64,000 nucleotides of DNA from NCBI RefSeq assembly GCF_011806565.1, contig NZ_JAATOP010000014.1, positions 1 to 64,000 on the forward strand, written 5' to 3'. The stretch comes from Marivivens donghaensis. GTDB lineage: Bacteria > Pseudomonadota > Alphaproteobacteria > Rhodobacterales > Rhodobacteraceae. The notes under the pieces are model-generated. The model had not been told where the DNA came from. It was given only the letters and a program-made list of their open reading frames with translations, and searched no databases. Positions 1-64,000 of this stretch are shown here, one piece after another (positions within the stretch are counted from its first letter, which is position 1; each line of letters opens with the position of its first letter). The translations under genes and the position numbers were made by a program.

Positions 1-131
1 TGCTCGCCCCAGAACCCCTCCGGATCCGAAACAGACGCCTCGTACATCGACGCATAAGTGTCGGCGTCAATGTGGGCGGCAGAGCTAAAGGATTCGGCGG
101 GCGGGTATGTTTTGACGGATTCGTCGGTCAT
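1..131 (-). CDS. acs: Acetyl-CoA synthetase (acetate--CoA ligase), N-terminal fragment cut by window edge
   Basis: The first 43 codons on the minus strand start at an ATG whose complement lies at 129-131, with a GGAGGA ribosome site just upstream. The peptide runs MTDESVKTYPPAESF, then AHIDADTYASMYEASVSDPE and GFWGE. That is the characteristic start of AMP-forming acetyl-CoA synthetase, with the YPP segment and the SVxDPExFWGE motif. The enzyme activates acetate to acetyl-CoA in the cytoplasm. Only the N-terminal cap is inside the window, so the catalytic motifs cannot be checked and the gene could be broken beyond the edge. It is divergent from repA across a 339-bp gap. Confidence 0.85.
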   Translation of the reverse strand, partial: MTDESVKTYPPAESFSSAAHIDADTYASMYEASVSDPEGFWGE

Positions 132-267
132 GTGGTCCTCCGGTTGCATCAAGCTGCGGCCCGACTCCTCAATCGGATCGCATTTGATGCGAAGGTAGAC
201 GAACGAAATGTCAAAAAAGAAGTAACTTGCTACGCTAACAGCATTTTTTTGTAAACGTTTTGACTAT

Positions 268-303
268 GCGTTCTGAAAACATGTAAATCGCTTTTCAGAA
301 CGC
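268..303. repeat. Perfect 12-bp inverted repeat in the acs-repA gap
   Basis: The arm GCGTTCTGAAAA (268-279) is repeated in inverse at 292-303 around a 12-base spacer. Neither strand has a T-run directly after the hairpin, so a terminator is unlikely. Its place about 165 bp upstream of repA and its perfect symmetry suggest a protein-binding site or cruciform, for example for RepA/RepB or for an acs regulator. Function is inferred only. Confidence 0.7.
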
Positions 304-412
304 CGCAAAAATCCCAAGATTTAAACAGCTTCGCCGCACCGCCGCATACGGGAGGGATCGGATGCCTGTGGAAAAACACTTGCGAGAATCCGGAAGTGAA
401 GGCAGTAATATA

Positions 413-451
413 CGGAAAAACGGTAACTAACGCCGAAAACCGTAACAAACG
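413..451 (+). promoter_or_regulatory. Tandem imperfect direct repeat upstream of repA, putative operator
   Basis: Two adjacent copies, CGGAAAAACGGTAACTAACG (413-432) and CCGAAAACCGTAACAAACG (433-451), match at 16 of 19 aligned positions. They end 20 bp before the chosen repA start. RepA of repABC systems represses its own operon together with RepB at the promoter region, so these are candidate operator half-sites. The role is inferred from position. Confidence 0.45.
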
Positions 452-470
452 GTCCGCAGTCGAGAGGCAC

Positions 471-1670
471 ATGAGCAAGGATACAGGCATAAACCTTCGT
501 ATCGATGAAGTCGTCGGACAACATGCAGCAATGCTGTCCGAGCGGTTGCAGATGCACCGCGCCCAACTGTATCCGCCCAACGCACGCAAGGAACTTCGCA
601 AGTTCACCAGCGGCGAGGTGGCGGATCTTCTGGGCGTGAAAGACGCCTATCTGCGCAAGATCAGCCTCGAAGGCAAAGGCCCCGAGCCCGAGATCCGCTC
701 CAATGGACGCCGATTCTACAGCCCCGATGATATCGTGGCGCTGCGCGAATATCTCGAAAAAGGCGCCAAGGTCCCCGGCACTTACCTGCCCGGCCGTCAG
801 GGTGACGACCATTTGCAGGTGATCTGCGTGATCAACTTCAAGGGCGGCTCGGGTAAAACGACCACTTCGGCGCACCTTGCGCAGAAGATGGCGCTCGACG
901 GGTACCGCGTTCTGGCTGTGGATATCGACCCGCAGGCCTCTTTCAGTGCGCTGCACGGCTTCCAGCCCGAATTCGACCTTCTGGACGGCGGCACGCTCTA
1001 TGATGCGATCCGTTATGACGATCCCAAGCCCCTGCGCGAGGTGATCCAGAAGACCTATTTCCGCAATCTCGACATCATTCCGGGCAACCTCGACCTCATG
1101 GAGTTCGAGCACGACACCCCCCGTGCGCTGGCACAACGGGACGGTAACCTTTTCTTCACTAGAGTAGGCGACGCGCTTTCCGAAGTGGAAGAGGATTACG
1201 ACGTGGTGATTGTAGACTGCCCGCCCCAGCTGGGCTTCTTGACGATGAGCGCACTGTCCGCCGCAACAGCGGTTCTGGTGACGGTGCACCCGCAGATGCT
1301 CGACGTGATGTCGATGTGTCAGTTCCTGCTGATGACCTCCAACCTCTTGGGCGTTGTGGCCGAAGCGGGCGGGGATATGTCCTACGACTGGCTGCGCTAT
1401 GTCGTGACCCGCTACGAGCCGGGTGACGGGCCGCAGAACCAGATGGTCAGTTTCATGCGCTCCATGTTCGGAGAGCACGTCCTGAACCACCCGATGCTGA
1501 AATCCACCGCGATTTCGGACGCGGGCCTGACGAAACAGACCCTTTGGGAGATCGAGAAAACCCAGTTCACCCGTTCGACCTACGAGCGGGCGATCGAGTC
1601 CATCACCAACGTATGCGACGAGATCGAAGCACTGGTGCAGCAAGGATGGGGACGGACCAATGGCGCGTAA
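471..1670 (+). CDS. repA: RepA, ParA-type plasmid partitioning ATPase
   Basis: A Walker-type partition ATPase of the repABC operon; it moves or positions plasmid copies with RepB at parS and autorepresses the operon. A helix-turn-helix-like segment lies around residues 44-70 (SGEVADLLGVKDAYLRK). The deviant Walker A KGGSGKTT is at about 124-131 and the Walker B region VVIVDCPPQ at about 244. The start at 471 (AGAGG upstream) gives 399 residues, the usual length for this family. An in-frame ATG at 396 would add 25 residues without matching the family and would run through the upstream repeats. The 3' end overlaps repB by 11 bases, as is common in repABC operons. Confidence 0.95.
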   Translation: MSKDTGINLRIDEVVGQHAAMLSERLQMHRAQLYPPNARKELRKFTSGEVADLLGVKDAYLRKISLEGKGPEPEIRSNGRRFYSPDDIVALREYLEKGAKVPGTYLPGRQGDDHLQVICVINFKGGSGKTTTSAHLAQKMALDGYRVLAVDIDPQASFSALHGFQPEFDLLDGGTLYDAIRYDDPKPLREVIQKTYFRNLDIIPGNLDLMEFEHDTPRALAQRDGNLFFTRVGDALSEVEEDYDVVIVDCPPQLGFLTMSALSAATAVLVTVHPQMLDVMSMCQFLLMTSNLLGVVAEAGGDMSYDWLRYVVTRYEPGDGPQNQMVSFMRSMFGEHVLNHPMLKSTAISDAGLTKQTLWEIEKTQFTRSTYERAIESITNVCDEIEALVQQGWGRTNGA

Positions 1671-2562
1671 GGGCATTCTGAACGGACTGATGGACCAGAC
1701 CCCTGCCCCGTCGCAGGAATTATCGCGCGTCGATCCCGCAAAACCCCGTTACTCCAAGGGCGCCATCGGTGCCGTGAGCCAGTCGATTGCCGATCTGAAG
1801 GCGCGTTCCATCGTGCAGGTCGATCCGCGCATGATCGACGACGCGGGCATGAAGGACCGTCTGGAGCGCAACGACCTCGAAGACCTGATCCGCAGCCTCC
1901 AGACCTATGGTCAGCAGGTTCCGGTGCTCTTGCGTCCGAACCCCAACGATCCCGAGCGGTATCAGGTGGTCTACGGCCGTCGCCGTGTGGCGGCGATGAA
2001 GCTGCTCCAGATGCCGGTCAGCGCGATGGTCCGCGTTCTCAACGACCGCGAGCTGGTGATTGCGCAGGGTCAGGAAAACTCCACCCGCAAAGAGCTGTCG
2101 TTCATCGAACGCGCCAACTTCGCCCGCCAGATGCGGGACGCAGGCTACGAGCGCAAGGTGATCTGCGACGCGCTCAACATGGATAAATCGCTGATCTCGC
2201 GGATGCTGACCGTAGCGGACACCATTCCGCTCGATCTGATCGAAGCGATTGGCGCGGCGCCGTCTATCGGGCGTGATCGCTGGCTGTCGCTGGCGGACAA
2301 ACTGAAGGGCCGCGACATGACGATGGCGGCGCTAGGCGACACCTCGGACGCGCGTTTCGAAGCGGTTTTCACCGCGCTGAACCCGCCGAAGGCCCCTGCC
2401 CCGCTTCCCGAAACCGTGAAGTCGGACGGCGCGGAAATCGCGCGGATTTCGCGCAAGCGCAACGCGACTGTCATCACGTTGCCAAAGGACGGTTTTGACG
2501 AATGGTTGGCCAGCCATCTGGCCATCATGCACCGTGACTGGAAGAACCAGAACGGTAATTAA
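1660..2562 (+). CDS. repB: RepB, ParB-type centromere-binding protein
   Basis: A ParB-family protein of 300 residues, the second gene of repABC. It has the ParB N-terminal domain (about residues 40-140, with VVYGRRRVAAMKLL) followed by the DNA-binding helices (AGYERKVICDALNMDKSLIS). It binds parS sites and works with RepA in segregation and operon control. Three perfect 16-bp candidate parS palindromes follow within 4 kb (2680, 4760, 6491). The gene overlaps the repA end and is separated from repC by 180 bp carrying an antisense RNA. Confidence 0.95.
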   Translation: MARKGILNGLMDQTPAPSQELSRVDPAKPRYSKGAIGAVSQSIADLKARSIVQVDPRMIDDAGMKDRLERNDLEDLIRSLQTYGQQVPVLLRPNPNDPERYQVVYGRRRVAAMKLLQMPVSAMVRVLNDRELVIAQGQENSTRKELSFIERANFARQMRDAGYERKVICDALNMDKSLISRMLTVADTIPLDLIEAIGAAPSIGRDRWLSLADKLKGRDMTMAALGDTSDARFEAVFTALNPPKAPAPLPETVKSDGAEIARISRKRNATVITLPKDGFDEWLASHLAIMHRDWKNQNGN

Positions 2563-2605
2563 TCGAGCAGTATCAATAACTTAGGAGGCACGACAACAGC
2601 AGGAC

Positions 2606-2659
2606 AAAAACAAAAAGGCCCCCCGAGGCGACACCCCAGAAGGCCAATTTGGTTCTAGC
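2606..2659 (-). ncRNA. repABC counter-transcribed RNA (incompatibility antisense RNA)
   Basis: On the minus strand of the repB-repC gap a promoter (TTGACA, 17 bp, TAGTTT) is followed about 50 bases later by a GC-rich hairpin. The hairpin occupies 2618-2644 (11 pairs with some G-U, loop TGTCG) and is followed by a T-run on the minus strand (complement of 2612-2616). This gives an RNA of about 55 nt, the size and position of the ctRNA (incA-type) that represses RepC synthesis in repABC plasmids. The exact 5' and 3' ends are estimated from promoter and terminator positions. Confidence 0.85.
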
Positions 2660-2665
2660 ACCTCC

Positions 2666-2694
2666 AAACTAGGCATTGAGTTGACAGCTGTCAA
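2666..2694 (-). promoter_or_regulatory. Promoter of the ctRNA, -35 box inside parS
   Basis: Read on the minus strand, the -35 TTGACA is the complement of 2689-2694 and the -10 TAGTTT is the complement of 2666-2671, with a 17-bp spacer. The -35 hexamer is fully contained in the parS palindrome 2680-2695, so RepB bound there should affect this promoter. That coupling is inferred. Confidence 0.75.
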
Positions 2695-2695
2695 C
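2680..2695. other. parS centromere-like site 1
   Basis: The perfect 16-bp palindrome GTTGACAGCTGTCAAC fits the repABC parS pattern GTTNNCNGCNGNNAAC as I remember it. It lies in the repB-repC intergenic region. Identical copies are at 4760 and 6491. Confidence 0.85.
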
Positions 2696-2742
2696 AGGCG
2701 TCGATTTCGGGCGGACGAAAAAGTTTTGCTTCGTGAAACGCG

Positions 2743-3888
2743 ATGACAGTACATGCCACGACGCCTTTCGGGCGGCGACCGGTGACGGCTGGTCTGATTG
2801 AACGGGCTTCGCTCCGTCAACAGGCTGCCAGCCTGCCGACCGTCCACAAATGGGAAGTGTTCAATGCCCTCTGCGAGGCCCGCGCCCGCTTCGGGGTGAC
2901 AGACCGCGATCTTGCGGTCCTGAACGCTCTCCTGACCTTCCACAAACCGACCCAGATCACCGACGGCGACCGCACCGTGGTGTTCCCGTCAAACGCCACC
3001 TTGTCACAGCGCGCCCACGGAATGCCGGAAAGCACGCTGCGCCGTCATGTGGCCGCGCTGGTAAACGCCGGTCTGATCCTGCGCAACGACAGTCCGAACG
3101 GCAAACGCTACGCAACCCGCACCCGTGGCGGTGACATGGTCCGTGCGTTCGGCTTCGATCTGCGACCCCTCCTCGTCCGCGCCCGCGAAATTCTGGAAGC
3201 CGCCGAGGAAGTCCGCGAAGAACGCGAAACGCTCCGCATCGCCCGTGATGACGTGGCGATCCTGCGCCGTGATGCCTCCAAGCTGATCGCCTACGGTGCC
3301 GAAGCCCATCCCGACGACCGTTGGGACACGCCCCGCACCGCGCTCGCTGAGTTGGGCAAAATGCTGCGCCGGAAGCTCGACCTCTCCGCGCTCACCGATC
3401 TGCGTCAGCGAATGGAAAAGCTGGTGGAAAAACTCCACGGTTTGCTGGGAATGTCTGTGGATTGCGCGACCGAAACGAGCGCCTCTGACAGCCAAAATGA
3501 GCGGCACTATACAGAGTCAGATAAAACCTCTTATGAATCTGAACAGCCCGCGAAACCCGAAACCACCGTGCCGCTTGGCCTTGTGCTCAAAGCCTGCCCA
3601 GAAGTGCTGATTTACAGCGACAGGCAGGTAAACACTTGGCGGGATCTGGTCGCAGCGATGGCCTATGTGAGGGCGATGATGGGGATCACCAAGGAAACGT
3701 GGGATCATGCGATCACCTGTATGGGGGCCGAGAAAGCGGCGATTACATGCGCTGCGATCCTTCAACGCATGAACGAGGTTCAATCACCTGGCGGCTACAT
3801 GCGGTCCCTTGCGCTCAAAGCGATGGACGGGAGCTATTCCCCTGCCCCGATGGTCATGTCGCTCTTGCGGCGACAGGCTGCGGTGTAA
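2743..3888 (+). CDS. repC: RepC, replication initiator of the repABC replicon
   Basis: A 381-residue replication initiator. It has the typical RepC opening (TPFGRRPVTAGLI), a winged-helix N-terminal region (RFGVTDRDLAVLNALLTFH, then LSQRAHGMPESTLRRHVAAL), a charged linker and a conserved C-terminal end. In repABC plasmids the origin usually lies inside repC. An A/T-rich stretch around 3506-3545 is the best candidate for the melting region here. Translation is expected to be controlled by the antisense RNA encoded just upstream. No strong ribosome site precedes the ATG, which fits a regulated start. The next gene begins only 25 bp after the stop. Confidence 0.95.
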   Translation: MTVHATTPFGRRPVTAGLIERASLRQQAASLPTVHKWEVFNALCEARARFGVTDRDLAVLNALLTFHKPTQITDGDRTVVFPSNATLSQRAHGMPESTLRRHVAALVNAGLILRNDSPNGKRYATRTRGGDMVRAFGFDLRPLLVRAREILEAAEEVREERETLRIARDDVAILRRDASKLIAYGAEAHPDDRWDTPRTALAELGKMLRRKLDLSALTDLRQRMEKLVEKLHGLLGMSVDCATETSASDSQNERHYTESDKTSYESEQPAKPETTVPLGLVLKACPEVLIYSDRQVNTWRDLVAAMAYVRAMMGITKETWDHAITCMGAEKAAITCAAILQRMNEVQSPGGYMRSLALKAMDGSYSPAPMVMSLLRRQAAV

Positions 3889-3913
3889 CCAGACTTTACT
3901 TTGACCCAGTGAT

Positions 3914-4639
3914 ATGGCCCTTGGCCCCATGGAAAACCCGTTGATCAAAATCGACCGCGTCACCTGCCGTTTTGGCGAGCGTATCGCGCTGAACAATCTG
4001 ACTTTCACGACGAGTGAGAAGCGGATCGGCGTCGTGGGTCGCAATGGCTCGGGCAAGTCCACGCTGGCCCGCGTGCTGAGCGGTCTGATTGCGCCGAATG
4101 AGGGCAAAGCTGTGATCGCGGGCGTCGATGTTTTGAACGACCGCAAGGACGCGATCGCATCGGTTGGTATCCTGTTTCAGAACCCCGACCACCAGATCAT
4201 TTTTCCCACAGTGATCGAAGAGCTGTCGTTCGGCCTGCGCCAGATGGGACGCGATGCAAAAACTGCGAACCGTTTGGCCGAAGAGATGCTGGCGAGATTC
4301 GACCGTTCTGAGTGGGCGCCGCGTTCCGTTTCGACCCTAAGCCAAGGGCAAAGGCACCTCGTCTGCCTCATAGCTGTTCTGGCCATGGAGCCTAAGGTGA
4401 TTATTCTCGACGAGCCGTTCAGCGGGCTGGATATTCCGACCGTTCGGGCGCTGGAAAAGTATCTAAACCAGCTCGATCAGACTCTGATCCACATCACCCA
4501 CGAGCCGCGCCACATCGCCGATTACGACCGCGTTCTATGGATCGAGCGCGGAGAGCTGCGCGGCGACGGCACCCCTGCAAGCCTCATGCCGGAATATATT
4601 GCTGCGATGGAGGCCGACGATGCTGACGCTCTGCGTTGA
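3914..4639 (+). CDS. bioM: BioM, ATPase of the biotin ECF transporter
   Basis: An energy-coupling ABC ATPase of 241 residues: Walker A GRNGSGKST, Q-loop LFQNPDHQ, signature LSQGQRH and Walker B VIILDEPFSGLD, followed by the switch His in HITHEPRH. It powers biotin uptake with BioN and the substrate-binding BioY encoded next. An alternative ATG at 3929 would shorten it by five residues; neither start has a clear ribosome site. It overlaps bioN by 20 bases, a sign of translational coupling. No TTATCTATAA-type BioR box was seen upstream. Confidence 0.9.
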   Translation: MALGPMENPLIKIDRVTCRFGERIALNNLTFTTSEKRIGVVGRNGSGKSTLARVLSGLIAPNEGKAVIAGVDVLNDRKDAIASVGILFQNPDHQIIFPTVIEELSFGLRQMGRDAKTANRLAEEMLARFDRSEWAPRSVSTLSQGQRHLVCLIAVLAMEPKVIILDEPFSGLDIPTVRALEKYLNQLDQTLIHITHEPRHIADYDRVLWIERGELRGDGTPASLMPEYIAAMEADDADALR

Positions 4640-5225
4640 GACCCCTACTCCGCTGCATCGCGTTCCGGCCGGTTTCAAGCTCGGCTTCATGCTTGTTTCG
4701 GCGTGGCTGATCTACGCGCTGGACTCGGTCTGGCTGGTTCTCGCCGCGTTTTTCGTCGTGTTGACAGCTGTCAACTTTCTCGGCCCTGTCATCCGCCGCG
4801 AGATGGTTCGGGCCATCAAACCGCTCTGGATCATGTTCGTGATCTTCGGTGGCTGGATCGCAATAACGGTTTCGCCGCTGCCCGCGCTGATCCTTGTGTT
4901 GCGTCTGGTCACGCTTCTGATGATTGCGAACCTCGTGACGCTGACCACGCCGCTCGACCAGATGATCGACGTGCTGATGACGGTGCTGAGACCGTTCGAA
5001 AAGCTTGGTCTGAAAACCGCCCCCATTGCTCTCGCGATTGCCTTGGTGATCCGGTTCGTCCCCGTTCTGGGCGAGCGTACAACGACCCTGCTTCAAGCAT
5101 GGAAAGCCCGTTCGACCAAGCGTCCGTTCTGGCGCATCGTGGCGCCCCTGACGATCTCTGCCATGGATGACGCGGAGCATGTGTCCGAAGCTCTCAGAGC
5201 GCGTGGAGGACTAGCGGGAAAATAA
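4620..5225 (+). CDS. bioN: BioN, transmembrane coupling protein of the biotin ECF transporter
   Basis: A 201-residue T-component with several hydrophobic helices (FMLVSAWLIYAL, LVLAAFFVVLTAV, MFVIFGGWIAITV). C-terminal Ala-Arg-Gly elements appear as QAWKARSTKR and SEALRARGG; these couple to the ATPase in ECF systems. The start at 4620 sits inside the bioM end. A perfect parS palindrome is embedded in the reading frame at 4760-4775 and encodes LTAVN in the second membrane helix, so this coding sequence also carries a partition site. Confidence 0.88.
   Translation: MLTLCVETPTPLHRVPAGFKLGFMLVSAWLIYALDSVWLVLAAFFVVLTAVNFLGPVIRREMVRAIKPLWIMFVIFGGWIAITVSPLPALILVLRLVTLLMIANLVTLTTPLDQMIDVLMTVLRPFEKLGLKTAPIALAIALVIRFVPVLGERTTTLLQAWKARSTKRPFWRIVAPLTISAMDDAEHVSEALRARGGLAGK
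4760..4775. other. parS centromere-like site 2, inside bioN
   Basis: A second exact copy of GTTGACAGCTGTCAAC, 2080 bp from site 1 and wholly within bioN coding sequence. An exact 16-bp copy in a coding region is very unlikely by chance, given two others in 4 kb. Confidence 0.85.
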
Positions 5226-5266
5226 ACTTCCTGTTAAATCGCTGCCCAACGGTTGAGGGGCAAAAC

Positions 5267-5836
5267 ATGACCAGAGAAAAGAACATCGCGTTCATTGCAC
5301 TGTTTGCGGCGCTTATCGCTGCATTGGGGCTGATCCCCGCGATCAACATGCCTTGGGGCGTTCCGGTTACGGCGCAGAGCCTCGGCGTCATGCTCGCCGG
5401 TGCAGTCCTCGGCGCGAAGCGCGGCTTCCTCTCGGTCCTTCTGTTCGTCGGCCTTGTCGCGCTTGGTCTGCCACTGCTGGCTGGTGGTCGCGGCGGTCTT
5501 GGCGTCTTTGCTTCGCCGACCGCTGGCTTCGTGATCGGCTTCCCGATTGCGGCATTCTTCACCGGCCTCGTGATGGAGAAACTCAGCGACATGGACGTGC
5601 GACTGTCCGCGGGTATCGGCGCTTTCGCTGGCGGTGTCGTCGCGCTCTACATCTGCGGGATCTTCGGGTTCTGGGCGATCATGAACTTCTCCATGGGCAA
5701 CGAGCGCAGCATCGCTGACGCGACCTTCGTGATGTCCGTCTACATTCCCGGCGACCTGATCAAAGTCATCGCGACCGCACTGGTCACTCACGCGATCTAC
5801 CGCGCACGTCCGCACTACGTTCTGACGCGTGCATGA
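5267..5836 (+). CDS. bioY: BioY, biotin-binding S-component
   Basis: A 189-residue membrane protein with the BioY pattern. The N-terminal helix (NIAFIALFAALIAALGLIP) is followed by PWGVPVTAQSLGVMLAG, and glycine-rich helices with LGLPLLAGGRGGLGVFASPT mark the biotin pocket loop. It binds biotin with high affinity and delivers it through BioN with BioM energy. GAGGGG precedes the start. The stop overlaps the next start (ATGA), so the nitroreductase is in the same operon. Confidence 0.92.
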   Translation: MTREKNIAFIALFAALIAALGLIPAINMPWGVPVTAQSLGVMLAGAVLGAKRGFLSVLLFVGLVALGLPLLAGGRGGLGVFASPTAGFVIGFPIAAFFTGLVMEKLSDMDVRLSAGIGAFAGGVVALYICGIFGFWAIMNFSMGNERSIADATFVMSVYIPGDLIKVIATALVTHAIYRARPHYVLTRA

Positions 5837-6495
5837 GTATCTTTGCTGAACGTCGGTCGGTTCGGGCCTATCTGGATCGACCCGTTGAGCACGCGCAGGT
5901 CGCTGATCTGCTGACCAAGGCACGGATGGCTCCCAGCGGAGCCAACCTGCAACCCGGACGGTTCATCGCTCTGACGGGCGAGCCGTTCCATGCGCTCCAA
6001 GGCGCACTGGCCGACGCGATTTCAGCGGGCCGCCCGATGGTTTCAGAGTACAGCTATTTCCCGCAGCCGATGCCCGCAGATCTGAAAGCGCGGCAGCGTG
6101 CGGCGGGTTACGCGCTCTATCAGGCGCTCGGCATCGACAAGCGTAATCTGGACGGACGCAAGGCGCAGTTCGACAAGAACTACCGCTTTTTCGATGCGCC
6201 GGTCGGGATCGTCGTCACGATGCGCCGCGACTTCGGCAAGGGCTGCTGGATGGATCTGGGCATGGCGCTTCAGACGTTTCTGCTGGCGGCGCACGACGCG
6301 GGTCTTGGCGCTTGCGGGATCGGTGCGCTGGCGAACTACGGCGATGTGGTGAGCGAAGCGCTAGAGCTGCCGGAGCACGAGGTCGTTGTTTGCGGGATCG
6401 CTCTGGGGCATCCCGATAAGGACGCGCCGGTGAACCAGTTCCGGACCGAGCGTGACGCGCTGGATGTGTTTGCGGAGTTCCGCGGCTTTAGTTGA
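5833..6495 (+). CDS. Nitroreductase-family FMN-dependent oxidoreductase
   Basis: A 220-residue protein with the family's N-terminal FMN-binding signature (FAERRSVRAYLDRPV, then ARMAPSGANLQP) and the C-terminal region GLGACGIGALANY followed by CGIALGHPD. These enzymes reduce nitro or quinone groups, or act in flavin-dependent steps, using NAD(P)H; the substrate here is unknown. It overlaps bioY by 4 bases, implying co-expression with biotin uptake. Its stop codon lies within the third parS palindrome and it converges on the thiolase gene with an 8-base overlap. Confidence 0.85.
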   Translation: MSIFAERRSVRAYLDRPVEHAQVADLLTKARMAPSGANLQPGRFIALTGEPFHALQGALADAISAGRPMVSEYSYFPQPMPADLKARQRAAGYALYQALGIDKRNLDGRKAQFDKNYRFFDAPVGIVVTMRRDFGKGCWMDLGMALQTFLLAAHDAGLGACGIGALANYGDVVSEALELPEHEVVVCGIALGHPDKDAPVNQFRTERDALDVFAEFRGFS

Positions 6496-7540
6496 CAGCT
6501 GTCAACTTTATCGCCGAGCCGATCCCGCCAGCCGCAGCAATCGCCGCGATGCCCGTTTCCTGATCCTGCAAATCGTGGAACAGCCGCACGGCGAGGATCG
6601 TGCCCGACGCGCCGATGGGATGCCCTCGGGCCAATGCGCCGCCATTCGGGTTCACAGCTTCAGGCGCGATCAGCGCACCTTCGACGCAAGCGATGGCTTG
6701 GGCGGCGTAGGCTTCCATGATCTCGTAGCGGTCCGCTTGGCCGAGTGCATTGATTGCCGCAATAGGCGCGAGGCCGGGCTGCACGGGATCACCGCCGACC
6801 GATTTGTAACCATCGATGCGCAGGGCGCGGGCGGTAGCTTGATTGGTGACAACGACAAAGGCCGCAGCGTCGGCGGTGACGGCTGTGGTCGCAGTGGTGA
6901 CCGATCCCGTGATGACAGGCGCACGGGCAACGACGCGGGGCGCCAGCTTGCGGGTGAACGGATCGTCTAGGTCGGGGCCGAGCGGAACGACCTCACCACG
7001 CAGGTGATCGCGTGCCGCCATCGCTTTGGCGTGGCTGTCGATGGCCCAGACGTCCTGACGCTCGCGGCTGATGCCGAGGCTATCGGCGGCCACGGTCAGG
7101 TCGGGATCACGGTCGGCCCACGGCGTGAACGGCGGGCGGTCATAGGGAATCGGCGGGCCCTCACCGTTTTGCGCGTAGCGCAGCGGGCGGCGGGAATGGC
7201 TCTCGACACCGCCAGCGATGACAACGCGCGCTTGGCCAGAGTTCACCATTGCAGCCGCAAGGCCGATGGCATCCAGACCGCCCGCACATTGACGGTCGAT
7301 CGAGAGGCCCGCGATCCGCTCGGGAAGACCGGCGGCGAGCGCGCAAAGGCGGGCAGGGTTACCTCCGCCGCCGATGGCGTTGGAGACGATCACCTCGTCG
7401 ACGTCATGGCCCGTCAGACCCGCGTCCTCCAGCACCGCGCTGATCACCGGCGCGGCGAGGTCATGGAGCGAGAAGGCCGAGAGGGCGCCACCCTTGGGCG
7501 CGACGATGGTGCGGCGGGCGGCTGTGATAAATGCGGTCAT
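6488..7540 (-). CDS. Atypical thiolase-family protein
   Basis: A 350-residue thiolase-fold protein, shorter than the usual 390 or so. The nucleophilic cysteine motif is present (DRQCAGGLDAI) and so is the histidine motif (GGALARGHPIGASG). Two conserved catalytic elements are altered: the NEAF-type motif reads MEAYAA, and the C-terminal CxGGG motif reads AAAGGIG, so the second active-site Cys is missing. It may still make or hold an acyl-enzyme but is unlikely to be an ordinary beta-oxidation thiolase. It overlaps the upstream ligase by 4 bases, so ligase and thiolase form an operon converging on the biotin genes. A link to biotin precursor acyl-CoA is a guess from context. Confidence 0.8.
   Translation of the reverse strand: MTAFITAARRTIVAPKGGALSAFSLHDLAAPVISAVLEDAGLTGHDVDEVIVSNAIGGGGNPARLCALAAGLPERIAGLSIDRQCAGGLDAIGLAAAMVNSGQARVVIAGGVESHSRRPLRYAQNGEGPPIPYDRPPFTPWADRDPDLTVAADSLGISRERQDVWAIDSHAKAMAARDHLRGEVVPLGPDLDDPFTRKLAPRVVARAPVITGSVTTATTAVTADAAAFVVVTNQATARALRIDGYKSVGGDPVQPGLAPIAAINALGQADRYEIMEAYAAQAIACVEGALIAPEAVNPNGGALARGHPIGASGTILAVRLFHDLQDQETGIAAIAAAGGIGSAIKLTAVN
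6491..6506. other. parS centromere-like site 3, at overlapping gene ends
   Basis: A third exact GTTGACAGCTGTCAAC. It contains the stop codon of the nitroreductase gene on the plus strand and encodes the last four residues of the thiolase (TAVN) on the minus strand. Confidence 0.85.
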
Positions 7541-8661
7541 GCAAGCGACTGTAGCAGCGCGCGCAGCCGGACGTAATCCGGTTTGCCGGAGGGCAGGGTG
7601 GGGAAGCTCTCCAGCCGGAACGCGCGGCGGATATCGAGGTCATCGGGCGAGGCCGTGCCGGAGTAGAGCGCCACGGGAATATTCCCGCGCACTGGATCGG
7701 GCAAGGGCAGCACCGCAACGCTTTCCACGCCTTTGGTTGACAGAAGCTTTTCTTCGATCAGTTCGGGATAGACGCTCTGGTCCGCGACCTGAAACATCCG
7801 GTCGACGCGCCCGACGATGTGGATGCTGCTGTCGATGATGGTCCCCAGTTCGCCCACGGTCATCCAGTCGCCATCGCGGATCGTGGTCGCGGAGGCACCC
7901 TCGGCGTAATCAAGGAACAGGTAAGGGCTTTTGACCCAAACCTCTCCGATCCCGTCCACCACATTGCGCAGTGCGATTTCGGCTTTGGGGTAGGGGCGGC
8001 CGACGCTGTGCACGGCGGTCTCGTCATTGCCGATGGTCATGAAGGACGTCTCCGCCGCGCCGTAGAACGGCACCAGCCGAGCGGACGGGGTATGCTTCCA
8101 GAACGCGACCTGCGTGCGTTCGTCCAGCTTTCCGCCGCCAACCACCACATTCCGCAAAGAGGGCAGGGGGCGGGTGGAGATCAGGCGCAGCTGGGTGGGT
8201 GTCGCATAGAGGTGCGTCGCCTCCATTTTCGCGATGGCGTCCGCCTGACGGTCGGGCCTGACGCCTGTCAACACGTCGACCGCCATACCGAGGACCAGCG
8301 CCTCGAACAGCGCGTAGAGCGCGAGGGAGTGTTCCAGCCCGCCGAGGATCACCGTTTTGTCCGCCGAAGTGAGGCCGAATAGCGCGGAATTGACCCGTGC
8401 AGAGGCAATCCAGCTGTCGTATGTGCGCCGAATGCGCTTGGGCGCGCCTGAGGAGCCGCTTGTGAGCGTGTGGAGGCGTTGCGGGGCCTCCGCCTCGTCG
8501 ATAACCGACTCAGCCAAGCAGAAGGGCGCTCCGTCAGCCATGGCTTGCATCACTTCGGCGGGCGTTTTGATGACGCGCAGGCGCGATCCCGGCTCTGACG
8601 CGACGGGGAAGGGCACCGGAATGCCGTTTATCGAAAGGCGGGCGTCGGGATGCAGGGTCAT
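7537..8661 (-). CDS. Short AMP-forming acyl-CoA synthetase / acyl ligase
   Basis: An adenylate-forming ligase of about 374 residues with the phosphate-binding loop LTSGSSGAPKR at about residue 66, the adenine motif FYGAAETSFMT, the DGDWMTVGELG and GRVDRMF motifs, and a C-terminal LPSGKPDYVRL carrying the usual lysine. About 100 N-terminal residues typical of the family are absent, so the substrate-binding part is reduced. The start at 8661 (MTLHPDARL) is chosen because an upstream ATG at 8724 would run into the FMN riboswitch start; neither has a strong ribosome site. It probably supplies an acyl-CoA to the co-transcribed thiolase. The substrate is unknown. Confidence 0.75.
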   Translation of the reverse strand: MTLHPDARLSINGIPVPFPVASEPGSRLRVIKTPAEVMQAMADGAPFCLAESVIDEAEAPQRLHTLTSGSSGAPKRIRRTYDSWIASARVNSALFGLTSADKTVILGGLEHSLALYALFEALVLGMAVDVLTGVRPDRQADAIAKMEATHLYATPTQLRLISTRPLPSLRNVVVGGGKLDERTQVAFWKHTPSARLVPFYGAAETSFMTIGNDETAVHSVGRPYPKAEIALRNVVDGIGEVWVKSPYLFLDYAEGASATTIRDGDWMTVGELGTIIDSSIHIVGRVDRMFQVADQSVYPELIEEKLLSTKGVESVAVLPLPDPVRGNIPVALYSGTASPDDLDIRRAFRLESFPTLPSGKPDYVRLRALLQSLA

Positions 8662-8689
8662 GGTGCGCTCATAGCGAATGTGATCTGCC

Positions 8690-8718
8690 TTGCGAAGCAG
8701 AACCGCGTTTGTTAGCTG
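8690..8718 (+). promoter_or_regulatory. Likely promoter of ribH
   Basis: TTGCGA (8690-8695), a 17-bp spacer and TAGCTG (8713-8718) place a transcription start near 8724-8725. This is exactly where the closing helix of the riboswitch begins. Confidence 0.5.
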
Positions 8719-8723
8719 AAACA

Positions 8724-8847
<124 letters not shown>

Positions 8848-8920
8848 GACAGGACGGAGGAGACTCCGGCCCCTGTTCAATATCGCCTTGGGGACCATTG
8901 GTAATTTAAGGATGGACCCT

Positions 8921-9358
8921 ATGACCAAAACTCTGAACATCGCCTTCATCAAGGCACGTTGGCACGCCGATATCGTCGATCAGACGCTCGTCGGTTTCAA
9001 CCAGAGCATGGCCGATGCAGGCCGCGACTGTGACGTCAAAACCTTCGACGTTCCGGGCGCTTTCGAAATGCCGCTGCTGGCCAAGAAACTGGGCGAAAGC
9101 GGCAAGTTTGACGCGATCGTCTGTGCGGCGCTCGTCGTTGACGGCGGCATCTACCGCCACGACTTCGTTGCGTCGACCGTCGTTGAAAACCTGATGCGCG
9201 CGCAGATGGACACCGGCGTTCCGGTGTACTCGGTTTCGCTGACCCCGCACCACTTCCACGGCAACGACGAGCACGTGAAGTTCTACACCGAACACTTTGT
9301 GAAAAAAGGCGCCGAGGCTGCGAACGCAGTCCGTATGGTCGCTGATATCGAGATCTGA
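8921..9358 (+). CDS. ribH2: RibH2-type 6,7-dimethyl-8-ribityllumazine synthase
   Basis: A lumazine synthase of 145 residues that condenses the ribitylaminopyrimidine with dihydroxybutanone phosphate, the penultimate riboflavin step. Landmarks are FIKARWHADIVD, DVPGAFEMPLLAKKL, ALVVDGGIYRHDFVA and SVSLTPHHFH with DEHVKFYTEHF. The GGIYRHDFVA and TPHHFH forms match the type II (RibH2) enzyme known from Brucella and Mesorhizobium rather than the common RibE/H, and that type is likewise preceded by an FMN riboswitch. The start at 8921 has AAGG nine bases upstream; starts at 8888 or 8912 are less likely. A strong terminator follows. Confidence 0.93.
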   Translation: MTKTLNIAFIKARWHADIVDQTLVGFNQSMADAGRDCDVKTFDVPGAFEMPLLAKKLGESGKFDAIVCAALVVDGGIYRHDFVASTVVENLMRAQMDTGVPVYSVSLTPHHFHGNDEHVKFYTEHFVKKGAEAANAVRMVADIEI

Positions 9359-9371
9359 TTTCTCGGAATGT

Positions 9372-9402
9372 CGCCCTCCCCGCGATAGGGGAGGGCGGTT
9401 TG
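9372..9402 (+). terminator. Intrinsic terminator after ribH2
   Basis: A perfect 10-bp stem, CGCCCTCCCC (9372-9381) with GGGGAGGGCG (9388-9397), loop GCGATA, followed by GTTTGCT. The T-run is short but the stem is very stable. Confidence 0.75.
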
Positions 9403-9403
9403 C

Positions 9404-10243
9404 TCAGGTGTCGATATCGCCTTGCTGCACGAAGTCGCTGAGTTGCAGATCTTCGAGCAGGATCGTGCCGCCTTCGTAGATGAGCAGTAGGCCCGCTTCG
9501 GTATCCGCGTAGCCCGTGTGGGTGGTCCACATATCACCGCCTTCGATGATGAGGCGGTCCGCGCCGACCTCGAAATCGGTGATGGTGTCGTTGCCGAACT
9601 CTCCCTTGAAAATAAAGCGGTCGTTGCCGCCGCCGCCCGTCAGGATGTCATCGCCTGCGCCGCCGTTGATCTTGTCACGGCCACCGCCGCCGACGAGCGT
9701 GTCGTCACCCGCACCGCCGCGAAGCCTGTCGCGGCCCGCGTTGCCGAAGAGAACGTCAGCGCCGCTACCGCCCCAGATGTCATCGTTGTCCTTGCCGCCG
9801 AAAATGCGGTCCGCACCCGTGTGACCGCGTAGATCGTCGTCGCCACCGTTGCCGCGTAGGATGTCGTTGCCCGCGAACCCGTAAAGGCGGTCATTCGCGT
9901 CCATGCTGACGATGCGGTCGTGGCCGGTGTAGAGCATCTCTACCCCCGAATTATCCATGGCGAGGTTGGGATAGGAGCCGCCGTCACCATCGCCGTATTC
10001 GGAGCCGTTCAGGGGTGTAATCTGGATATCGCCGGACTTGGTGTAAACGACGCTATAGGACACCGTGTCGCCGTCATCGAGGTTGATGCTCAGGATGCCG
10101 TCGGTGGAGCCATCGTTGTAAAACGCGTAGTTATAGGCCCAGACGTAGGCGTCGCTTTCGGCATTGTTGTCGATGTCATACTCGTCGACTTCAGCCAACA
10201 GGATTGGAGTCTTCCCGCTGTATTCGAGGGAAATTTCGATCAT
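9404..10243 (-). CDS. RTX / haemolysin-type calcium-binding repeat protein
   Basis: A 279-residue acidic protein. Residues 1-100 are a non-repeat domain (YDIDNNAESDAYVWAYNYAF and following). Then come about eight GGxGxDxLxG nonapeptides (AGNDILRGNGGDDDLRG, GAGDDTLVGGGGRDKINGG) and a C-terminal cap (NDRFIFKGEFGNDTITDFEV). Such repeats fold into a Ca2+-bound beta-roll outside the cell and are exported by type I secretion through an uncleaved C-terminal signal. No ABC exporter gene is in the window. A GGCTGCC/GGCAGCC hairpin (10266-10286) lies in its upstream region. The start lacks a clear ribosome site. Confidence 0.85.
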   Translation of the reverse strand: MIEISLEYSGKTPILLAEVDEYDIDNNAESDAYVWAYNYAFYNDGSTDGILSINLDDGDTVSYSVVYTKSGDIQITPLNGSEYGDGDGGSYPNLAMDNSGVEMLYTGHDRIVSMDANDRLYGFAGNDILRGNGGDDDLRGHTGADRIFGGKDNDDIWGGSGADVLFGNAGRDRLRGGAGDDTLVGGGGRDKINGGAGDDILTGGGGNDRFIFKGEFGNDTITDFEVGADRLIIEGGDMWTTHTGYADTEAGLLLIYEGGTILLEDLQLSDFVQQGDIDT

Positions 10244-10474
10244 GATAAAAACTCACTGGTTACGCGGCTGCCAACACACGGCAGCCCGAAGGATCGTACC
10301 TTTCGCAACCATATGGCGACCAGATTTCCCGCCAAGGGGCAAAAGAGGCGAGAACAGCGATACCACCGAAATAGAGTGATAATTCCACATCATGCGAGAC
10401 GGATTCTCATGGCGAAGGTGTGGAACATTCAGGCAAACGGGTCGTTGTTTCGGCGATACAGCTGGAGATCCCCC

Positions 10475-11221
10475 ATGTCCGAAACCCGCGAAACCGCCGT
10501 CCTCTACCGTATGGTCATGCCGAACCACGTCTGTCCCTACGGTCTGAAATCCAAAGCTCTGCTTGGAATGAAGGGTTTCGATGTCGAGGATCACTGGCTG
10601 GAAACGCGCGAAGAAACGGACGCTTTCCTTGAAGAGCACAACGTCAAGACCTCTCCGCAGACTTGGATCAACGGGGAGCGTGTCGGGGGATACGATGACC
10701 TGCGGGATTACTTTGATATTCCGCTCGATGATCCGGACGAGACAACCTTCCAGCCTGTCATCGCCATTTTCTCGGTCGCGTTACTGATGTCGCTGGCGGT
10801 CACGCTGATCGCGAACGGGACGGTGCTGACGCTCGATATCTTCACGCGGTTTATCGCCATCGCGATGGTCTTGTTGGGCATTCAGAAATTGCAGGATGTG
10901 GAGCAGTTCAGCACCATGTTCCTCGGCTACGACCTGCTGGCGCGCAAGTGGGTGCCTTACGCCTACATCTACCCGTTTGCCGAGACGCTCGCGGGTCTGT
11001 TGATGATCGCGGCGATCCTGCCTTGGCTGTCGGGGCCGATTGCGTTGTTCATCGGCGGGGTAGGGGCCGCGTCGGTGTTCAAGGCGGTCTACATCGACAA
11101 GCGCGAGCTCAAATGCGCCTGCGTGGGCGGGGGCAGCAACGTGCCGCTCGGCTTTGTGTCGCTCACCGAAAACGTGATGATGCTGCTGATGGGCATCATC
11201 ACCATTGCCAGCCTGTTTTAA
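10475..11221 (+). CDS. Glutaredoxin-MauE fusion, membrane thiol-disulfide protein
   Basis: A 248-residue two-domain protein. Residues 1-85 form a glutaredoxin domain whose active site is CPYG, not CPYC, so it is monothiol-like (later motifs: KTSPQTWINGERVGGYDDL). Residues 95-248 form four hydrophobic helices of the MauE/DoxX type ending in KCACVGGGSNVPLGFVSLTE, with a Cys-x-Cys pair. MauE-type proteins pass electrons across the membrane for disulfide handling. Here a cytosolic glutaredoxin would feed the membrane part (inference). The start at 10475 has GGAG eight bases upstream; the longer frame from 9920 is the antisense of the RTX gene. It converges on the five-gene operon with a 4-base overlap. 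Confidence 0.8.
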   Translation: MSETRETAVLYRMVMPNHVCPYGLKSKALLGMKGFDVEDHWLETREETDAFLEEHNVKTSPQTWINGERVGGYDDLRDYFDIPLDDPDETTFQPVIAIFSVALLMSLAVTLIANGTVLTLDIFTRFIAIAMVLLGIQKLQDVEQFSTMFLGYDLLARKWVPYAYIYPFAETLAGLLMIAAILPWLSGPIALFIGGVGAASVFKAVYIDKRELKCACVGGGSNVPLGFVSLTENVMMLLMGIITIASLF

Positions 11222-12714
11222 TTCGCCCCTTCGGGTTTCAGCAGCACATCATGTGCAAGGCCGGAACTGCCCGACAGTTTCACCTGCGCATCGGTGTTCA
11301 CCCGCCAGACATGGCGCGAGCCGTCCGCCGCGCGACCCAGAACCCAGCGCTGTTGCAGGCCCCATCCATCGCGGCTGATCTGCATGGGCTGGAGGTCGAG
11401 CCGTGTCGGCATGATCGAAAGCACGGGGTGCGGTAGTTCTTCGTCGAACGTCCGCCTCTCCATCTGGTCGTCCATCTGGATATAGGGGTGCCAGTTGTCC
11501 GGCGGCGGGATGCGCACAGCGTATTCGGGCTGCGTGACTGTGCGGTCCTTGCGGATGGCCTGCACGAGATGCCCGCGCCCGTTGTCGTCCTTTTCTATGC
11601 GCACCTCGGCCCAAAGGAGGTTGTCCATTTCGTCCGTGCCGAACGCCACAACGTCCGTGGGATCACCCAGCAGCAGCGGCGCGTTTGCCAGCACAGGCAT
11701 GGCGCGGTTTTCGGTGCCGTCGGTCCACGCGCGGGCGACGCTCCTTTGCGCCTCTTGCGCCTCGACGGTGTTGCCGAAACCGTCGGTCACGGTGATTTTT
11801 TCGGGGTAAAGGACACTGTTCGAAGGCACGTCGAACGGCGCGATCCACGCCACGCGGTGCGCTTTGGTAAAGGCCGAGGCGATGACGAGTTGGCCGAGGT
11901 CGCTCGGCCCCGCAGGCGCAGCGGTCCAGTCGCGGCCCGCATCCTCCAGCCCCCACCACCTGTTCGGCGCGTCGCCCGCATAAACCAGCCGCGTGGGCAC
12001 GCAACGTGCGGTGAAATCGGCCATTTCTTCGGGAGTTTCGGACGGCTGGATGTCGTCCCAATGCAACGCAGGACCGCTGGCGTTGTGCACCCGTACAACA
12101 TCGATCCCGCCGTCGATCTCGGCAGAAGTAGACCCTGTTTCAGCGTGAAACGTGGATGCGGCCTTCACATCGGGGAGGGCGGCGAACCACTCGAAGACCT
12201 CGGGCATGACGATGCCTTCGAAGCGGCCGTCGTTTGCCTTGATCGACGCGGCGATGGCGTATCCGTCGATACGTTTCTGCTGTTCGACGCGGCGGAGCGA
12301 GGGGGGAATGACCTCCATCGTCAGGGCAAAATTCTCGTGCAGTTTCCTCTGCATCGCTTCCAAGGCTTCGACCACATAGCCATTCGCGCCGCTGGCGTTG
12401 TAGCGGGCGATCAAGGTGGTCATCCGGTTATAGAGCTTGATACCGAGCGTCAGCGACCCGCGCCAGTCATCGGACGTCGTGGCCAGAACGGAGGAGGGGA
12501 TGAACGCGTCCATCCCGCTGGTCCCGCCCGTGAGGCTATCGCGCCGCGCATCGAGTTGCACGGACACAGGCGCGCCGCCGTTGAAGCCCTTCAGCTCGCC
12601 CACCCACCATTGCCGCGACAACATCCACGCGGGATCGGCAAGGCGGACGAGAGCGCCGTCAGGAATGGCGCGGGCGTTGCGGGTATCGGGTTCGATCCGG
12701 TTACGGCTTGACAT
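11218..12714 (-). CDS. Conserved protein of unknown function, last gene of five-gene operon
   Basis: A 498-residue protein that I cannot assign. There is no signal peptide or membrane helix. The best landmark is near the N-terminus: LADPAWMLSRQWWVGELKG and then FNGGAPVSVQL. I recall similar W-x-L-x-RQWQ-x-GE segments in uncharacterised bacterial proteins, but no function. The middle is mixed alpha/beta, and the end carries a Trp-rich beta region (DNWHPYIQMDDQMERRTF, DGWGLQQRWVLGR). It overlaps the upstream 1375-residue gene by 14 bases, so the two are translationally coupled. Confidence 0.75.
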   Translation of the reverse strand: MSSRNRIEPDTRNARAIPDGALVRLADPAWMLSRQWWVGELKGFNGGAPVSVQLDARRDSLTGGTSGMDAFIPSSVLATTSDDWRGSLTLGIKLYNRMTTLIARYNASGANGYVVEALEAMQRKLHENFALTMEVIPPSLRRVEQQKRIDGYAIAASIKANDGRFEGIVMPEVFEWFAALPDVKAASTFHAETGSTSAEIDGGIDVVRVHNASGPALHWDDIQPSETPEEMADFTARCVPTRLVYAGDAPNRWWGLEDAGRDWTAAPAGPSDLGQLVIASAFTKAHRVAWIAPFDVPSNSVLYPEKITVTDGFGNTVEAQEAQRSVARAWTDGTENRAMPVLANAPLLLGDPTDVVAFGTDEMDNLLWAEVRIEKDDNGRGHLVQAIRKDRTVTQPEYAVRIPPPDNWHPYIQMDDQMERRTFDEELPHPVLSIMPTRLDLQPMQISRDGWGLQQRWVLGRAADGSRHVWRVNTDAQVKLSGSSGLAHDVLLKPEGAN

Positions 12715-15700
12715 GGCGAGGCTCCGGTCCGGGATTGCAGTGGGTGCGGTGAATGCCTGTGTCGGCAGCGCGAAGGCTCAGAAACGGCAGCAGATTGCCG
12801 AGGTTATTGTAGCTCTGCGCTCCGTCCGCTGGCAGATCGGTGAGGGTCAGCGACCGCAGCTTGGCGAGGTTTACGGCGGTGCTGACCACCTCGAACACGG
12901 TGTCGAGGGTCCATTCGGCATCGGGATCAGGCGGCGATAGCAGAGCGACCTGCGGCGCGCGGGCCGTTGGCGTGGGCGTGTCGATCACCGCGCCGATGGT
13001 GGCGGTGTCATCGGGGACGACCTCTTGCCACTGGTCGATCATCAGACCGCAGATCAGGCTGTTTGCGGGCTTGGGACCATTGAAAACAATGCCATTTGTC
13101 GCGTGATACACGCCGTCATTCACACGCTTTCCGCCGATCCAGTCGTTTTGTCCGTCCACAATCCCGCCAGGCCATTGGACGGCCCAACTGTCATCGCTGC
13201 CGCCCAGCACGAGGTCGGATAGCGGCGCGAGGCGGCTGCGGACGACTTGCGATTCCTCCAGCCATTCTTCCAGCGCATCGTGGTCCTCGAACAGCTTCTT
13301 CCACGCATCATTGCCGGGAGGCAGGGTGAAGGCGCGGACCACGGGCATGTCGGGATCGAGCGCCTTGGCCGCGGCCTCTCCTGAGAGGCTGCGGGCGTCC
13401 TGAATGCGGGCCTCGATCTTGCGCAGGGCACGTTCTGCCAGCGTTTTGCGGGGTATGCCCTTGGTCGTCTTGATGATGCCGAGGCAGATCAGTTCGACGG
13501 CTAGCACCTGCCAGTCGGTATCGGACGGGGTCAGCTGGTGAGTAAACGACTTGAGGCGGTCCATCAGGTTTTCCAACGCCTCGATCCGCGCGTCGATGTG
13601 TTTGGTCAGGTAGGAGGGCGATTCAACGACTGACAGCGTGGTGCTCTGCGGGTCGGCGAAGTCGTCCGGTTTGAAGGGGCGCGCCTCGGACAGCAGGCGG
13701 TTCACGCGGGCGGCGGCCCAGATGGTTTGCTGCGCTTTGTCGTCGAGCGTCCCCGTGAAATTTGCCGGATCGCGGCCCGTTGACAGGCAGGCCAGTTCGG
13801 CCAGCGCGGCGGCAGTATCGCGGTCGGGGGCGGCAAGGCGGACGAGCGCCAGCACGCTGGGGATATTGCCGATGTCATAGCTGCGCAGCGGGGTGAGCGG
13901 CTCTCTTTCGATGAGCCTGATCTCTCCGCCAAATTCGCCGACCAGACGTTTTGCGATGTCGTTCAGCGGGTCGTCTTCGTGCCCGGTCACGCCCACGCCG
14001 AAGCCAAGCGCAGCGCCGGAGACGCGGGGCTCCAGCACTTCGGGATCGGCGGGTGGAACGGCCCCTGCGCCACGTGTCGCGAGGAGGCCCGATGCGCGGT
14101 CGGGGCGGCCTTCGGTCAGCGCCAGCCCGCCTTCGGCCAGCATCACGGCGCCGAGGATGTCGATCCCGTCGCGAACCTCTGCCAGCACGGCGTCCAGTTT
14201 CTCGCGGTGATCGCCCACGGTGCGCAGATCGGCGGGCAGGTCGTTGTCGATCAGGGCGAGCGCGTCGAACCGCAGGGGCGACTGGCCCTCTTCTTCGATG
14301 TCGGGGAACGTCGCGGCGAGCGTTTCGATCACCCCGCCCGCGCCGCGAGATTGCAAATCTTCGCAGATCACGCGGGTGAGGCCGGCGTCATAGCGGCCCG
14401 CGCGGGTCAGTTCGGTCATCAGGCGGCGGGCCATTTTCACACGGGGCGCGGTGAGCGCGGCGTCGAAAATTCCGTCCATCCCTTCGAGCGCGAAGCCTTC
14501 CTCGGCCCGTGCTAGAAACCCTGCCAGCCGCGCGAGGCGTTGGGACGGTGCGATCAGATAGGTCGCATCGGGGTCGGGGTGCGTGGTCAGCGGGACGTCC
14601 TCGACGTAGCCCCACGCGCCGACGGATGTGCCGTCCGCGTCCTGTTCGAGGCGGATACGCGCCTCGCCTTCGATCCAGATATCGGGGCGGAGCGAGAACC
14701 AGTCGATGATATTGGCAACGGTATGATGCAGCAGATCCTGCGGCTGTTTCAGCAGGTATTCGAGATGTCTGATGAGCCGTTTCAGATCGTCGGAGCGGCT
14801 TGTCTGCGGGGTATTATCCCGCACGCCGACCGCGTTCCCGCCGGAGTTTTGCAGGAGCGTTTCCATCAGGCGGTGGGCCGTGGTCTCTCCGATCCGGCGG
14901 GGATTGTGGAGGATTTGGGCGCGATTGTTGGCGGCACTGGTCGCGTTGGGCTCGTCGATGATCGCCTGCATATCGGCGAGAATATTGCGCATCGCGTCTT
15001 CGCACAGAATGCGGAACAACGGCTCGGGGCCTTCGTCGGTCCGGCGGGCGGCTTGGTGATCGAGCAGGTCATCGACGTACCGCCCGTGCAGCATCTCGTC
15101 GATCACGGGATCGGCCCAAGTGTGAGTGCTCGTCTCGCCGCCCTCTGCGATCAGCGGGCCGCAGTTGCGGGTGGGAAAGGGGCTACCGGTGAGCTTGCTA
15201 AAGGGCAATTCGCGGCTGCCTCGGAAACCGGTGTCGGTCAGCAATTTATCTGCTGATTTTGCGTTCGAGGCCATTTCACTGATCATGTGGCGTTGGTCTG
15301 TGCTGTAGCCGTTCGAGCCCGCTGCGATCAGTTTGGCGACTGTCAGCACTTCCCACCGCGCACGGTCGCGCCACAGTTGGCCGAAGGGCATGCGCGCCAG
15401 CGTTTGGGCGAGGTCGTCGGCGGGGGCCATTGGAGAACGCAACGTCTCTGCGTGGCGGGCGAGCGGGACCGCCTCGCGGATGCCTTTGGTGATCTTGCCC
15501 AGCCACGGGTGTTTGCTGCTCGGCTTGGTCGAGACACCCATAATGCCGATGGGTGTGCGCCCGACGGCGAGGACGGGAATATCCGCGAAATCGGGCAGGG
15601 CGCGGGACAACTGGCGGCGCAACTGGTCGAGCGCAGCGGCGTCCGCGCCAAGTCCGCCTTCCTGCCCGAAGATCTTGTCGAAAACAAAGGTCGGGCGGAT

Positions 15701-16828
15701 CGCGGCTTCCCACAGAACGCAGAGCACCGCGTTGGTCAGTGCCTTGCTATCTTTCGTCGTGAGCGTGTCGGGGATACCTTTGGTGCGCAGCAGTTCGTGC
15801 AGCGCCTCTTGCTTGCCATCGGGGAGCGAGGCGAGCGGACCGCCGGTGCCCGCATCCTCGCCCTTGGTCGTCTGGCCCGAAAACAGCGAGGTCAGACCCG
15901 GCCCTTTCGCAAGGATGTCGAGCGTGCGTTCAACAGGCATATCGCCCGCGCCGATCACCGCGACTTTGGCGGTTTTGGCATCCGGCGGCACGTTGAAGCT
16001 CGTAGCCATGCCGACCTCGACCGCCGTATCGAAATCGGCAATCCAGAACAGCGGATCGCCCTTGCGGCTGAGAAGCGCGGTATCGCCGTCCCCCGGACCT
16101 GTGGGAAGGTCTTTGGGGATGTCTTTGCCTTCCTGCTCGAACTGCTCGCCGGGGTGGGTGTCGAAGGACACGCAGTAGATCAGGCGCGGAGGCAGAGAGC
16201 GGGCGAGGGGACGATCGCCGCTTTCGCCAGCCACAAGGCGGCCCTGTTTGACGGCCTGACGGATGGCGCAACTGCGGGCGGTGCCAGCGGCGGCGTCGAG
16301 GTCGGCGGTCGTCATCTCGCCGCGTTCCCAACGATTGCCGTCCGCGACTTCGCTATCCGAAAACCCTGCCGTCGCATCGGCGTGCATCGCGTCGGGGAAG
16401 GCGCGGATTTTAAGGGTGGTGCCGTCGCAGAACGTCTCGATCCTGAGCGGCAGCAGCATCAGCGCGGATTTGAGCGGCACGTGGAATTTGTAATCGCCGC
16501 TTAGCTGTGGCTGGTCGGATAGGTGCCAGCCCTGTTGGGGGGCGGGATCTTCGCGGTCCTGAAAATCGGCATCACGGATATGGCCCGAGGGGTCGATCTT
16601 TTCACGCAGGTTCCGAAACAGCAGCGCCGCCTTGTCCTGCGGCCCGATAACCGAAACCTGACGGCGGCCGACCATCAGACCCTCGACTACGATCAATGCG
16701 CGGGTGCCATCGGTGAGGGGGACGCTGACCTTGTCACCCTTGTTGATCCTGCCGCGCACCAGAGCGCCCGTGACAGCGGTCCCGCGGCCTGTAATTGAGA
16801 AAATGTCTTCGATTTTAAATAGGATCAT
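12701..16828 (-). CDS. Very large protein with EF-Tu domain-2-like N-terminus, unknown function
   Basis: 1375 residues. Residues 1-75 look like the second (beta-barrel) domain of EF-Tu: IEDIFSITGRGTAVTGALVR, INKGDKVSV, GPQDKAALLFRNL. No GTPase motifs (P-loop, DxxG, NKxD) are present anywhere, so the barrel is used outside translation. The rest has no family I recognise: a beta-rich segment to about 300, long helical parts at about 500-700 and 850-1150, and a C-terminal domain (SWAVQWPGGIVDGQNDWIGG). It is soluble by appearance. It starts 27 bases after the 873-residue gene and overlaps the next gene by 14 bases. Confidence 0.75.
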   Translation of the reverse strand: MILFKIEDIFSITGRGTAVTGALVRGRINKGDKVSVPLTDGTRALIVVEGLMVGRRQVSVIGPQDKAALLFRNLREKIDPSGHIRDADFQDREDPAPQQGWHLSDQPQLSGDYKFHVPLKSALMLLPLRIETFCDGTTLKIRAFPDAMHADATAGFSDSEVADGNRWERGEMTTADLDAAAGTARSCAIRQAVKQGRLVAGESGDRPLARSLPPRLIYCVSFDTHPGEQFEQEGKDIPKDLPTGPGDGDTALLSRKGDPLFWIADFDTAVEVGMATSFNVPPDAKTAKVAVIGAGDMPVERTLDILAKGPGLTSLFSGQTTKGEDAGTGGPLASLPDGKQEALHELLRTKGIPDTLTTKDSKALTNAVLCVLWEAAIRPTFVFDKIFGQEGGLGADAAALDQLRRQLSRALPDFADIPVLAVGRTPIGIMGVSTKPSSKHPWLGKITKGIREAVPLARHAETLRSPMAPADDLAQTLARMPFGQLWRDRARWEVLTVAKLIAAGSNGYSTDQRHMISEMASNAKSADKLLTDTGFRGSRELPFSKLTGSPFPTRNCGPLIAEGGETSTHTWADPVIDEMLHGRYVDDLLDHQAARRTDEGPEPLFRILCEDAMRNILADMQAIIDEPNATSAANNRAQILHNPRRIGETTAHRLMETLLQNSGGNAVGVRDNTPQTSRSDDLKRLIRHLEYLLKQPQDLLHHTVANIIDWFSLRPDIWIEGEARIRLEQDADGTSVGAWGYVEDVPLTTHPDPDATYLIAPSQRLARLAGFLARAEEGFALEGMDGIFDAALTAPRVKMARRLMTELTRAGRYDAGLTRVICEDLQSRGAGGVIETLAATFPDIEEEGQSPLRFDALALIDNDLPADLRTVGDHREKLDAVLAEVRDGIDILGAVMLAEGGLALTEGRPDRASGLLATRGAGAVPPADPEVLEPRVSGAALGFGVGVTGHEDDPLNDIAKRLVGEFGGEIRLIEREPLTPLRSYDIGNIPSVLALVRLAAPDRDTAAALAELACLSTGRDPANFTGTLDDKAQQTIWAAARVNRLLSEARPFKPDDFADPQSTTLSVVESPSYLTKHIDARIEALENLMDRLKSFTHQLTPSDTDWQVLAVELICLGIIKTTKGIPRKTLAERALRKIEARIQDARSLSGEAAAKALDPDMPVVRAFTLPPGNDAWKKLFEDHDALEEWLEESQVVRSRLAPLSDLVLGGSDDSWAVQWPGGIVDGQNDWIGGKRVNDGVYHATNGIVFNGPKPANSLICGLMIDQWQEVVPDDTATIGAVIDTPTPTARAPQVALLSPPDPDAEWTLDTVFEVVSTAVNLAKLRSLTLTDLPADGAQSYNNLGNLLPFLSLRAADTGIHRTHCNPGPEPRHVKP

Positions 16829-16855
16829 GGTGCGAAAGTCGCTTGGAAAAACTGG

Positions 16856-19477
16856 TTACAAAATATCGCTGAGGTGGATCGCCACGACGACGGGCCGCTC
16901 AAGCAGGATGCCCGCCATCCGCGCACCGTCCTTGCCCCACGCCAGCCCCGCCGGCCCTTGGCTGTGGTCAAACGCGTTCGGCGCGATGTCGTCGCCGCTG
17001 AGGTCCGACCACGACAGTGCATTCCAACTGCTAAGGTCCGTAGGCGTTTGCGGGGCGTCGCCGGTTGGGGCGTTCAGCCCGAAGGTCAGCCCCTTTTTCG
17101 GCTGGACGAAGGTGAGGAAATAGCCCGGATCGCCATCCAATGAAACGCCGCCCAGATCGGGGAAGCCGACGTAGGACAGATCGCGGGAAAGCTTTCCGTA
17201 CATGATCGGCAAGACCGGCGTCGTCCGCGTCAGGTCGATGGTGCGCTGGCCGTTTTCCATGACCGCCTTGCAGAGCATCACCTGAATATCGGGGAACTTC
17301 TCCAGCAGCGGGGTGCGCATGACGGTGACAAAGCCAACTTGCGGCGCTTCGCCATGCTCGCCCAAATCGGTGTCGCCCCAATCGCCGATGGGTTCGATAT
17401 CGGGGTTCAGCGGGCTCCCGTCCGTCGGCGCGGGAAAGGCGCGGCGGATGGGGGAGGCGTTGTTCGGCACGGGCATCCCGCGCCAGCGCAACTCGCGCAG
17501 CAGCTCGTGGTTCGCGCCGACCATCACGGCCTCCATCGCGCGGGGATCGTAGAACACGCCAGTGAGCGAGTTCTCGGGCATCTCGCGCAGGTTGGGGGCG
17601 ATGAGTTCGGGCGAGTCCTCGAGCAGCATTTCGAACAGCGGATCGGGCCAGACCGGATCGTGGATCAGGCGGAGGGGCAGGCTGTCGCCGTCCAGCTCTC
17701 CCGCGCCGCCGATACGCTGCGCGATGCGGGGCGGAACGCTGTTGGCAGGGTCGAGGGCGCGTTTGATGCCATCCGGAATGCGGCCCGCGCGGTCATCGAT
17801 GTCTTTGAATTTGGGTGCGTCTTTGGGCAGGAAGGACCGGTCGTAAGTGTCCTGCGCCCACGCCTGCATTTCCTCGTCCGCGGGATTGACCTTGGGCCGA
17901 TCATTCGGATTGCGCTCGAGGAGCTGGCCCAGCAATGCGGCGACCGTCTGCTCCACGTCGATCGAGGAAGAGCCGACGCCTGTCTGGTTGATGAGCGTGT
18001 CGACCAGATCGTCGGGCATCGCGGCCCCCGCGACGTGATCGGCGTCGGCAAAGGCATCAGCAGCGTTCTGGGCACCGGTCTGCATATCCTCGGGCGTAAG
18101 GCCGCGCCTGCCCGCCTGCCGCGCCACGGCGGAGGACAGCGCCACGTCGAGAACGGTTCCTTCGACGCGCTTTTTCAGCGAGGTTTTTCTGCCGTCATTG
18201 TCCATGATGCGGGTCCGCGCAGCGGCGGGACCGGCAAAGCCGACGAGCGATGTGATCGACGCGCTCCCCAGCGTACGGGTCGTTTGAGCGTTGAGCTGGC
18301 GGGCCGCGTGAGCGCGGGAGATGATGGCGTTCGCGTCTTTCATCGCGCCTGCGTCCTCACCGATGAAGGCGACCATTTCTTCCTGTCGTTTGCGCACGAT
18401 ATTGGTGCCCGCCCCCGCGAGCCTGCGCAGACCGAAATCGCGGTTGACGCTCTGGAACCACTCTGTCGAAGCTGACGAATGCGCGTCGTCTTCGTCCGCA
18501 TAGGCGCGGCCATAGGACGGGATCGGCATCTCTGATGAAAAGTGCGGTGATAGGGCGCCGTCGAGCGCTTCGTTAAAGATGTCCACGGGCATTTCGTCGG
18601 GGTTACGCTGCGCAAACGGGTCGTGGATAGGGATGAACAGCGTGCGGTCGACGACCATCTGCTGATCCAGTTCCTTGATCGGTGACAGGAACTTGGCGGA
18701 CATCGGGAACTCTGCCGGATCGTCATCCAGATCGAACGCGGTCAGATCGCGCAGCATGTCCTCCGCGCCGCGACCCGCGCCTGTGGTGAAGGTCCAGTGA
18801 TGATAGACGGGCATGGTCAGCGCATCGTCGCCGCGCTGCCACGCATAAAGCGTCTGGCCCGTCGGTTCCTGCCCCAATCCGGCGAGGCGCCCGTCCTCGA
18901 ATAGCGGCACGACGCAGGCGGTGTACTTGGTGCGCGGCTTGAGTTGTTGCAGGCTGACGAGGCGGGCGATAGCTCGCTCACCTGGTTCGGTGTCGAGCGA
19001 TTTGCCGTCGGGATCGTGGATATGCGCGCCCATCTGGACGTGGTTGGGCTCTGGCAGCAAGGCGCCGCCCGACACAGAGGCCGTCGCCAGCCCCGCCGCG
19101 CTGACGGTCACGCGGGTGTCGCCGATACTGACGCTGCACAGGTCGGACGGGAAACACAGCAACGCCATCCAAGGGTCGATGCCCATGTCGTTGTTCCAGC
19201 CGTGCGGGCTCAGCACCCACGGCAACATCGGGTCGGTGAATTCGACATACGGCAGGCCGCCCGCGCGCATATCGACGCTGCCCGCGACGGGGTAGTTTTT
19301 GCCGATCGCAGTGGGCTGGAGGGCGGAAACATTACCCGGACCGGCCAGTGACAGGTCGATCTCCACGGTTTCGGTGGAGCCGCCCTTTTTCACATCGAGC
19401 GTAAAGGACACCGCATCGCGGTCACCGCCAAGTGTGCGCATGCCGCGGCGGGCGTAGGCGTAGAAACGGCCGCTCAT
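16856..19477 (-). CDS. Large conserved protein of unknown function, third gene of five-gene operon
   Basis: 873 residues, no signal peptide or membrane helix. The N-terminal third appears beta-rich. A motif near residues 645-685 reads MVGANHELLRELRWRGMPVP; I recall similar N-H-E-L-x-R-E-L-x-W segments in uncharacterised proteins. Charged helical stretches lie at about 380-560. The C-terminus (FLTFVQPKKGLTFGLNAPT and after) is beta-like. It overlaps the 1117-residue gene start by 4 bases (ATGA). No catalytic motif was identified. Confidence 0.75.
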   Translation of the reverse strand: MSGRFYAYARRGMRTLGGDRDAVSFTLDVKKGGSTETVEIDLSLAGPGNVSALQPTAIGKNYPVAGSVDMRAGGLPYVEFTDPMLPWVLSPHGWNNDMGIDPWMALLCFPSDLCSVSIGDTRVTVSAAGLATASVSGGALLPEPNHVQMGAHIHDPDGKSLDTEPGERAIARLVSLQQLKPRTKYTACVVPLFEDGRLAGLGQEPTGQTLYAWQRGDDALTMPVYHHWTFTTGAGRGAEDMLRDLTAFDLDDDPAEFPMSAKFLSPIKELDQQMVVDRTLFIPIHDPFAQRNPDEMPVDIFNEALDGALSPHFSSEMPIPSYGRAYADEDDAHSSASTEWFQSVNRDFGLRRLAGAGTNIVRKRQEEMVAFIGEDAGAMKDANAIISRAHAARQLNAQTTRTLGSASITSLVGFAGPAAARTRIMDNDGRKTSLKKRVEGTVLDVALSSAVARQAGRRGLTPEDMQTGAQNAADAFADADHVAGAAMPDDLVDTLINQTGVGSSSIDVEQTVAALLGQLLERNPNDRPKVNPADEEMQAWAQDTYDRSFLPKDAPKFKDIDDRAGRIPDGIKRALDPANSVPPRIAQRIGGAGELDGDSLPLRLIHDPVWPDPLFEMLLEDSPELIAPNLREMPENSLTGVFYDPRAMEAVMVGANHELLRELRWRGMPVPNNASPIRRAFPAPTDGSPLNPDIEPIGDWGDTDLGEHGEAPQVGFVTVMRTPLLEKFPDIQVMLCKAVMENGQRTIDLTRTTPVLPIMYGKLSRDLSYVGFPDLGGVSLDGDPGYFLTFVQPKKGLTFGLNAPTGDAPQTPTDLSSWNALSWSDLSGDDIAPNAFDHSQGPAGLAWGKDGARMAGILLERPVVVAIHLSDIL

Positions 19478-22400
19478 GCGCTGACCTCCGTCGTGCGGAC
19501 CGCACCTTTGCCGAGGATGGCGCGGGGTGCGGGCTTGGTTGTCGAAATGGTCAGCGTGCTGTCGGTCATCACGTAGGTTTCGTCGCTGATGGTGATCTTG
19601 CGCTTTGGTTTGGCCTTGGGCGCGGGGCCGATGTTGCGCGCCAGCGACGCGGTCCCCACGGGACGGATGCGGCGAGCGGGGGCAAAGTCGGCGCCGGATG
19701 GTTCGGGCGCGTCGATGATGATGAGGTCTTCGCTGTCATCCACGACCACCGAGTCCGCCATCGGGAAATCGACGGTGGTGGTAAAGACCGCGCCGGACTC
19801 CATTTCCTCGAACGACGGAGAGGACAGTTTTTCGTTATCTGTCAATGTCTTGAAGTTACCAGGCGCAAAGCGGGCGATGTTCCTGGTGGCGGGGTTGTGG
19901 ACGGCGTTGTCCTCGTCCTTGATCCGCAGCACATCGAATATGTCGTCGCCCGTGACCGCCGCGCCGCCGAAGTGGTCGAGCTTCAGACCCAGCGGTACGC
20001 AGTCTTGCGACAGCGACACGGGCGCGTCGGGCATGACGCGGTCGGTGCAGTTCGTCAGCACGAAGTGCGTCGTCTCGGTTTTGCCAGCGCCCCACGATTG
20101 CGGCATCCGTAGCCGTTCGAGCAGATGGTCCGCCCAGACGTTTTCGGGGGGCAGGGTGCTTTGCTGGGTGTCGCCGAAGGACTTGTCGAAATGCACCTCG
20201 ACATCCCAGAACAGCACCTTGATCCCCGCGTTGCCTTTGGCCCGCCACGGTCCCGGACCGCTGAGCTGACCGCTCAGCCAGACGGAGCAGAGCGTATCGC
20301 GCCCCCGCTTGATCGTTGCGCTCGCGTGGACATCGGCCTGAAGGTAGAGCGGGCTGAAGATGATCAGCACGTCAAAACCGAGGTCTGCCAGAACAGTGAA
20401 GCCTTTGAGTTTCGCGTTCAGGTCCAGCCCCGCGCCGAACTGGAGGCTGTTGCTGGTCAGCGCGAAATAGCCCGTCGCGATCAGTTTGAAATTGCTGGAG
20501 TTGGCGACGACGAGCGTCAGTCGGTCGATGCTCGGGAAACCTTCGGGCGGCTCGAAATCGGGATGGAACCCGCCGATAGAGGCCGCGAATTCCGCCCTAG
20601 TTCCCCAGCACGACCGGATTGCAAAACCGCCCGACAGGGACATGCCTGCGATGACGGAATCGTGGATCGAGCCCTCCATATCGAAGCGCTGCGCGGTCAG
20701 GTCGAGCACGCCCGCGACGTCGATATTGATGCTGGCAATCGGCTCTTCGGGCTTGGGCAGGTTCATCCCGATGCTGCCGATGAGGATGATGCGCAGCGGC
20801 TCGGGCAGGGTGACGGCCAGCGCGATATCGGCGGTGATGATCGTCGGCGCGCCCCAGCTGAGCTTGACCGTCGGGCCAAGCACGTACTGCCCGCGGGTGA
20901 CGGGAAAAATGGCCGAGGCGTCTTGGAGTAGCTGCGGCCCGTCCTCTGCGGGGTTTTCGGGCGACAGCAGATCACCCGCACGCCCCGCGCGGACCACATC
21001 GAACAGCGCGTCGGTGTCTACATCGCGGTTGATCCCCACGAGGCCGCCCACGCCGAGCAGATTGAACCCGAACCCGAGCGCAATGGGGGGGAACTGCCCC
21101 GACATAAACAGGATCAGCGACCAGCCGTCCTCGCCATCCGGCATCTGGGTGTCGAGGATGCCGAAGGCGGTGATGCCGATCGCTTCGACCTGCAAACTCA
21201 GCACGCCCTGATAGCGGCCGATGTCGGGCAGGCATTCGATGAAACCGCCCCCCGACACGGGGCCCGCATCGACCGAAACGCCCATGCCTGTGGGCGGCAC
21301 GAATTTTACGCCAGCAAAGCTGGGGCCCTCGGACAGCACAAGGTCAAAGCCCGTTTCGACACCGATCCCCGTGATCGCGCCGGATACAGGGCCGATGCTC
21401 ATGGAGGCGTCCAGCGTGGCGCGGATACGCACGCCAAAGCCGCCGCCTGGCGCGGGGTCGGCGGGCAGGACAGAGATCGTGATCGCCTCGATCCGCAGCG
21501 CGTCCCCGAACCCGAGGTCCGTGGGGTATCGCGCGGTAAAGCCCGTCGCGCCCATCGACAGATAGAACCCGTCCTTCGTCGACCAGCCCGCCATCGGTTT
21601 GAAGCCGGTCGTGATGCCTTCGGGCGGCAGCAGGCTGGCAATGAACCCGTCCGCGTCAGCCGCCGACAGGGTGAAATCGAGCGTGTCCAGCTTCGCCTCG
21701 GTCCGCAGGTCGAAATTGCCGGGATCGAGTTTGACCTTCACCCCCGCGCGGTAATTCGCGGCGTGCATCGACAGCGGCCCGAACTTGTAGGTTTCGTCAT
21801 AGCCGTCGCCTTGCAGCTCCACGCCTAGATCAACGGGCGGAGCCGCCGCGCCGGTCGTGATGCCGTCCGGCGTGATCGTCATCTGCATCATGTCGACGGC
21901 ATCGGTCGCGGCAGAGAAAATAAGGTCGGTGTTGTTGCCCAGATCGACCGAGGTCTGCCCCTCGCCGTTAATGCTCAGCAGCGCCTTGAGCGACCGGTTC
22001 TGGATGTCGCCTTGCAACGTCAACTTGGCCGCCGCAGCGGGATTGATAGATTGGAAGATCGTCCAGATCAGCAGGAGGTCGTCGGGGTTCGCCTCGACAT
22101 TGGCGGGCAGATTGGCGTTCGCCGCCTCCATGATCTGCGCCCGCAGTCCCATCGCGCCGAGCAGGAACGCCACCGCCGCAACGAGCTGCGCGGCATCGAA
22201 ATCCTGCTCGCCAAAGCCGACGGTCTCCTGCACCGCGTCTAGCGGATCGCCGATCACCTCCGCGATCCGCGCAAAATCGAACTGGCGAGTGGTCCCCGCA
22301 ATCAACGCCGCGTCATTCCCGACCCCGATAAAACAAAGCACCTGCCAGACGGCGGGATAGTAGCGCGACAGGTAGACAGCGATGAGATGCTCGGTGACCA

Positions 22401-22827
22401 GCTTGGCCACTTCGTCCGGAGACGGGAGGGAGGCGATTGCGTCCGGCAGTTCGTCCCGCAGATCTTGGACGGCGGCGACGAACGTCCTCACCGCTTCGAT
22501 GGCTTCGATCAACTGCTCCACGTCTGCCATGTCGAAGTTCGGATCGTCGAACTGGCTCTTAGCCGTCGCAATTGTCGTGCGAAGACCTGACACGGCGGTC
22601 GCGAAAGTTTCTGCAACGGCTTCGGTCGGAAGTTCGGGCAATTCAATGCCGCAATCAGTGACGAATTCGCGAAGCTCTTCGGCGCGTTCGTTCAGGGATA
22701 CGGTCGTCGTGCTGTCGATGGTGAAGTCGTAGACGATGCGATTCTGCGACGGCAGCGACAAGAACGAAAGTGGCTCCAGCAGGCGCTCGATTTCACGGAT
22801 GAGAATGGCGGGTACAGCTTGGGTCAT
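19474..22827 (-). CDS. DUF6603-like large beta-rich protein
   Basis: 1117 residues. Residues 1-260 are largely helical. Residues about 340-960 are a long series of alternating beta strands with the landmarks GFGFNLLGVGGLVGINRDVD, WGAPTIITADIALAVTLPEP, GGFHPDFEPPEGFPSIDRL and LTSNSLQFGAGLDL. I recall this pattern as the DUF6603 family of large uncharacterised bacterial proteins. The C-terminus is acidic, then basic (APKAKPKRKITISDETY). There is no signal peptide. The repeated amphipathic strands could form a solenoid, barrel or groove; this is inference. It overlaps both neighbours by 4 bases. Confidence 0.75.
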   Translation of the reverse strand: MTQAVPAILIREIERLLEPLSFLSLPSQNRIVYDFTIDSTTTVSLNERAEELREFVTDCGIELPELPTEAVAETFATAVSGLRTTIATAKSQFDDPNFDMADVEQLIEAIEAVRTFVAAVQDLRDELPDAIASLPSPDEVAKLVTEHLIAVYLSRYYPAVWQVLCFIGVGNDAALIAGTTRQFDFARIAEVIGDPLDAVQETVGFGEQDFDAAQLVAAVAFLLGAMGLRAQIMEAANANLPANVEANPDDLLLIWTIFQSINPAAAAKLTLQGDIQNRSLKALLSINGEGQTSVDLGNNTDLIFSAATDAVDMMQMTITPDGITTGAAAPPVDLGVELQGDGYDETYKFGPLSMHAANYRAGVKVKLDPGNFDLRTEAKLDTLDFTLSAADADGFIASLLPPEGITTGFKPMAGWSTKDGFYLSMGATGFTARYPTDLGFGDALRIEAITISVLPADPAPGGGFGVRIRATLDASMSIGPVSGAITGIGVETGFDLVLSEGPSFAGVKFVPPTGMGVSVDAGPVSGGGFIECLPDIGRYQGVLSLQVEAIGITAFGILDTQMPDGEDGWSLILFMSGQFPPIALGFGFNLLGVGGLVGINRDVDTDALFDVVRAGRAGDLLSPENPAEDGPQLLQDASAIFPVTRGQYVLGPTVKLSWGAPTIITADIALAVTLPEPLRIILIGSIGMNLPKPEEPIASINIDVAGVLDLTAQRFDMEGSIHDSVIAGMSLSGGFAIRSCWGTRAEFAASIGGFHPDFEPPEGFPSIDRLTLVVANSSNFKLIATGYFALTSNSLQFGAGLDLNAKLKGFTVLADLGFDVLIIFSPLYLQADVHASATIKRGRDTLCSVWLSGQLSGPGPWRAKGNAGIKVLFWDVEVHFDKSFGDTQQSTLPPENVWADHLLERLRMPQSWGAGKTETTHFVLTNCTDRVMPDAPVSLSQDCVPLGLKLDHFGGAAVTGDDIFDVLRIKDEDNAVHNPATRNIARFAPGNFKTLTDNEKLSSPSFEEMESGAVFTTTVDFPMADSVVVDDSEDLIIIDAPEPSGADFAPARRIRPVGTASLARNIGPAPKAKPKRKITISDETYVMTDSTLTISTTKPAPRAILGKGAVRTTEVSA

Positions 22828-24872
22828 CGGTAGGCCACCACTTTGCGGTTTGCGACGAGGCGGCGTCCGAGGTGATCGGGCGGCGATTTGAACTTGAACT
22901 CACAGTATTTGTAGTCGTTGGGAAATCCGACGTCGGACCCCGCCTGAAGCGTCGCAAGGGATTGGCTGGGCGGGAGATATGCGCCGCCGCCAGTGGTTCT
23001 GAAATGATCGCTGTTATCTGCGAAATTCGGCAATGAAGCCGTCGCGCCGGTGTCATTGATGACCGAAATCGAGATCGTCCAATTTGGATAGTCATCCATC
23101 GCGGGTTTGCCGTTGGTCCCGCCGCCATGCGCTCGGTCAGGCATCGTGTGTTGGATCATGACGGAAGCTTGGTTGGTCGTCAGATTAAACGCGATTGGCG
23201 AAATCGAGGTCTTGAGCGCGACCATCTGGTTGCCAAGATCGTTGTTGGAATATTCTGCTGCGCTGGTTGAGGGGCCGAACTGATAGTGCGCGTCGGTCAC
23301 CGTGGTGGAGGTCGACGGCTGTTTGCCGAAGAAACTGATGTTCACGAGACCTGCGAACGGGTGGTTGGCGGTGAAGCCGATCAGGTAGGCGCCAACCAGT
23401 CCGATCGCGATCAACGCGATGGCGATCAGACCGATCGGGCCGGCTGCAGTGCCGATGCCGAGCGCAGGCCCCATCAATTGAAGCAGCGGCAAAACCGCGA
23501 GGCCGGCAGCGCTCGCTCCGGACAGAAGGTGCCCCATAGCGACCGAGGTGTCGTTCATCATGTCTGCTTGGGCGTAGCCTGTAGCCGCGCCGTAGATTTC
23601 AAAGATGGCGACAACCGTCCCCAGCACGAGGACGCCGGTCTTCGCGACCTTGAGCGCTGTGGCTCCGGCGAATTCTTCGATAACGCCTGCCGATTTGTAT
23701 GCGGCTTGGGTGGTTTCGAGAGACCAAGTTGCGACCTCTGCAACCTTTCCCGACAGAGAGAAAAGCGACTTGAGTGTGTCTGCCTTGTTGGTCGATGTCG
23801 CCAGTGACTTGAGCTCTGCAAACAGGCCGATCACATGGGGAAGGTTGTCGAAGATGTAGTTGGCGTTCCGCGTCAGCGCCTTGAGCGCCTTGGTCATGGG
23901 ATGGGCGTCGTTCGCCATCGTCGCATTGAACGCATTGGTCAGCGCGCGGACATCGTCGAACATCTGCACGAAGTCCGCACCTGCGTTATAGACCTTCAGC
24001 AGTTTGTTGAGATGCTGCTCGGGGACACTCGATTTGACGATAATCATTTGTCCCGCAACTTGCGTGTAGGACAGATAGACCTTCATTACGAAGTCACCGA
24101 TCTGCGCATTGGTCGGCGGCGCGGCAGAAGCAGATACGTTGCAAAGAATGTCGGCTCGTTGGGTGCTGTTCGCTATGGCGCTGTAGGCGTTGCCGGAAAT
24201 TTCAATCGGTAGATCTTCGGCAACTTTGGTCAGGCGCTCGACTGTGAACAGGCCCGTCGCGCTTGTGCTGGGGAGATCATCGAGCAGAGAGCCAGCTGAC
24301 AGGTTGCGCACTTCCTCAAGGCTATGGAGTTCCGGCGCATGGGCGCGAATGGCAGAGAGGCCCGCGAACAGTTCGGTGAGGAATAGCATCCGCTCAACGG
24401 CAGGCGCGGCGTCAAAGACATCCAGCAGGTTGTCGGTCGACAGCAGCAACCGCTGAAACGAAACAGGTAGCCAACCACCAGCTGCCCAGACTTTGTCTTT
24501 CAGTCCGGATGTGTTGCCGCGGTAGAATTCAGTAAGAGCGCCACTGAAGCAGCACATGAATTTTTCATCGAGCTCGTAGTGGGTTCTAATGACCTCAAAG
24601 CTTTCGTGCAGATTGCCTTGTATCTGTGCGCCAAGTGTCTTGGAATCCTGCGCGCTGCTCTGCTTGAGGTGCTCCATGGTTGAATTGATGAGGCGCCAGA
24701 GTTCGATAGCTTTCTGGGCATCGTCGGTCTTGCGCCCGACCTCTTTGAGTTTGCCTTGGAGCTTTGCGTGCCACGCAGGGTCGACTCGCTTTTTCGCGAT
24801 TGCATCGACCTCGTACATATAGCTGCGAAGCGGCGCGAGCCAGGGCATCAATTTGCCAGCAGGGTTCACCAT
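22824..24872 (-). CDS. Helical protein with membrane segments, first gene of five-gene operon
   Basis: 682 residues, unrecognised. Residues 1-400 are mainly helical. Two hydrophobic stretches follow: VLGTVVAIFEIYGAATGYA at about 420, and a longer one at about 455-505 containing GPIGLIAIALIAIGLVGAYL. The last 170 residues look beta-rich (DAHYQFGPSTSAAEYSN, then PNWTISISVINDTG). Such a layout (long helices, hydrophobic hairpin, beta tail) is seen in some pore-forming or translocated proteins, but nothing proves that here. Base composition looks lower in GC than the four genes downstream. No clear ribosome site precedes the ATG. Confidence 0.7.
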   Translation of the reverse strand: MVNPAGKLMPWLAPLRSYMYEVDAIAKKRVDPAWHAKLQGKLKEVGRKTDDAQKAIELWRLINSTMEHLKQSSAQDSKTLGAQIQGNLHESFEVIRTHYELDEKFMCCFSGALTEFYRGNTSGLKDKVWAAGGWLPVSFQRLLLSTDNLLDVFDAAPAVERMLFLTELFAGLSAIRAHAPELHSLEEVRNLSAGSLLDDLPSTSATGLFTVERLTKVAEDLPIEISGNAYSAIANSTQRADILCNVSASAAPPTNAQIGDFVMKVYLSYTQVAGQMIIVKSSVPEQHLNKLLKVYNAGADFVQMFDDVRALTNAFNATMANDAHPMTKALKALTRNANYIFDNLPHVIGLFAELKSLATSTNKADTLKSLFSLSGKVAEVATWSLETTQAAYKSAGVIEEFAGATALKVAKTGVLVLGTVVAIFEIYGAATGYAQADMMNDTSVAMGHLLSGASAAGLAVLPLLQLMGPALGIGTAAGPIGLIAIALIAIGLVGAYLIGFTANHPFAGLVNISFFGKQPSTSTTVTDAHYQFGPSTSAAEYSNNDLGNQMVALKTSISPIAFNLTTNQASVMIQHTMPDRAHGGGTNGKPAMDDYPNWTISISVINDTGATASLPNFADNSDHFRTTGGGAYLPPSQSLATLQAGSDVGFPNDYKYCEFKFKSPPDHLGRRLVANRKVVAYR

Positions 24873-24889
24873 AACAAACTCGTAAAAAT

Positions 24890-24915
24890 CGGACCTGAAA
24901 CACGTTCAGGGTCCG
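24890..24915 (-). terminator. Terminator-like hairpin in the leader of the five-gene operon
   Basis: On the minus strand the hairpin CGGACCCTGAA-CGTGT-TTCAGGTCCG (10 pairs, one bulge) is followed by ATTTTTACG, about 17 bases before the first start codon. It could end read-through from the transaldolase operon or act as an attenuator of the large operon. Confidence 0.5.
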
Positions 24916-25138
24916 GAGGGGGGCGAGTTCGGTCAAGAAAATTATTTCAGTAGTTGCGCGCGCCGGTCGCCGGAATTTCTCGTAAAGGGCGATCTGCAAA
25001 CGAAAAAACGCTGGCTCCTTGGTGGGCGGAGCGTTGCCGTGTCACCTAGGGTAGTGGGGTATTCCCCCAAAATGCGGGGGAGGGCGGTTTGTGAGAACGT
25101 TTATCTTCACCAGACGAATCAACGTTCCAGAAATGCAA
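24916..25138. other. Intergenic region between the five-gene operon and transaldolase
   Basis: No gene is seen. It contains a small hairpin CCCCC-AAAATGC-GGGGG (25064-25080) followed by AGGGCGGTTTGTGAG, which resembles the right arm and tail of the ribH2 terminator. The promoter of the large operon should lie here, but no convincing -35/-10 pair was found. Confidence 0.5.
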
Positions 25139-25160
25139 ACGGCGGCCCAAGAGCCGCCGT
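25134..25160 (-). terminator. Terminator of the transketolase-transaldolase operon
   Basis: A perfect 8-bp stem, ACGGCGGC (25139-25146) with GCCGCCGT (25153-25160), loop CCAAGA. On the minus strand it is followed by TTGCATTTC. It lies 63 bp after the transaldolase stop. Confidence 0.65.
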
Positions 25161-25222
25161 CTTAGCCCCGCGCGTACGGAGAGAGAAAGAGTGCACGCGC
25201 GAGGGATATCGTGGACCGATCC

Positions 25223-25876
25223 TTAGAGGATGGTCTGGCCGGTTGCTGCCCAGTCCTTCGAGAACTGCTCCAGACCTTTGTCGGTCAGGACGTGCTTGGC
25301 GAGGCCCTTGATGACGCTCGGCGGGATGGTGGCAACGTCGGCGCCGGCCAGAGCCGACTCTTTGACGTGGTTCGGGGTACGGATCGACGCTGCGAGGATC
25401 TCGGTCTCGAAGCCGTAGTTGTCGTAGATCTCGCGGATTTCGCGGATCAGTTCCATACCGTCGATGTTGATGTCATCGAGACGACCGATGAACGGCGAGA
25501 TGTAGGTCGCGCCTGCTTTGGCAGCCAGCAGAGCCTGGTTAGCCGAGAAGCAGAGGGTGACGTTGGTCTTGATGCCGTTGTTGGTGAAGTGGCGGCATGC
25601 CTTCAGACCGTCGAGGGTCAGCGGCAGCTTGATGACGACGTTGTCGGCGATCTTGGCGAGGTGCTCGCCTTCGGCGACCATACCGTCGTAATCCATCGCA
25701 GCGACTTCGGCCGAAACCGGACCGTCAACGAACGAGCAAATTTCAGCGATGACTTCTTTGAAGTCACGGCCCGACTTTGCGATCAGCGACGGGTTGGTGG
25801 TCACACCATCCAGCAGGCCGTAATCGTTCAGTTCCTTGATGTCTTCGACAACTGCGGTATCGACAAAAAATTTCAT
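25223..25876 (-). CDS. tal: Transaldolase, short TalC/FSA-type
   Basis: A 217-residue enzyme of the small transaldolase family, which moves a dihydroxyacetone unit between sugar phosphates (sedoheptulose-7-P with glyceraldehyde-3-P giving erythrose-4-P and fructose-6-P). It has the substrate motif [21 protein letters not shown], the Schiff-base lysine in NVVIKLPLT, and [11 protein letters not shown]. The short length excludes the 310-residue class. Fructose-6-phosphate aldolase is the close alternative. It lies 11 bp after transketolase on the same strand, so the two non-oxidative pentose-phosphate enzymes are co-expressed. Confidence 0.93.
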
Positions 25877-25887
25877 GTCTTCTCTCC

Positions 25888-27897
25888 TTATTTACCCATG
25901 AGCGCCTTGGCGCGGGCGATAATGGCGTCTTTCGTGATGCCGAACTCTTCGTAAAGGCGTTCAGCCGGAGCCGAAGCACCGAAGCCGGGCATTCCGATGA
26001 CGTCATTCTCGGATGCGACGTAGCGTGTCCAGCCAAATTTGCCCGCAGCTTCGATTGCAATGCGCGGCGCGTTGCCCAGAACGTCGGCTTTATAGGCTTC
26101 CGGCTGGTCTTCGAAAAGCTCCCAGCTCGGCATGGAAACAACAGCAACACCGAAACCTTCGGCGGCGAGCGCTTCGGCAGCCTCGACGGCCAGCGACACT
26201 TCGGTGCCGGTGGCGATCAGGGTCACGTCGCGGCCTTCGCCGAACGAACGGATGACGTAGGCGCCCTTGGCCGTCAGGTTCTCACCTTCATCGGCCGAAC
26301 GCAACTGGGGCACACCCTGACGTGAAAGCGCCATGAGCGACGGCTTGTTGGTGGTGCGGATCGCGATGTCCCACGCTTCGAGCGTTTCGACCGCATCGGC
26401 GGGGCGGAACACCAGAAGGTTCGGGATCGAGCGGAGCGATGCCATGTGCTCGACCGGCTGGTGGGTCGGACCGTCTTCGCCCAGACCGATGGAGTCGTGG
26501 GTCATGACGTGGATGGTCTGGATACCCATGAGCGCCGACAGACGGATCGCATTGCGCGAGTAGTCCGAGAACACGAGGAATGTGCCGCCGTAGGGGATGA
26601 AACCGCCGTGCAGGGCGAGGCCGTTCATCGCAGCCGCCATGCCGAATTCGCGCACGCCGTAGCCGATGTAGCGGCCAGGAGTTTCGCGGGTGTACTGGGT
26701 GTCGACAGCCTTCACGCGGGTCAGGTTCGAGCCGGTGAGGTCAGCCGAGCCGCCGACCATAGCCGGAACGGCGGGGGTCAGCGCTTCGAGCGCCATCTGG
26801 CTGGCTTTGCGGGTCGCGACCTTGGCCGGTTCCGCGGCGAGTTTCGCCAGAGCGTCCTTGAAGGCCGCGTCATAACCTGCGGGCAGCTTGCCCGACATAC
26901 GGTCGATGAAGGCCTGCTTCTGCGGGTGGGCGTCGAGCTTGGCTTCCCATTCCTTGCGGGCGTCAGCGCCGCGCGAGCCGATGGCGTGCCATTCCAGTGC
27001 CAGTTCTGCCGGAATTTCGAACGGAGCCGCGTCCCAACCCAGCGCAGCCTTGGCAGCCGCGCCTTCGTCGTCGCCGAGCGGCGAGCCGTGAACGCCAGAA
27101 GTGCCTGCCTTGTTGGGCGAGCCGAAGCCGATGATCGTCTTCATCGCGATGAGCGACGGCTTGGCGGTTTCTGCCTTGGCAGCGGTCAGTGCAGCGTCGA
27201 GTTCCTCTGCATCGTGGCCGTCGCAGGACTGGACGTGCCAGCCGCAAGCGGCAAAGCGGGCAGGGATGTCTTCGGAGAACGACACCGAGGTCGGGCCGTC
27301 GATGGTGATGCTGTTGTCATCGTAGAGAACAACCAGCTTACCAAGGCCGAGGTGACCGGCGAGGCTGATGGCTTCCTGACCGATGCCTTCCTGAAGGCAG
27401 CCGTCGCCCAGCATGACATAGGTGTGGTGATCGACGAGGCCGTCGAACTCCGACGCGGCGAGCTTTTCAGCCATCGCCATGCCGACAGCGGTCGCGATGC
27501 CCTGACCCAGCGGGCCGGTGGTGGTCTCGATGCCTTTGGCGTGACCGTATTCGGGGTGACCTGCGGTGATCGCGCCCCACTGACGGAAGTTTTTGACCTG
27601 CTCGATCGTCATGTCTTCGTAACCGGTCAGGTGCAGAAGCGAATAGAGCAGCATCGACGCGTGGCCGTTCGACAGAACAAAGCGGTCGCGGTCCGCCCAA
27701 TCGGGGTTCGACGCGTCAAACTTCAGGTGCTTGCGGAACAGAACGGTGGCTGCGTCGGCCATACCCATCGGCGCACCGGGGTGGCCCGAGTTCGCGGCAT
27801 TCACGGCGTCGATCGACAGCGCGCGGATGCAGTTGGCGAGAGCAAAATTGAGGGGATCGGCAGCCGACTTGGCTGCGATGAACGAATCTTTGGGCAT
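25888..27897 (-). CDS. tkt: Transketolase
   Basis: A 669-residue thiamine-diphosphate enzyme that moves two-carbon ketol units between sugar phosphates. It shows [20 protein letters not shown] near the N-terminus, the ThDP/Mg motif [14 protein letters not shown] with [11 protein letters not shown], and the pyrimidine domain ([19 protein letters not shown]). The start at 27897 has a strong AGGAGG; the longer open frame reaching 28206 is the antisense of deoR. Its promoter region carries the operator shared with the divergent DeoR gene, which suggests DeoR control. Confidence 0.96.
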
Positions 27898-27940
27898 GAA
27901 AAGTCCTCCTGTTGCGCCATTGCTTAGAAGAAGATGTGAA

Positions 27941-27992
27941 AAATCACAATCAAAAATAACAAAATCACAAAACACGATTGATTTTGTGATTT
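27941..27992. promoter_or_regulatory. DeoR-type operator between tkt and deoR
   Basis: A perfect 11-bp inverted repeat, AAATCACAAAA (27962-27972) and TTTTGTGATTT (27982-27992), plus a third AAATCACAA at 27941-27949 exactly 21 bp from the second. Three half-sites in helical phase in a 157-bp divergent gap are typical for a DeoR-family repressor. Assignment to the adjacent regulator is inferred. Confidence 0.75.
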
Positions 27993-28054
27993 GCTCTGTT
28001 ATTTTCCACATCAAGGGCCGATGGTGCGTTACCGCCTGTCGGAGAGGAGACGTC

Positions 28055-28816
28055 ATGAAGCTAGAAGATCGCCGCCAGAACATTCTGGACCTGCTGGTGC
28101 AGGCCGGTTCTGTCACGCTCGACGATCTGTCGGCGCGGTTCGGCGTGTCGAAAATGACGATCCACCGCGATCTGGACGAGCTTGAAGCGGCGGGCCTTCT
28201 GCGCAAGGTGCGCGGCGGTGCCTCGATCGAGACGTCTACGCAGTTCGAAGCCGATTACCGTTACCGCGCGCTGCAAAACACCGATGCCAAACGCGGTGTG
28301 GCCGCCAAGGCGGCGGAGCTGGTCGAGCCCGGTATGACCGTGCTGATTAACGACGGCACGACCGCTGGAATCATGGCCGAAATGCTGGCGCAGATCCGCC
28401 CGCTGACGGTGATTACGAACAACCTCGCCGCCATTCAGGTACTGACCGAAGTGCAGGGCATCACGCTCATCGCACTGGGCGGTATATATAGTCGCAAATT
28501 CAACGGCTTCTTCGGCCTCGTGACCGAACAGTCGCTGTCGCGCCTCAAGGCGGACATCGCGTTCCTGTCCTCCCCCGCGATTTCGGGCGGGATGGCCTAT
28601 CACATGGATGAAAGCGTCACGCGCTGTAAGCAGGCGATGATCAAGGCAGGCGCGCAGCGCGTTCTGCTGGCCGACGCCAAGAAATTCGGGCGCACCGCGC
28701 TGCACCAGCTCGCGGACCTGAGCGAATTCGACACCATCGTAACCGACAGACTGTCCCCCGACGTGGCCGACCCGCTGCGCGATCAGGGGATCAAGATTAT
28801 GAATGTAAAGGAATGA
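28055..28816 (+). CDS. DeoR-family transcriptional repressor
   Basis: A 253-residue regulator with an N-terminal DeoR winged helix (EDRRQNILDLLVQAGSVTL, SKMTIHRDLDELEAAGLL) and a C-terminal sugar-phosphate sensor domain of the isomerase-like fold (LINDGTTAGIMAEML, IALGGIYSRKFNGFFG, LLADAKKFGRTA). The start at 28055 has GGAGAGGAGA upstream. It probably binds the AAATCACAA sites upstream and responds to a sugar or tetrose phosphate. Its stop is 3 bases before the tpi-like gene. Similar DeoR genes precede the tpiA2-rpiB pair in erythritol loci of Brucella and rhizobia. Confidence 0.9.
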   Translation: MKLEDRRQNILDLLVQAGSVTLDDLSARFGVSKMTIHRDLDELEAAGLLRKVRGGASIETSTQFEADYRYRALQNTDAKRGVAAKAAELVEPGMTVLINDGTTAGIMAEMLAQIRPLTVITNNLAAIQVLTEVQGITLIALGGIYSRKFNGFFGLVTEQSLSRLKADIAFLSSPAISGGMAYHMDESVTRCKQAMIKAGAQRVLLADAKKFGRTALHQLADLSEFDTIVTDRLSPDVADPLRDQGIKIMNVKE

Positions 28817-28819
28817 CCC

Positions 28820-29581
28820 ATGGCTGATTTCTGGATTGGTACCAGCTGGAAGATGAACAAGACCCTCGCCGAAGCGAAAGAGTTCGCCGAAGGTCTGGCC
28901 GCTGCCGATGCCGCCCGTGACGACCGCATCCAGCGTTTCGTCATTCCGCCCTTCACCGCGGTGCGCGAAGTGAAGCAGATGCTGGCCGACACCTCGGTCA
29001 AGGTCGGCGCGCAGAACATGCACTGGGACGACGCGGGTGCGTGGACCGGTGAGGTGTCGCCGCTGATGCTCAAAGACTGCAACCTCGACATCGTGGAACT
29101 GGGTCACTCGGAACGCCGCGAGTTTTTCGGCGAAACCGACGAGACTGTTGGCCTCAAGACCGAAGCTGCCGTACGTCATGGAATGATCCCGCTGATCTGT
29201 CTGGGCGAGACGCTCGAACAGCGCGAAAGCGGACGTGCTGCCGAGGTGCTGGCCGAAGAAGTGCGCGGCGCGCTCGGCAAGCTGTCGGACGAACAGAAGT
29301 CGGCCGAGATCCTGCTCGCCTACGAGCCTGTCTGGGCCATCGGCGTCAACGGCATTCCGGCGTCGAGCGAATACGCCGACGCCCGTCAGGCAGAGATCAT
29401 CGCGGTCGCCGAAGAAGTGCTCGGCCGCAAGGTGCCGTGCCTCTATGGCGGCTCGGTCAATCCGGAGAACTGCGAGGAACTGATCCAGTGCCCGCACATC
29501 GACGGTCTATTCATCGGTCGTTCCGCGTGGAACGTGAACGGCTACCTCGACATCCTGGCCAAGTGTTCGGCCGCAATCTAA
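28820..29581 (+). CDS. tpiA: Triose-phosphate-isomerase family enzyme, EryH-like
   Basis: 253 residues with the TIM active-site residues: Lys in TSWKMNKTLAE, His in VELGHSERREFFGE, Glu in AYEPVWAIG, and the phosphate loop LYGGSVNPENCEEL. The sequence resembles EryH (tpiA2) of erythritol catabolism, an L-erythrulose-phosphate isomerase, more than housekeeping TpiA, as judged from memory of the TSWKMNKTLAEA start and the FIGRSAWNVNGYLDILA end. It could act on glyceraldehyde-3-P or on a tetrulose phosphate. It is co-transcribed with deoR and rpiB. Confidence 0.9.
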   Translation: MADFWIGTSWKMNKTLAEAKEFAEGLAAADAARDDRIQRFVIPPFTAVREVKQMLADTSVKVGAQNMHWDDAGAWTGEVSPLMLKDCNLDIVELGHSERREFFGETDETVGLKTEAAVRHGMIPLICLGETLEQRESGRAAEVLAEEVRGALGKLSDEQKSAEILLAYEPVWAIGVNGIPASSEYADARQAEIIAVAEEVLGRKVPCLYGGSVNPENCEELIQCPHIDGLFIGRSAWNVNGYLDILAKCSAAI

Positions 29582-29596
29582 CGAACGGAGAGATCC

Positions 29597-30046
29597 ATGA
29601 AACTCGCAGTAGCAGGCGATAGCGCAGGTGCAGGTCTGGCCAAGGTTCTGGCCGACTACCTTTCGGACAAGCACGAGGTCACCTTCCTCGACATGGCGGA
29701 AGTGAACGCAGAGTTCTACGCCAACCTGTCGGACACCGTTGCATCGGGCGTCGCTGGCGGCACCTATGAAAAGGCCATTCTGGTCTGCGGCACCGGCATC
29801 GGTGTCTGTATCGCCGCCAACAAGGTTCCGGGCATCCGCGCCGCGCTGACCCACGACACCTATTCGGCTGGCAAGGCCGCAACTTCGAACAACGCGCAGA
29901 TCATCACCATGGGTGCGCGCGTGATCGGTGCCGAAGTCGCCAAGACCATCGCCGACGAGTTCCTGTCGAAGTCCTTTGACGACGCAGGCGCCTCCGCCAG
30001 CAACGTTCAAGCGATTAACGACGTTGACGCCAAGTACAACAAGTAA
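29597..30046 (+). CDS. rpiB: RpiB-family sugar-phosphate isomerase, EryI-like
   Basis: 149 residues of the RpiB/LacAB fold: N-terminal [18 protein letters not shown], catalytic Cys in [14 protein letters not shown], and [13 protein letters not shown] with [14 protein letters not shown]. The GDSAGxGLAK start and the THDTYSA segment resemble EryI of Brucella, which isomerises a tetrulose phosphate to D-erythrose-4-phosphate. E4P is a substrate of the transketolase and transaldolase encoded across the operator. Ribose-5-phosphate isomerase B is the conservative alternative. A strong terminator follows. Confidence 0.9.
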
Positions 30047-30067
30047 GCCGGTCCTTCGGGATTGGCC

Positions 30068-30104
30068 GCGGCTCGTGCGTTCCCCGACGTGCGGGCCGCT
30101 TTTT
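30068..30104 (+). terminator. Intrinsic terminator of the deoR-tpi-rpiB operon
   Basis: A 13-pair stem, GCGGCTCGTGCGT (30068-30080) with ACGTGCGGGCCGC (30087-30099) including G-U pairs, loop TCCCCG, then TTTTT. Confidence 0.9.
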
Positions 30105-30151
30105 ATGTACTGGGAGCTTTGTTAGACTAAATTCTCAATTGTGGCGGAACT

Positions 30152-30256
30152 ATGAAGCGGTTTCTAATTCCATTAGTGAGAACGTGCCTTATTTCTACCA
30201 TAGGTAGGAATGTGAGTTCCCGGATTGGAAAGAAAATGGGCGCACGCGTCGGATAA
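30152..30256 (+). CDS. Possible 34-residue basic small protein
   Basis: A short frame, MKRFLIPLVRTCLISTIGRN followed by VSSRIGKKMGARVG, preceded by GGCGGA. It is strongly basic with a hydrophobic N-terminal half, like a small membrane-active or leader-type peptide. Its stop codon lies in the loop of an imperfect hairpin (GGGCGCACGC at 30238 with GCGTACGCCC at 30268). No homologue is recognised and it may be chance. Confidence 0.3.
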   Translation: MKRFLIPLVRTCLISTIGRNVSSRIGKKMGARVG

Positions 30257-30788
30257 AATAACCCGAAGCGTACGCCCTCAATCAACGAATCCGTTGGTCG
30301 CCACACGCGCTAAATAGCTGAAGGTACACACAAAAGGGCCAATGGGGTGTCCCGCAATACGGACAATCCCAGTAACTCACTCACAAACCATTCAACAAAC
30401 AACCAGCTACCATGCTGTGTGTGAGGCCAACCTATCCGAAAGGCTACTTTCCCGCAAGTGGCGAACTCCTTACCTAGCGTCATTGTGGCGAAATTAAGGC
30501 AGAGCTGTTTTGCCAAACAAAACAAGGGGCTTGGCTGTCAATAACCGACTTTGGTCGTAGTCCGTCGGCGGGTCGCAACCGGCATTCTGTGCACTCGTGT
30601 GCAACTTTGCCCGATTTTCAACGTAAGCGATTGAATCGCGCACCCTTCGGTCTAGCTGACATAAGCCAATGCCTCTTCAGGTATGAGTGTCGTTAATAAA
30701 AACGTCATAAATTGCCCTAAAGCAGCTTGATCAGGCGGCATCTGAGTGAAAAAAGACGCTCGCAACGCGGATTTTAAGGGGGAACGCC
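30257..30788. other. Gene-poor, AT-richer spacer upstream of nadA
   Basis: About 530 bp without a convincing gene. A 71-codon minus-strand frame (30310-30525) has no ribosome site and unlikely composition. No tRNA, riboswitch or mobile-element end was recognised. The nadA promoter must lie near the 3' end, but no clear hexamers were found. Confidence 0.6.
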
Positions 30789-31841
30789 GTGCTCGACTTG
30801 ACCAACATTCGTGAAGAGCTGGCCCAGCATTACGACCTCGCGCCGAACCCCGAGCTGGCAGAGGCGATGTCGGACACGTTTGCCAAGATGGACCGCGTGG
30901 TCAATCCGATCGACTGGGCCCGTTACGCGCCCTACGTCGCCGCGATCAACAAGCTCAAGAAAGAGAAGAACGCGGTCATTCTCGCGCACAACTACATGAC
31001 GCCGCAGATCTATCACGGCGTTGCGGATGTGGTGGGTGACAGCCTCCAGCTTGCGATCGAGGCCACCCGCGTCGAAGCCGACATTATCGTTCAGTGCGGC
31101 GTTCACTTCATGGCCGAGACGTCGAAAATCCTGAACCCCGCCAAAATCGTTCTGATGCCCGACATGGACGCAGGCTGTTCGCTGGCCGATGCGATCACCG
31201 CCGCCGATATCGAAGAGATGCGCCGCCAGTACCCCGGCGCGCCGGTCGTCACCTATGTGAACACCACCGCCGAAGTGAAGGCTGCCTCGGACATCTGCTG
31301 CACCTCGTCGAACGCCGCGCAGATCGTTGCCGCGCTGGACGGTGACACGATCATCATGACGCCGGACCAGTACCTTGCGCAGAACGTGGCAAAGATGGTC
31401 CCGCAAAAGCGCGTCGTCTGGTACAACGGCTCGTGCATCGTGCACGAACAGTACACCGCGCAGGACATCCGTGAATTCCGCGAATGGAACCCCGGCACCC
31501 GTATCATCACGCACCCCGAGTGCCCGCCCGAAGTGGTGGCCGAAGCCGATTACTCGGGCTCGACCAGCGGCATCATCAAGTATGTGAACGACGAAAAGCC
31601 CGAGCGCGCGATGCTGGTCACCGAATGCTCGATGGCGTCGAACATCGCGGACTCGCTGCCCGAAGTCGATTTCGTCGGCCCGTGCAACATGTGCCCCTAC
31701 ATGAAGATGATCACGCTGGAGAAAGTCCTGTGGACGCTGCACACCGGCCAGACCCCCGTCGAGGTGGACGAAGCTGTTGCAGGCAAGGCCCGCCAAGCGG
31801 TCGAGCGTATGATCGACATGAGCAAGCAGCTCGGTCTCTGA
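30789..31841 (+). CDS. nadA: Quinolinate synthase NadA
   Basis: 350 residues. The [4Fe-4S] enzyme condenses iminoaspartate with dihydroxyacetone phosphate to quinolinate in de novo NAD synthesis. Cluster cysteines are visible in VQCGVHFMAETSK, NGSCIVHEQY and the C-terminal GPCNMCPYMK; AHNYMTPQIY and SDICCTSSNA are also typical. Translation starts at GTG 30789 with AAGGGGG upstream. It is the first gene of nadABC, 10 bp before nadB. Confidence 0.96.
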   Translation: MLDLTNIREELAQHYDLAPNPELAEAMSDTFAKMDRVVNPIDWARYAPYVAAINKLKKEKNAVILAHNYMTPQIYHGVADVVGDSLQLAIEATRVEADIIVQCGVHFMAETSKILNPAKIVLMPDMDAGCSLADAITAADIEEMRRQYPGAPVVTYVNTTAEVKAASDICCTSSNAAQIVAALDGDTIIMTPDQYLAQNVAKMVPQKRVVWYNGSCIVHEQYTAQDIREFREWNPGTRIITHPECPPEVVAEADYSGSTSGIIKYVNDEKPERAMLVTECSMASNIADSLPEVDFVGPCNMCPYMKMITLEKVLWTLHTGQTPVEVDEAVAGKARQAVERMIDMSKQLGL

Positions 31842-31851
31842 GGATACAAAT

Positions 31852-33414
31852 GTGACCCACACCATCGAAACCGGCCGGATTGTCATCGTCGGCGCAGGAT
31901 TGGGCGCGCTCTATGCGGCCCTCGAACTTGCGCCGCGTCCCGTATTGATGATCTCGCCGGAGACGTTGGGGCAGGGTGCATCCTCGGCTTGGGCGCAGGG
32001 CGGCGTTGCGGCCGCCATGTCGGCAGACGACAGCGCAGCGGCTCACGCCCGCGACACCGTTCTGGCCGGCGCAGGCACAGTCGACATCGAAATCGCGGAG
32101 ATGGTGACCTCCCACGCGCGCGAACACATTCTGAACCTCACGGACAAGGGCACACCCTTCGATCGCGGCCCCGAAGGCGGCTACGTGCTGAGCCTTGAGG
32201 CAGCCCACTCCAAACCCCGCGTCGTGCGGGTGAAGGGCGATCAGGCGGGCGCGAAAATCATGGAAACGCTGATCGAGGTCGTGCGCGAAACGCCTTCGGT
32301 TCAGGTTTGCACCAACACGCTGGCGACGGGCCTCGAGGTCGAAGACGGCGTGGTCAAAGGCGTCTACGTCAAAGCCTCCGACCGCGAGACCGAAGCGGTT
32401 CTGATCCGTTGCCCTGCCGTGCTGCTCGCCGGTGGCGGGTCGGGCGGTCTGTTTTCGGTGACGACGAACCCGCCGCGCATCCGTGGTCAGGTCGTCGGCC
32501 TTGCCGCCCGCGCTGGCGCTCTCGTCGGTGATCCCGAGTTCGTGCAGTTCCACCCGACCGCGATGGACGTGGGCGAAGACCCCGCGCCGCTCGCGACCGA
32601 GGCGCTGCGCGGTGAAGGGGCCAAACTGATTAACGCGGATGGCGAACGGTTCATGCTGGCGATTGACCCGCGGGCCGAGCTTGCGCCGCGCGATATCGTG
32701 GCGCGCGGTATCTTTGCCGAAACCCAAGCGGGCCGCCGTCCGTGCCTCGATACCCGCGAGGTTCTGGGCGCTGAAATCCTGACGAAATTCCCCGTGGTCG
32801 CCAACGCCTGCGCGCGCAACGGCATTGACCCCGTGACCGAAGCGATCCCCGTCGCCTGCGCCGCACATTATCATATGGGCGGTATCGACGCGGACGATCA
32901 GGGCCGCACTAGCATGGCGTCGCTCTGGGTTTGCGGCGAGGCTGCCTCGACCGGTTTGCACGGTGCGAACCGTCTGGCGTCGAACGGCCTGCTGGAGGCT
33001 CTCGTGTTCGCCCGCCAATGCGCGCAGGACATCACGGCTCAGGTGCCTCTAGTCGATGCGGCAGAGGTCGAACTGGAGTTCACGGACGGCGGCACCGACG
33101 CCTTTGCACCCGAAAGCATGGTCGCGCTGCGCAAAACGATGACCGACAATGTGGGCGTTTTGCGCAATGCTGCGGGGCTGCAAACCGCGCTGGCCGAGAT
33201 CGCCCGTCTGGAAAAGCTGGAAGCGCAATCGCGCACTTTCGGCAACATGACCGCGACCGCGACGCTGATTACCGCGGCGGCGCTGCTGCGCGAGGAATCC
33301 CGCGGCGGCCATTTCCGCACCGATTTCCCCGAGGCCGATCCCGAACAGGCCCACCGCACTGAAATTACGCTGGCCGAGGCGCTCGAAATCCGCGCCCGCT
33401 ACGCCAAGGAGTGA
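31852..33414 (+). CDS. nadB: L-aspartate oxidase NadB
   Basis: A 520-residue FAD enzyme oxidising L-aspartate to iminoaspartate for NadA. It shows the dinucleotide-binding GIVIVGAGLGALYAALE-type start (VIVGAGLGALYA), SSAWAQGGVAAA, the active-site region FVQFHPTAMD, the histidine-bearing CAAHYHMGGIDAD, and the GLHGANRLASN motif. The C-terminal helical cap follows. The start is GTG at 31852. The stop falls between nadA and nadC with an 8-bp or smaller gap, so the three are one operon. Confidence 0.96.
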   Translation: MTHTIETGRIVIVGAGLGALYAALELAPRPVLMISPETLGQGASSAWAQGGVAAAMSADDSAAAHARDTVLAGAGTVDIEIAEMVTSHAREHILNLTDKGTPFDRGPEGGYVLSLEAAHSKPRVVRVKGDQAGAKIMETLIEVVRETPSVQVCTNTLATGLEVEDGVVKGVYVKASDRETEAVLIRCPAVLLAGGGSGGLFSVTTNPPRIRGQVVGLAARAGALVGDPEFVQFHPTAMDVGEDPAPLATEALRGEGAKLINADGERFMLAIDPRAELAPRDIVARGIFAETQAGRRPCLDTREVLGAEILTKFPVVANACARNGIDPVTEAIPVACAAHYHMGGIDADDQGRTSMASLWVCGEAASTGLHGANRLASNGLLEALVFARQCAQDITAQVPLVDAAEVELEFTDGGTDAFAPESMVALRKTMTDNVGVLRNAAGLQTALAEIARLEKLEAQSRTFGNMTATATLITAAALLREESRGGHFRTDFPEADPEQAHRTEITLAEALEIRARYAKE

Positions 33415-33419
33415 CCCCC

Positions 33420-34268
33420 ATGACCTACGCCGCGCTGCCCGATCTGGTGCTTGAGCCGCTCGTTCGCAATGCCCTGACCGAGGACATGGGCACCTTCGGC
33501 GACATCACGACCCGCGCCGTGATCCCCGCCGGCGTGACCTATCAGGCCAAGCTCAATGCCCGCGACGAAGGCGTCGTGTCGGGTATGCAGATCGCCCGTA
33601 TCGCGTTCCACCTCGTTGATCCGTCGCTGAAAATCGACACGCTGGTGGGTGACGGTTCTGCCGTGACCAAGGGCCAGACGCTGATGACGATCGAAGGCGC
33701 GGCCTCGTCGATCCTGATGGGCGAGCGCGTTGCGCTGAACTTTGCGGGTCGTCTGTCGGGCATCGCCTCGCTGACTGCGCAATTTGTCGCCCAGACCGCC
33801 GGCACGAAAACGCGCATCACCTGCACACGCAAAACCACTCCCGGTCTGCGGACCGTTGAGAAGCTGGCCGTGCTTCATGGCGGCGGTTTCAACCATCGTT
33901 TCAGCCTCTCGGACGCGATCCTGATCAAGGACAACCACATCGCCGCTGCGGGCGGTATCCGCGCCGTGCTGGACGCGACCAAAGCCGTCGCGAGCCATAT
34001 GGTGAAGGTCGAAATCGAGGTCGATACGCTGGAGCAACTGGCCGAAGTGCTTGAGGTCGACGGCGCTGATAACGTGCTGCTTGACAACATGGACACGCCG
34101 ACGCTGATCGAGGCGGTGAAGATGACCGAGGGCCGCGTTGTGCTCGAAGCGTCGGGCAATATGAAGCTGGACCGCATTGCCGAAGTGTCCGCCACGGGCG
34201 TCGATTACATCTCTTCGGGTGCGCTGACGCATTCGGCGATGACGCTGGATCTCGGTCTCGATTTCTGA
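33420..34268 (+). CDS. nadC: Nicotinate-nucleotide pyrophosphorylase NadC
   Basis: 282 residues. It converts quinolinate and PRPP to nicotinate mononucleotide. It has the family features LNFAGRLSGIASLTA, TRKTTPGLRTVEKLAVLHGG, NHRFSLSDAILIKDNHI and the C-terminal EASGNMKLDRI with GVDYISSGALTHS. ATG 33420 is chosen: AAGGAG ends eight bases upstream, inside the nadB end. A GTG at 33411 would overlap the nadB stop. Confidence 0.96.
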   Translation: MTYAALPDLVLEPLVRNALTEDMGTFGDITTRAVIPAGVTYQAKLNARDEGVVSGMQIARIAFHLVDPSLKIDTLVGDGSAVTKGQTLMTIEGAASSILMGERVALNFAGRLSGIASLTAQFVAQTAGTKTRITCTRKTTPGLRTVEKLAVLHGGGFNHRFSLSDAILIKDNHIAAAGGIRAVLDATKAVASHMVKVEIEVDTLEQLAEVLEVDGADNVLLDNMDTPTLIEAVKMTEGRVVLEASGNMKLDRIAEVSATGVDYISSGALTHSAMTLDLGLDF

Positions 34269-34328
34269 CGTTGCGGGGCGGATAGTGCGGGGCTAGAACG
34301 GAGGACCAACCGTTCAGGAGTTCCCGTT

Positions 34329-36650
34329 TTGGATACAGCCGTCCGCATCAACCGCACGATTGCCACCGACATTTCCGCCCGTCCCGAACAGGTCGAGGCT
34401 GCGGTCAGACTGCTGGATGAAGGCGCGACCGTTCCGTTCGTGGCCCGCTACCGTAAGGAAGTCACGGGCGGTCTGGACGACACCCAACTGCGCACGCTAT
34501 CGGATCGCCTGACCTATCTGCGCGAGATGGAAGCCCGCCGCGCGGCCATCGTCAATTCGATCACCGAGCAGGGCAAAATGACCGACGATTTGTCGGTCTC
34601 GCTCGCCCGCGCCAGCACCAAAGCAGAGCTCGAAGACATCTACCTGCCCTACAAACCCAAGCGCCGCACCAAAGCGATGATTGCGCGGGAAAACGGGCTG
34701 GGGCCGCTGGTGGAGGCGATCCTCGATAACCGCGCCGCCGATCCCGAACAGCTTGCCGCCGGTTTCGTGACCGAGGCCGTGCCGACCACCAAAGACGCGC
34801 TGAACGGTGCGCGTGACATCGTGGCCGAAAGCCTTGCCGAGAACGCGGGTCTGTTGGGTGAGCTGCGCCAGTTCATGCAGAAGGACGGTATCGTCACTGC
34901 CAAGGTCATCGCGGGCAAAGAAGCAGAGGGCGCGAAGTTCGCCGACTACTTCGACCACAGTGAGGCGTGGGCGACGATCCCGTCCCACCGCGCGCTGGCG
35001 CTGCTGCGCGCCGCGAACGAAGGCATCGTGACGCTCGACATTGCGCCCGATCCCGAAACGGGGGCCGAGCGTGCAACGAATATGATCGCGGCGCAGCTTG
35101 GCACGCGGACCGATGGCGCGGCGGACAAATGGCTGCGCACCGTCGCGGGCTGGACGTGGCGTGTGAAGCTGTCGATGACCATGATGCTCGACCTTCTGGG
35201 CGATATGCGGGCCAAGGCGCATGACGACGCGATCAACGTGTTTGCCCGTAACCTCAAGGACTTGCTGCTGGCCGCGCCTGCGGGCGACCGCGCGACGCTC
35301 GGCCTCGATCCAGGTATTCGGACGGGCGTGAAGGTCGCTGTGGTGGACTCGACGGGCAAGGTTGTCGACACCGCGACGATCTATCCGTTCCAGCCGAAGA
35401 ACGACATCAACGGCGCGACCGAAACGCTGATGCGCCTGATCGGCAAGCACAACGTCGACCTCATCGCCATCGGCAACGGCACGGCTAGCCGCGAGACAGA
35501 ACGCCTCGCCGCCGATGTGATCAAGCTGCTGCCGCAGGGCTTCAAAGCGCCGACCAAGGTGGTCGTCAGCGAAGCGGGCGCGTCGGTCTATTCCGCCTCC
35601 GAGCTTGCGGCGCGCGAATTCCCCGACCTCGACGTGTCGCTGCGCGGCGCGGTGTCCATTGCACGCCGCCTGCAAGACCCGCTGGCCGAACTGGTGAAGA
35701 TCGAACCCAAGAGCATCGGCGTGGGCCAGTACCAGCATGACGTTGACCAATCCAAGCTTGCAAAATCGCTGAGCGCCGTGGTCGAAGACGCCGTGAACGC
35801 GGTGGGTGTGGATTTGAACACGGCATCGGCTCCGCTGCTGGCGCGTGTGTCGGGCCTCGGTCCCGTGCTGGCGGAATCCATTGTGGCGCACCGCGATGCC
35901 AATGGTGCGTTCCGGTCGCGCAAAGAACTGCTGAAGGTCGCCCGCCTTGGCCCGAAAGCCTTCGAACAGTGTGCGGGCTTCCTGCGGATCCGCGAAGGCG
36001 ACGAGCCGCTGGACGCGTCCTCGGTTCACCCCGAAGCCTACGGCGTGGCACGCAAGATCGTGGCCGCTTGCGGTCGCGACGTGCGCTCGCTGATGGGGGA
36101 TGCCGCCAGCCTGCGCGGTCTGCGGGCAGAGCAGTTCGTGGACGACACCTTCGGTCTGCCGACCGTTCGCGACATTCTGCTGGAACTCGAAAAGCCGGGC
36201 CGTGACCCGCGTCCGACCTTCAAGACCGCGACCTTCACCGATGGTGTCGAGGATATCAAAGACCTCAAACCCGGCATGTCGCTGGAAGGCACGGTGACCA
36301 ACGTCGCTGCATTTGGCGCGTTCGTGGATATCGGGGTGCATCAGGACGGTCTGGTCCACGTCAGCCAACTGGCCGACCGTTTCGTCAAAGACCCGCACGA
36401 GATCGTCAAAGCGGGCGATGTCGTCCGCGTTCGCGTGACCGAGGTCGACGTGCCGCGCAAGCGCATCGGTCTGACCATGCGCAAGGACGGCGGAGCGTCC
36501 GCGAAAGAGGACCGCAATGCGCGTGGTCCGGCCAAAGGTCCGCGCGGCGGCGGCAATAAGGGTCCGATGAAGGCATCCCCGCAAAAGGGACGTCAGGCGG
36601 ACACCGGCTCGTTCGGCGCGGCGCTCATGGATGCGATGAAAAAGAAATAA
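34329..36650 (+). CDS. tex: Tex, S1-domain RNA-binding transcription accessory protein
   Basis: A 773-residue Tex protein: N-terminal helical region with [18 protein letters not shown] and [13 protein letters not shown], a YqgF-like nuclease-fold domain ([19 protein letters not shown]), helix-hairpin-helix segments ([18 protein letters not shown]) and a C-terminal S1 domain ([31 protein letters not shown]), then a basic tail. Tex binds nucleic acids and is linked to transcript and toxin-gene regulation. The start is TTG with AGGAG eight bases upstream. It lies 60 bp after nadC and is possibly read from it. Confidence 0.95.
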
Positions 36651-36663
36651 CCCTCTGCACCGG

Positions 36664-36687
36664 CGCTGGTGGCAAAGTCCACCAGCG
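36664..36687 (+). terminator. Hairpin after tex
   Basis: A perfect 9-bp stem, CGCTGGTGG (36664-36672) with CCACCAGCG (36679-36687), loop CAAAGT, 14 bp after the tex stop. The tail (TGTCTGAT) is only weakly T-rich, so it may be a terminator of modest strength. Confidence 0.5.
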
Positions 36688-36802
36688 TGTCTGATCGTCC
36701 TAGCGATCGGGTCATGTCAGAGGATGTGGCTCGTATTCTTTTGCCAGGCAGGGTGTTCACCACCAAACAGCCGCCCTTTTATGGCAGGGGTGAAACTGAC
36801 CG

Positions 36803-37015
36803 TCAGTTGGTTTGACGGGCAGCTTCTTTGGCGACTTGAGCGATCATCGAGCGGTGAATGCCGATATCGGCCAGCTCGCGGTCGTTCAGTGCGTTCAGTT
36901 CCATCAGGGTGCGGTTGTAAACGGAGCGGCGGGCTTCGAAGCCGCGGACTGCGCTGACGAGACCGGCAAACATGCCCGAACGGTTCTGCATCTCGGTGTT
37001 GTACGTGGTAGCCAT
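36803..37015 (-). CDS. DUF1127 (YjiS-like) small protein
   Basis: A 70-residue protein, MATTYNTEMQNRSGMFAGL and onward. Its C-terminal DUF1127 core reads RTLMELNALNDRELADIGIH followed by RSMIAQVAKEAARQ: an arginine-containing helix pair with the L-N-x-L-x-D-R-x-L-x-D-I-G-I pattern. Alphaproteobacterial DUF1127 proteins have been linked to RNA turnover, phosphate or sugar metabolism and fitness. The start at 37015 has AAAGGAA upstream; the longer frame to 37150 is not needed. It is divergent from the RTX-like gene. Confidence 0.88.
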   Translation of the reverse strand: MATTYNTEMQNRSGMFAGLVSAVRGFEARRSVYNRTLMELNALNDRELADIGIHRSMIAQVAKEAARQTN

Positions 37016-37225
37016 CGAAATTCCTTTCAGTGTTGGCGCTATCATTACGTCATTGATATGAGATGCTGCGGTGCAGAAAGTACCCCCAAAACCCTCAAAC
37101 GCGCTATGCACGCAGTGAATACCACTCTCGGCTAGGGAATATGCGTTCAACCCGTAGGGATATTGACTTTATCCGTTCGGATAGTAGAACCGAAATTTGT
37201 GAAAAGCTTCAACGCTAGGTTCGTC

Positions 37226-38395
37226 ATGCCCGATACCGGTTACAAGAATATCAGCGGAAATGGTCTCGTTCACGGCTCGTCCGAGATGGATATCATGTTC
37301 GGCGGGATCGGCGACGATACGCTGTGCGGGCTCGATAATGACGATGTGATCACCGCGGGCGCGGGCCATGATCTGCTCGAAGGCGGCAACGGCGACGACC
37401 TGCTTCTGGCCATCAATGACGATACCGAGGGCGACACGCTCTGCGGCGGTGCGGGCAATGACTACCTGACGATTTCGAGCGGCAGCGGCGGCGCGCGCAA
37501 TCTCGCGCTGGCTACTCATGTGCTCAAAGGTGACGACGGCGACGATACGTTCGAAGGCACCGGTTTCCACCAGTACTTCGGCGACGCGGGCAACGACTCA
37601 TTCGAAGTCGAAGGTGCCGAGCTGGTCGATGGCGGCGCAGGCGACGACTACATCGAAGGATGGTTTTCGGAGTTCGTCTACGGCGGCGATGGGATCGACA
37701 TGATCTACGCCTCCGACGGAAAAATCGCCGATGGCGGTCTGGATGCGGACTCGATCGACGCTTCTCACGTCGAAAAGGTCTATGGCGGTGGCGGCAATGA
37801 CAACGTTTTTGCGATCGACGCCAAGCTGGTCGACGGCGGTGACGGCGACGACTCGCTCAGCGGCTTTGACGTCAAGAACATCATCGGCGGCAGTGGCAAC
37901 GACCATATTACCGCAGACAATGTCAGCCGTGCTGTCGGCGGCGAGGGCGACGACGCGTTGTTTGCCAGCAATGTCAAAGTGGTTCTGGGCGGCAGCGGCA
38001 ACGACGAGATCGACGCCGACTATGTGCGCAAGGTCAACGGCGGGAGCGGCAACGATAAGATTGCCGCCAATAACGTGACAAAGGTCATGGGCGGTAGCGG
38101 CAAGGACGAGATTCAAGTCTACAACGTCGGCAAGGTCATGGGCGGCGCTGGTGCGGATACGTTTATTTTCCAAGGCAACACCTCGAAAACCGTGATCAAC
38201 GGCGGCGGCGGTGTCGATACGGTGGACCTGATGCCGTTCGACCTGAGCTTCGGCACCGACGTCAAGGTCAAAGAAGTCGGCAATGCCGTCCGTGTGTCGG
38301 ACGATCACTACACGGTGGTGCTCAAGGGCGTGGAGATGGTCGAAACCGGCTCCGGTACCATCACGCTCGACGATCTGGTCGACCTTTTCGGCTAA
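37226..38395 (+). CDS. RTX-like calcium-binding protein with 17-residue repeats
   Basis: A 389-residue acidic protein. Residues 1-115 contain ordinary RTX nonapeptides (FGGIGDDTLCGLDNDDVIT, GGAGNDYLTISS). From residue 119 there are eleven gapless 17-residue units, each GGxGxDxI followed by a valine-rich half (examples GGSGNDEIDADYVRKVN, GGSGNDKIAANNVTKVM). The C-terminal cap is GGAGADTFIFQGNTSKTVIN, then a beta domain typical of type I secretion substrates. It is probably secreted, Ca2+-dependent and extracellular (inference). ATG 37226 with an AGG seven bases upstream is preferred; a TTG at 37163 would add 21 residues. Confidence 0.85.
   Translation: MPDTGYKNISGNGLVHGSSEMDIMFGGIGDDTLCGLDNDDVITAGAGHDLLEGGNGDDLLLAINDDTEGDTLCGGAGNDYLTISSGSGGARNLALATHVLKGDDGDDTFEGTGFHQYFGDAGNDSFEVEGAELVDGGAGDDYIEGWFSEFVYGGDGIDMIYASDGKIADGGLDADSIDASHVEKVYGGGGNDNVFAIDAKLVDGGDGDDSLSGFDVKNIIGGSGNDHITADNVSRAVGGEGDDALFASNVKVVLGGSGNDEIDADYVRKVNGGSGNDKIAANNVTKVMGGSGKDEIQVYNVGKVMGGAGADTFIFQGNTSKTVINGGGGVDTVDLMPFDLSFGTDVKVKEVGNAVRVSDDHYTVVLKGVEMVETGSGTITLDDLVDLFG
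37580..38140 (+). repeat. Eleven in-frame 51-bp (17-codon) coding repeats
   Basis: Eleven consecutive units of 51 bp each encode GGxGxDxI plus a nine-residue segment ending in V-x-K-V-x or similar. Conservation is mainly at the protein level, so the copies are old and not a recent DNA expansion. Confidence 0.85.
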
Positions 38396-38455
38396 TACAC
38401 GAAACAGTTGCATCGTGTTCGGCGCCGCTCCAGTCTGGACGGCGGAGGACTCATC

Positions 38456-39340
38456 ATGCTCAGACCCAATGCCAAAACCCGCCGCCTGCGGGATGACCTC
38501 ATTTGTGAGTTGGTCATCATCGATAGTGACAGCGGCGAGACGGAAATCCTGTACGACAGCACCGCGCTGATCGAGGCACCGAATTGGTCGCCCTGCGGGA
38601 AGTGGATCGTCTACAACGCCGACGGCAGGCTTTGGCGGATGGCGGCTGACGGGTCGCAGGGACCGCTTCGCATCGACACGGGCGACGTGCAGGACTGGAA
38701 CAACGATCACGTCATTTCGGTCGATGGCAGAACGATCTACGGGTCGGTGAATGACGGCCACATCTACGCCGTTCCGTTCGAAGGCGGCGCGCCCCGCCGC
38801 GTGACCGAGGATCGCGGCTGGAACTATTACCTGCACGGCGTCGGTGCGGACGAAAATCTGGCCTATGTGGCGCTGGAGTTCTCACCGCCCGTGACGCGGG
38901 TCCATCTGCTGGGTGCCGAGGACGTTCAGCTCACCGATGGAGCCTATCCCGTCGACGGTCCAGAATTCTCACCGGATGGTAAGCATGTTTGGTACAACGG
39001 CGAAGCGCCCGAACGGGTCGCCGGACATGCCCAGATCTACCGCATGGACCGCGACGGCGGGAACGTCGTGCAGATGACCGGTGGGGAGCGGGTGAACTGG
39101 TTTCCGCACGTCTCGCCCGATGGCACGAAGGTCAGCTATATCAGCTATCCGGCGGGCACGCTCGGGCACCCTGCGGACAAGGACGTGCAGATCAGGTTGA
39201 TGGATATCGACGGCACGAACGACCGTTTGCTCGACAGCTTCAACGGCGGGCAGGGGACGATCAACGTCAATAGCTGGGCCCCTGACAGCCGCCGTTTCGC
39301 CTACGTGCGTTACCCTTCGGCGGTCGGAAGCGCGCCCTGA
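38456..39340 (+). CDS. TolB-like WD40/PD40 beta-propeller protein
   Basis: 294 residues with repeated propeller blades marked by WSPCGKWIVYNADGRLWRM, FSPDGKHVWYNGE, VSPDGTKVSYISYP and WAPDSRRFAYVRYP (the S-P-D-G-K-x-hydrophobic-x-Y pattern of TolB/PD40 repeats). There is no signal peptide, unlike TolB, so it is probably cytoplasmic. Function is unknown. ATG 38456 follows GGCGGAGGAC. The last 31 bases overlap the end of the convergent response regulator gene, which fixes its C-terminal sequence in both frames. Confidence 0.85.
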   Translation: MLRPNAKTRRLRDDLICELVIIDSDSGETEILYDSTALIEAPNWSPCGKWIVYNADGRLWRMAADGSQGPLRIDTGDVQDWNNDHVISVDGRTIYGSVNDGHIYAVPFEGGAPRRVTEDRGWNYYLHGVGADENLAYVALEFSPPVTRVHLLGAEDVQLTDGAYPVDGPEFSPDGKHVWYNGEAPERVAGHAQIYRMDRDGGNVVQMTGGERVNWFPHVSPDGTKVSYISYPAGTLGHPADKDVQIRLMDIDGTNDRLLDSFNGGQGTINVNSWAPDSRRFAYVRYPSAVGSAP

Positions 39341-39708
39341 GCTTTGGCGAGCGCGGTGACGAAGGCTGATTTGAAGGTCTGCACGGCGGCGGGTTTCGCG
39401 GTGAATTCGGCGTAGGGATAGCGCTCCATCAGGTCCGCGCGTTCGGCGTGGCCGCTGTGGAACACGATCGCGGTGTTTGTCTTGCGCAGGTCCGGCACGA
39501 GTACCGTGGACTCGCCGTCCGGAAGGTTGAGGTCCAGCACGGCGATGTCGAATGTCTGCTGCGCGAGCGCTTCGCGGGCCTGTTCGATGTCAAAGGCGCA
39601 GACCACCGACTTGGCGCCGCAGGACGAAATCAGCAACTCGAGGTCAAAGCTGATGAGCGCCTCGTCCTCGAGGATCAGAACATCCAGGTCGCGCGAAAAA
39701 TTGGGCAT
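39310..39708 (-). CDS. Single-domain response regulator
   Basis: A 132-residue receiver domain without output domain: acidic pair in LILEDEALISFD, phospho-acceptor Asp in IAVLDLNLPDG, Thr/Ser position FHSGHAE and the conserved Lys in FTAKPAA. It starts 2 bases after the stop of the CheB-CheR-HWE kinase, so it is almost surely its partner, acting by protein contact or as phosphate sink. Its 3' end overlaps the TolB-like gene by 31 bp. Confidence 0.93.
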   Translation of the reverse strand: MPNFSRDLDVLILEDEALISFDLELLISSCGAKSVVCAFDIEQAREALAQQTFDIAVLDLNLPDGESTVLVPDLRKTNTAIVFHSGHAERADLMERYPYAEFTAKPAAVQTFKSAFVTALAKAQGALPTAEG

Positions 39709-39710
39709 GA

Positions 39711-42700
39711 TCAGTCCCTTATAGTGATCGTGAGTCTGATATTTAGCCCGTCTGGCTTCCAGTCAAATTCTATATCACCACCGAGCTGACGAAGGCTCTG
39801 CGTGATGAGCCGCGAGCCGAAGCCCGACTTGTCCGGCTCGCCGTCGACCTTGGCGCCGTGCTCGGACCAGTTGAGGGTCAGAAGCTTGCCTTCGCGCGAG
39901 TAGTCGATCTCCAGATAGCCGTGGGGCTGGGCCAGAGAGCCGTACTTGATCGCATTGGTCAGCAGTTCGTGCAGGATCAGACCAAGCGGCGTCAGCGTGG
40001 CAGTCGGCAGCGGCAGGTCGCTGTCGGGCAGGATGACGTTGTTGTCCGTCGTGACGGGACGGAACATGTTCACCAGAAGGCTGCGCAGGCTCACCATCCG
40101 CAGATCGCGGTTGTTCTGCGTCAGCTCGTAAGCACGGCCAAGCCCCGCGATGCGTTCTTTCAGCGTAGAGACAAGCTCCGGCTTCGTCTCGCTTTCCATG
40201 TCGGTGATCGTCGTCAGGGCAGAGATCACAGCGAACAGGTTCTTCACGCGGTGGTTCATCTCGCGCACCAGCAGGTCCTGACGGATCGAGGCTTCCTGCT
40301 GGGCCGTGATGTCGTAGTTCACACCGATCAGGCGCGGGCCTTCTTCGCTGTCGAAGCGTCGGCCAAGGCCCTTGATCCAGCGCGTTTCCCCGCGCTGTGT
40401 CCGGACGCGGAACTGGTGTTCGAACGGCAGTCCGGCGGTCACGGTCTTTTCGAACTTCGACCGGAGTTCAGCAAGGTCCTCGGTCAGAACCTTGTCGAAG
40501 AACGCTTCCATGTCGTGCGAGTCCGACAGCTGGACGTCGAACAGATCGAGCAGACGTTCGTCCGAGATGAATTCCTGAGTCTCGGGCGCATATTCCCAAA
40601 CACCGATCTTCGCGCCCGACAGCGCAAAGGCAAGGCGTTCGGACTTCAGCCCGAGCGAGGCTTCGAGCAGTTTCAGTTCGGAAACGTCGTTCAGAACGAT
40701 CACAGCGCCGCCGCTGTCGAGGTGGCTGGTGCTCTTGTAGGGCAGGCAGCGCATCATGAAATAGCGCGCCTCGTTTTCGAGCCGGACGATCTGGACGTAG
40801 GACTTTTTCTCGTTGATGGCGCGGTCGATGACGCTCTTGATATCGACCTTGTCGATCAGCGAACGCACATCGGTCAGCTGGCGGCCCACGTCGCCGGCTT
40901 GCAGGCGGAAAGCGGCGGTGGCGGCGTTGGTGAACACGCGCACGCGGGCGTCCTGATCCAACACCACGATACCAAGCTGGGTGGAGCGCAGGATGTTGTC
41001 GAGGTCGTCATTCGCGATGGCGATTTCGTCGAGCTTCGTCTTCAGCTCTTCGTTAGCGGTCTCCAGTTCCTCGTTCGCGGACTGGAGTTCCTCGTTCATC
41101 GACATCATTTCTTCGTTGGAGCTTTTCAGCTCCTCGTTCGCGGTCTCTAGCTCTTCGACCGTGATGCGCAGTTCGTACCGCAGCTTGCTCAGATCGTTTT
41201 CAAGACGGGCAGAGCGGCTGTCCTCGGGGGTGCGCTGCACGAATTTGCTGGAGTATTGCGCCTTGAACTGGCCGTCGTCGATGAACACCAGCGCAACGTT
41301 ATGATCGGCGGTCATGCGCGAATAGAGCGTGATCTTCTGGACACCAAAGGGCGATGTGACCTCGATCCCCTCCATCGCGATGCCTTCGCCGCGGGCGATG
41401 GTGGTTTCGATCACCTCGCCGACGACCTCGGCCAGACCGGGGCGGGCGAGGATGCCGATCAGCTGCTTGCTCTCGCCGTGGACGGATTGCAGGTAGACCG
41501 ACAATTCGCCGGAGCTTTCGTGAATGTGCCCGTCCTTGTCCACGATGACAAACGGGGGCGCAAAGGCTTCGCGGATCGCGGTGAGGTTCGGGCTGTCGAA
41601 ATGCTCGAAACGGCCGGCGTTGCGCTGTGCCTTGTCCTTCTTCGCCTCGCGGCTCGTCGCAGAGAAAAGCGTCAGCGGGACGCCACTGCTCAGCGGAGAG
41701 TTGTGGCCGACCCGTTTGAAGATGCGCGCCTTCTGGTTCAACGCGCGGAACAGCTCGGTCTTTTTGGAGATGCCTTCGGACGGCCCGAGGAACAGATAGC
41801 CGTCGGGGCGAAGCGCATAGTGGAATAGCGGGATGACCTTATCCTGCAAGTCGCTTTCCATATAAATCAGCAGGTTACGGCAGCTGATCAGGTCGAGCTT
41901 GCTGAACGGCGGGTCCTTGATCAGCGAATGCACGGAGAACCGGACCATATCGCGGATACGCGGCGCGATCTGGAAAGAGCCCGTATTCCCGATGATGAAA
42001 CTGTCGCGGAACCGTTCAGGCAGATCACCGATGGCGGCGGCACTGTAGCGGCCTTCGCGGGCAATTTCGATCATCGCGCGGTCGATGTCGGTGGCGAACA
42101 CCTGAATGCGGCCACGGTATTTGTATTCCCGCGCGGCCTCGTTCAGCAGCATCGCGATGGTGTAGGGTTCCTGACCGCTCGAACATCCGGGGACCCAGAC
42201 GCGGATTTCGTTCTGGGAAGCGGGATCCTTGACCATCGGTTCGATGACCTCGGTCCGCAGCTTCTCGAAATACTCGGGGTCGCGGAAAAACGCGGTCACG
42301 TTGATCAGCAGTTCTTCGATGAGGGCTTCCGCTTCGTCGTCTACTTGGCGCAAACGGTCCACGTAGTCTTCAACTTTGCTCAGGTGAAGGATTTGCATTC
42401 GGCGGGCGATACGGCGCAGAAGTGTCGGGGACTTGTAACCCGTAAAATCGAGGCCGGTCTTTTCGTTGATCAGCTCGCAGATGATCGGCAGGCGATTATA
42501 AAGCTCGCGCGATTGGCCGATGATCCAGCGATCTTTGCTCTGTGTGAAGAAGCGCGAGATTTCCGGCAGCATACGGTCGGGCGGCAGGATCAGGTCAAGC
42601 TGACCCGTGGAAATCGCCGCATTCGGCATCCCGTCATATTTCGCGGTGGAGGGGTCCTGCGCGATGCACAGCCCGCCCGTAGATCGGATCGTGCGCAGAC

Positions 42701-43163
42701 CCAGCGAGCCATCGGTGCCCGTGCCCGACAGGATCACGCCGCAGCCCATTTCGCCCTGCGCCTGCGCCAGCGAGCGCATGAATTCGTCGATGGGGCGGCG
42801 CACGCCGCGCGGTTCTTCCAATGGGACAAGGTGCAGGCGTCCGTCGCGAAGTTCGATCATGAACCCCGGTGGGGCGATGTAGACATTGTCGCGCTCGACC
42901 AGATCGCCCTCTTCGATCTGCTGGACGGGCAGGTCGGTGACGCGGCTCAGAAGCTCGGTCAGTAATGATTTGTGATGGGGATCGAGGTGCTGGATGACGA
43001 CATAGGCCATGCCTGCGTCCGCCTCTGCGGTGGCAAAGACTGTCGACATCGCTTCCAGCCCGCCTGCGGAGGCGCCGACCCCGACAATTGGGAAGTCGAA
43101 CATCGGTTGGACGATCTGATCTGGATCACCTTTTCTGTCGTGGTCCACGATACCCTCACACAC
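39711..43163 (-). CDS. CheB-CheR-PAS-HWE hybrid sensor histidine kinase
   Basis: 1150 residues. Domains in order: CheB methylesterase (about 25-205; catalytic Ser in GVGASAGGLEAM, His in VIQHLDPHH, Asp in GTGTDGSLG); CheR methyltransferase (about 210-490; SAM motif VPGCSSGQEPYTIAM); a heptad coiled coil (about 660-735, repeated ELxxxNEEL); two PAS domains; and an HWE kinase (about 985-1150; H-box REMNHRVKNLFAVI, N-box HELLTNAIKYGS, WSEHG, G-box SGFGSRL). No receiver domain is fused; the response regulator is encoded next. It probably senses a cytoplasmic cue. The start is GTG; 43163, 43148 or ATG 43103 are possible. Confidence 0.92.
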   Translation of the reverse strand: MCEGIVDHDRKGDPDQIVQPMFDFPIVGVGASAGGLEAMSTVFATAEADAGMAYVVIQHLDPHHKSLLTELLSRVTDLPVQQIEEGDLVERDNVYIAPPGFMIELRDGRLHLVPLEEPRGVRRPIDEFMRSLAQAQGEMGCGVILSGTGTDGSLGLRTIRSTGGLCIAQDPSTAKYDGMPNAAISTGQLDLILPPDRMLPEISRFFTQSKDRWIIGQSRELYNRLPIICELINEKTGLDFTGYKSPTLLRRIARRMQILHLSKVEDYVDRLRQVDDEAEALIEELLINVTAFFRDPEYFEKLRTEVIEPMVKDPASQNEIRVWVPGCSSGQEPYTIAMLLNEAAREYKYRGRIQVFATDIDRAMIEIAREGRYSAAAIGDLPERFRDSFIIGNTGSFQIAPRIRDMVRFSVHSLIKDPPFSKLDLISCRNLLIYMESDLQDKVIPLFHYALRPDGYLFLGPSEGISKKTELFRALNQKARIFKRVGHNSPLSSGVPLTLFSATSREAKKDKAQRNAGRFEHFDSPNLTAIREAFAPPFVIVDKDGHIHESSGELSVYLQSVHGESKQLIGILARPGLAEVVGEVIETTIARGEGIAMEGIEVTSPFGVQKITLYSRMTADHNVALVFIDDGQFKAQYSSKFVQRTPEDSRSARLENDLSKLRYELRITVEELETANEELKSSNEEMMSMNEELQSANEELETANEELKTKLDEIAIANDDLDNILRSTQLGIVVLDQDARVRVFTNAATAAFRLQAGDVGRQLTDVRSLIDKVDIKSVIDRAINEKKSYVQIVRLENEARYFMMRCLPYKSTSHLDSGGAVIVLNDVSELKLLEASLGLKSERLAFALSGAKIGVWEYAPETQEFISDERLLDLFDVQLSDSHDMEAFFDKVLTEDLAELRSKFEKTVTAGLPFEHQFRVRTQRGETRWIKGLGRRFDSEEGPRLIGVNYDITAQQEASIRQDLLVREMNHRVKNLFAVISALTTITDMESETKPELVSTLKERIAGLGRAYELTQNNRDLRMVSLRSLLVNMFRPVTTDNNVILPDSDLPLPTATLTPLGLILHELLTNAIKYGSLAQPHGYLEIDYSREGKLLTLNWSEHGAKVDGEPDKSGFGSRLITQSLRQLGGDIEFDWKPDGLNIRLTITIRD

Positions 43164-43267
43164 TGATCGTCATTGCGTTGTCACTGAACCTTGGAGCCAG
43201 CACTAAAGAAAGTCAAACGCCCGCTCCACAACCTATGAGGTCGCGGCGCAGGGCCGAATGCGGATGT

Positions 43268-45163
43268 TCAGAGAGCCGACTTTGGAAGCGTCATGCGGAA
43301 AAGCATCCCGTTGCCTTGCAGATCGCTTTCGTAACTGCCGCCAAGCTGGCGCGCGATCATCAGGTCGAGGAACTGCGAGCCGAAGCCGTCCTGCCCGCGC
43401 GGATCGACAGGCTCGGCACACGTCTCGTGCCATTCAATGATCGCCTTGTCGTCGTCGGACATGCGGGCGCTGACATGCAGCTTGCCGCCCGGCGAGCTGA
43501 AGGCACCGTACTTCATCGCGTTAGTGCAGAGCTCGTGGAAGATCAGCGGCAGCGAGGTCAGCGAACCCGGCGATAGCGGGATTTCGTCCACGGTGAATGT
43601 GATCTCGAAATCGGCGGTATCGCGGTAGGGCTTGCACATCGCGTCCAGCAGCAGCTGCATCGACATGTGCGAGGTGGCTTGCAGTTCTTTCGAGCGCATC
43701 CCGATGTCGACCATATCGTGCGCTGCTGCGAGCGCATTGATCCGGCCGCGCAGCACTTTGACGAACTCGTCCTTGTCGTCGATCCCGCGGGAGGTCATCG
43801 CGATCATGCCGCTGGTCAGCGCAAAGAGGTTCTTGATCCGGTGGTTCAGCTCGTGGAGCAGCGCCTCGCGGGTTTCCGTCTTGATGTGCTCGGCGCTGAC
43901 ATCGCGCATCACGAGGATCGCAGAGCCGCCGCTCTTGAACACGCGCACTTCGTAGAAACTGTTCTGGCTGGTTTCCGACACGAGCACGGACGGCTCACCG
44001 GTTATGCGGGCCGCTGCGATGGCTTGGCGCAGGTCGTTGCGGAACGCCTCGGTCGAGTAATCGAGCATGTCGACGAAGTTCTTGCCCGTGAAGTACGAGA
44101 TCGCATCGTCGATGTCGCAGGTCAGCTTCGCGCTTTTCTGGAAGGCGGAGTTGAAGAAGACGATGTCGCCGTTCTCATCCAGCTCGACAATCGCGTCCGA
44201 TACCGAGTGCAGAATGCGTTCGAGCTTCGTCTCCAGCGAGTTGATGGTCTGCTTCTGGCGCAGCGCGTCGGTCACGTCGACACCGGCGGCAATCGCCAGC
44301 GTGTCCGAACAGATGCGGCGCGACCATGTGTCGATCACCCGCTCTTCGCCTTCGGCATCGACGAGCTTGAACATCATCGAGTCCACCGGCTGTTTCAGCA
44401 GCGCCGCTTTGTAGAGCGGGTAATCCTCGGACTTGGCAGGGGTGCCGTCCATGTGCAGGGCCTTGAGCTGCTCGAGGCTGTTGACCGTGCCCAGCTTGGT
44501 GGTCTGGGCGTTGACCAGCTTGTCGATTGCGTCGTTCGAATAGAGGATGCGGCCGGTTTCGTTCTCGGCAATCAGGATGCCGACGGGAACGGTGCGGATG
44601 ATCTCGCGCAGCGACTTTTCAACAGCGTCGGCGCGTGACCGCTCCAGACGGCGGCGCACCTCGGCCTCGACCCCGCGCGCAACGAGCGCAACGGTTTCCA
44701 GATCGTCGTCGGTCCAATTGCGCGGCTGGCTGTCGATCACGCAGAAGCTGCCCAGCACCGCGCCGCCTTCGTTGCGGATCGGATAGCCGAGGTAGGAGAT
44801 TACGTTCAGATCGACGATAGCGCCGTTGTTCTTGACCAGTTCATGTTCGCGCGCGTCGTTGACGATCAGCGGCGCGTTCATGTCCACGACGTGCTTGCAG
44901 AACGAATGACTCAGCGGGGTTTCGCGGGTTTCATGGTAGGGCGCAGCAAGGCCGGTCTGCGCTTTGAAAAACTGACGGTCGGCGTCGACCATCGACACGA
45001 GGCTGACCGGCACGCCCAGAAGGCGCGCGCACAGCTTTACAGCATCGTCAAATACGGTCTCGTCGATACGCGACAACATACCTGCGTCGCGCATGTCCGA
45101 CAGACGCATACGGTTCGCGAGTTCGCGCTCTGTGATGAACTTGATGAGGTTCACGTCGGGCAT
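43268..45163 (-). CDS. GAF-PAS-PAS HWE sensor histidine kinase
   Basis: 631 residues: GAF domain at about 25-175 (LGVPVSLVSMVDADRQFFKA, PLSHSFCKHVV), two PAS domains (about 185-310 and 310-425) and an HWE kinase (H-box HELNHRIKNLFALTSGM, N-box HELCTNAMKYGAF, WHETC, GQDGFGSQFL). It is soluble, with no membrane segments. ATG 45163 follows AAGGA; a 16-residue longer frame is not supported. It lies 104 bp upstream of the CheB-CheR kinase on the same strand, so the two kinases and the response regulator may form one signalling unit. Confidence 0.92.
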   Translation of the reverse strand: MPDVNLIKFITERELANRMRLSDMRDAGMLSRIDETVFDDAVKLCARLLGVPVSLVSMVDADRQFFKAQTGLAAPYHETRETPLSHSFCKHVVDMNAPLIVNDAREHELVKNNGAIVDLNVISYLGYPIRNEGGAVLGSFCVIDSQPRNWTDDDLETVALVARGVEAEVRRRLERSRADAVEKSLREIIRTVPVGILIAENETGRILYSNDAIDKLVNAQTTKLGTVNSLEQLKALHMDGTPAKSEDYPLYKAALLKQPVDSMMFKLVDAEGEERVIDTWSRRICSDTLAIAAGVDVTDALRQKQTINSLETKLERILHSVSDAIVELDENGDIVFFNSAFQKSAKLTCDIDDAISYFTGKNFVDMLDYSTEAFRNDLRQAIAAARITGEPSVLVSETSQNSFYEVRVFKSGGSAILVMRDVSAEHIKTETREALLHELNHRIKNLFALTSGMIAMTSRGIDDKDEFVKVLRGRINALAAAHDMVDIGMRSKELQATSHMSMQLLLDAMCKPYRDTADFEITFTVDEIPLSPGSLTSLPLIFHELCTNAMKYGAFSSPGGKLHVSARMSDDDKAIIEWHETCAEPVDPRGQDGFGSQFLDLMIARQLGGSYESDLQGNGMLFRMTLPKSAL

Positions 45164-45232
45164 GGGTGGGTCCTTGCGTAAGGGCGCCGCCAAAGAGGGA
45201 CGAACGAGCAATGTTATTCAATAGCAGTGGAG

Positions 45233-45262
45233 ATTATACGTTCGTATCGTTCGCAAAAGCAA
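45233..45262 (-). promoter_or_regulatory. Likely promoter of the GAF-PAS kinase gene
   Basis: On the minus strand TTGCTT (complement of 45257-45262), an 18-bp spacer and a perfect TATAAT (complement of 45233-45238) lie about 70 bp upstream of the start codon. Confidence 0.55.
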
Positions 45263-45397
45263 ACCGACAGGTACTGAAATTGCGCACAAAGCCTCATTTT
45301 GCACCCCTTGTGAGAAGTCATCTTCATAATGAGACATCGTGGTTGAGTGAAATGCGTCAAACCGTTCTACTTAAACGGTAAAATGGCGATTCGATCA

Positions 45398-45430
45398 TAA
45401 AAACGGCCGGAGGATTCGTCCTCCGGCCGT
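45398..45430 (-). terminator. Strong intrinsic terminator of the BCCT transporter gene
   Basis: A perfect 12-bp stem, ACGGCCGGAGGA (45403-45414) with TCCTCCGGCCGT (45419-45430), and a 4-base loop. On the minus strand it is followed by TTTTATG. It lies 36 bp after the transporter stop. Confidence 0.9.
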
Positions 45431-45466
45431 CTATTTGGCATCAAGGTATTCTTATACTGCAGGTAC

Positions 45467-47131
45467 TTATTCAGCCGGTTCTTGCGGAAGGATTGTGATC
45501 GTGTCGACACCGGCGCGGGCGCGCAGGCCGTCGCGGTAGATCGCCTTGAACAACGCGATACACATCAGCATCATCACGACAGAGAACGGCAGCGCACCGA
45601 TCACCATCGCGGTCTGGATCGCCGACAGGCCACCGACGATGAGCAGTGCGCCAACGATGACGGCGAGAATGACACCCCAGAAGATGATGTGCGGACGGGC
45701 CTTCGGACCTTCGTCACCGGCGGCGTTGATGGTGTTCACGATCAGAACAGCCGAGTCAGCCGAGGTCACGAGGTAGGTCATGAGCAGGATGACGATGATC
45801 ACAGCCATGCCCCAACCCAGCACGTCGCCGAGGATGATGTTGGTCATGGTGAAGATCTTGCCACCGTCGCTCGATGCATAGATCGCGCCTTCGGCAACGC
45901 CCGAAAGCTCCATGTCGATCGCGGTGCCGCCACCGTAGGAGAACCAGACGAAGCACATGATCGACGGAACGATCATCGCGCCCAGCACGAATTCACGGAT
46001 GGTACGACCACGCGAAATACGGGCGAGGAACAGACCGACGAACGGTGCGAAAGCGACCCACCATGCCCAGTAGAACACGGTCCAGCCACCCTGCCAGCTC
46101 GCCAGAGCCGCCGAGGTTTCGGTGCCGTTGTCGTGGTAGACGGTGAATAGCATTCCCGGCAGCGCGATGATGTATTCCCACATGCCGACGAACAGCGCTT
46201 GGGTGCCGAACCATGTCGAGCCGAAGATCATCAGGAACGCCAAAAGGAAGATGCTGAGACCCATGTTGATGTTCGACAGCCACTTGATGCCTTTGCCGAC
46301 GCCCGAAAGAGCCGACATGGTCGATGCGCCCATAATGATGACCAGCGCGACGACGATGCCAGCGGTGGACGGCGCGCCTTCGCCATTGAGCATCCACGAG
46401 CCGAGGCCGATCTGGTTCATGCCTGCGATGAACTGCTCCACGCCAAAGCCAAGGGTCTGCGCAACGCCGAGGATGGTCGCGATCACCGCAACGATGTCGA
46501 TGATGTGGCCCAGCCAGCCCGACAGCGCGTTACCGAACAGCGGCGTCAGCGACGAACGGATGGTCAGCGGCAGGCCGCGGCGGTAGGCGAAGAACGCCAG
46601 CGCGAGGCCGGTCACAGCATAGGACGACCACGCCGAGAAACCCCAGTGAAGGTAGGAGTATTTGTAGGCATTGATGAAGTTGTCCATGTTTTCGCCGTTG
46701 GCGAGGCCCTGAATGACTTCGGGGTTGTTCTTGAAGTGGTAGAGCGGCTCGGCAACAGCCCAAGTGAGCATACCGACACCGATGCCGGCACCGAACATCA
46801 TCGAGAACCACGAGAAGTTCGAGAATTCCGGACGTTCGTTGTCGTGACCCAGACGCAGACGGCCAGCAGCAGGCCAGATCGCGAGGACGAGGCAGACGAT
46901 CACGAAGAGCGCCATGACCCAGACGTACCACGTCGCGAAGTTGGTCAGGATGAACGAGTTGAAGCCGCTGAGGATCCCGCCGGCTTGCTCGGGAAACACG
47001 ACGGCCCAGAGAATGAGAAGGCCGACGAGGAGTTTGGAGGTGATGGTGACGTCTTTGCTGAAGCCGTGATAAAAACCGCCTTCGGCAGTTTTGATCGGCA
47101 GATCAGATAGTGGAGGTTCAATCTTTGACAT
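45467..47131 (-). CDS. BCCT-family betaine/choline/carnitine transporter
   Basis: 554 residues with twelve predicted hydrophobic helices. It has the glycine stretch FGAGIGVGMLTWAVAEPLYH and the tryptophan-rich signature region (WTVFYWAWWVAFAPFVG, FLARISRGRTIREFVLG), then SYGGGTAIDMEL. It imports compatible solutes or quaternary amines such as glycine betaine, choline or DMSP, driven by Na+ or H+; the substrate cannot be told from sequence. It is divergent from a LysR regulator, which may control it. Confidence 0.93.
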   Translation of the reverse strand: MSKIEPPLSDLPIKTAEGGFYHGFSKDVTITSKLLVGLLILWAVVFPEQAGGILSGFNSFILTNFATWYVWVMALFVIVCLVLAIWPAAGRLRLGHDNERPEFSNFSWFSMMFGAGIGVGMLTWAVAEPLYHFKNNPEVIQGLANGENMDNFINAYKYSYLHWGFSAWSSYAVTGLALAFFAYRRGLPLTIRSSLTPLFGNALSGWLGHIIDIVAVIATILGVAQTLGFGVEQFIAGMNQIGLGSWMLNGEGAPSTAGIVVALVIIMGASTMSALSGVGKGIKWLSNINMGLSIFLLAFLMIFGSTWFGTQALFVGMWEYIIALPGMLFTVYHDNGTETSAALASWQGGWTVFYWAWWVAFAPFVGLFLARISRGRTIREFVLGAMIVPSIMCFVWFSYGGGTAIDMELSGVAEGAIYASSDGGKIFTMTNIILGDVLGWGMAVIIVILLMTYLVTSADSAVLIVNTINAAGDEGPKARPHIIFWGVILAVIVGALLIVGGLSAIQTAMVIGALPFSVVMMLMCIALFKAIYRDGLRARAGVDTITILPQEPAE

Positions 47132-47373
47132 GAAAAACAGTGTCCCCTGTTCGCTGGGCGCAAGTCACCCCGCGAGCAGTGCCCATGAACACGCGGGTTG
47201 CTCTTATCTTTAGCAAGGCTTGTTGAAGCCGCCTTTTCGCTATCAAATGTCGGATGAGGGCATGCACGGACCGTTCTCGCGGCCGCTAATGACCGCTAAG
47301 CAAGAAGTCCTGATGTATGCTCAACCGAGCGGATAAGAGTCCGGCAGAAGCTAGACGACTTTTTCGTGAATGA

Positions 47374-48306
47374 ATGCGGAACCTGCTAATGACTGGTATC
47401 GGCAATCCTTATGCCACCTTTGCGCGATACAGCGCCGACTTGTGCCTGTTCGTCATGGTGGCGGAGTGCGGTCAGCTCTCCAAAGCGGCCGAACTCGCGG
47501 GGCTGTCGCAGCCGCGTCTGAGCCAGCGGATGAAGTCGCTCGAAGACAGTATCGGGCGCCAGTTGCTGCTTCGCAAACGTCGCGGCGTGGTGCTGACGCA
47601 AGCGGGGTTGGACCTGCGGGACGCGATTGCGCCGCATCTCAATGAGACCGTAAGTTCCTTTGTCCGCTACCAAAATGCGCGAAAACGCCGCACGATCGTC
47701 ATCCAGACGGACCTCGCCTTTGCCAGCTTCCGACTGCTGCAGGTGTTCCCCTCGCTCTGCGCTGCGTTCCCGTCGGTCGGTATTTCCCTGATGACCACGC
47801 AGATGCCCGATCTCTCGCCCGGATCGGAGGTCGATATCCTCGTACGGATGGAGGCGCAGCACGAAACGTCCGCGAACGAAACGCTGCTTTTCGGCGAAGA
47901 GGTATTCACCGTCTGTAGCCCTGCTTTCAAAGAGCGCCACTCGCCGATGGGTGAGATTGACGACATCGCGAACCTGCCCCTGATCGATCTGACCAGCGGA
48001 ATCGGTGCGCCGTGGTTCTCGTGGAAATCGTGGCTTGCGGCGCAAGGCGCGCCGATGATGAGCGGTGATCGCCTCGCGTTCGACAGTTACGATCTGGTGA
48101 TCCAAGCGGCGGAGCAGGGGCTCGGCATCGCGCTTGGCTGGAAGGGGCTGGTGGATAACCGTCTGGAGACCGGAACGCTGGTCGAGGCTTTGCCCCACCG
48201 CGCGTCGAGCCATCAGGGCTACTATGTCAAGGTCGTCAACCCGAACGCGCCCGCCGATGTGCGTGCTGTCTATGACTGGCTGACGGACAAATTCTCGCTG
48301 GTATAA
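47374..48306 (+). CDS. LysR-family transcriptional regulator
   Basis: 310 residues: N-terminal LysR helix-turn-helix (ADLCLFVMVAECGQLSKAAE, LAGLSQPRLSQRMKSLEDSI, GRQLLLRKRRGVVLT) and a C-terminal effector domain of periplasmic-binding-protein fold (VDILVRMEAQ through IQAAEQGLGIALGWKGLV). It is divergent from the BCCT transporter by 242 bp, the usual LysR target arrangement. In that gap CCGCTAA occurs twice with 10-bp spacing (47283 and 47293). Start 47374 or 47389. Confidence 0.93.
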   Translation: MRNLLMTGIGNPYATFARYSADLCLFVMVAECGQLSKAAELAGLSQPRLSQRMKSLEDSIGRQLLLRKRRGVVLTQAGLDLRDAIAPHLNETVSSFVRYQNARKRRTIVIQTDLAFASFRLLQVFPSLCAAFPSVGISLMTTQMPDLSPGSEVDILVRMEAQHETSANETLLFGEEVFTVCSPAFKERHSPMGEIDDIANLPLIDLTSGIGAPWFSWKSWLAAQGAPMMSGDRLAFDSYDLVIQAAEQGLGIALGWKGLVDNRLETGTLVEALPHRASSHQGYYVKVVNPNAPADVRAVYDWLTDKFSLV

Positions 48307-48334
48307 AAAAGCCGCGGACCCGAAGGCCCGCGGC
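48305..48334 (-). terminator. Intrinsic terminator of the old-yellow-enzyme gene
   Basis: Stem GCCGCGG (48311-48317) with CCGCGGC (48328-48334), with further pairing inside the loop. On the minus strand it is followed by TTTTTT. It also sits right after the lysR stop on the other strand. Confidence 0.85.
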
Positions 48335-48342
48335 GTGTGCGC

Positions 48343-49452
48343 TTAGTCGTCAAGTGCGGGATAGTCGGTGTAGCCGTGCTCGTCGCCGCCGTAGAACGTC
48401 GACTGGTCCGGCTCGTTCAGCTCCGCACCGAGGCGGAAACGTTCCGGCAGGTCGGGGTTGGCGATGAACTTCTTGCCGAAGGTCACGGCATCGACCTTGC
48501 CATCCGCGATCCGCTGCGACGCCTTGGCGGCATCGTATCCGCCGTTCCCGAAGAAGGCGCCCGAGAAGCGCGAGGCAAGACGTTCCAGCATCTGCTGCTG
48601 TTCGTCGGTGGCCTTGCCCGAGAAATCCTCGACGAAGTGCAGATAGGCCAGACCGCGCGGGTCCAGCATGTCGATCACCGCGCCAAAGATGTTCTCCGGA
48701 TCGCTGTCGTGGATGTCGTTGGCCTGACCCAGCGGCGAAAGGCGGATGCCGACGCGCGATGCAGGGATGACCTCGGTCACGCGATCCAGAACTTCGGTCA
48801 GAAAACGCATACGGTTCTCAACGCTGCCGCCGTATTCGTCAGCGCGCTCGTTCGACCCGTCCTGAAGGAACTGGTCGAGCAGATAGCCGTTGGCCGCGTG
48901 GACCTCGACACCGTCGAAACCGGCTTTGACGGCGAACTCTGCCGCGCGGCCATAATCCTCGACCGTTTCCGCAATCTGGTCCTTGGTCATCGCGACGGGC
49001 TGCGAGGTCGGCTCGAAACCGTTCGCGGTGTAGGTCTGCGATTCAGCGGTGATCGCCGAGGGCGCGTGCGGCGATGCGCCGTTCGGCAGCAGCGACGTGT
49101 GGCTGATGCGGCCCACGTGCCAAAGCTGGAGGAAAATACGGCCGCCATTGGCGTGGACTGCATCCACGATCTTGGCCCATTCCTCGGCGTGCTTTTCGGT
49201 GTGGATACCGGGCGTGTCGAGGTAGCCCTTGCCCATTTCGGAAATCTGGGTCGCCTCGGTGATGATGAGACCGGCGCTCGCACGCTGTCCATAGTAGGTC
49301 TGCGCCCATTCCTTGGGCGTGCCGTCCGAATGCGAACGGTTGCGGGTCAGCGGAGCCATGAGCACGCGGTTAGGCAGCTCGATCTCGTTGATTTTCAATG
49401 GCTCGAAGAGGTTTGCGTATTTCGTGCCGGACACATTGGTGTCGTCTCGCAT
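48343..49452 (-). CDS. Old yellow enzyme / NemA-type alkene reductase
   Basis: 369 residues of the FMN-dependent OYE family: FEPLKINEIELPNRVLMAPL, LIITEATQISEMGKGY, IFLQLWHVGRISH, the active-site region FDGVEVHAANGYLLDQFLQD and the C-terminal GGYDAAKASQRI with VTFGKKFIANPDL. It reduces activated C=C bonds (enones, maleimides, nitro-esters) with NAD(P)H and serves in detoxification. ATG 49452 is preceded by GGAG eight bases away; the upstream 30 codons are not homologous. Confidence 0.94.
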   Translation of the reverse strand: MRDDTNVSGTKYANLFEPLKINEIELPNRVLMAPLTRNRSHSDGTPKEWAQTYYGQRASAGLIITEATQISEMGKGYLDTPGIHTEKHAEEWAKIVDAVHANGGRIFLQLWHVGRISHTSLLPNGASPHAPSAITAESQTYTANGFEPTSQPVAMTKDQIAETVEDYGRAAEFAVKAGFDGVEVHAANGYLLDQFLQDGSNERADEYGGSVENRMRFLTEVLDRVTEVIPASRVGIRLSPLGQANDIHDSDPENIFGAVIDMLDPRGLAYLHFVEDFSGKATDEQQQMLERLASRFSGAFFGNGGYDAAKASQRIADGKVDAVTFGKKFIANPDLPERFRLGAELNEPDQSTFYGGDEHGYTDYPALDD

Positions 49453-49580
49453 GGGAATATCTCCATTTGAATTCGCTGGTAAACGCACGAAACGAGAAAG
49501 CGTTGCGTGTGTGTTCGATGCGCCCCGTGAATTGACGCACAAGCTGCCTATATGAGGTGAAAGAACTGACGGAGACCTCG

Positions 49581-50504
49581 ATGGGCTTGTTCAAAACCGG
49601 ATTGCTGATGGCCGCGATGACGGCCTTGTTCATGGGTGTCGGCTATCTGCTGGGCGGCACAGGCGGTATGGTCATCGCGCTGGTGATTGCGGCTGCGATG
49701 AACGTGCTGTCGTGGTGGAATTCGGACAAGATGGTCCTGCGGATGCACAACGCAAAGCCGATCCCGCCGAACGACCGCATGGGCCTGCATGACATGGTGG
49801 CCGAGCTTTCGCGCAACGCCGATCTGCCAATGCCTGCGGTGTATCTGATCGAGACCGCGCAGCCGAACGCCTTTGCCACGGGACGGAACCCCGAAAACGC
49901 TGCGGTTGCGGTGACGGCGGGCCTGCTGCAATCGCTCAGCCGCGAAGAGCTGGCGGGCGTCATCGCGCACGAGCTCGCGCACATTAAAAACCGCGACACG
50001 CTGACGATGACGATCACCGCGACCTTTGCCGGTGCGATCACCACGCTCGCGAACTTTGCGCTGTTCTTCAACATGGGGCGCAGCGACGAAAACCGCATGG
50101 GCCTGATCGGGACGCTGGCGATGATGTTCCTTGCGCCTATGGCCGCGATGCTGGTGCAGATGGCGATCAGCCGGACCCGCGAATACGAGGCCGACCGCAT
50201 GGGGGCAGAGATTTGCGGCAACCCGATGTGGCTCGCCTCCGCGCTGGAGCGTATCCAGCAGGGCGCGTCGCGGATCGACAACAATCGGGCCGAGGCGAAC
50301 CCTGCCTCCGCGCATATGTTCATCATTAACCCGCTGCACGCCCACAAGCGTGACAACCTGTTCGCCACGCACCCCGCGACCGAGAACCGCGTCGCAGCGC
50401 TGCGCGAAATGGTAGGCGAGATCAGCGCGCCGCGTGCGCCGACCATGCGTTCGTCGCGTATCCCCAAGGTCAGCCGCAACCAGCGCAAAGGGCCTTGGAC
50501 TTAA
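49581..50504 (+). CDS. htpX: HtpX, membrane M48 metalloprotease
   Basis: 307 residues. Two N-terminal membrane helices ([36 protein letters not shown]), the zinc motif HELAH in [19 protein letters not shown], further hydrophobic helices at about 155-200 and the third ligand region [15 protein letters not shown]. It degrades misfolded inner-membrane proteins. ATG 49581 with GGAG six bases upstream is chosen over GTG 49557. Its stop overlaps the convergent kpsT stop by 4 bases. Confidence 0.94.
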
Positions 50505-51172
50505 TCCTCGTCCTCGTCGGTGCCCATGTTGCGCTCGTGGTGTGCAATCGCCTCTTCGACGTCGTCGTAATAGGTGAGCGTGCCTTGCTCCAGAACGGCT
50601 CCGGCGGTGCAAAGCTGCCGGATCTGCTTCATCGAGTGGGTGACCACAATTGCGCCCGCGTTCTTCATCCGCTTCTGGAAAACGGCGGCTGACTTGGCCT
50701 TGAAGCTGGCGTCACCGACCGATGTCACCTCGTCCACCAGATAGGTGTCGAAGGGAATGCCGATCGACACGCCGAACGCGAGGCGGCTTTTCATGCCCGA
50801 AGAATACTTGTTGATCGGCGCGTAGAACTGGTCGCCAAGCTCCGCGAAATCCTCCACGAAACCAATGAGTTCTTCGGTGTCCACGCCGTAAATCCGCGCC
50901 ACGAACCGTGTGTTCTGCGCGCCCGTCATCGTTTTCTGGAACGAGCCGGCAAAACCGACGGGGAATGACACGGTGCCCGTTTTCACAATGCGGCCCGAGT
51001 CCGGCATGAGGCGTCCGCCGATCATGTCCATCATCGTCGATTTGCCCGCGCCGTTACGGCCCAAAAGGCCGACCGAAACGCCCGTCGGGAACTCCACATT
51101 GACGTCCCGCGCGATCCATTTGCGGCCGCGCGGCGTGCGGAAGCTTTTGCTGATATTCTCCAGCCGGATCAT
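50501..51172 (-). CDS. kpsT: KpsT-like polysaccharide-export ABC ATPase
   Basis: 223 residues: Walker [12 protein letters not shown], a glycan-exporter Q-loop region [17 protein letters not shown], signature [15 protein letters not shown], Walker [15 protein letters not shown] and switch His in [10 protein letters not shown]. It powers export of capsular or similar polysaccharide across the inner membrane with KpsM. It starts 1 base after the kpsE-like gene on the same strand. Confidence 0.93.
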
Positions 51173-51173
51173 G

Positions 51174-52445
51174 TCAGCGGCGGTCTCTCACGGCGTAGAA
51201 CACGAGGCTCGAAATCGCCCAGATCAGGAAAGCGAACAGCGCCACGATGCCGACGATCAGCTCGCGCTGCGGATACTCGGCCTTTTCGGCCAGCGTCGGG
51301 CGCACATAGGCGGCGAGGTAACGGCTTTGCCGCTGCGCTTCGGCCAGTGCGGCGTCATAAGCGGTGCGCGCGGCAACGTAGGTCCGTTCCGCAAATTCGC
51401 GGTCGGCTGTCAGACGTTCGAAGTCGGCAATCGTGTCCGCATAGCTGCTTCCGCCCGGACCCTGACCCTGCGCACCGAACTTCTCGCGCTCCGCATCGAT
51501 GCGTTCCTGAATGACGTCGATACGGCGCTGCGCTTGGGTCAGACGCGGGTCGTTGGTCTGCGTGTTCAGCGATACGAGGTCAAATTCGATCAGCGCCTCG
51601 GCCAGCTGGTTTTGCAGGTTCGTCAGAAGGCCCATCTGCGACTGGATGTCGGCGGACGGATCGACGATCTGGTTGGACAGACGGAACGTGGTCAGGTTCT
51701 CGCGCGCGTTGCGCACTGCATCCTCGGCGCGGGTCAGATCCTCGCGGGCATACGATGTGGCGTCCTCGCGCGCCTGCTGCGACAGCTCGTTAATCATGGC
51801 CGAGCTTTGTGCGAAAACCTCTTCGGCGATGACCTTCGCGTCGTCTGCGTTGAACGCTTTCACCCGCAGCTGCATCAGGCCCGAGCCCGCATCGAAATGC
51901 ACGCGCACCATCCGTGCCCAGAAATCGGTGAGGTCTTCGATCGTGCCGTCGGGATCAAAGGTCATCAGCGGGTCGGAGCTGTGCTCGACGCTCCACTTCG
52001 CCCGCAGGTCCACAGCTTCGTCCACCAGCTTCACGATTTCCTGGCTGCGGACGTATTCATAGAGGATTTCGGCGTCGTTGCTACCGCCGCCTCCCAGAAC
52101 CGAGCCGATGCCACCCAACAGATCGGTGGCCGACGCGGTTTCTTCGGCGCGAACGGTGAAGCCCACGGTGGACGCATATTGGTCCTGCGCGATGGTATAA
52201 AGATAGAATGCCGCTGCCGCGACGGGCCCGAGAACGATAATCACGAACCAGAGAAGAATACCGCGGTGACGCTTTTGCGGACGGGCAGGGGTCGCCATCG
52301 GGCGAACGGTGACGCGGGGCAATTGCTTGCCGCCTTTACCGCCCTTGTTATTACCGCCGCCGCCGTTCTTCTTTCCGCCCATATTGCGGAGGCCGCGCTT
52401 CTGCTGCGGCTCTTCGGACTGCTGGTCGTTTGTTTCGTCGTTCAT
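51174..52445 (-). CDS. kpsE: KpsE-like polysaccharide co-polymerase / export protein
   Basis: 423 residues of the capsule-export PCP family. There is a cytosolic N-terminus with a Gly/Asn/Lys-rich stretch (GGKKNGGGGNNKGGKGGK), a first membrane helix (ILLWFVIIVLGPVAAAAFYL), a periplasmic coiled-coil region (about 110-385, with RAEDAVRNARENLTTFRLSN and RRIDVIQERIDAEREKFG) and a C-terminal membrane helix (LIVGIVALFAFLIWAISSLV). It links KpsMT to the outer-membrane channel. The channel gene (kpsD/wza type) is not in the window. Confidence 0.9.
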   Translation of the reverse strand: MNDETNDQQSEEPQQKRGLRNMGGKKNGGGGNNKGGKGGKQLPRVTVRPMATPARPQKRHRGILLWFVIIVLGPVAAAAFYLYTIAQDQYASTVGFTVRAEETASATDLLGGIGSVLGGGGSNDAEILYEYVRSQEIVKLVDEAVDLRAKWSVEHSSDPLMTFDPDGTIEDLTDFWARMVRVHFDAGSGLMQLRVKAFNADDAKVIAEEVFAQSSAMINELSQQAREDATSYAREDLTRAEDAVRNARENLTTFRLSNQIVDPSADIQSQMGLLTNLQNQLAEALIEFDLVSLNTQTNDPRLTQAQRRIDVIQERIDAEREKFGAQGQGPGGSSYADTIADFERLTADREFAERTYVAARTAYDAALAEAQRQSRYLAAYVRPTLAEKAEYPQRELIVGIVALFAFLIWAISSLVFYAVRDRR

Positions 52446-52541
52446 TCTTGTGTCCGTTCTGCTCGGCCGTAGCGTACTGCCTTGCCGGTCATTTCGCCAA
52501 ATCCAAATCGGGGACTAGCCGGAATTCTAAAGGGTCATCGC

Positions 52542-53324
52542 TCAGTTCTCCATGGTTTCGGTGTAGTACCGGCCAAGGAAAAACAGCGAGATCGCAAAGA
52601 TCGTCAGCGGCACCGCCAGCGCATAGGCGAGCGAGACGTAGCTGGCTTCGTACATCGGATAGAAGCCCTTACGTACCAGCCCCGTGGCATGGATCAACGG
52701 GTTCCACCACAGGATCTGCTGCGCGAGCCGTGGCAGGTCGTCCATGATGAACAGCACGCCCGACGCGATGAAAAGCGGCCTGTTGATGATCGACCAGATG
52801 TTCTGCCAGAGCGGATAGAGACCGCTCAGCAAACAGTTCGTCGTTCCGATCGCGAGGCCCGAAATGATGGCCACGAGCAGCCCTTCGACGATGTGCACGA
52901 CGTCCAGCTCCACGCTTTCGTCGATCAACATGATGATCGAGGTCATCAGAATGCAGAACACGGTGATGCTGGTGATGATCGACAGCACGCCCCGCGCGGC
53001 CAGCGCGTCGATCCACGTCACCCGCGGATAGGCGAGCAGCGATTTGGAATAGCGCATGGATTGCGTGAGTTTCGATGTCAGATCCTGATAGAGCTGGAAC
53101 GGCACAACGCCCGTTGCATAGAACAGGATAAAGCTCGTTCCCAGCGACGGCGCACGCACAACGAGCGAAAAGGCCAAGGACAGAAACAGAATGCCCGCGA
53201 CCGGCTCGAGAATGGCCCAAGCGTAACCACCCGGCGATTTGCCGTAGGTCGATCCCATCTCGCGCATCACCAGCGCGGTGATGACGCGCGCCGTGATAAA
53301 TCTGGGCAGAGGCAGTGCAGCCAT
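52542..53324 (-). CDS. kpsM: KpsM-like ABC-2 polysaccharide-export permease
   Basis: 260 residues with six hydrophobic helices of the ABC-2 type: ALVMREMGSTYGKSPGGYAW near the start, ILEPVAGILFLSLAFSLV, then FYATGVVPFQLYQDLTSK and the C-terminal WWNPLIHATGLVRKGFYP. It forms the inner-membrane channel for polysaccharide export with KpsT. It is first of the minus-strand kpsM-E-T set and lies 96 bp upstream of the kpsE-like gene. It is divergent from the glycan-modification genes. Confidence 0.93.
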   Translation of the reverse strand: MAALPLPRFITARVITALVMREMGSTYGKSPGGYAWAILEPVAGILFLSLAFSLVVRAPSLGTSFILFYATGVVPFQLYQDLTSKLTQSMRYSKSLLAYPRVTWIDALAARGVLSIITSITVFCILMTSIIMLIDESVELDVVHIVEGLLVAIISGLAIGTTNCLLSGLYPLWQNIWSIINRPLFIASGVLFIMDDLPRLAQQILWWNPLIHATGLVRKGFYPMYEASYVSLAYALAVPLTIFAISLFFLGRYYTETMEN

Positions 53325-53525
53325 GTGTTCCGTCTCGATCGTTCCGTTCAGACTCTTATGCCTGTCTTCCGCCCGCGTCCATCCGATTACAATTCGCGCG
53401 CGGTGCTATCAGTGCAGCCTAACTCCTAATATCCATTTAATCATTTCCAAATAGAATTATGATCCTATTGTGAGCCAAGGCACCTTTTGATGTGTTCACC
53501 AAATTTGAATAGCAAGCGTTATCAC

Positions 53526-54932
53526 ATGTCCATTTCGCAGTCCGACCCGCAAAATCTGGTCATTCTCGGTGTTGCCGACAAAGACCTTCTGAAACGGAGA
53601 ATGGAGGCGAACGGGCGCAGCTATGCTCGCACGCTGATCGTCGATCCCGAGTGCGAAAGCGTCGCGCATTTCTTCGCTGGCGCGGAGTGTATCGAGGCGG
53701 TTGCCGGGGCTGCCGATGGGCCCAAGCGGATGCAGTGGTTCAACATGCCGGGCCTTCGCAGTACGCGCGATGTTGCGCCCGCGTTGAAGCGCCTCTTTCC
53801 AGGTTTGACCGTCACGAAAATAGCAGAAGTGCAAAGTATTCAGGTCTCTACTGTGCTTGGCAAACTGGGTGAGGCGGAATTCGACCTCTGGATTGACTTG
53901 CCGGGGGACGAAGCTGATGTGCTGGCCGCCGTGCTGGCCGATGCATCCTCCAAACGTATCGCGTCACTGAAAATCCGCACTGAAATCGAAGAGTATTTCG
54001 AGGGCAGCGCCCCGCAGCAGGCCGTGCAGGACACGTTGGTGAGCCACCACTTCACTGTAGGCTCCACTGGTCTGTCGGACCCCGACTGGCCCGATCTGAG
54101 TGTCGAGCCCGACGCGCTCGTCCGCGAGGTCGAAGAGCTGCGCACCCAGCTCGCCGAGGCCGAAACGATGGCCTACCGGATCAATGAGCTGACGGAGTCC
54201 GAAAAGGCACTGAAGCAGAAGCTGGAAGCCACCGAGAAGCGGCTGTCAGAGGCAGAAAAAAAGTCCTCTCTGGTCGATCAATTGGTGACGGCGAAGGAAG
54301 AACTGCAATCGCGCAACCTTGAGCTTGGGGCGCAGATCGAACAGCTGCGGGCCGAGGCAAAACGCGCTGCCGACCTCGAACAGAAGGCCGAGGCGCTGCA
54401 AGGTCAGCTCGATGGCGCGAACTCCGCCGTAAACGTCGCCCGCGCTGCGACCGAGGCGAAGGCAAAGGAACTGGACGAGGCCGCCGGTCAGATCGAGGAC
54501 CTGAAAAAGCAGGTTTACGAGAAGGCCAACACCCTCGATGACTACAAGGACCTCGTCGCCAAGAACGCCGAACTGACCAAGCAACTCGACGCCGAGAAAA
54601 AGGCTCATAATGCGGTGAAAACCGCACGCCAGAACGAGCGCGTGGCTGTCGCCGAAGCGCATGAAAAGGCGGCGCGCCTTGAACAGAACTACCGCGCCGC
54701 GCGGCAGGATCTATCGACCGCCCTCCAGCAGCAGACGATGACGCAGGCGAACTTCGCCGACCTTCAGCAGCGCTATAACAAATTGGCCGATGACAATCGG
54801 AAGTTTGCCGAATTGCTTGGCCAGTTGCAGCCGCGTCTGGTGGAGGCGGCGCAGCAGCTTCGGAGCACGGACAAACGCCTCGATGCGCCGAAGCCCAAGC
54901 GCGCGAAGCCTTCGAAAAAGACGAAGGTGTGA
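53526..54932 (+). CDS. Coiled-coil protein of the glycan locus
   Basis: 468 residues. Residues 1-190 are alpha/beta (LVILGVADKDLLKRRM, GPKRMQWFNMPGLRSTRD), somewhat like the N-terminal part of glycan methyltransferase-linked proteins, but without a catalytic motif I can name. Residues about 205-440 are a long charged coiled coil (VEELRTQLAEAETMAYRI onward), and the tail is basic (PKRAKPSKKTKV). ATG 53526 is preferred to the start at 53487. It lies 1 base before the methyltransferase gene, so it is probably a scaffold or length-control partner. Function is unknown. Confidence 0.75.
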   Translation: MSISQSDPQNLVILGVADKDLLKRRMEANGRSYARTLIVDPECESVAHFFAGAECIEAVAGAADGPKRMQWFNMPGLRSTRDVAPALKRLFPGLTVTKIAEVQSIQVSTVLGKLGEAEFDLWIDLPGDEADVLAAVLADASSKRIASLKIRTEIEEYFEGSAPQQAVQDTLVSHHFTVGSTGLSDPDWPDLSVEPDALVREVEELRTQLAEAETMAYRINELTESEKALKQKLEATEKRLSEAEKKSSLVDQLVTAKEELQSRNLELGAQIEQLRAEAKRAADLEQKAEALQGQLDGANSAVNVARAATEAKAKELDEAAGQIEDLKKQVYEKANTLDDYKDLVAKNAELTKQLDAEKKAHNAVKTARQNERVAVAEAHEKAARLEQNYRAARQDLSTALQQQTMTQANFADLQQRYNKLADDNRKFAELLGQLQPRLVEAAQQLRSTDKRLDAPKPKRAKPSKKTKV

Positions 54933-54933
54933 T

Positions 54934-56742
54934 GTGACCGACAAACCCGACAGCGCCGCTGACCTGTTCGATCAAGCCTCCTCGATGATCGAGGAGATGC
55001 AGCGCGAAACCGCGACAACTCTGCCCGCGCTGCCCCTGCCGAGCCTGCTGGAACGCTGCACCGAGCTGCTGTTCTCGGACGCCGTACCGGTTCTGCACGC
55101 GGTCCATGTCTTGGCGGGTCTCCCGCTCGCAAAGCCGGAGTGGTGGGAAAAGCGCACCGTCAATCTGTCATGCGTTTCAGTCGGTGACATGATGGCCGAG
55201 CTGCGCCGCACTGGCCTCGGCGATACCGAAATCAGCGAACTGATCGCGGATCATATCGGCGGGCTTCGTGCCGCTTTGCAAGCGCGAGGGAAGGACTTGC
55301 TGGTCCTGATCCCGACCGGTTTCGCGCAGTCGCCAGTGCTGATCGAAGGCGCCCAGAACCACGTGATCGTGGCGCACCCCGCAACGCTTTGGACAACTGC
55401 CAAACTGGGCGAATACACCCGCCCGTTCGAGCCGACCGCAGTTCACCGGATCGAGGATTTCGCCGACTGTATCTTTGGCGATCACCGCTCCTTGTTCAGG
55501 GCGCTTCAGGTGCGGGCGTTCGATTTCGTGCTGCCACAGGACGGCGAGGTGCAGGTCAAAGAGGTCGCCGTCAGCACCGAAGGCAAGCCGTTCGAGAAGC
55601 TCTGCAACAAGCTCGGTTATAGTCCCGCCAAGTTCGACAAACTCACGATCAAAGCGTCCGCCGCCCCCGCCGTTCATAGGTCTGACGTCGGGGAGACCGT
55701 TGCTCTGATCTCCGGCTTCATGCGCCGCGTGACCGAGATCGCGGACTATTTCGACATCGCGCCCGACATCGACTGGACCCACATCTACAAAACGCTCGAC
55801 GGCGCGCTGGCGAACCAAGGCGCGGACTTCTTCGAACTGGTCGAAAATGGCGTAACGGGCCGTAGCGATTTTGACCGTATCATGATGTACCTCGCCGCTT
55901 CTGCGCATTTCCATCAGGCAGGTCTGCGGCTCCATGCGCTCGATTTTGCTGGCCGCGCCGAGCAGCTGATCCAGCCGAGTGACCGCTGGCTGCGGGTCCT
56001 TGTCGCGACGCTGAAGGTCGACCTGAACGCCCAAAATGACGCGGTGTGGTACCTCGCCAGTGATGCGGTCGAGGCGGTGCAAGGGAACCTCCGCAAGACA
56101 CTCGATACCGTCCTCACCACCATCGCGCCGAAGCCTGCCGCTGCCGAACACGGCCACGCGCTGCTCATGACCCACTGGCAAACCAACCCGCCCGCTGACA
56201 TCGGGCGAAAGCGCAAGCTGATCGAAATCGGCACCACGCGCGAGGAAGTGCCGGGGCAGGGGTCGACCCGCAAGCTGGCGGAGGTCTGCAAGAACCTCGG
56301 GCTGGACTTTGTCACCGTCGACATGGACCCGCGCAATGGCCGTGAGGCGCAGCAGATGTTCGATCGCATGGGCTATGATTTCAAAGCGGTCACCAGCAAG
56401 GGCGAGGATTTCCTTGCCGCTTATGACGGCGAGATCGATTTCGTGTTTCTAGACGCTTACGATTTCGACCACGGGATGCACAGCGAGATCCGCCAGAGCC
56501 GCTACGAGAAGTTCCTCGGCGCGCGCATCGACGAAGAGGCCTGCCACAAGATGCACCTCGATTGCGCGGAGTCGCTGATCACCAAGCTCGCGCCCGACGG
56601 GTTGATCTGCTTTGACGATACATGGCAGGACGAGAATGGAAACTGGACGGCCAAGGGCACCACGGCGATGCCGTTCCTGCTCGCCAATGGCTTCGAGGTG
56701 ATCCGCAAGGAAAACAAAGCGGCGCTGCTCAAGCGCGTTTAA
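54934..56742 (+). CDS. Large protein with C-terminal SAM methyltransferase domain
   Basis: 602 residues. The N-terminal 430 residues are unassigned, partly helical. The C-terminal part is a class I methyltransferase-like domain: motif I RKLIEIGTTREEVPGQGST, acidic post-I LDFVTVDMDPRN, DFVFLDAYDFDH and LICFDDTWQDENGNW, the last like sugar or glycan methyltransferases. The start is GTG 54934, one base after the previous stop; an ATG at 54790 would lie inside the coiled-coil gene. It probably methylates a capsule sugar (inference). Confidence 0.75.
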   Translation: MTDKPDSAADLFDQASSMIEEMQRETATTLPALPLPSLLERCTELLFSDAVPVLHAVHVLAGLPLAKPEWWEKRTVNLSCVSVGDMMAELRRTGLGDTEISELIADHIGGLRAALQARGKDLLVLIPTGFAQSPVLIEGAQNHVIVAHPATLWTTAKLGEYTRPFEPTAVHRIEDFADCIFGDHRSLFRALQVRAFDFVLPQDGEVQVKEVAVSTEGKPFEKLCNKLGYSPAKFDKLTIKASAAPAVHRSDVGETVALISGFMRRVTEIADYFDIAPDIDWTHIYKTLDGALANQGADFFELVENGVTGRSDFDRIMMYLAASAHFHQAGLRLHALDFAGRAEQLIQPSDRWLRVLVATLKVDLNAQNDAVWYLASDAVEAVQGNLRKTLDTVLTTIAPKPAAAEHGHALLMTHWQTNPPADIGRKRKLIEIGTTREEVPGQGSTRKLAEVCKNLGLDFVTVDMDPRNGREAQQMFDRMGYDFKAVTSKGEDFLAAYDGEIDFVFLDAYDFDHGMHSEIRQSRYEKFLGARIDEEACHKMHLDCAESLITKLAPDGLICFDDTWQDENGNWTAKGTTAMPFLLANGFEVIRKENKAALLKRV

Positions 56743-56757
56743 GCGGGCTGCGCGGCG

Positions 56758-58032
56758 ATGAATGATAACGATAGTTCTGGCGGCCTTCTGACGGTCGATT
56801 GGGAGCTCGCCACAGAGCTGGAACGGGCGCTTTGGGAGCGGCCCGAGAAAGGCTCGACCGAGCTCGATATGCTCGACCCTTATCCGTTCCTGATGGGCGG
56901 AGAGCCGTTGGCGCACCATCCGGCGCACATCAAAGCGGCGCTTGACCGGTCGCTGCCGCTATTCCGTCAGTTCGTGTCCGAACGCACGTTGGACACGGCG
57001 GTCCTCGTGGGCAATGGACCGTCGCTTCTGAAAACCGACCTGTCCGCGCTCGAAGGGCAGGACGTCTACATCACCAACTATGCGGTGAAGAACGCGGACC
57101 TCGCGACACACGCCAAGGCTGTCGCAGTGTCCAATTACCTCGTCGCCGAGCAGGACCCAGCCGCGTTTCGCGATCTGAACGTCTGGAAGGTCTTCCCCGT
57201 CTGGCTGTCTCACATCCTGCCGCCCGACCCGAAGACGATTTACCTTAACGCCCAAGGCGGCGAATTAAGGTTTTCGACCGACGTGACCAGCCATGTGTTC
57301 TGGCACTCCACGGTGAGCTTTTTCTGGCTGCAAATCCTGTATTCGGCGGGCTACCGGAAGGTCTGCATGATCGGGTTCGACAACACCTACCAGCAGCCGA
57401 AGGACCTGCGCGAAGGGGACATTGTCGAGCAGACGGCCGACGACGCCAACCACTTCGACGCCAGCTATTTCAAGGGGAAGAAATGGCAGGCGGCGGACAC
57501 GGGGAAAATGGCCGAAACTTATGACATTTCACGCAAAATCTACGAGGCCGACGGCCGCGAGATCGTCAATTGCACAGTCGGCGGCGCGCTCGAGGTCTTT
57601 CGCCGTGGCGATCTGGCGGAGGAGCTTTCTCCGGCTGTGCCGTTGCCAAAGCCGGAGCGTTTGCGGACCAAGGAGCGGACCGCCATTGTGGTGCGGTTCG
57701 ATGCGTCCGAACTGGAGGAGCTGGAGGATATCTGGACCAAGCTTGACCAATGGCGCGTCAGCGACGTGGCCATCATTCCGGTCTGCGCCGACGCCTGTCC
57801 GTTAACCATCCTGCCGGATGTCGTCGAACATGCCGGCAGCGATGCGGAGTTGACCGATCTTTTGCAGCACCAGCCGCTCAACCACCTCTATTTCGCGGAC
57901 GTCAGCACCCTGCGGAAGACGCTCGAAACCTACCGCACCACTGGCGCGAGGCTCTATGCACAGATCGAACAGATGCCGGCTCGCAAAGCAGCCTCGACCC
58001 ATCTGATCGAAGCTTTCACTTTCGCGCCTTAA
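56758..58032 (+). CDS. DUF115/Maf-like glycan-associated protein
   Basis: 424 residues. The core (about 75-250) has the DUF115/MptE-like pattern: AVLVGNGPSLLKTDLSALEG, VYITNYAVKNADLATHAKAV, a central TSHVFWHSTVSFFWLQILYS and VCMIGFDNTYQQPKDL with HFDASYFKGKKW. Members include motility accessory factors and nucleotide-sugar-using transferases in surface-glycan loci. The exact reaction is unknown. The remaining C-terminal part is unassigned. It lies 15 bp after the methyltransferase. Confidence 0.75.
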   Translation: MNDNDSSGGLLTVDWELATELERALWERPEKGSTELDMLDPYPFLMGGEPLAHHPAHIKAALDRSLPLFRQFVSERTLDTAVLVGNGPSLLKTDLSALEGQDVYITNYAVKNADLATHAKAVAVSNYLVAEQDPAAFRDLNVWKVFPVWLSHILPPDPKTIYLNAQGGELRFSTDVTSHVFWHSTVSFFWLQILYSAGYRKVCMIGFDNTYQQPKDLREGDIVEQTADDANHFDASYFKGKKWQAADTGKMAETYDISRKIYEADGREIVNCTVGGALEVFRRGDLAEELSPAVPLPKPERLRTKERTAIVVRFDASELEELEDIWTKLDQWRVSDVAIIPVCADACPLTILPDVVEHAGSDAELTDLLQHQPLNHLYFADVSTLRKTLETYRTTGARLYAQIEQMPARKAASTHLIEAFTFAP

Positions 58033-58061
58033 TCGACGTCTACGTAGCCGTTGTTGCTGCG

Positions 58062-59126
58062 TTACGACTCCAGCGAGTTGCGTTTGTTGTCGGGGCGGAC
58101 GACCCAGCTGAAGTGGCGCGGGTCGGAGGTCATCATGTGTTTGACCATTTGCGCGAAACCTTCGTAGCGGCGCATTTCGCCGTCCGAGAAATGGTCCTTC
58201 GCGTCGAGCGATTGCGGCTTCTCGACGGCCTTGTCCTGCGCGGCCTCGAGGGCAGGAACGAACAGCGGTTTGCCGAAATACTCGGAGTCCAACTGCCGCG
58301 CATCGTCGCCGTAGGTCTTGAGCATCTTCTTCGCCAGACCCTTGTGCAGTTGCAGTTTCGTGCCGCTTCGCGCGGGAATTCCGGCGAGGTGGTCGCTCAG
58401 AAACCGCCCAAACGCCTTGCGCTGATCTTCAAGCGCGTTGGTGTCTTCTTCGCGGAAGGTGTGGTGCAGATGGCGGAACATGGCAAGGTCTTCGACGGTC
58501 ATCGCCGCATTTGCCTTCGTTTTCTGCGTGATCGTGAAATCGCCTCCGCTCAGCATGAAATCCAGAAAATCGGCAACGACATCGCCGTCTTTCAGTTCCG
58601 ACCGCACGAACGGGCGCACATGCATCTGATCGCCGAACACCGCGCGCCATTTGGCGAGGCGCTTGGCGTAGTACAGAAGGCCGTTGCGCTCGGTTCGCTG
58701 GAACATGGTCGCGAGGTCGGACATATACATGCCGTTCTTGCTTCGCTCGGCAAAGATCGACATCAGCCGCTCGGCGTGGGGGCGGATTTAGGCGATGAGG
58801 CGCATGTTGCCCATCAGTTCGGGCATGTATTCTTCGAGCGCGGCTTTGAGCGCCTCGGGCTCAATGTATTCCAGATGCTCTGGCAGAGATCACGCCAACG
58901 TCCGCGTCCGATGCCAACAGAGCCTCTGCCGCGGGCGCCAAAGTCCGGCTGGTTTTCTTGCCGGTATTGTTCGCCTTCAGCGACTTGGCGAGCGGGTTAT
59001 GGCTGAACCGCGCGGGATAGCAGACGGTTTTGGAGCCCGACGTATAGCCGCCCGACGACAGAAGATGCTGGATCGAGGTCGTTCCGGTTTTGCAGTCGCC
59101 GAGGTGGATAACGAGTTCTTTAACTA
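58062..59126 (-). pseudogene. Decayed sulfotransferase-like gene, paralogue of the next gene upstream
   Basis: This aligns with the 359-residue neighbour (59133-60212) over its whole length, but three lesions are visible. The start codon position reads ATA (complement of 59124-59126) instead of ATG, followed by VKELVIHLGDCKTGTTSIQ. One extra base near 58881 shifts the frame in GVISA|EHLEYIEPEAL. A TAA stop (complement of 58788-58790) replaces the Tyr or Tyr-like codon in LIA*IRPHAERL. Downstream the frame is open for 233 residues (58763 to 58062: SIFAERSKNGMY to DNKRNSLES) and could still be translated as a fragment. Confidence 0.85.
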
Positions 59127-59132
59127 TCTTAC

Positions 59133-60212
59133 TCAGTCTTTACGGTTTTTGAGGAAAACGTCGAGCGGGCGGCGCTGTTCCTCGGGGCGGAGCGCCCAGT
59201 TGAAGTGCTTCGGGTCCGACGCCATCAGGTGCTGGAGGATGCTCGCGAACGCCTCGTAGCGGCGGATTTCCTCGGGCGAGAAATTGTCTTTCGGATTAAG
59301 CGATTGCGGCTCGTCGATCGCTTTGCCTGGCGCGGCTTCGAGGGCGGGGACGAAAATCGGTCGGCCAAAGAATTCGCGATCAACAATTTCCGCGTCCTCG
59401 CGGTAGGTTTCCGCCACCTTCTCTGCCAGTGCCTTGTGCATCCGCAATTTGGTGCCGCCCGCGCTCGGGATATTGCCGAGGTGTTCGCTCATGAACCAGC
59501 CGAACGCCTTGCGCTGCTCGACGAGCGACTCGGTTTCATCGTCGCGGAAGGTCTGGTGCAGCAGGCGCATCATGGAGATGTCTTCGACCGACAGGGACTC
59601 GTTGGCCTGCGTTTCCTGAGTAATTTTGAAATCGGTGGTGCGAAGCGCAAAGCTGAAGAAATCCTGCACCACGTCGCCGTTCAGCAGTTCTGAGCGCACG
59701 AAGGGGCGCACCTCATAACGGTCGCCAAACACCTCGCGCCATTTGCGCAGGCGGGGGGCGTAGTGCAGCAGACCGCCATCGTCGGCCTTGTCGTGCATCG
59801 CTTCGAGCGAGCGCATGAACAGGCCCTTCTTGCTCCGCTCGGCAAAGCTGGACACAAGGCGGTCGGCGTGGGGGCGGACGTAGGCCACAAGACGCATCTT
59901 CTCCAGCATCTTGGGCATGTATTTCTTCAGCGCGTCATGCAGCACTTCGGGGTCGACGAACTCGAAATGTTCGGCAGAGATCACGCCGATTTTCGCATCG
60001 CTCTTGGCAAGCTGCTGGCGGGTTTTGACGAAGCGCTGCTTCTGGTTGTCTGTGTCCTGCGTCAGCGTTTTCGCGAGCGGGATATGGTTGAAGCGCGCCG
60101 TGTAGCAGATTGATTTACCGGGGGCTTCCCATGCCTCTGCGGCGAGGATCGACTGCACCGAGGTCGTGCCCGTTTTGCAATCGCCCAAATGGAATACAAG
60201 CTCTTCGACCAT
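59133..60212 (-). CDS. Sulfotransferase-like protein
   Basis: 359 residues. The start has the PAPS-type phosphate loop FHLGDCKTGTTSVQSIL, followed by a Ser/His region (VISAEHFEFVDPEVL) and the VAYVRPHADRLVSSFAERSK segment, which resembles the 3'-phosphate-binding R-P-x-x-R-x-x-S element of sulfotransferases. It would transfer sulfate from PAPS to a glycan. The donor and acceptor are inferred from family and from the capsule context. It lies 6 bp upstream of its decayed paralogue on the same strand and is divergent from two more sulfotransferase genes. Confidence 0.75.
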   Translation of the reverse strand: MVEELVFHLGDCKTGTTSVQSILAAEAWEAPGKSICYTARFNHIPLAKTLTQDTDNQKQRFVKTRQQLAKSDAKIGVISAEHFEFVDPEVLHDALKKYMPKMLEKMRLVAYVRPHADRLVSSFAERSKKGLFMRSLEAMHDKADDGGLLHYAPRLRKWREVFGDRYEVRPFVRSELLNGDVVQDFFSFALRTTDFKITQETQANESLSVEDISMMRLLHQTFRDDETESLVEQRKAFGWFMSEHLGNIPSAGGTKLRMHKALAEKVAETYREDAEIVDREFFGRPIFVPALEAAPGKAIDEPQSLNPKDNFSPEEIRRYEAFASILQHLMASDPKHFNWALRPEEQRRPLDVFLKNRKD

Positions 60213-60349
60213 CGCAGTCTACCCTTTACGCCACGACCATGCGGCAATTTTTCTTAAAGCGGCTACGCTATTGAAAGACAACTATCTTCCCCCGCGACGC
60301 GATCTTGTCTATGAAGGTTGGGCTTATCAAGAGAGTACATTTTTCAAAG

Positions 60350-61471
60350 ATGAAAGTCGTTCTGTATATCGGCCATCATAAGGTTGGATCGACTGCTCTC
60401 CAGAGCTTTTTCGCGCAGAATTGGCACTCTTTTGCGACCCGCGGGATTCTGTATCCGAGCGTTGAGGCATTGGGCACCGCGCGGAACATCAAATCCCTGA
60501 TCGACGGGGCCAATCCGCCGCTCGTACAATCGACAGTCGTCCGCGAGCCGCACAACGCGCTGGCCTTCGCGATGCTGAGCGATGCGAAGGGCGGCCAGAT
60601 GCCTCCCTACCAGCAGGGCCTGCCCCACGTGACCGAGATGTGGCGCTACGTCGACCAGCAGATCACCATGCTGAAGCCCGAAACGCTGGTGCTGTGTTCC
60701 GAGGTCATGTCGAATTTCGGTAAGGCCGCGCCGGACCTGATCGACGTTCTAAAGACCAATTTCAAAGGTGCGGAGATCGAGATTTATTGCGCCCTTCGCG
60801 CGCCCGACCAGTACCTCGCATCGTGGCACGGGCAGCGGTTGAAGCTAGGCCATCAGGTCGAACCGCTGAGCGGGAAGGCGGCGCTGCAATACCGCAAGGG
60901 CGTCCATTTCGACTACGCGGGGATGCTGCGCCCGTGGCTGGCTGCGTTCCCGAAGGCGACGTTCCACATCCGCAACTACGCCGACATTTTGGAAACCGGC
61001 GGCGCGGTGGAGGATTTCCTCGCACAGACCGGCCTCGAATGCCCTGATCCGTCACCGATCAAGGGCGCTGCCAACCCCAGCCTGCCCTATGCCACTTACG
61101 AAATCATGCGCCGCGCGAACTATGCGCTGAGCCGTGACGACCAGCAGAAACTGCGAAACCACATGACGCGCGAGCGGATGCGCAAGCGCCTGCCGCCGAA
61201 CAAGGATATCGAGCTGTTCGGTGAGGATGTGCGGCGCAAGCTCTATAAATCCTTCGCGCCGATCCATCAGGAAATCTCTGACATCGCAGGGGTAGATGAA
61301 TTCTTCCCGGGCCTTGAATCGATGCTGCAAACCAACCCCGTCGCCGAGGCGGACGTTGTAGGCGAGGCGCTTAACAAGGTAAATTTGACCTGGGAGCGGT
61401 CGCTGCTACCTCGTTCGGTCAGGTCATATTTGTGGAAGTGTACGTATCGACAGTGGTTTGGCCGCAATTAA
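60350..61471 (+). CDS. Sulfotransferase-like protein, tandem copy 1
   Basis: 373 residues from ATG 60350. P-loop-type start VVLYIGHHKVGSTALQSFF and a 3'-phosphate element in YCALRAPDQYLASWHGQR. It is strongly similar to the next gene through the whole length (same GHHK-GSTALQ, SWHGQRLK, FHIRNYADIL and DEFFPG landmarks), so the pair is a tandem duplication. The start is set by alignment with that copy; the longer frame from TTG 60305 is not supported. It probably sulfates a surface glycan. Confidence 0.78.
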   Translation: MKVVLYIGHHKVGSTALQSFFAQNWHSFATRGILYPSVEALGTARNIKSLIDGANPPLVQSTVVREPHNALAFAMLSDAKGGQMPPYQQGLPHVTEMWRYVDQQITMLKPETLVLCSEVMSNFGKAAPDLIDVLKTNFKGAEIEIYCALRAPDQYLASWHGQRLKLGHQVEPLSGKAALQYRKGVHFDYAGMLRPWLAAFPKATFHIRNYADILETGGAVEDFLAQTGLECPDPSPIKGAANPSLPYATYEIMRRANYALSRDDQQKLRNHMTRERMRKRLPPNKDIELFGEDVRRKLYKSFAPIHQEISDIAGVDEFFPGLESMLQTNPVAEADVVGEALNKVNLTWERSLLPRSVRSYLWKCTYRQWFGRN

Positions 61472-61533
61472 TGCTCTGCCTCTCTGGCGCGATGCGTTAA
61501 GTATTAACTGAATTTGAACCGGAAGTTTTGTCC

Positions 61534-62631
61534 ATGAAAGTCGTTCTGTACATCGGCCACCACAAAGCCGGTTCGACCGCTCTACAGGACTTTCTTGCGC
61601 GCAACTGGAAGGGGCTGGCGCAGGCCGGCGTCCTTTATCCCAACGTTGAGGCGCACGGCGCTGCTGGCAATATGTTCCAGCTGCTCAAAGGCGATCTGCC
61701 TGACGCCGCGCTTCCTGTCCACATCCGCGAGCCGCACAGCGCGCTGGCCTACCGGATGATCGCGGACGTATCGCAGCGCCCGATCCCCAAGCAATTCCAA
61801 GGACTTCCCGCCACGCGCCAGATGCTCCGCGCAATCCGCACGCAGGTCGATCTGCTGGAGCCGAACACCGTGATCCTCTGCTCCGAAGCCTTCGCGAATT
61901 TCGGACAGGTGAACCCCGAACTGGTCGACCGGCTCGTCCAACCGTTCGAGGGCGCCGAGTTCCAGATCTACTGCGCGCTGCGCCGCCCCGACGAGTATGT
62001 CACCTCGTGGCACGGTCAGCGCCTGAAGGTCGGCGAAAAGGCCACGCCGCTTTCGGCGGGTGGGCTTAAGGACTACTTCGGCGGCATCCATTTTGACTAC
62101 CGTCAGGTGGTGGAGGCGTGGATCGACCGCGTGCCGAATGCCAAAATCTCCATCCGTAACTACGCCGATGTGCTGGGCGCTGGCGGCTCGGCGGAGGACT
62201 TCATGGGCCAGACGAGCCTCGCGATGCCCGACCCGATGATCCCTGCGCGACGCGCCAACGAAAGCCTGCCGCTCGCCGCCTATCCGATCATGGAAAAGGC
62301 CGTGCACAAGCTCGAACAGCCCGCGATTTTCAAGCTCTCGCGCTATCTGCAAAACCACGGCGCGAAGTTGACAGACGTCAACAATCGCGACGTCGAGGTA
62401 CTCGGCACGGCGCAACGCCAGAAACTGTGGGACGAATTTGTCCCTGTGTCCGATTACCTGCGGAAATACGCCGCGACGGGGACGGAATTCTTCCCCGACA
62501 TCGATAAAGTCAAAGAGGCGCGCCCCGTGCCTGCCGACGAAGCTGCCGCCGCGCTGGTCAAAGCGATCGACGTGTCGAAGCTTCAGAACGAACAAGCAGC
62601 GGACTTCGTGCGCGACCTCGCCGGTCGTTGA
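61534..62631 (+). CDS. Sulfotransferase-like protein, tandem copy 2
   Basis: 365 residues from ATG 61534: VVLYIGHHKAGSTALQDFL, YCALRRPDEYVTSWHGQR, ISIRNYADVLGAGGSAEDF, TGTEFFPDIDKVKEAR. It is a clear paralogue of the preceding gene and more distant from the minus-strand pair. A near-perfect parS-like sequence (GTTGACAGACGTCAAC, 62367-62382) occurs within the coding region. It lies 26 bp before the glycosyltransferase gene. Confidence 0.78.
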   Translation: MKVVLYIGHHKAGSTALQDFLARNWKGLAQAGVLYPNVEAHGAAGNMFQLLKGDLPDAALPVHIREPHSALAYRMIADVSQRPIPKQFQGLPATRQMLRAIRTQVDLLEPNTVILCSEAFANFGQVNPELVDRLVQPFEGAEFQIYCALRRPDEYVTSWHGQRLKVGEKATPLSAGGLKDYFGGIHFDYRQVVEAWIDRVPNAKISIRNYADVLGAGGSAEDFMGQTSLAMPDPMIPARRANESLPLAAYPIMEKAVHKLEQPAIFKLSRYLQNHGAKLTDVNNRDVEVLGTAQRQKLWDEFVPVSDYLRKYAATGTEFFPDIDKVKEARPVPADEAAAALVKAIDVSKLQNEQAADFVRDLAGR

Positions 62632-62657
62632 AGCCCGCCAAGAAAGAGCGACCGCCT

Positions 62658-64000
62658 ATGACGACCCTTCAGACCATCGTGCTGCCCGAAGCGGGTATCG
62701 GTGAGGATCACAACCTTTTCTACCGCCCGCACGGGCCTGTGGGCCTCAAGCAGAAGAAGGGCGAGTTCGAACTGAGCGCGGGCGGCCATTTGTCGTTCAA
62801 CACGTTCTTTAACTACTTCCACCTCGGGAAGTGGCTGAAGATCTGCGATTTCAACGATCTGGCACTGCATCTGGACGGCAAAGGCCGTGTCGAATTGCGC
62901 GTTATGCTTAACCGTGTGGGCCTCGGTGCCGAGAATATCTACTGCGATGTCGTTTCGCTGGACGATGATATCGCCCGCAATTTCGACCTGACGCCGATCC
63001 TCAAGGAACACGGCGAGGGCGTGATCTTTTTCCAGATCCGCGCGATGGAGGACGGCGTTGTCTTCCGCGGTGGTAGCTTCTCCACCACGTCCGAACCGCA
63101 GCGCACGCCGAAGCTGGCGATCAGCATCACGACCTTCAAACGCGAGGCGGAGGTGCGCGAAACCGTCGCCCGCCTCGAAGACTACATCCGCGCTCACGAC
63201 CACAAGGACGACATCCGCGTTCAGGTTGTCGACAACGGCAAATCGGCGGAAATCGCGAACTCGGACGTCACCACAGCGTTCGAAAACCCGAACCTCGGCG
63301 GCGCTGGCGGTTTTGCGCGCGGCTTGGCCGAGGCCACCGACGCGGGCGCAACGCACTGCCTGTTCATGGACGACGACGCGTCGTTCTACATGGAAAACAT
63401 CACCCGCACCTTTGCGGCGCTTGCCTATGCGCGCGACCCCAAGACCGCAATTTCCGGCGCGATGATCAACACCACCGTGCAATGGGCGATGTGGGAATAC
63501 GGCGCTGTTTTCGAAGGAAAATGCTGGCCGCTGCACATGGGCACCGATCTGCGCAACCCTCATGATCTGATGCAGATGGAGTTCAACTCGCTCCACGACA
63601 ACGCCGCCAATCGCTATGGCGGCTGGTGGTTCTTTGCCTTCCCGATCGCGCAGGCAAAGCACTACCCGTTCCCGTTCTTCGTGCGCGGCGACGACATCAG
63701 CTTCTCGCTCGCCAACGATTTCAACATCACCACGCTAAGTGGCGTGGTCTCGTTCCAAGAAGACTTCACCGAGAAAGAAAGCGCGCAAACGCTCTACCTC
63801 GACCTGCGCAACCACCTGACGCACCACCTGGTATTCGATGAGATGATCCCGCGCTCGGGCTTCAAAACCGGCTGGATCGCGGTGCGTTTCATGATGCGCT
63901 CGCTCCTGCGGTTCCACTACAGCACGGCAGAGGCGCAATTGCTTGCGTGGCATGACGTCATGCAAGGCCCTGATTTCTATGCCGAAAACGTGGATATGTC
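62658..64000 (+). CDS. GlfT2-like glycosyltransferase, cut by window end
   Basis: An open frame of 447 codons with no stop before the edge. The N-terminal beta-sandwich region (about 1-145; FNTFFNYFHLGKW) precedes a GT-A domain: LAISITTFKREAEVRETVAR, VVDNGKSAEIANSD, NPNLGGAGGFARGLAEA, the metal motif CLFMDDDASFY and a downstream RGDDISFSL with LRNHLTHHL. This is the layout of bacterial galactofuranosyltransferase GlfT2-type enzymes, which build galactofuranose or similar polymers. The product is probably a glycan of the same locus (inference). Confidence 0.85.
   Translation, partial: MTTLQTIVLPEAGIGEDHNLFYRPHGPVGLKQKKGEFELSAGGHLSFNTFFNYFHLGKWLKICDFNDLALHLDGKGRVELRVMLNRVGLGAENIYCDVVSLDDDIARNFDLTPILKEHGEGVIFFQIRAMEDGVVFRGGSFSTTSEPQRTPKLAISITTFKREAEVRETVARLEDYIRAHDHKDDIRVQVVDNGKSAEIANSDVTTAFENPNLGGAGGFARGLAEATDAGATHCLFMDDDASFYMENITRTFAALAYARDPKTAISGAMINTTVQWAMWEYGAVFEGKCWPLHMGTDLRNPHDLMQMEFNSLHDNAANRYGGWWFFAFPIAQAKHYPFPFFVRGDDISFSLANDFNITTLSGVVSFQEDFTEKESAQTLYLDLRNHLTHHLVFDEMIPRSGFKTGWIAVRFMMRSLLRFHYSTAEAQLLAWHDVMQGPDFYAENVDM

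What the first reader, a model, noticed from the sequence alone, without database searches (positions are those of the whole stretch)
11218..24872. Five-gene, 13.7-kb operon of large unassigned proteins, candidate undescribed system
Five minus-strand genes (682, 1117, 873, 1375 and 498 residues) follow each other with 4-base overlaps, one 27-base gap and a 14-base overlap. No member carries an enzyme, transporter, phage, secretion or transposition motif I recognise, yet several have sharp conserved segments (LSRQWWVGELKG; NHELLRELRWRGMP; the DUF6603-like core; an EF-Tu-like barrel). Such packing of giant proteins without signal peptides suggests a cytoplasmic assembly or exported complex, with the membrane-segment protein as anchor or pore. 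Function is unknown.
Basis: partly seen in the sequence, partly recalled or inferred. Interest (0 to 1): 0.88.

Follow-up and report, generated by a model that had tools for sequence, protein, structure and literature searches.

The report
Swappable-cargo carrier of giant proteins
Four giant proteins of unknown fold, found side by side in bacteria and archaea, stand behind an exchangeable enzyme or membrane-active gene that is swapped together with the front part of the next protein, which suggests an undescribed machine for carrying interchangeable protein payloads.

Summary
The operon is real and exactly as described. Four genes (B-C-D-E: 1117, 873, 1375, 498 aa) form a cassette: 37 of 86 held loci show all four in that order, at least two occur together in 15 phyla of Bacteria and Archaea, and no locus contradicts the order except a rotated one (C-D-E-slot-B). 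The fifth gene (A, 682 aa) is not part of the conserved core. It fills a variable slot directly before B that elsewhere holds subtilases, trypsin-like or M64 peptidases, PhoD or PLD enzymes, tyrosinase, galactose oxidase and unknowns. Relatives with unrelated slot genes keep C, D, E and the rear of B (core 65-85% identical) while the front of B falls to 15-35%; in five pairs examined by DNA the break lies at B residues 477-516. So the exchanged unit is [payload + front of B] and the constant unit [rest of B + C + D + E]. A ~120-residue C-terminal tag joins proteases of two unrelated folds; in 30 cassette genomes all its 15 matches are slot proteins, and tagged payloads share related B fronts. 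Best reading: a modular payload carrier with B as adaptor. Docking, release and target are inferred.

The parts
22824..24872 (-). Gene A, 682 aa: the variable payload-slot gene of this copy; no family over cut-off
   Evidence: Pfam, NCBIfam, PHROGs without a match over cut-off; only the window and G003 among held loci; dN/dS 0.08-0.095
23373..23660 (-). A residues ~405-500: Gly/Ala-rich hydrophobic hairpin, possible membrane-inserting segment
   Evidence: Hydropathy window at residue 470; NF041559 E 0.015 over residues 353-496, well under cut-off; same family E 2.7e-10 in the L014 slot protein, also under cut-off
19474..22827 (-). Gene B, 1117 aa: adaptor/body protein with DUF6603
   Evidence: PF20248 residues 441-997, E 7.3e-118; 86 ORFs in held loci
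21388..22827 (-). B front region (about residues 1-480): in relatives exchanged together with the slot gene; proposed payload adaptor
   Evidence: relatives; no exchange was seen between window and G003
21270..21390 (-). Window position of the exchange border seen in relatives (B residues 477-516 in five pairs)
   Evidence: Block starts of blastn in five pairs; windowed protein identity
19837..21507 (-). DUF6603 domain of B (residues 441-997); its larger rear part belongs to the constant unit
16856..19477 (-). Gene C, 873 aa: constant-unit protein, no known family
   Evidence: 0 Pfam families over cut-off; no PDB sequence up to E 1 with a 40-row profile; 77 ORFs in held loci
17471..17512 (-). 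Conserved C segment NHELLRELRWRGMP
12701..16828 (-). Gene D, 1375 aa: constant-unit protein, no known family
   Evidence: 0 Pfam families; 75 ORFs in held loci
16607..16825 (-). EF-Tu-like stretch at the D N-terminus (residues 2-74)
   Evidence: NCBIfam EF-Tu models, best E 2.1e-7, 30 bits against a cut-off of 479
11218..12714 (-). Gene E, 498 aa: constant-unit protein, no known family
   Evidence: 0 Pfam families; 50 ORFs in held loci, 28 of 31 further genomes
12586..12621 (-). Conserved E segment LSRQWWVGELKG

Best explanation
A modular payload-carrier. Shown from sequence: a constant unit (rear of B, then C, D, E) is inherited as one block; the gene directly before B and the front ~480-515 residues of B are exchanged together, the border falling in the same stretch of B; payloads are of many unrelated kinds, and a C-terminal tag shared by two unrelated protease folds goes with a particular type of B front. 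Inferred: the front of B binds its cognate payload (through the tag where there is one), C, D and E with the rear of B build the body of a large complex assembled in the cytoplasm without signal peptides, and the payload acts on something outside the producing cell (other cells or extracellular material), the complex being released by lysis or an unrecognised route. In the window the payload would be A, a protein with a hydrophobic hairpin that may insert in membranes.
For: Order and packing: 37 of 86 loci with B, C, D, E in order on one strand; adjacent B-C in 67 (median spacing -4 nt), C-D in 60 (median 11), D-E in 47 (median 0). Where the held locus lacked a gene the genome mostly has it: E 28 of 31, C 13 of 15, D 15 of 18. 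Slot: 68 of 81 loci have a same-strand ORF of 200 aa or more just upstream of B, median gap 8 nt, 58 within 100 nt; control ORFs of 400 aa or more: 49 of 182 within 100 nt. Payload kinds among 62 slot proteins: PhoD 9, subtilase 7, M64 4, galactose oxidase 2, NAL1 (trypsin-like) 2, tyrosinase, PLD, beta-lactamase2 1 each. Exchange: of 66 pairs with B core identity of 65% or more, the 30 with slot similarity 0.36 or more have B-front identity 47-98%, the 29 with 0.08 or less have 15-35%, the 7 between have 30-46%; partial rank correlation 0.375, 0 of 1000 permutations reach it. DNA: L026/L030 align over 10,993 nt at 85% from B residue 516 onward and L072/L083 over 11,533 nt at 87% from residue 486, with no alignable slot or B front; L087 and L077 also share upstream flanks, so the block was replaced in place. 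Tag: 21 proteins in 19 loci; 15 matches in 14 of 30 cassette genomes, all 15 at slot proteins by coordinates; tagged pairs of different enzyme class exceed the expected B-front score by 52.8 bits, 0 of 2000 permutations. No signal-peptide-like starts: B 3 of 82, C 0 of 77, D 1 of 71, E 0 of 50, slot 3 of 62, other ORFs 63 of 391.
Against: No structure, no binding, expression or secretion data. About half of the 62 slot proteins have no recognised function and some are probably ordinary neighbours (urea transporter L086, zinc alcohol dehydrogenase L088). 13 of 81 B loci have no slot ORF by my rule, some at contig edges, others with opposite-strand neighbours. The galactose-oxidase payloads (L071, L095) have B fronts like those of tagged payloads but no detectable tag. 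Most slot classes have no tag. In L074 gene E lies on another contig. 8 of 9 DUF6603 genomes in a Pseudomonadota sample are a divergent type without recognisable D or E. The extracellular action rests on enzyme kinds and on surface-type domains named in some archaeal and Streptomyces records, and is inference.
Confidence: 0.6

Rival explanations
1. Extracellular enzyme scaffold: B-E hold one secreted enzyme at the cell surface or in the matrix for degradation or cross-linking, without attacking other cells.
For: Many payload kinds (subtilase, tyrosinase, galactose oxidase, PhoD, M64) are usually extracellular enzymes (general knowledge); archaeal and Streptomyces records name BGTF surface, lamin-tail, VCBS and peptidoglycan-binding domains in cassette proteins.
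Against: No signal peptides in payload or carrier; the window's A and the L013/L014 slot proteins look membrane-active rather than degradative.
Confidence: 0.2
2. Intracellular defence: the slot gene is an abortive-infection effector (protease, phospholipase, pore former) held by B-E and released on phage infection.
For: Sporadic, horizontally spread distribution (tree mixes phyla; 3 of 289 and 9 of 398 genomes); effector kinds overlap with those of known defence systems (general knowledge).
Against: PADLOC: none of A-E matches up to E 0.1; of 5 slot proteins only L049's had weak hits (Cas10h 0.0012, RT-Protease_XI 0.04). In 92 neighbouring proteins no family recurs in more than 2, of 25 families shown out of 127. 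Tyrosinase and galactose oxidase are unusual as intracellular effectors.
Confidence: 0.12
3. Holdase/maturation complex: B-E keep a dangerous or cofactor-dependent enzyme inactive in the producer, delivery being done by something else.
For: Payloads include proteases whose catalytic motifs look intact: Asp and His motifs in 7 of 7 subtilases, a GTSM(A/S) serine motif in 5 of 7, a GDSG motif in 8 of 8 trypsin-like proteins checked. The front of B is payload-specific.
Against: About 4000 residues in four conserved proteins is much for a chaperone; no recurrent export gene beside the cassette.
Confidence: 0.08

Closest known systems
DUF6603 (PF20248)
   Same: B is a clear member by sequence (E 7.3e-118).
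   Different: The family entry covers about 500 residues of unknown function; it says nothing of the slot, C, D, E or of the exchange border inside the domain.
Polymorphic toxin systems (PMC3482391, abstract start in a search listing only)
   Same: A constant part joined with a diverse, recombining set of effectors.
   Different: There the variable toxin domain is the C-terminus of the trafficking protein; here it is a separate upstream gene exchanged with the N-terminal part of the next protein, and no immunity gene fits between slot and B (median gap 8 nt).
Tc (toxin complex) toxins (PMC6868009 and PMC7861908, abstract starts in a search listing only)
   Same: Several giant subunits, a variable enzyme as payload; the abstract of PMC6868009 says the enzyme varies between species.
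   Different: No Pfam domain of Tc proteins in A, C, D, E or B up to E 1; payload is a separate gene.
Extracellular contractile injection systems (PMC11495950, abstract start in a search listing only)
   Same: Payloads addressed to a carrier by a terminal signal.
   Different: No phage-type family in the window genes (only three weak hits of B, E 0.05-0.43); sheath family PF04984 absent from the window's genome and from 24 of 40 cassette genomes at E 0.001.

Membership tests
DUF6603 (PF20248) | Match over the Pfam gathering score | tested here: met
   394.7 bits against a cut-off of 27
Tc toxin complex | TcA/TcB-type and RHS-repeat domains | tested here: not met
   Pfam at E up to 1 on A-E gives DUF6603 plus two sub-threshold hits (Fn3_ELFN, CatAgl_D1), none of a Tc family
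Contractile injection system / eCIS | Contractile sheath gene with the cassette | tested here: not met
   PF04984: none in window genome or G003; matches in 16 of 40 cassette genomes, 9 over cut-off; control rang in 3 of 14 named genomes. Location beside the cassette was not seen in any listing
Type VI secretion cargo | T6SS genes in the host genome | not tested
   No T6SS family was searched; cassettes occur in archaea, Bacillota and Actinomycetota, groups not known for T6SS (general knowledge)
Polymorphic toxin system | Toxin domain fused to the C-terminus of a trafficking protein | tested here: not met
   Payload is a separate ORF upstream of B in 68 of 81 loci
Polymorphic toxin system | Adjacent immunity gene | tested here: inconclusive
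   No room between slot and B in most loci; a small related ORF before the slot in 4 loci only; immunity elsewhere cannot be excluded
Known anti-phage defence system | Match to a PADLOC family | tested here: not met
   A-E: 0 families up to E 0.1; libraries hold only systems described by 2023
BTH_I2691-type T6SS effector (for A) | Score over the NCBIfam cut-off (150 bits) | tested here: not met
   A 13.8 bits, E 0.015; L014 slot 39.5 bits, E 2.7e-10
Phage-derived structure | PHROGs families or phage/viral relatives | tested here: not met
   PHROGs: nothing for A, C, D, E; B three weak hits. B not in 50,697 phage records at E 0.01; pattern scans of viral contigs with C and B found no relative

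The most novel reading that the evidence does not exclude
A previously undescribed class of protein-delivery particle, shared by Bacteria and Archaea and unrelated to phage tails or Tc toxins, that is reprogrammed in nature by exchanging one cassette, payload gene plus adaptor half of B, at a fixed border onto a universal chassis (rear B-C-D-E).
Probability: 0.4. Interest if true: 0.95.

Novelty: categorically new. Interest (0 to 1): 0.87.

Why it matters
If right, a carrier with natural plug-and-play payloads exists in many phyla of both prokaryotic domains and has no described family behind it. The co-exchange of payload and B front gives a direct, testable map of which region should bind the payload, and the C-terminal tag is a ready marker for finding further payloads. 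Even if delivery is wrong, the fixed exchange border inside DUF6603 and the conserved four-protein block need an explanation and give four large protein families of unknown fold a common context.

Tried and rejected
Profile searches of PDB sequences: C none up to E 1; E one at 0.46; A one at 0.46; B 44 sequences, best 7.9e-6, mainly designed coiled coils and helical bundles matching its N-terminal part, read as helix composition and not kinship; D 42 sequences, best 3.7e-4 to methane monooxygenase hydroxylase over profile 544-670, plus TAL-effector repeats, not followed up. Profile-profile comparison among B, C, D, E and the tag found no shared domain (best D-E, 10% probability).

First idea: a conserved five-gene system; rejected because A is confined to the window and G003 among held loci. 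A itself was not searched in genome collections beyond the held loci and PDB.

Transitive clustering put L026 and L030 in one slot class; direct comparison finds no match between them, so they are counted by similarity there, while they carry the same label. The tree is a quick LG+G4 tree with long branches and weak deep forks; the first attempt did not finish. Its 31 (all labels) and 12 (four large classes) minimal changes are without a shuffled control and are supporting only.

Neighbour genes: no recurrent partner (92 of 200 candidate neighbours scanned). Paper searches: DUF6603 0 papers, PF20248 0; brought only general papers; I saw search listings and starts of abstracts, opened none. In the genus, sites lacking the cassette share only the transaldolase side, so no clean empty site was obtained; the RTX-like flank search was swamped by repeats.

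Full report
Observation. They are under purifying selection between the window and the congeneric genome G003: dN/dS 0.08-0.13 for every gene, A measured in two pieces. In the genus C occurs in the window's genome and G003 and not in five others; among 61 relatives searched these two are the only hits.

Families. Pfam at E up to 1 gives DUF6603 for B (7.3e-118) and only sub-threshold hits otherwise: Fn3_ELFN 0.3 for C, CatAgl_D1 0.001 for A; none for D and E. NCBIfam adds a short EF-Tu-like stretch at the start of D (2.1e-7) and a weak T6SS-effector hit for A (0.015), both far under their cut-offs. PHROGs gives nothing for A, C, D, E and three weak hits for B. PADLOC gives nothing for A-E. B has no relative in 50,697 phage records; pattern scans of viral contigs found no relative of C or B.

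Distribution. DUF6603 is found in 15 plasmid records, from Streptomyces, Embleya, Nocardia, Rhizobium, Paraburkholderia, Gemmatirosa and four haloarchaeal genera, and a scan of 84,980 species genomes with two conserved peptides brought 77 loci. The scan uses patterns from cassette-type proteins and is therefore biased to them. Iterated profiles in the held loci found B in 86 ORFs, C in 77, D in 75, E in 50 and A in 3, these three being the window and the two pieces of G003. Of 86 loci (five duplicates or cut pieces left out), 37 show B, C, D and E in order on one strand, counting the window; 20 show B-C-D, 10 B-C, 7 B alone, 4 D-E-B, 3 B-D-E, 3 C-D-E, 1 C-E and 1 D. Many are cut by contig or fetch ends. 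Where the record name gives a phylum, at least two of the four genes occur together in 15 phyla, at least three in 13 and all four within the held stretch in 7; four haloarchaeal plasmid loci also show all four. In genomes whose locus lacked or truncated a gene, E was found in 28 of 31 (L036 not held), C in 13 of 15 and D in 15 of 18. The D-E-B loci have C before D (C hits just upstream in L021, L029, L038, L040), that is a rotated order C-D-E-slot-B. Leptolyngbya PCC 7375 has two cassettes with different slot genes. In L074 E lies on another contig.

A divergent type. In 398 Pseudomonadota genomes DUF6603 occurs in 9. Besides the window, the other eight have a B of about 1500 to 3400 residues; five of eight have a C-like neighbour, and none has a recognisable D or E. 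So the cassette described here is one branch of a wider DUF6603 family.

The slot. By a simple rule (same strand, at least 200 aa, from 160 nt overlap to 900 nt gap) 68 of 81 B loci have a gene directly before B, median gap 8 nt, 58 within 100 nt; for other ORFs of 400 aa or more in these loci the figure within 100 nt is 49 of 182. The 62 slot proteins fall into 25 groups. Pfam finds PhoD-like in 9, subtilase in 7, M64 in 4, galactose-oxidase E-set in 2, NAL1 in 2, and tyrosinase, PLD, beta-lactamase2 and DUF2515 in 1 each, with some probable mis-assignments such as a urea transporter and an alcohol dehydrogenase (25 of 30 families shown). Several proteins called trypsin-like here rest on homology and a GDSG motif rather than a Pfam score over cut-off. 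Ten further unassigned slot proteins gave one NCBIfam match: the Halalkalicoccus slot protein L014 to the T6SS effector family NF041559 (E 2.7e-10, profile 705-837), the family that A touches weakly over profile 672-819. Direct comparison of A with L013 and L014 is weak (best E 0.023, hhalign 4.5%), so the kinship of A with that class is a hint only.

The tag. Subtilases and trypsin-like proteases in the slot share a C-terminal stretch of about 120 residues: 21 proteins in 19 loci. One protein (L006, 843 aa) has it between two protease-like halves. In 30 cassette genomes a profile of the tag finds 15 matches in 14 genomes; I checked all 15 against the locus coordinates and each is the slot protein already known. 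In the Pseudomonadota sample it finds none, though that search scored only ten candidates per genome and has no positive control.

Exchange. Pairs of loci with nearly identical carriers can have unrelated slot genes. L072 (Methylococcales, trypsin-like) and L083 (Nitrosomonas ureae, tyrosinase) share 90% of C, 89% of D and 89% of a 142-residue stretch of E, but B only 65%, because the front of B is 21% and its core 85% identical. Over 66 pairs with core identity of at least 65%, slot similarity and B-front identity separate completely: slot score ratio 0.36 or more goes with 47-98% (30 pairs), 0.08 or less with 15-35% (29 pairs), between with 30-46% (7 pairs). Many of these pairs share members, so they are not independent; the Mantel-type permutation gives 0 of 1000. 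In five pairs that I chose for DNA comparison (L026/L030, L072/L083, L087/L077, L053/L032, L056/L095) the alignable block begins at B residue 516, 486, 477, 490 and 499 and runs on through C and D; L056/L095 is fragmentary at about 64-73%. In L087/L077 upstream genes are alignable too, so payload plus B front was replaced between conserved flanks. In the control pair L074/L077, both subtilase-type, alignment covers the B front and most of the slot region. A gradual rate difference would not give such a step; recombination within the conserved start of the DUF6603 core does.

Tag and adaptor. Between loci with different enzyme classes, B fronts of two tagged payloads score 134-154 bits (medians in four bins of core identity) against 44-85 for other combinations; the mean excess after correcting for core identity is 52.8 bits, reached in 0 of 2000 permutations. 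Galactose-oxidase loci are an exception: their B fronts resemble the tagged type without a detectable tag.

How it probably works. The co-exchange of payload and B front is what one expects if the front of B must fit the payload. The rear of B, C, D and E then form a common body. Signal-peptide-like starts are rare in all of them, so assembly in the cytoplasm is likely. The payload kinds (proteases, phospholipase-like enzymes, oxidases, a possible membrane inserter) suggest action outside the producer. Which target and how the complex leaves the cell are unknown; a contractile sheath is not required, since PF04984 is missing from the window's genome and from 24 of 40 cassette genomes at E 0.001.

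Novelty. DUF6603 and PF20248 occur in none of the 5.39 million held papers; subscription journals and preprints are not held. Exchangeable effectors are a known idea, but the carrier proteins match no described system in the libraries used. I rate it categorically new, with the delivery function itself unproven.

Noticed in passing
window 9404-10243 (-): 279-aa protein with RTX nonapeptide repeats (HemolysinCabind E 5.8e-26); present beside the operon in G003 too, not part of the cassette elsewhere.
   Followed up: partly
window 11218-11221: The stop of E overlaps by 4 nt the stop of a convergent plus-strand ORF (9920-11221) whose rear part looks like a glutaredoxin-plus-membrane-domain protein (my reading of the translation).
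   Followed up: no
slot proteins L091, L077, L074, L087, L093, L067, L034, L064, L080, L050, L006: Clustered cysteines (such as CCCxCC, near the catalytic serine in some subtilases) in 11 slot proteins, all of them tag-bearing; perhaps metal binding or a redox lock.
   Followed up: no
L037 890-9677, L048 922-9706: Three related large slot-type genes (971, 980 or 979, 948 aa) in tandem before B in two Larkinella genomes; M64 match in one of them tested.
   Followed up: partly
L139-L146: Divergent DUF6603 loci with B of about 1500-3400 aa, C-like neighbour in five of eight, no recognisable D or E.
   Followed up: partly
L009, L010, L013, L014: Archaeal and Streptomyces plasmid copies have enlarged cassette proteins annotated with BGTF surface, lamin-tail, VCBS or peptidoglycan-binding domains.
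   Followed up: no
L034 7046-7498, L067 712-1110, L070 7925-8323, L087 7466-7891: A related small ORF (132-150 aa) directly before the trypsin-like slot gene in four loci.
   Followed up: no
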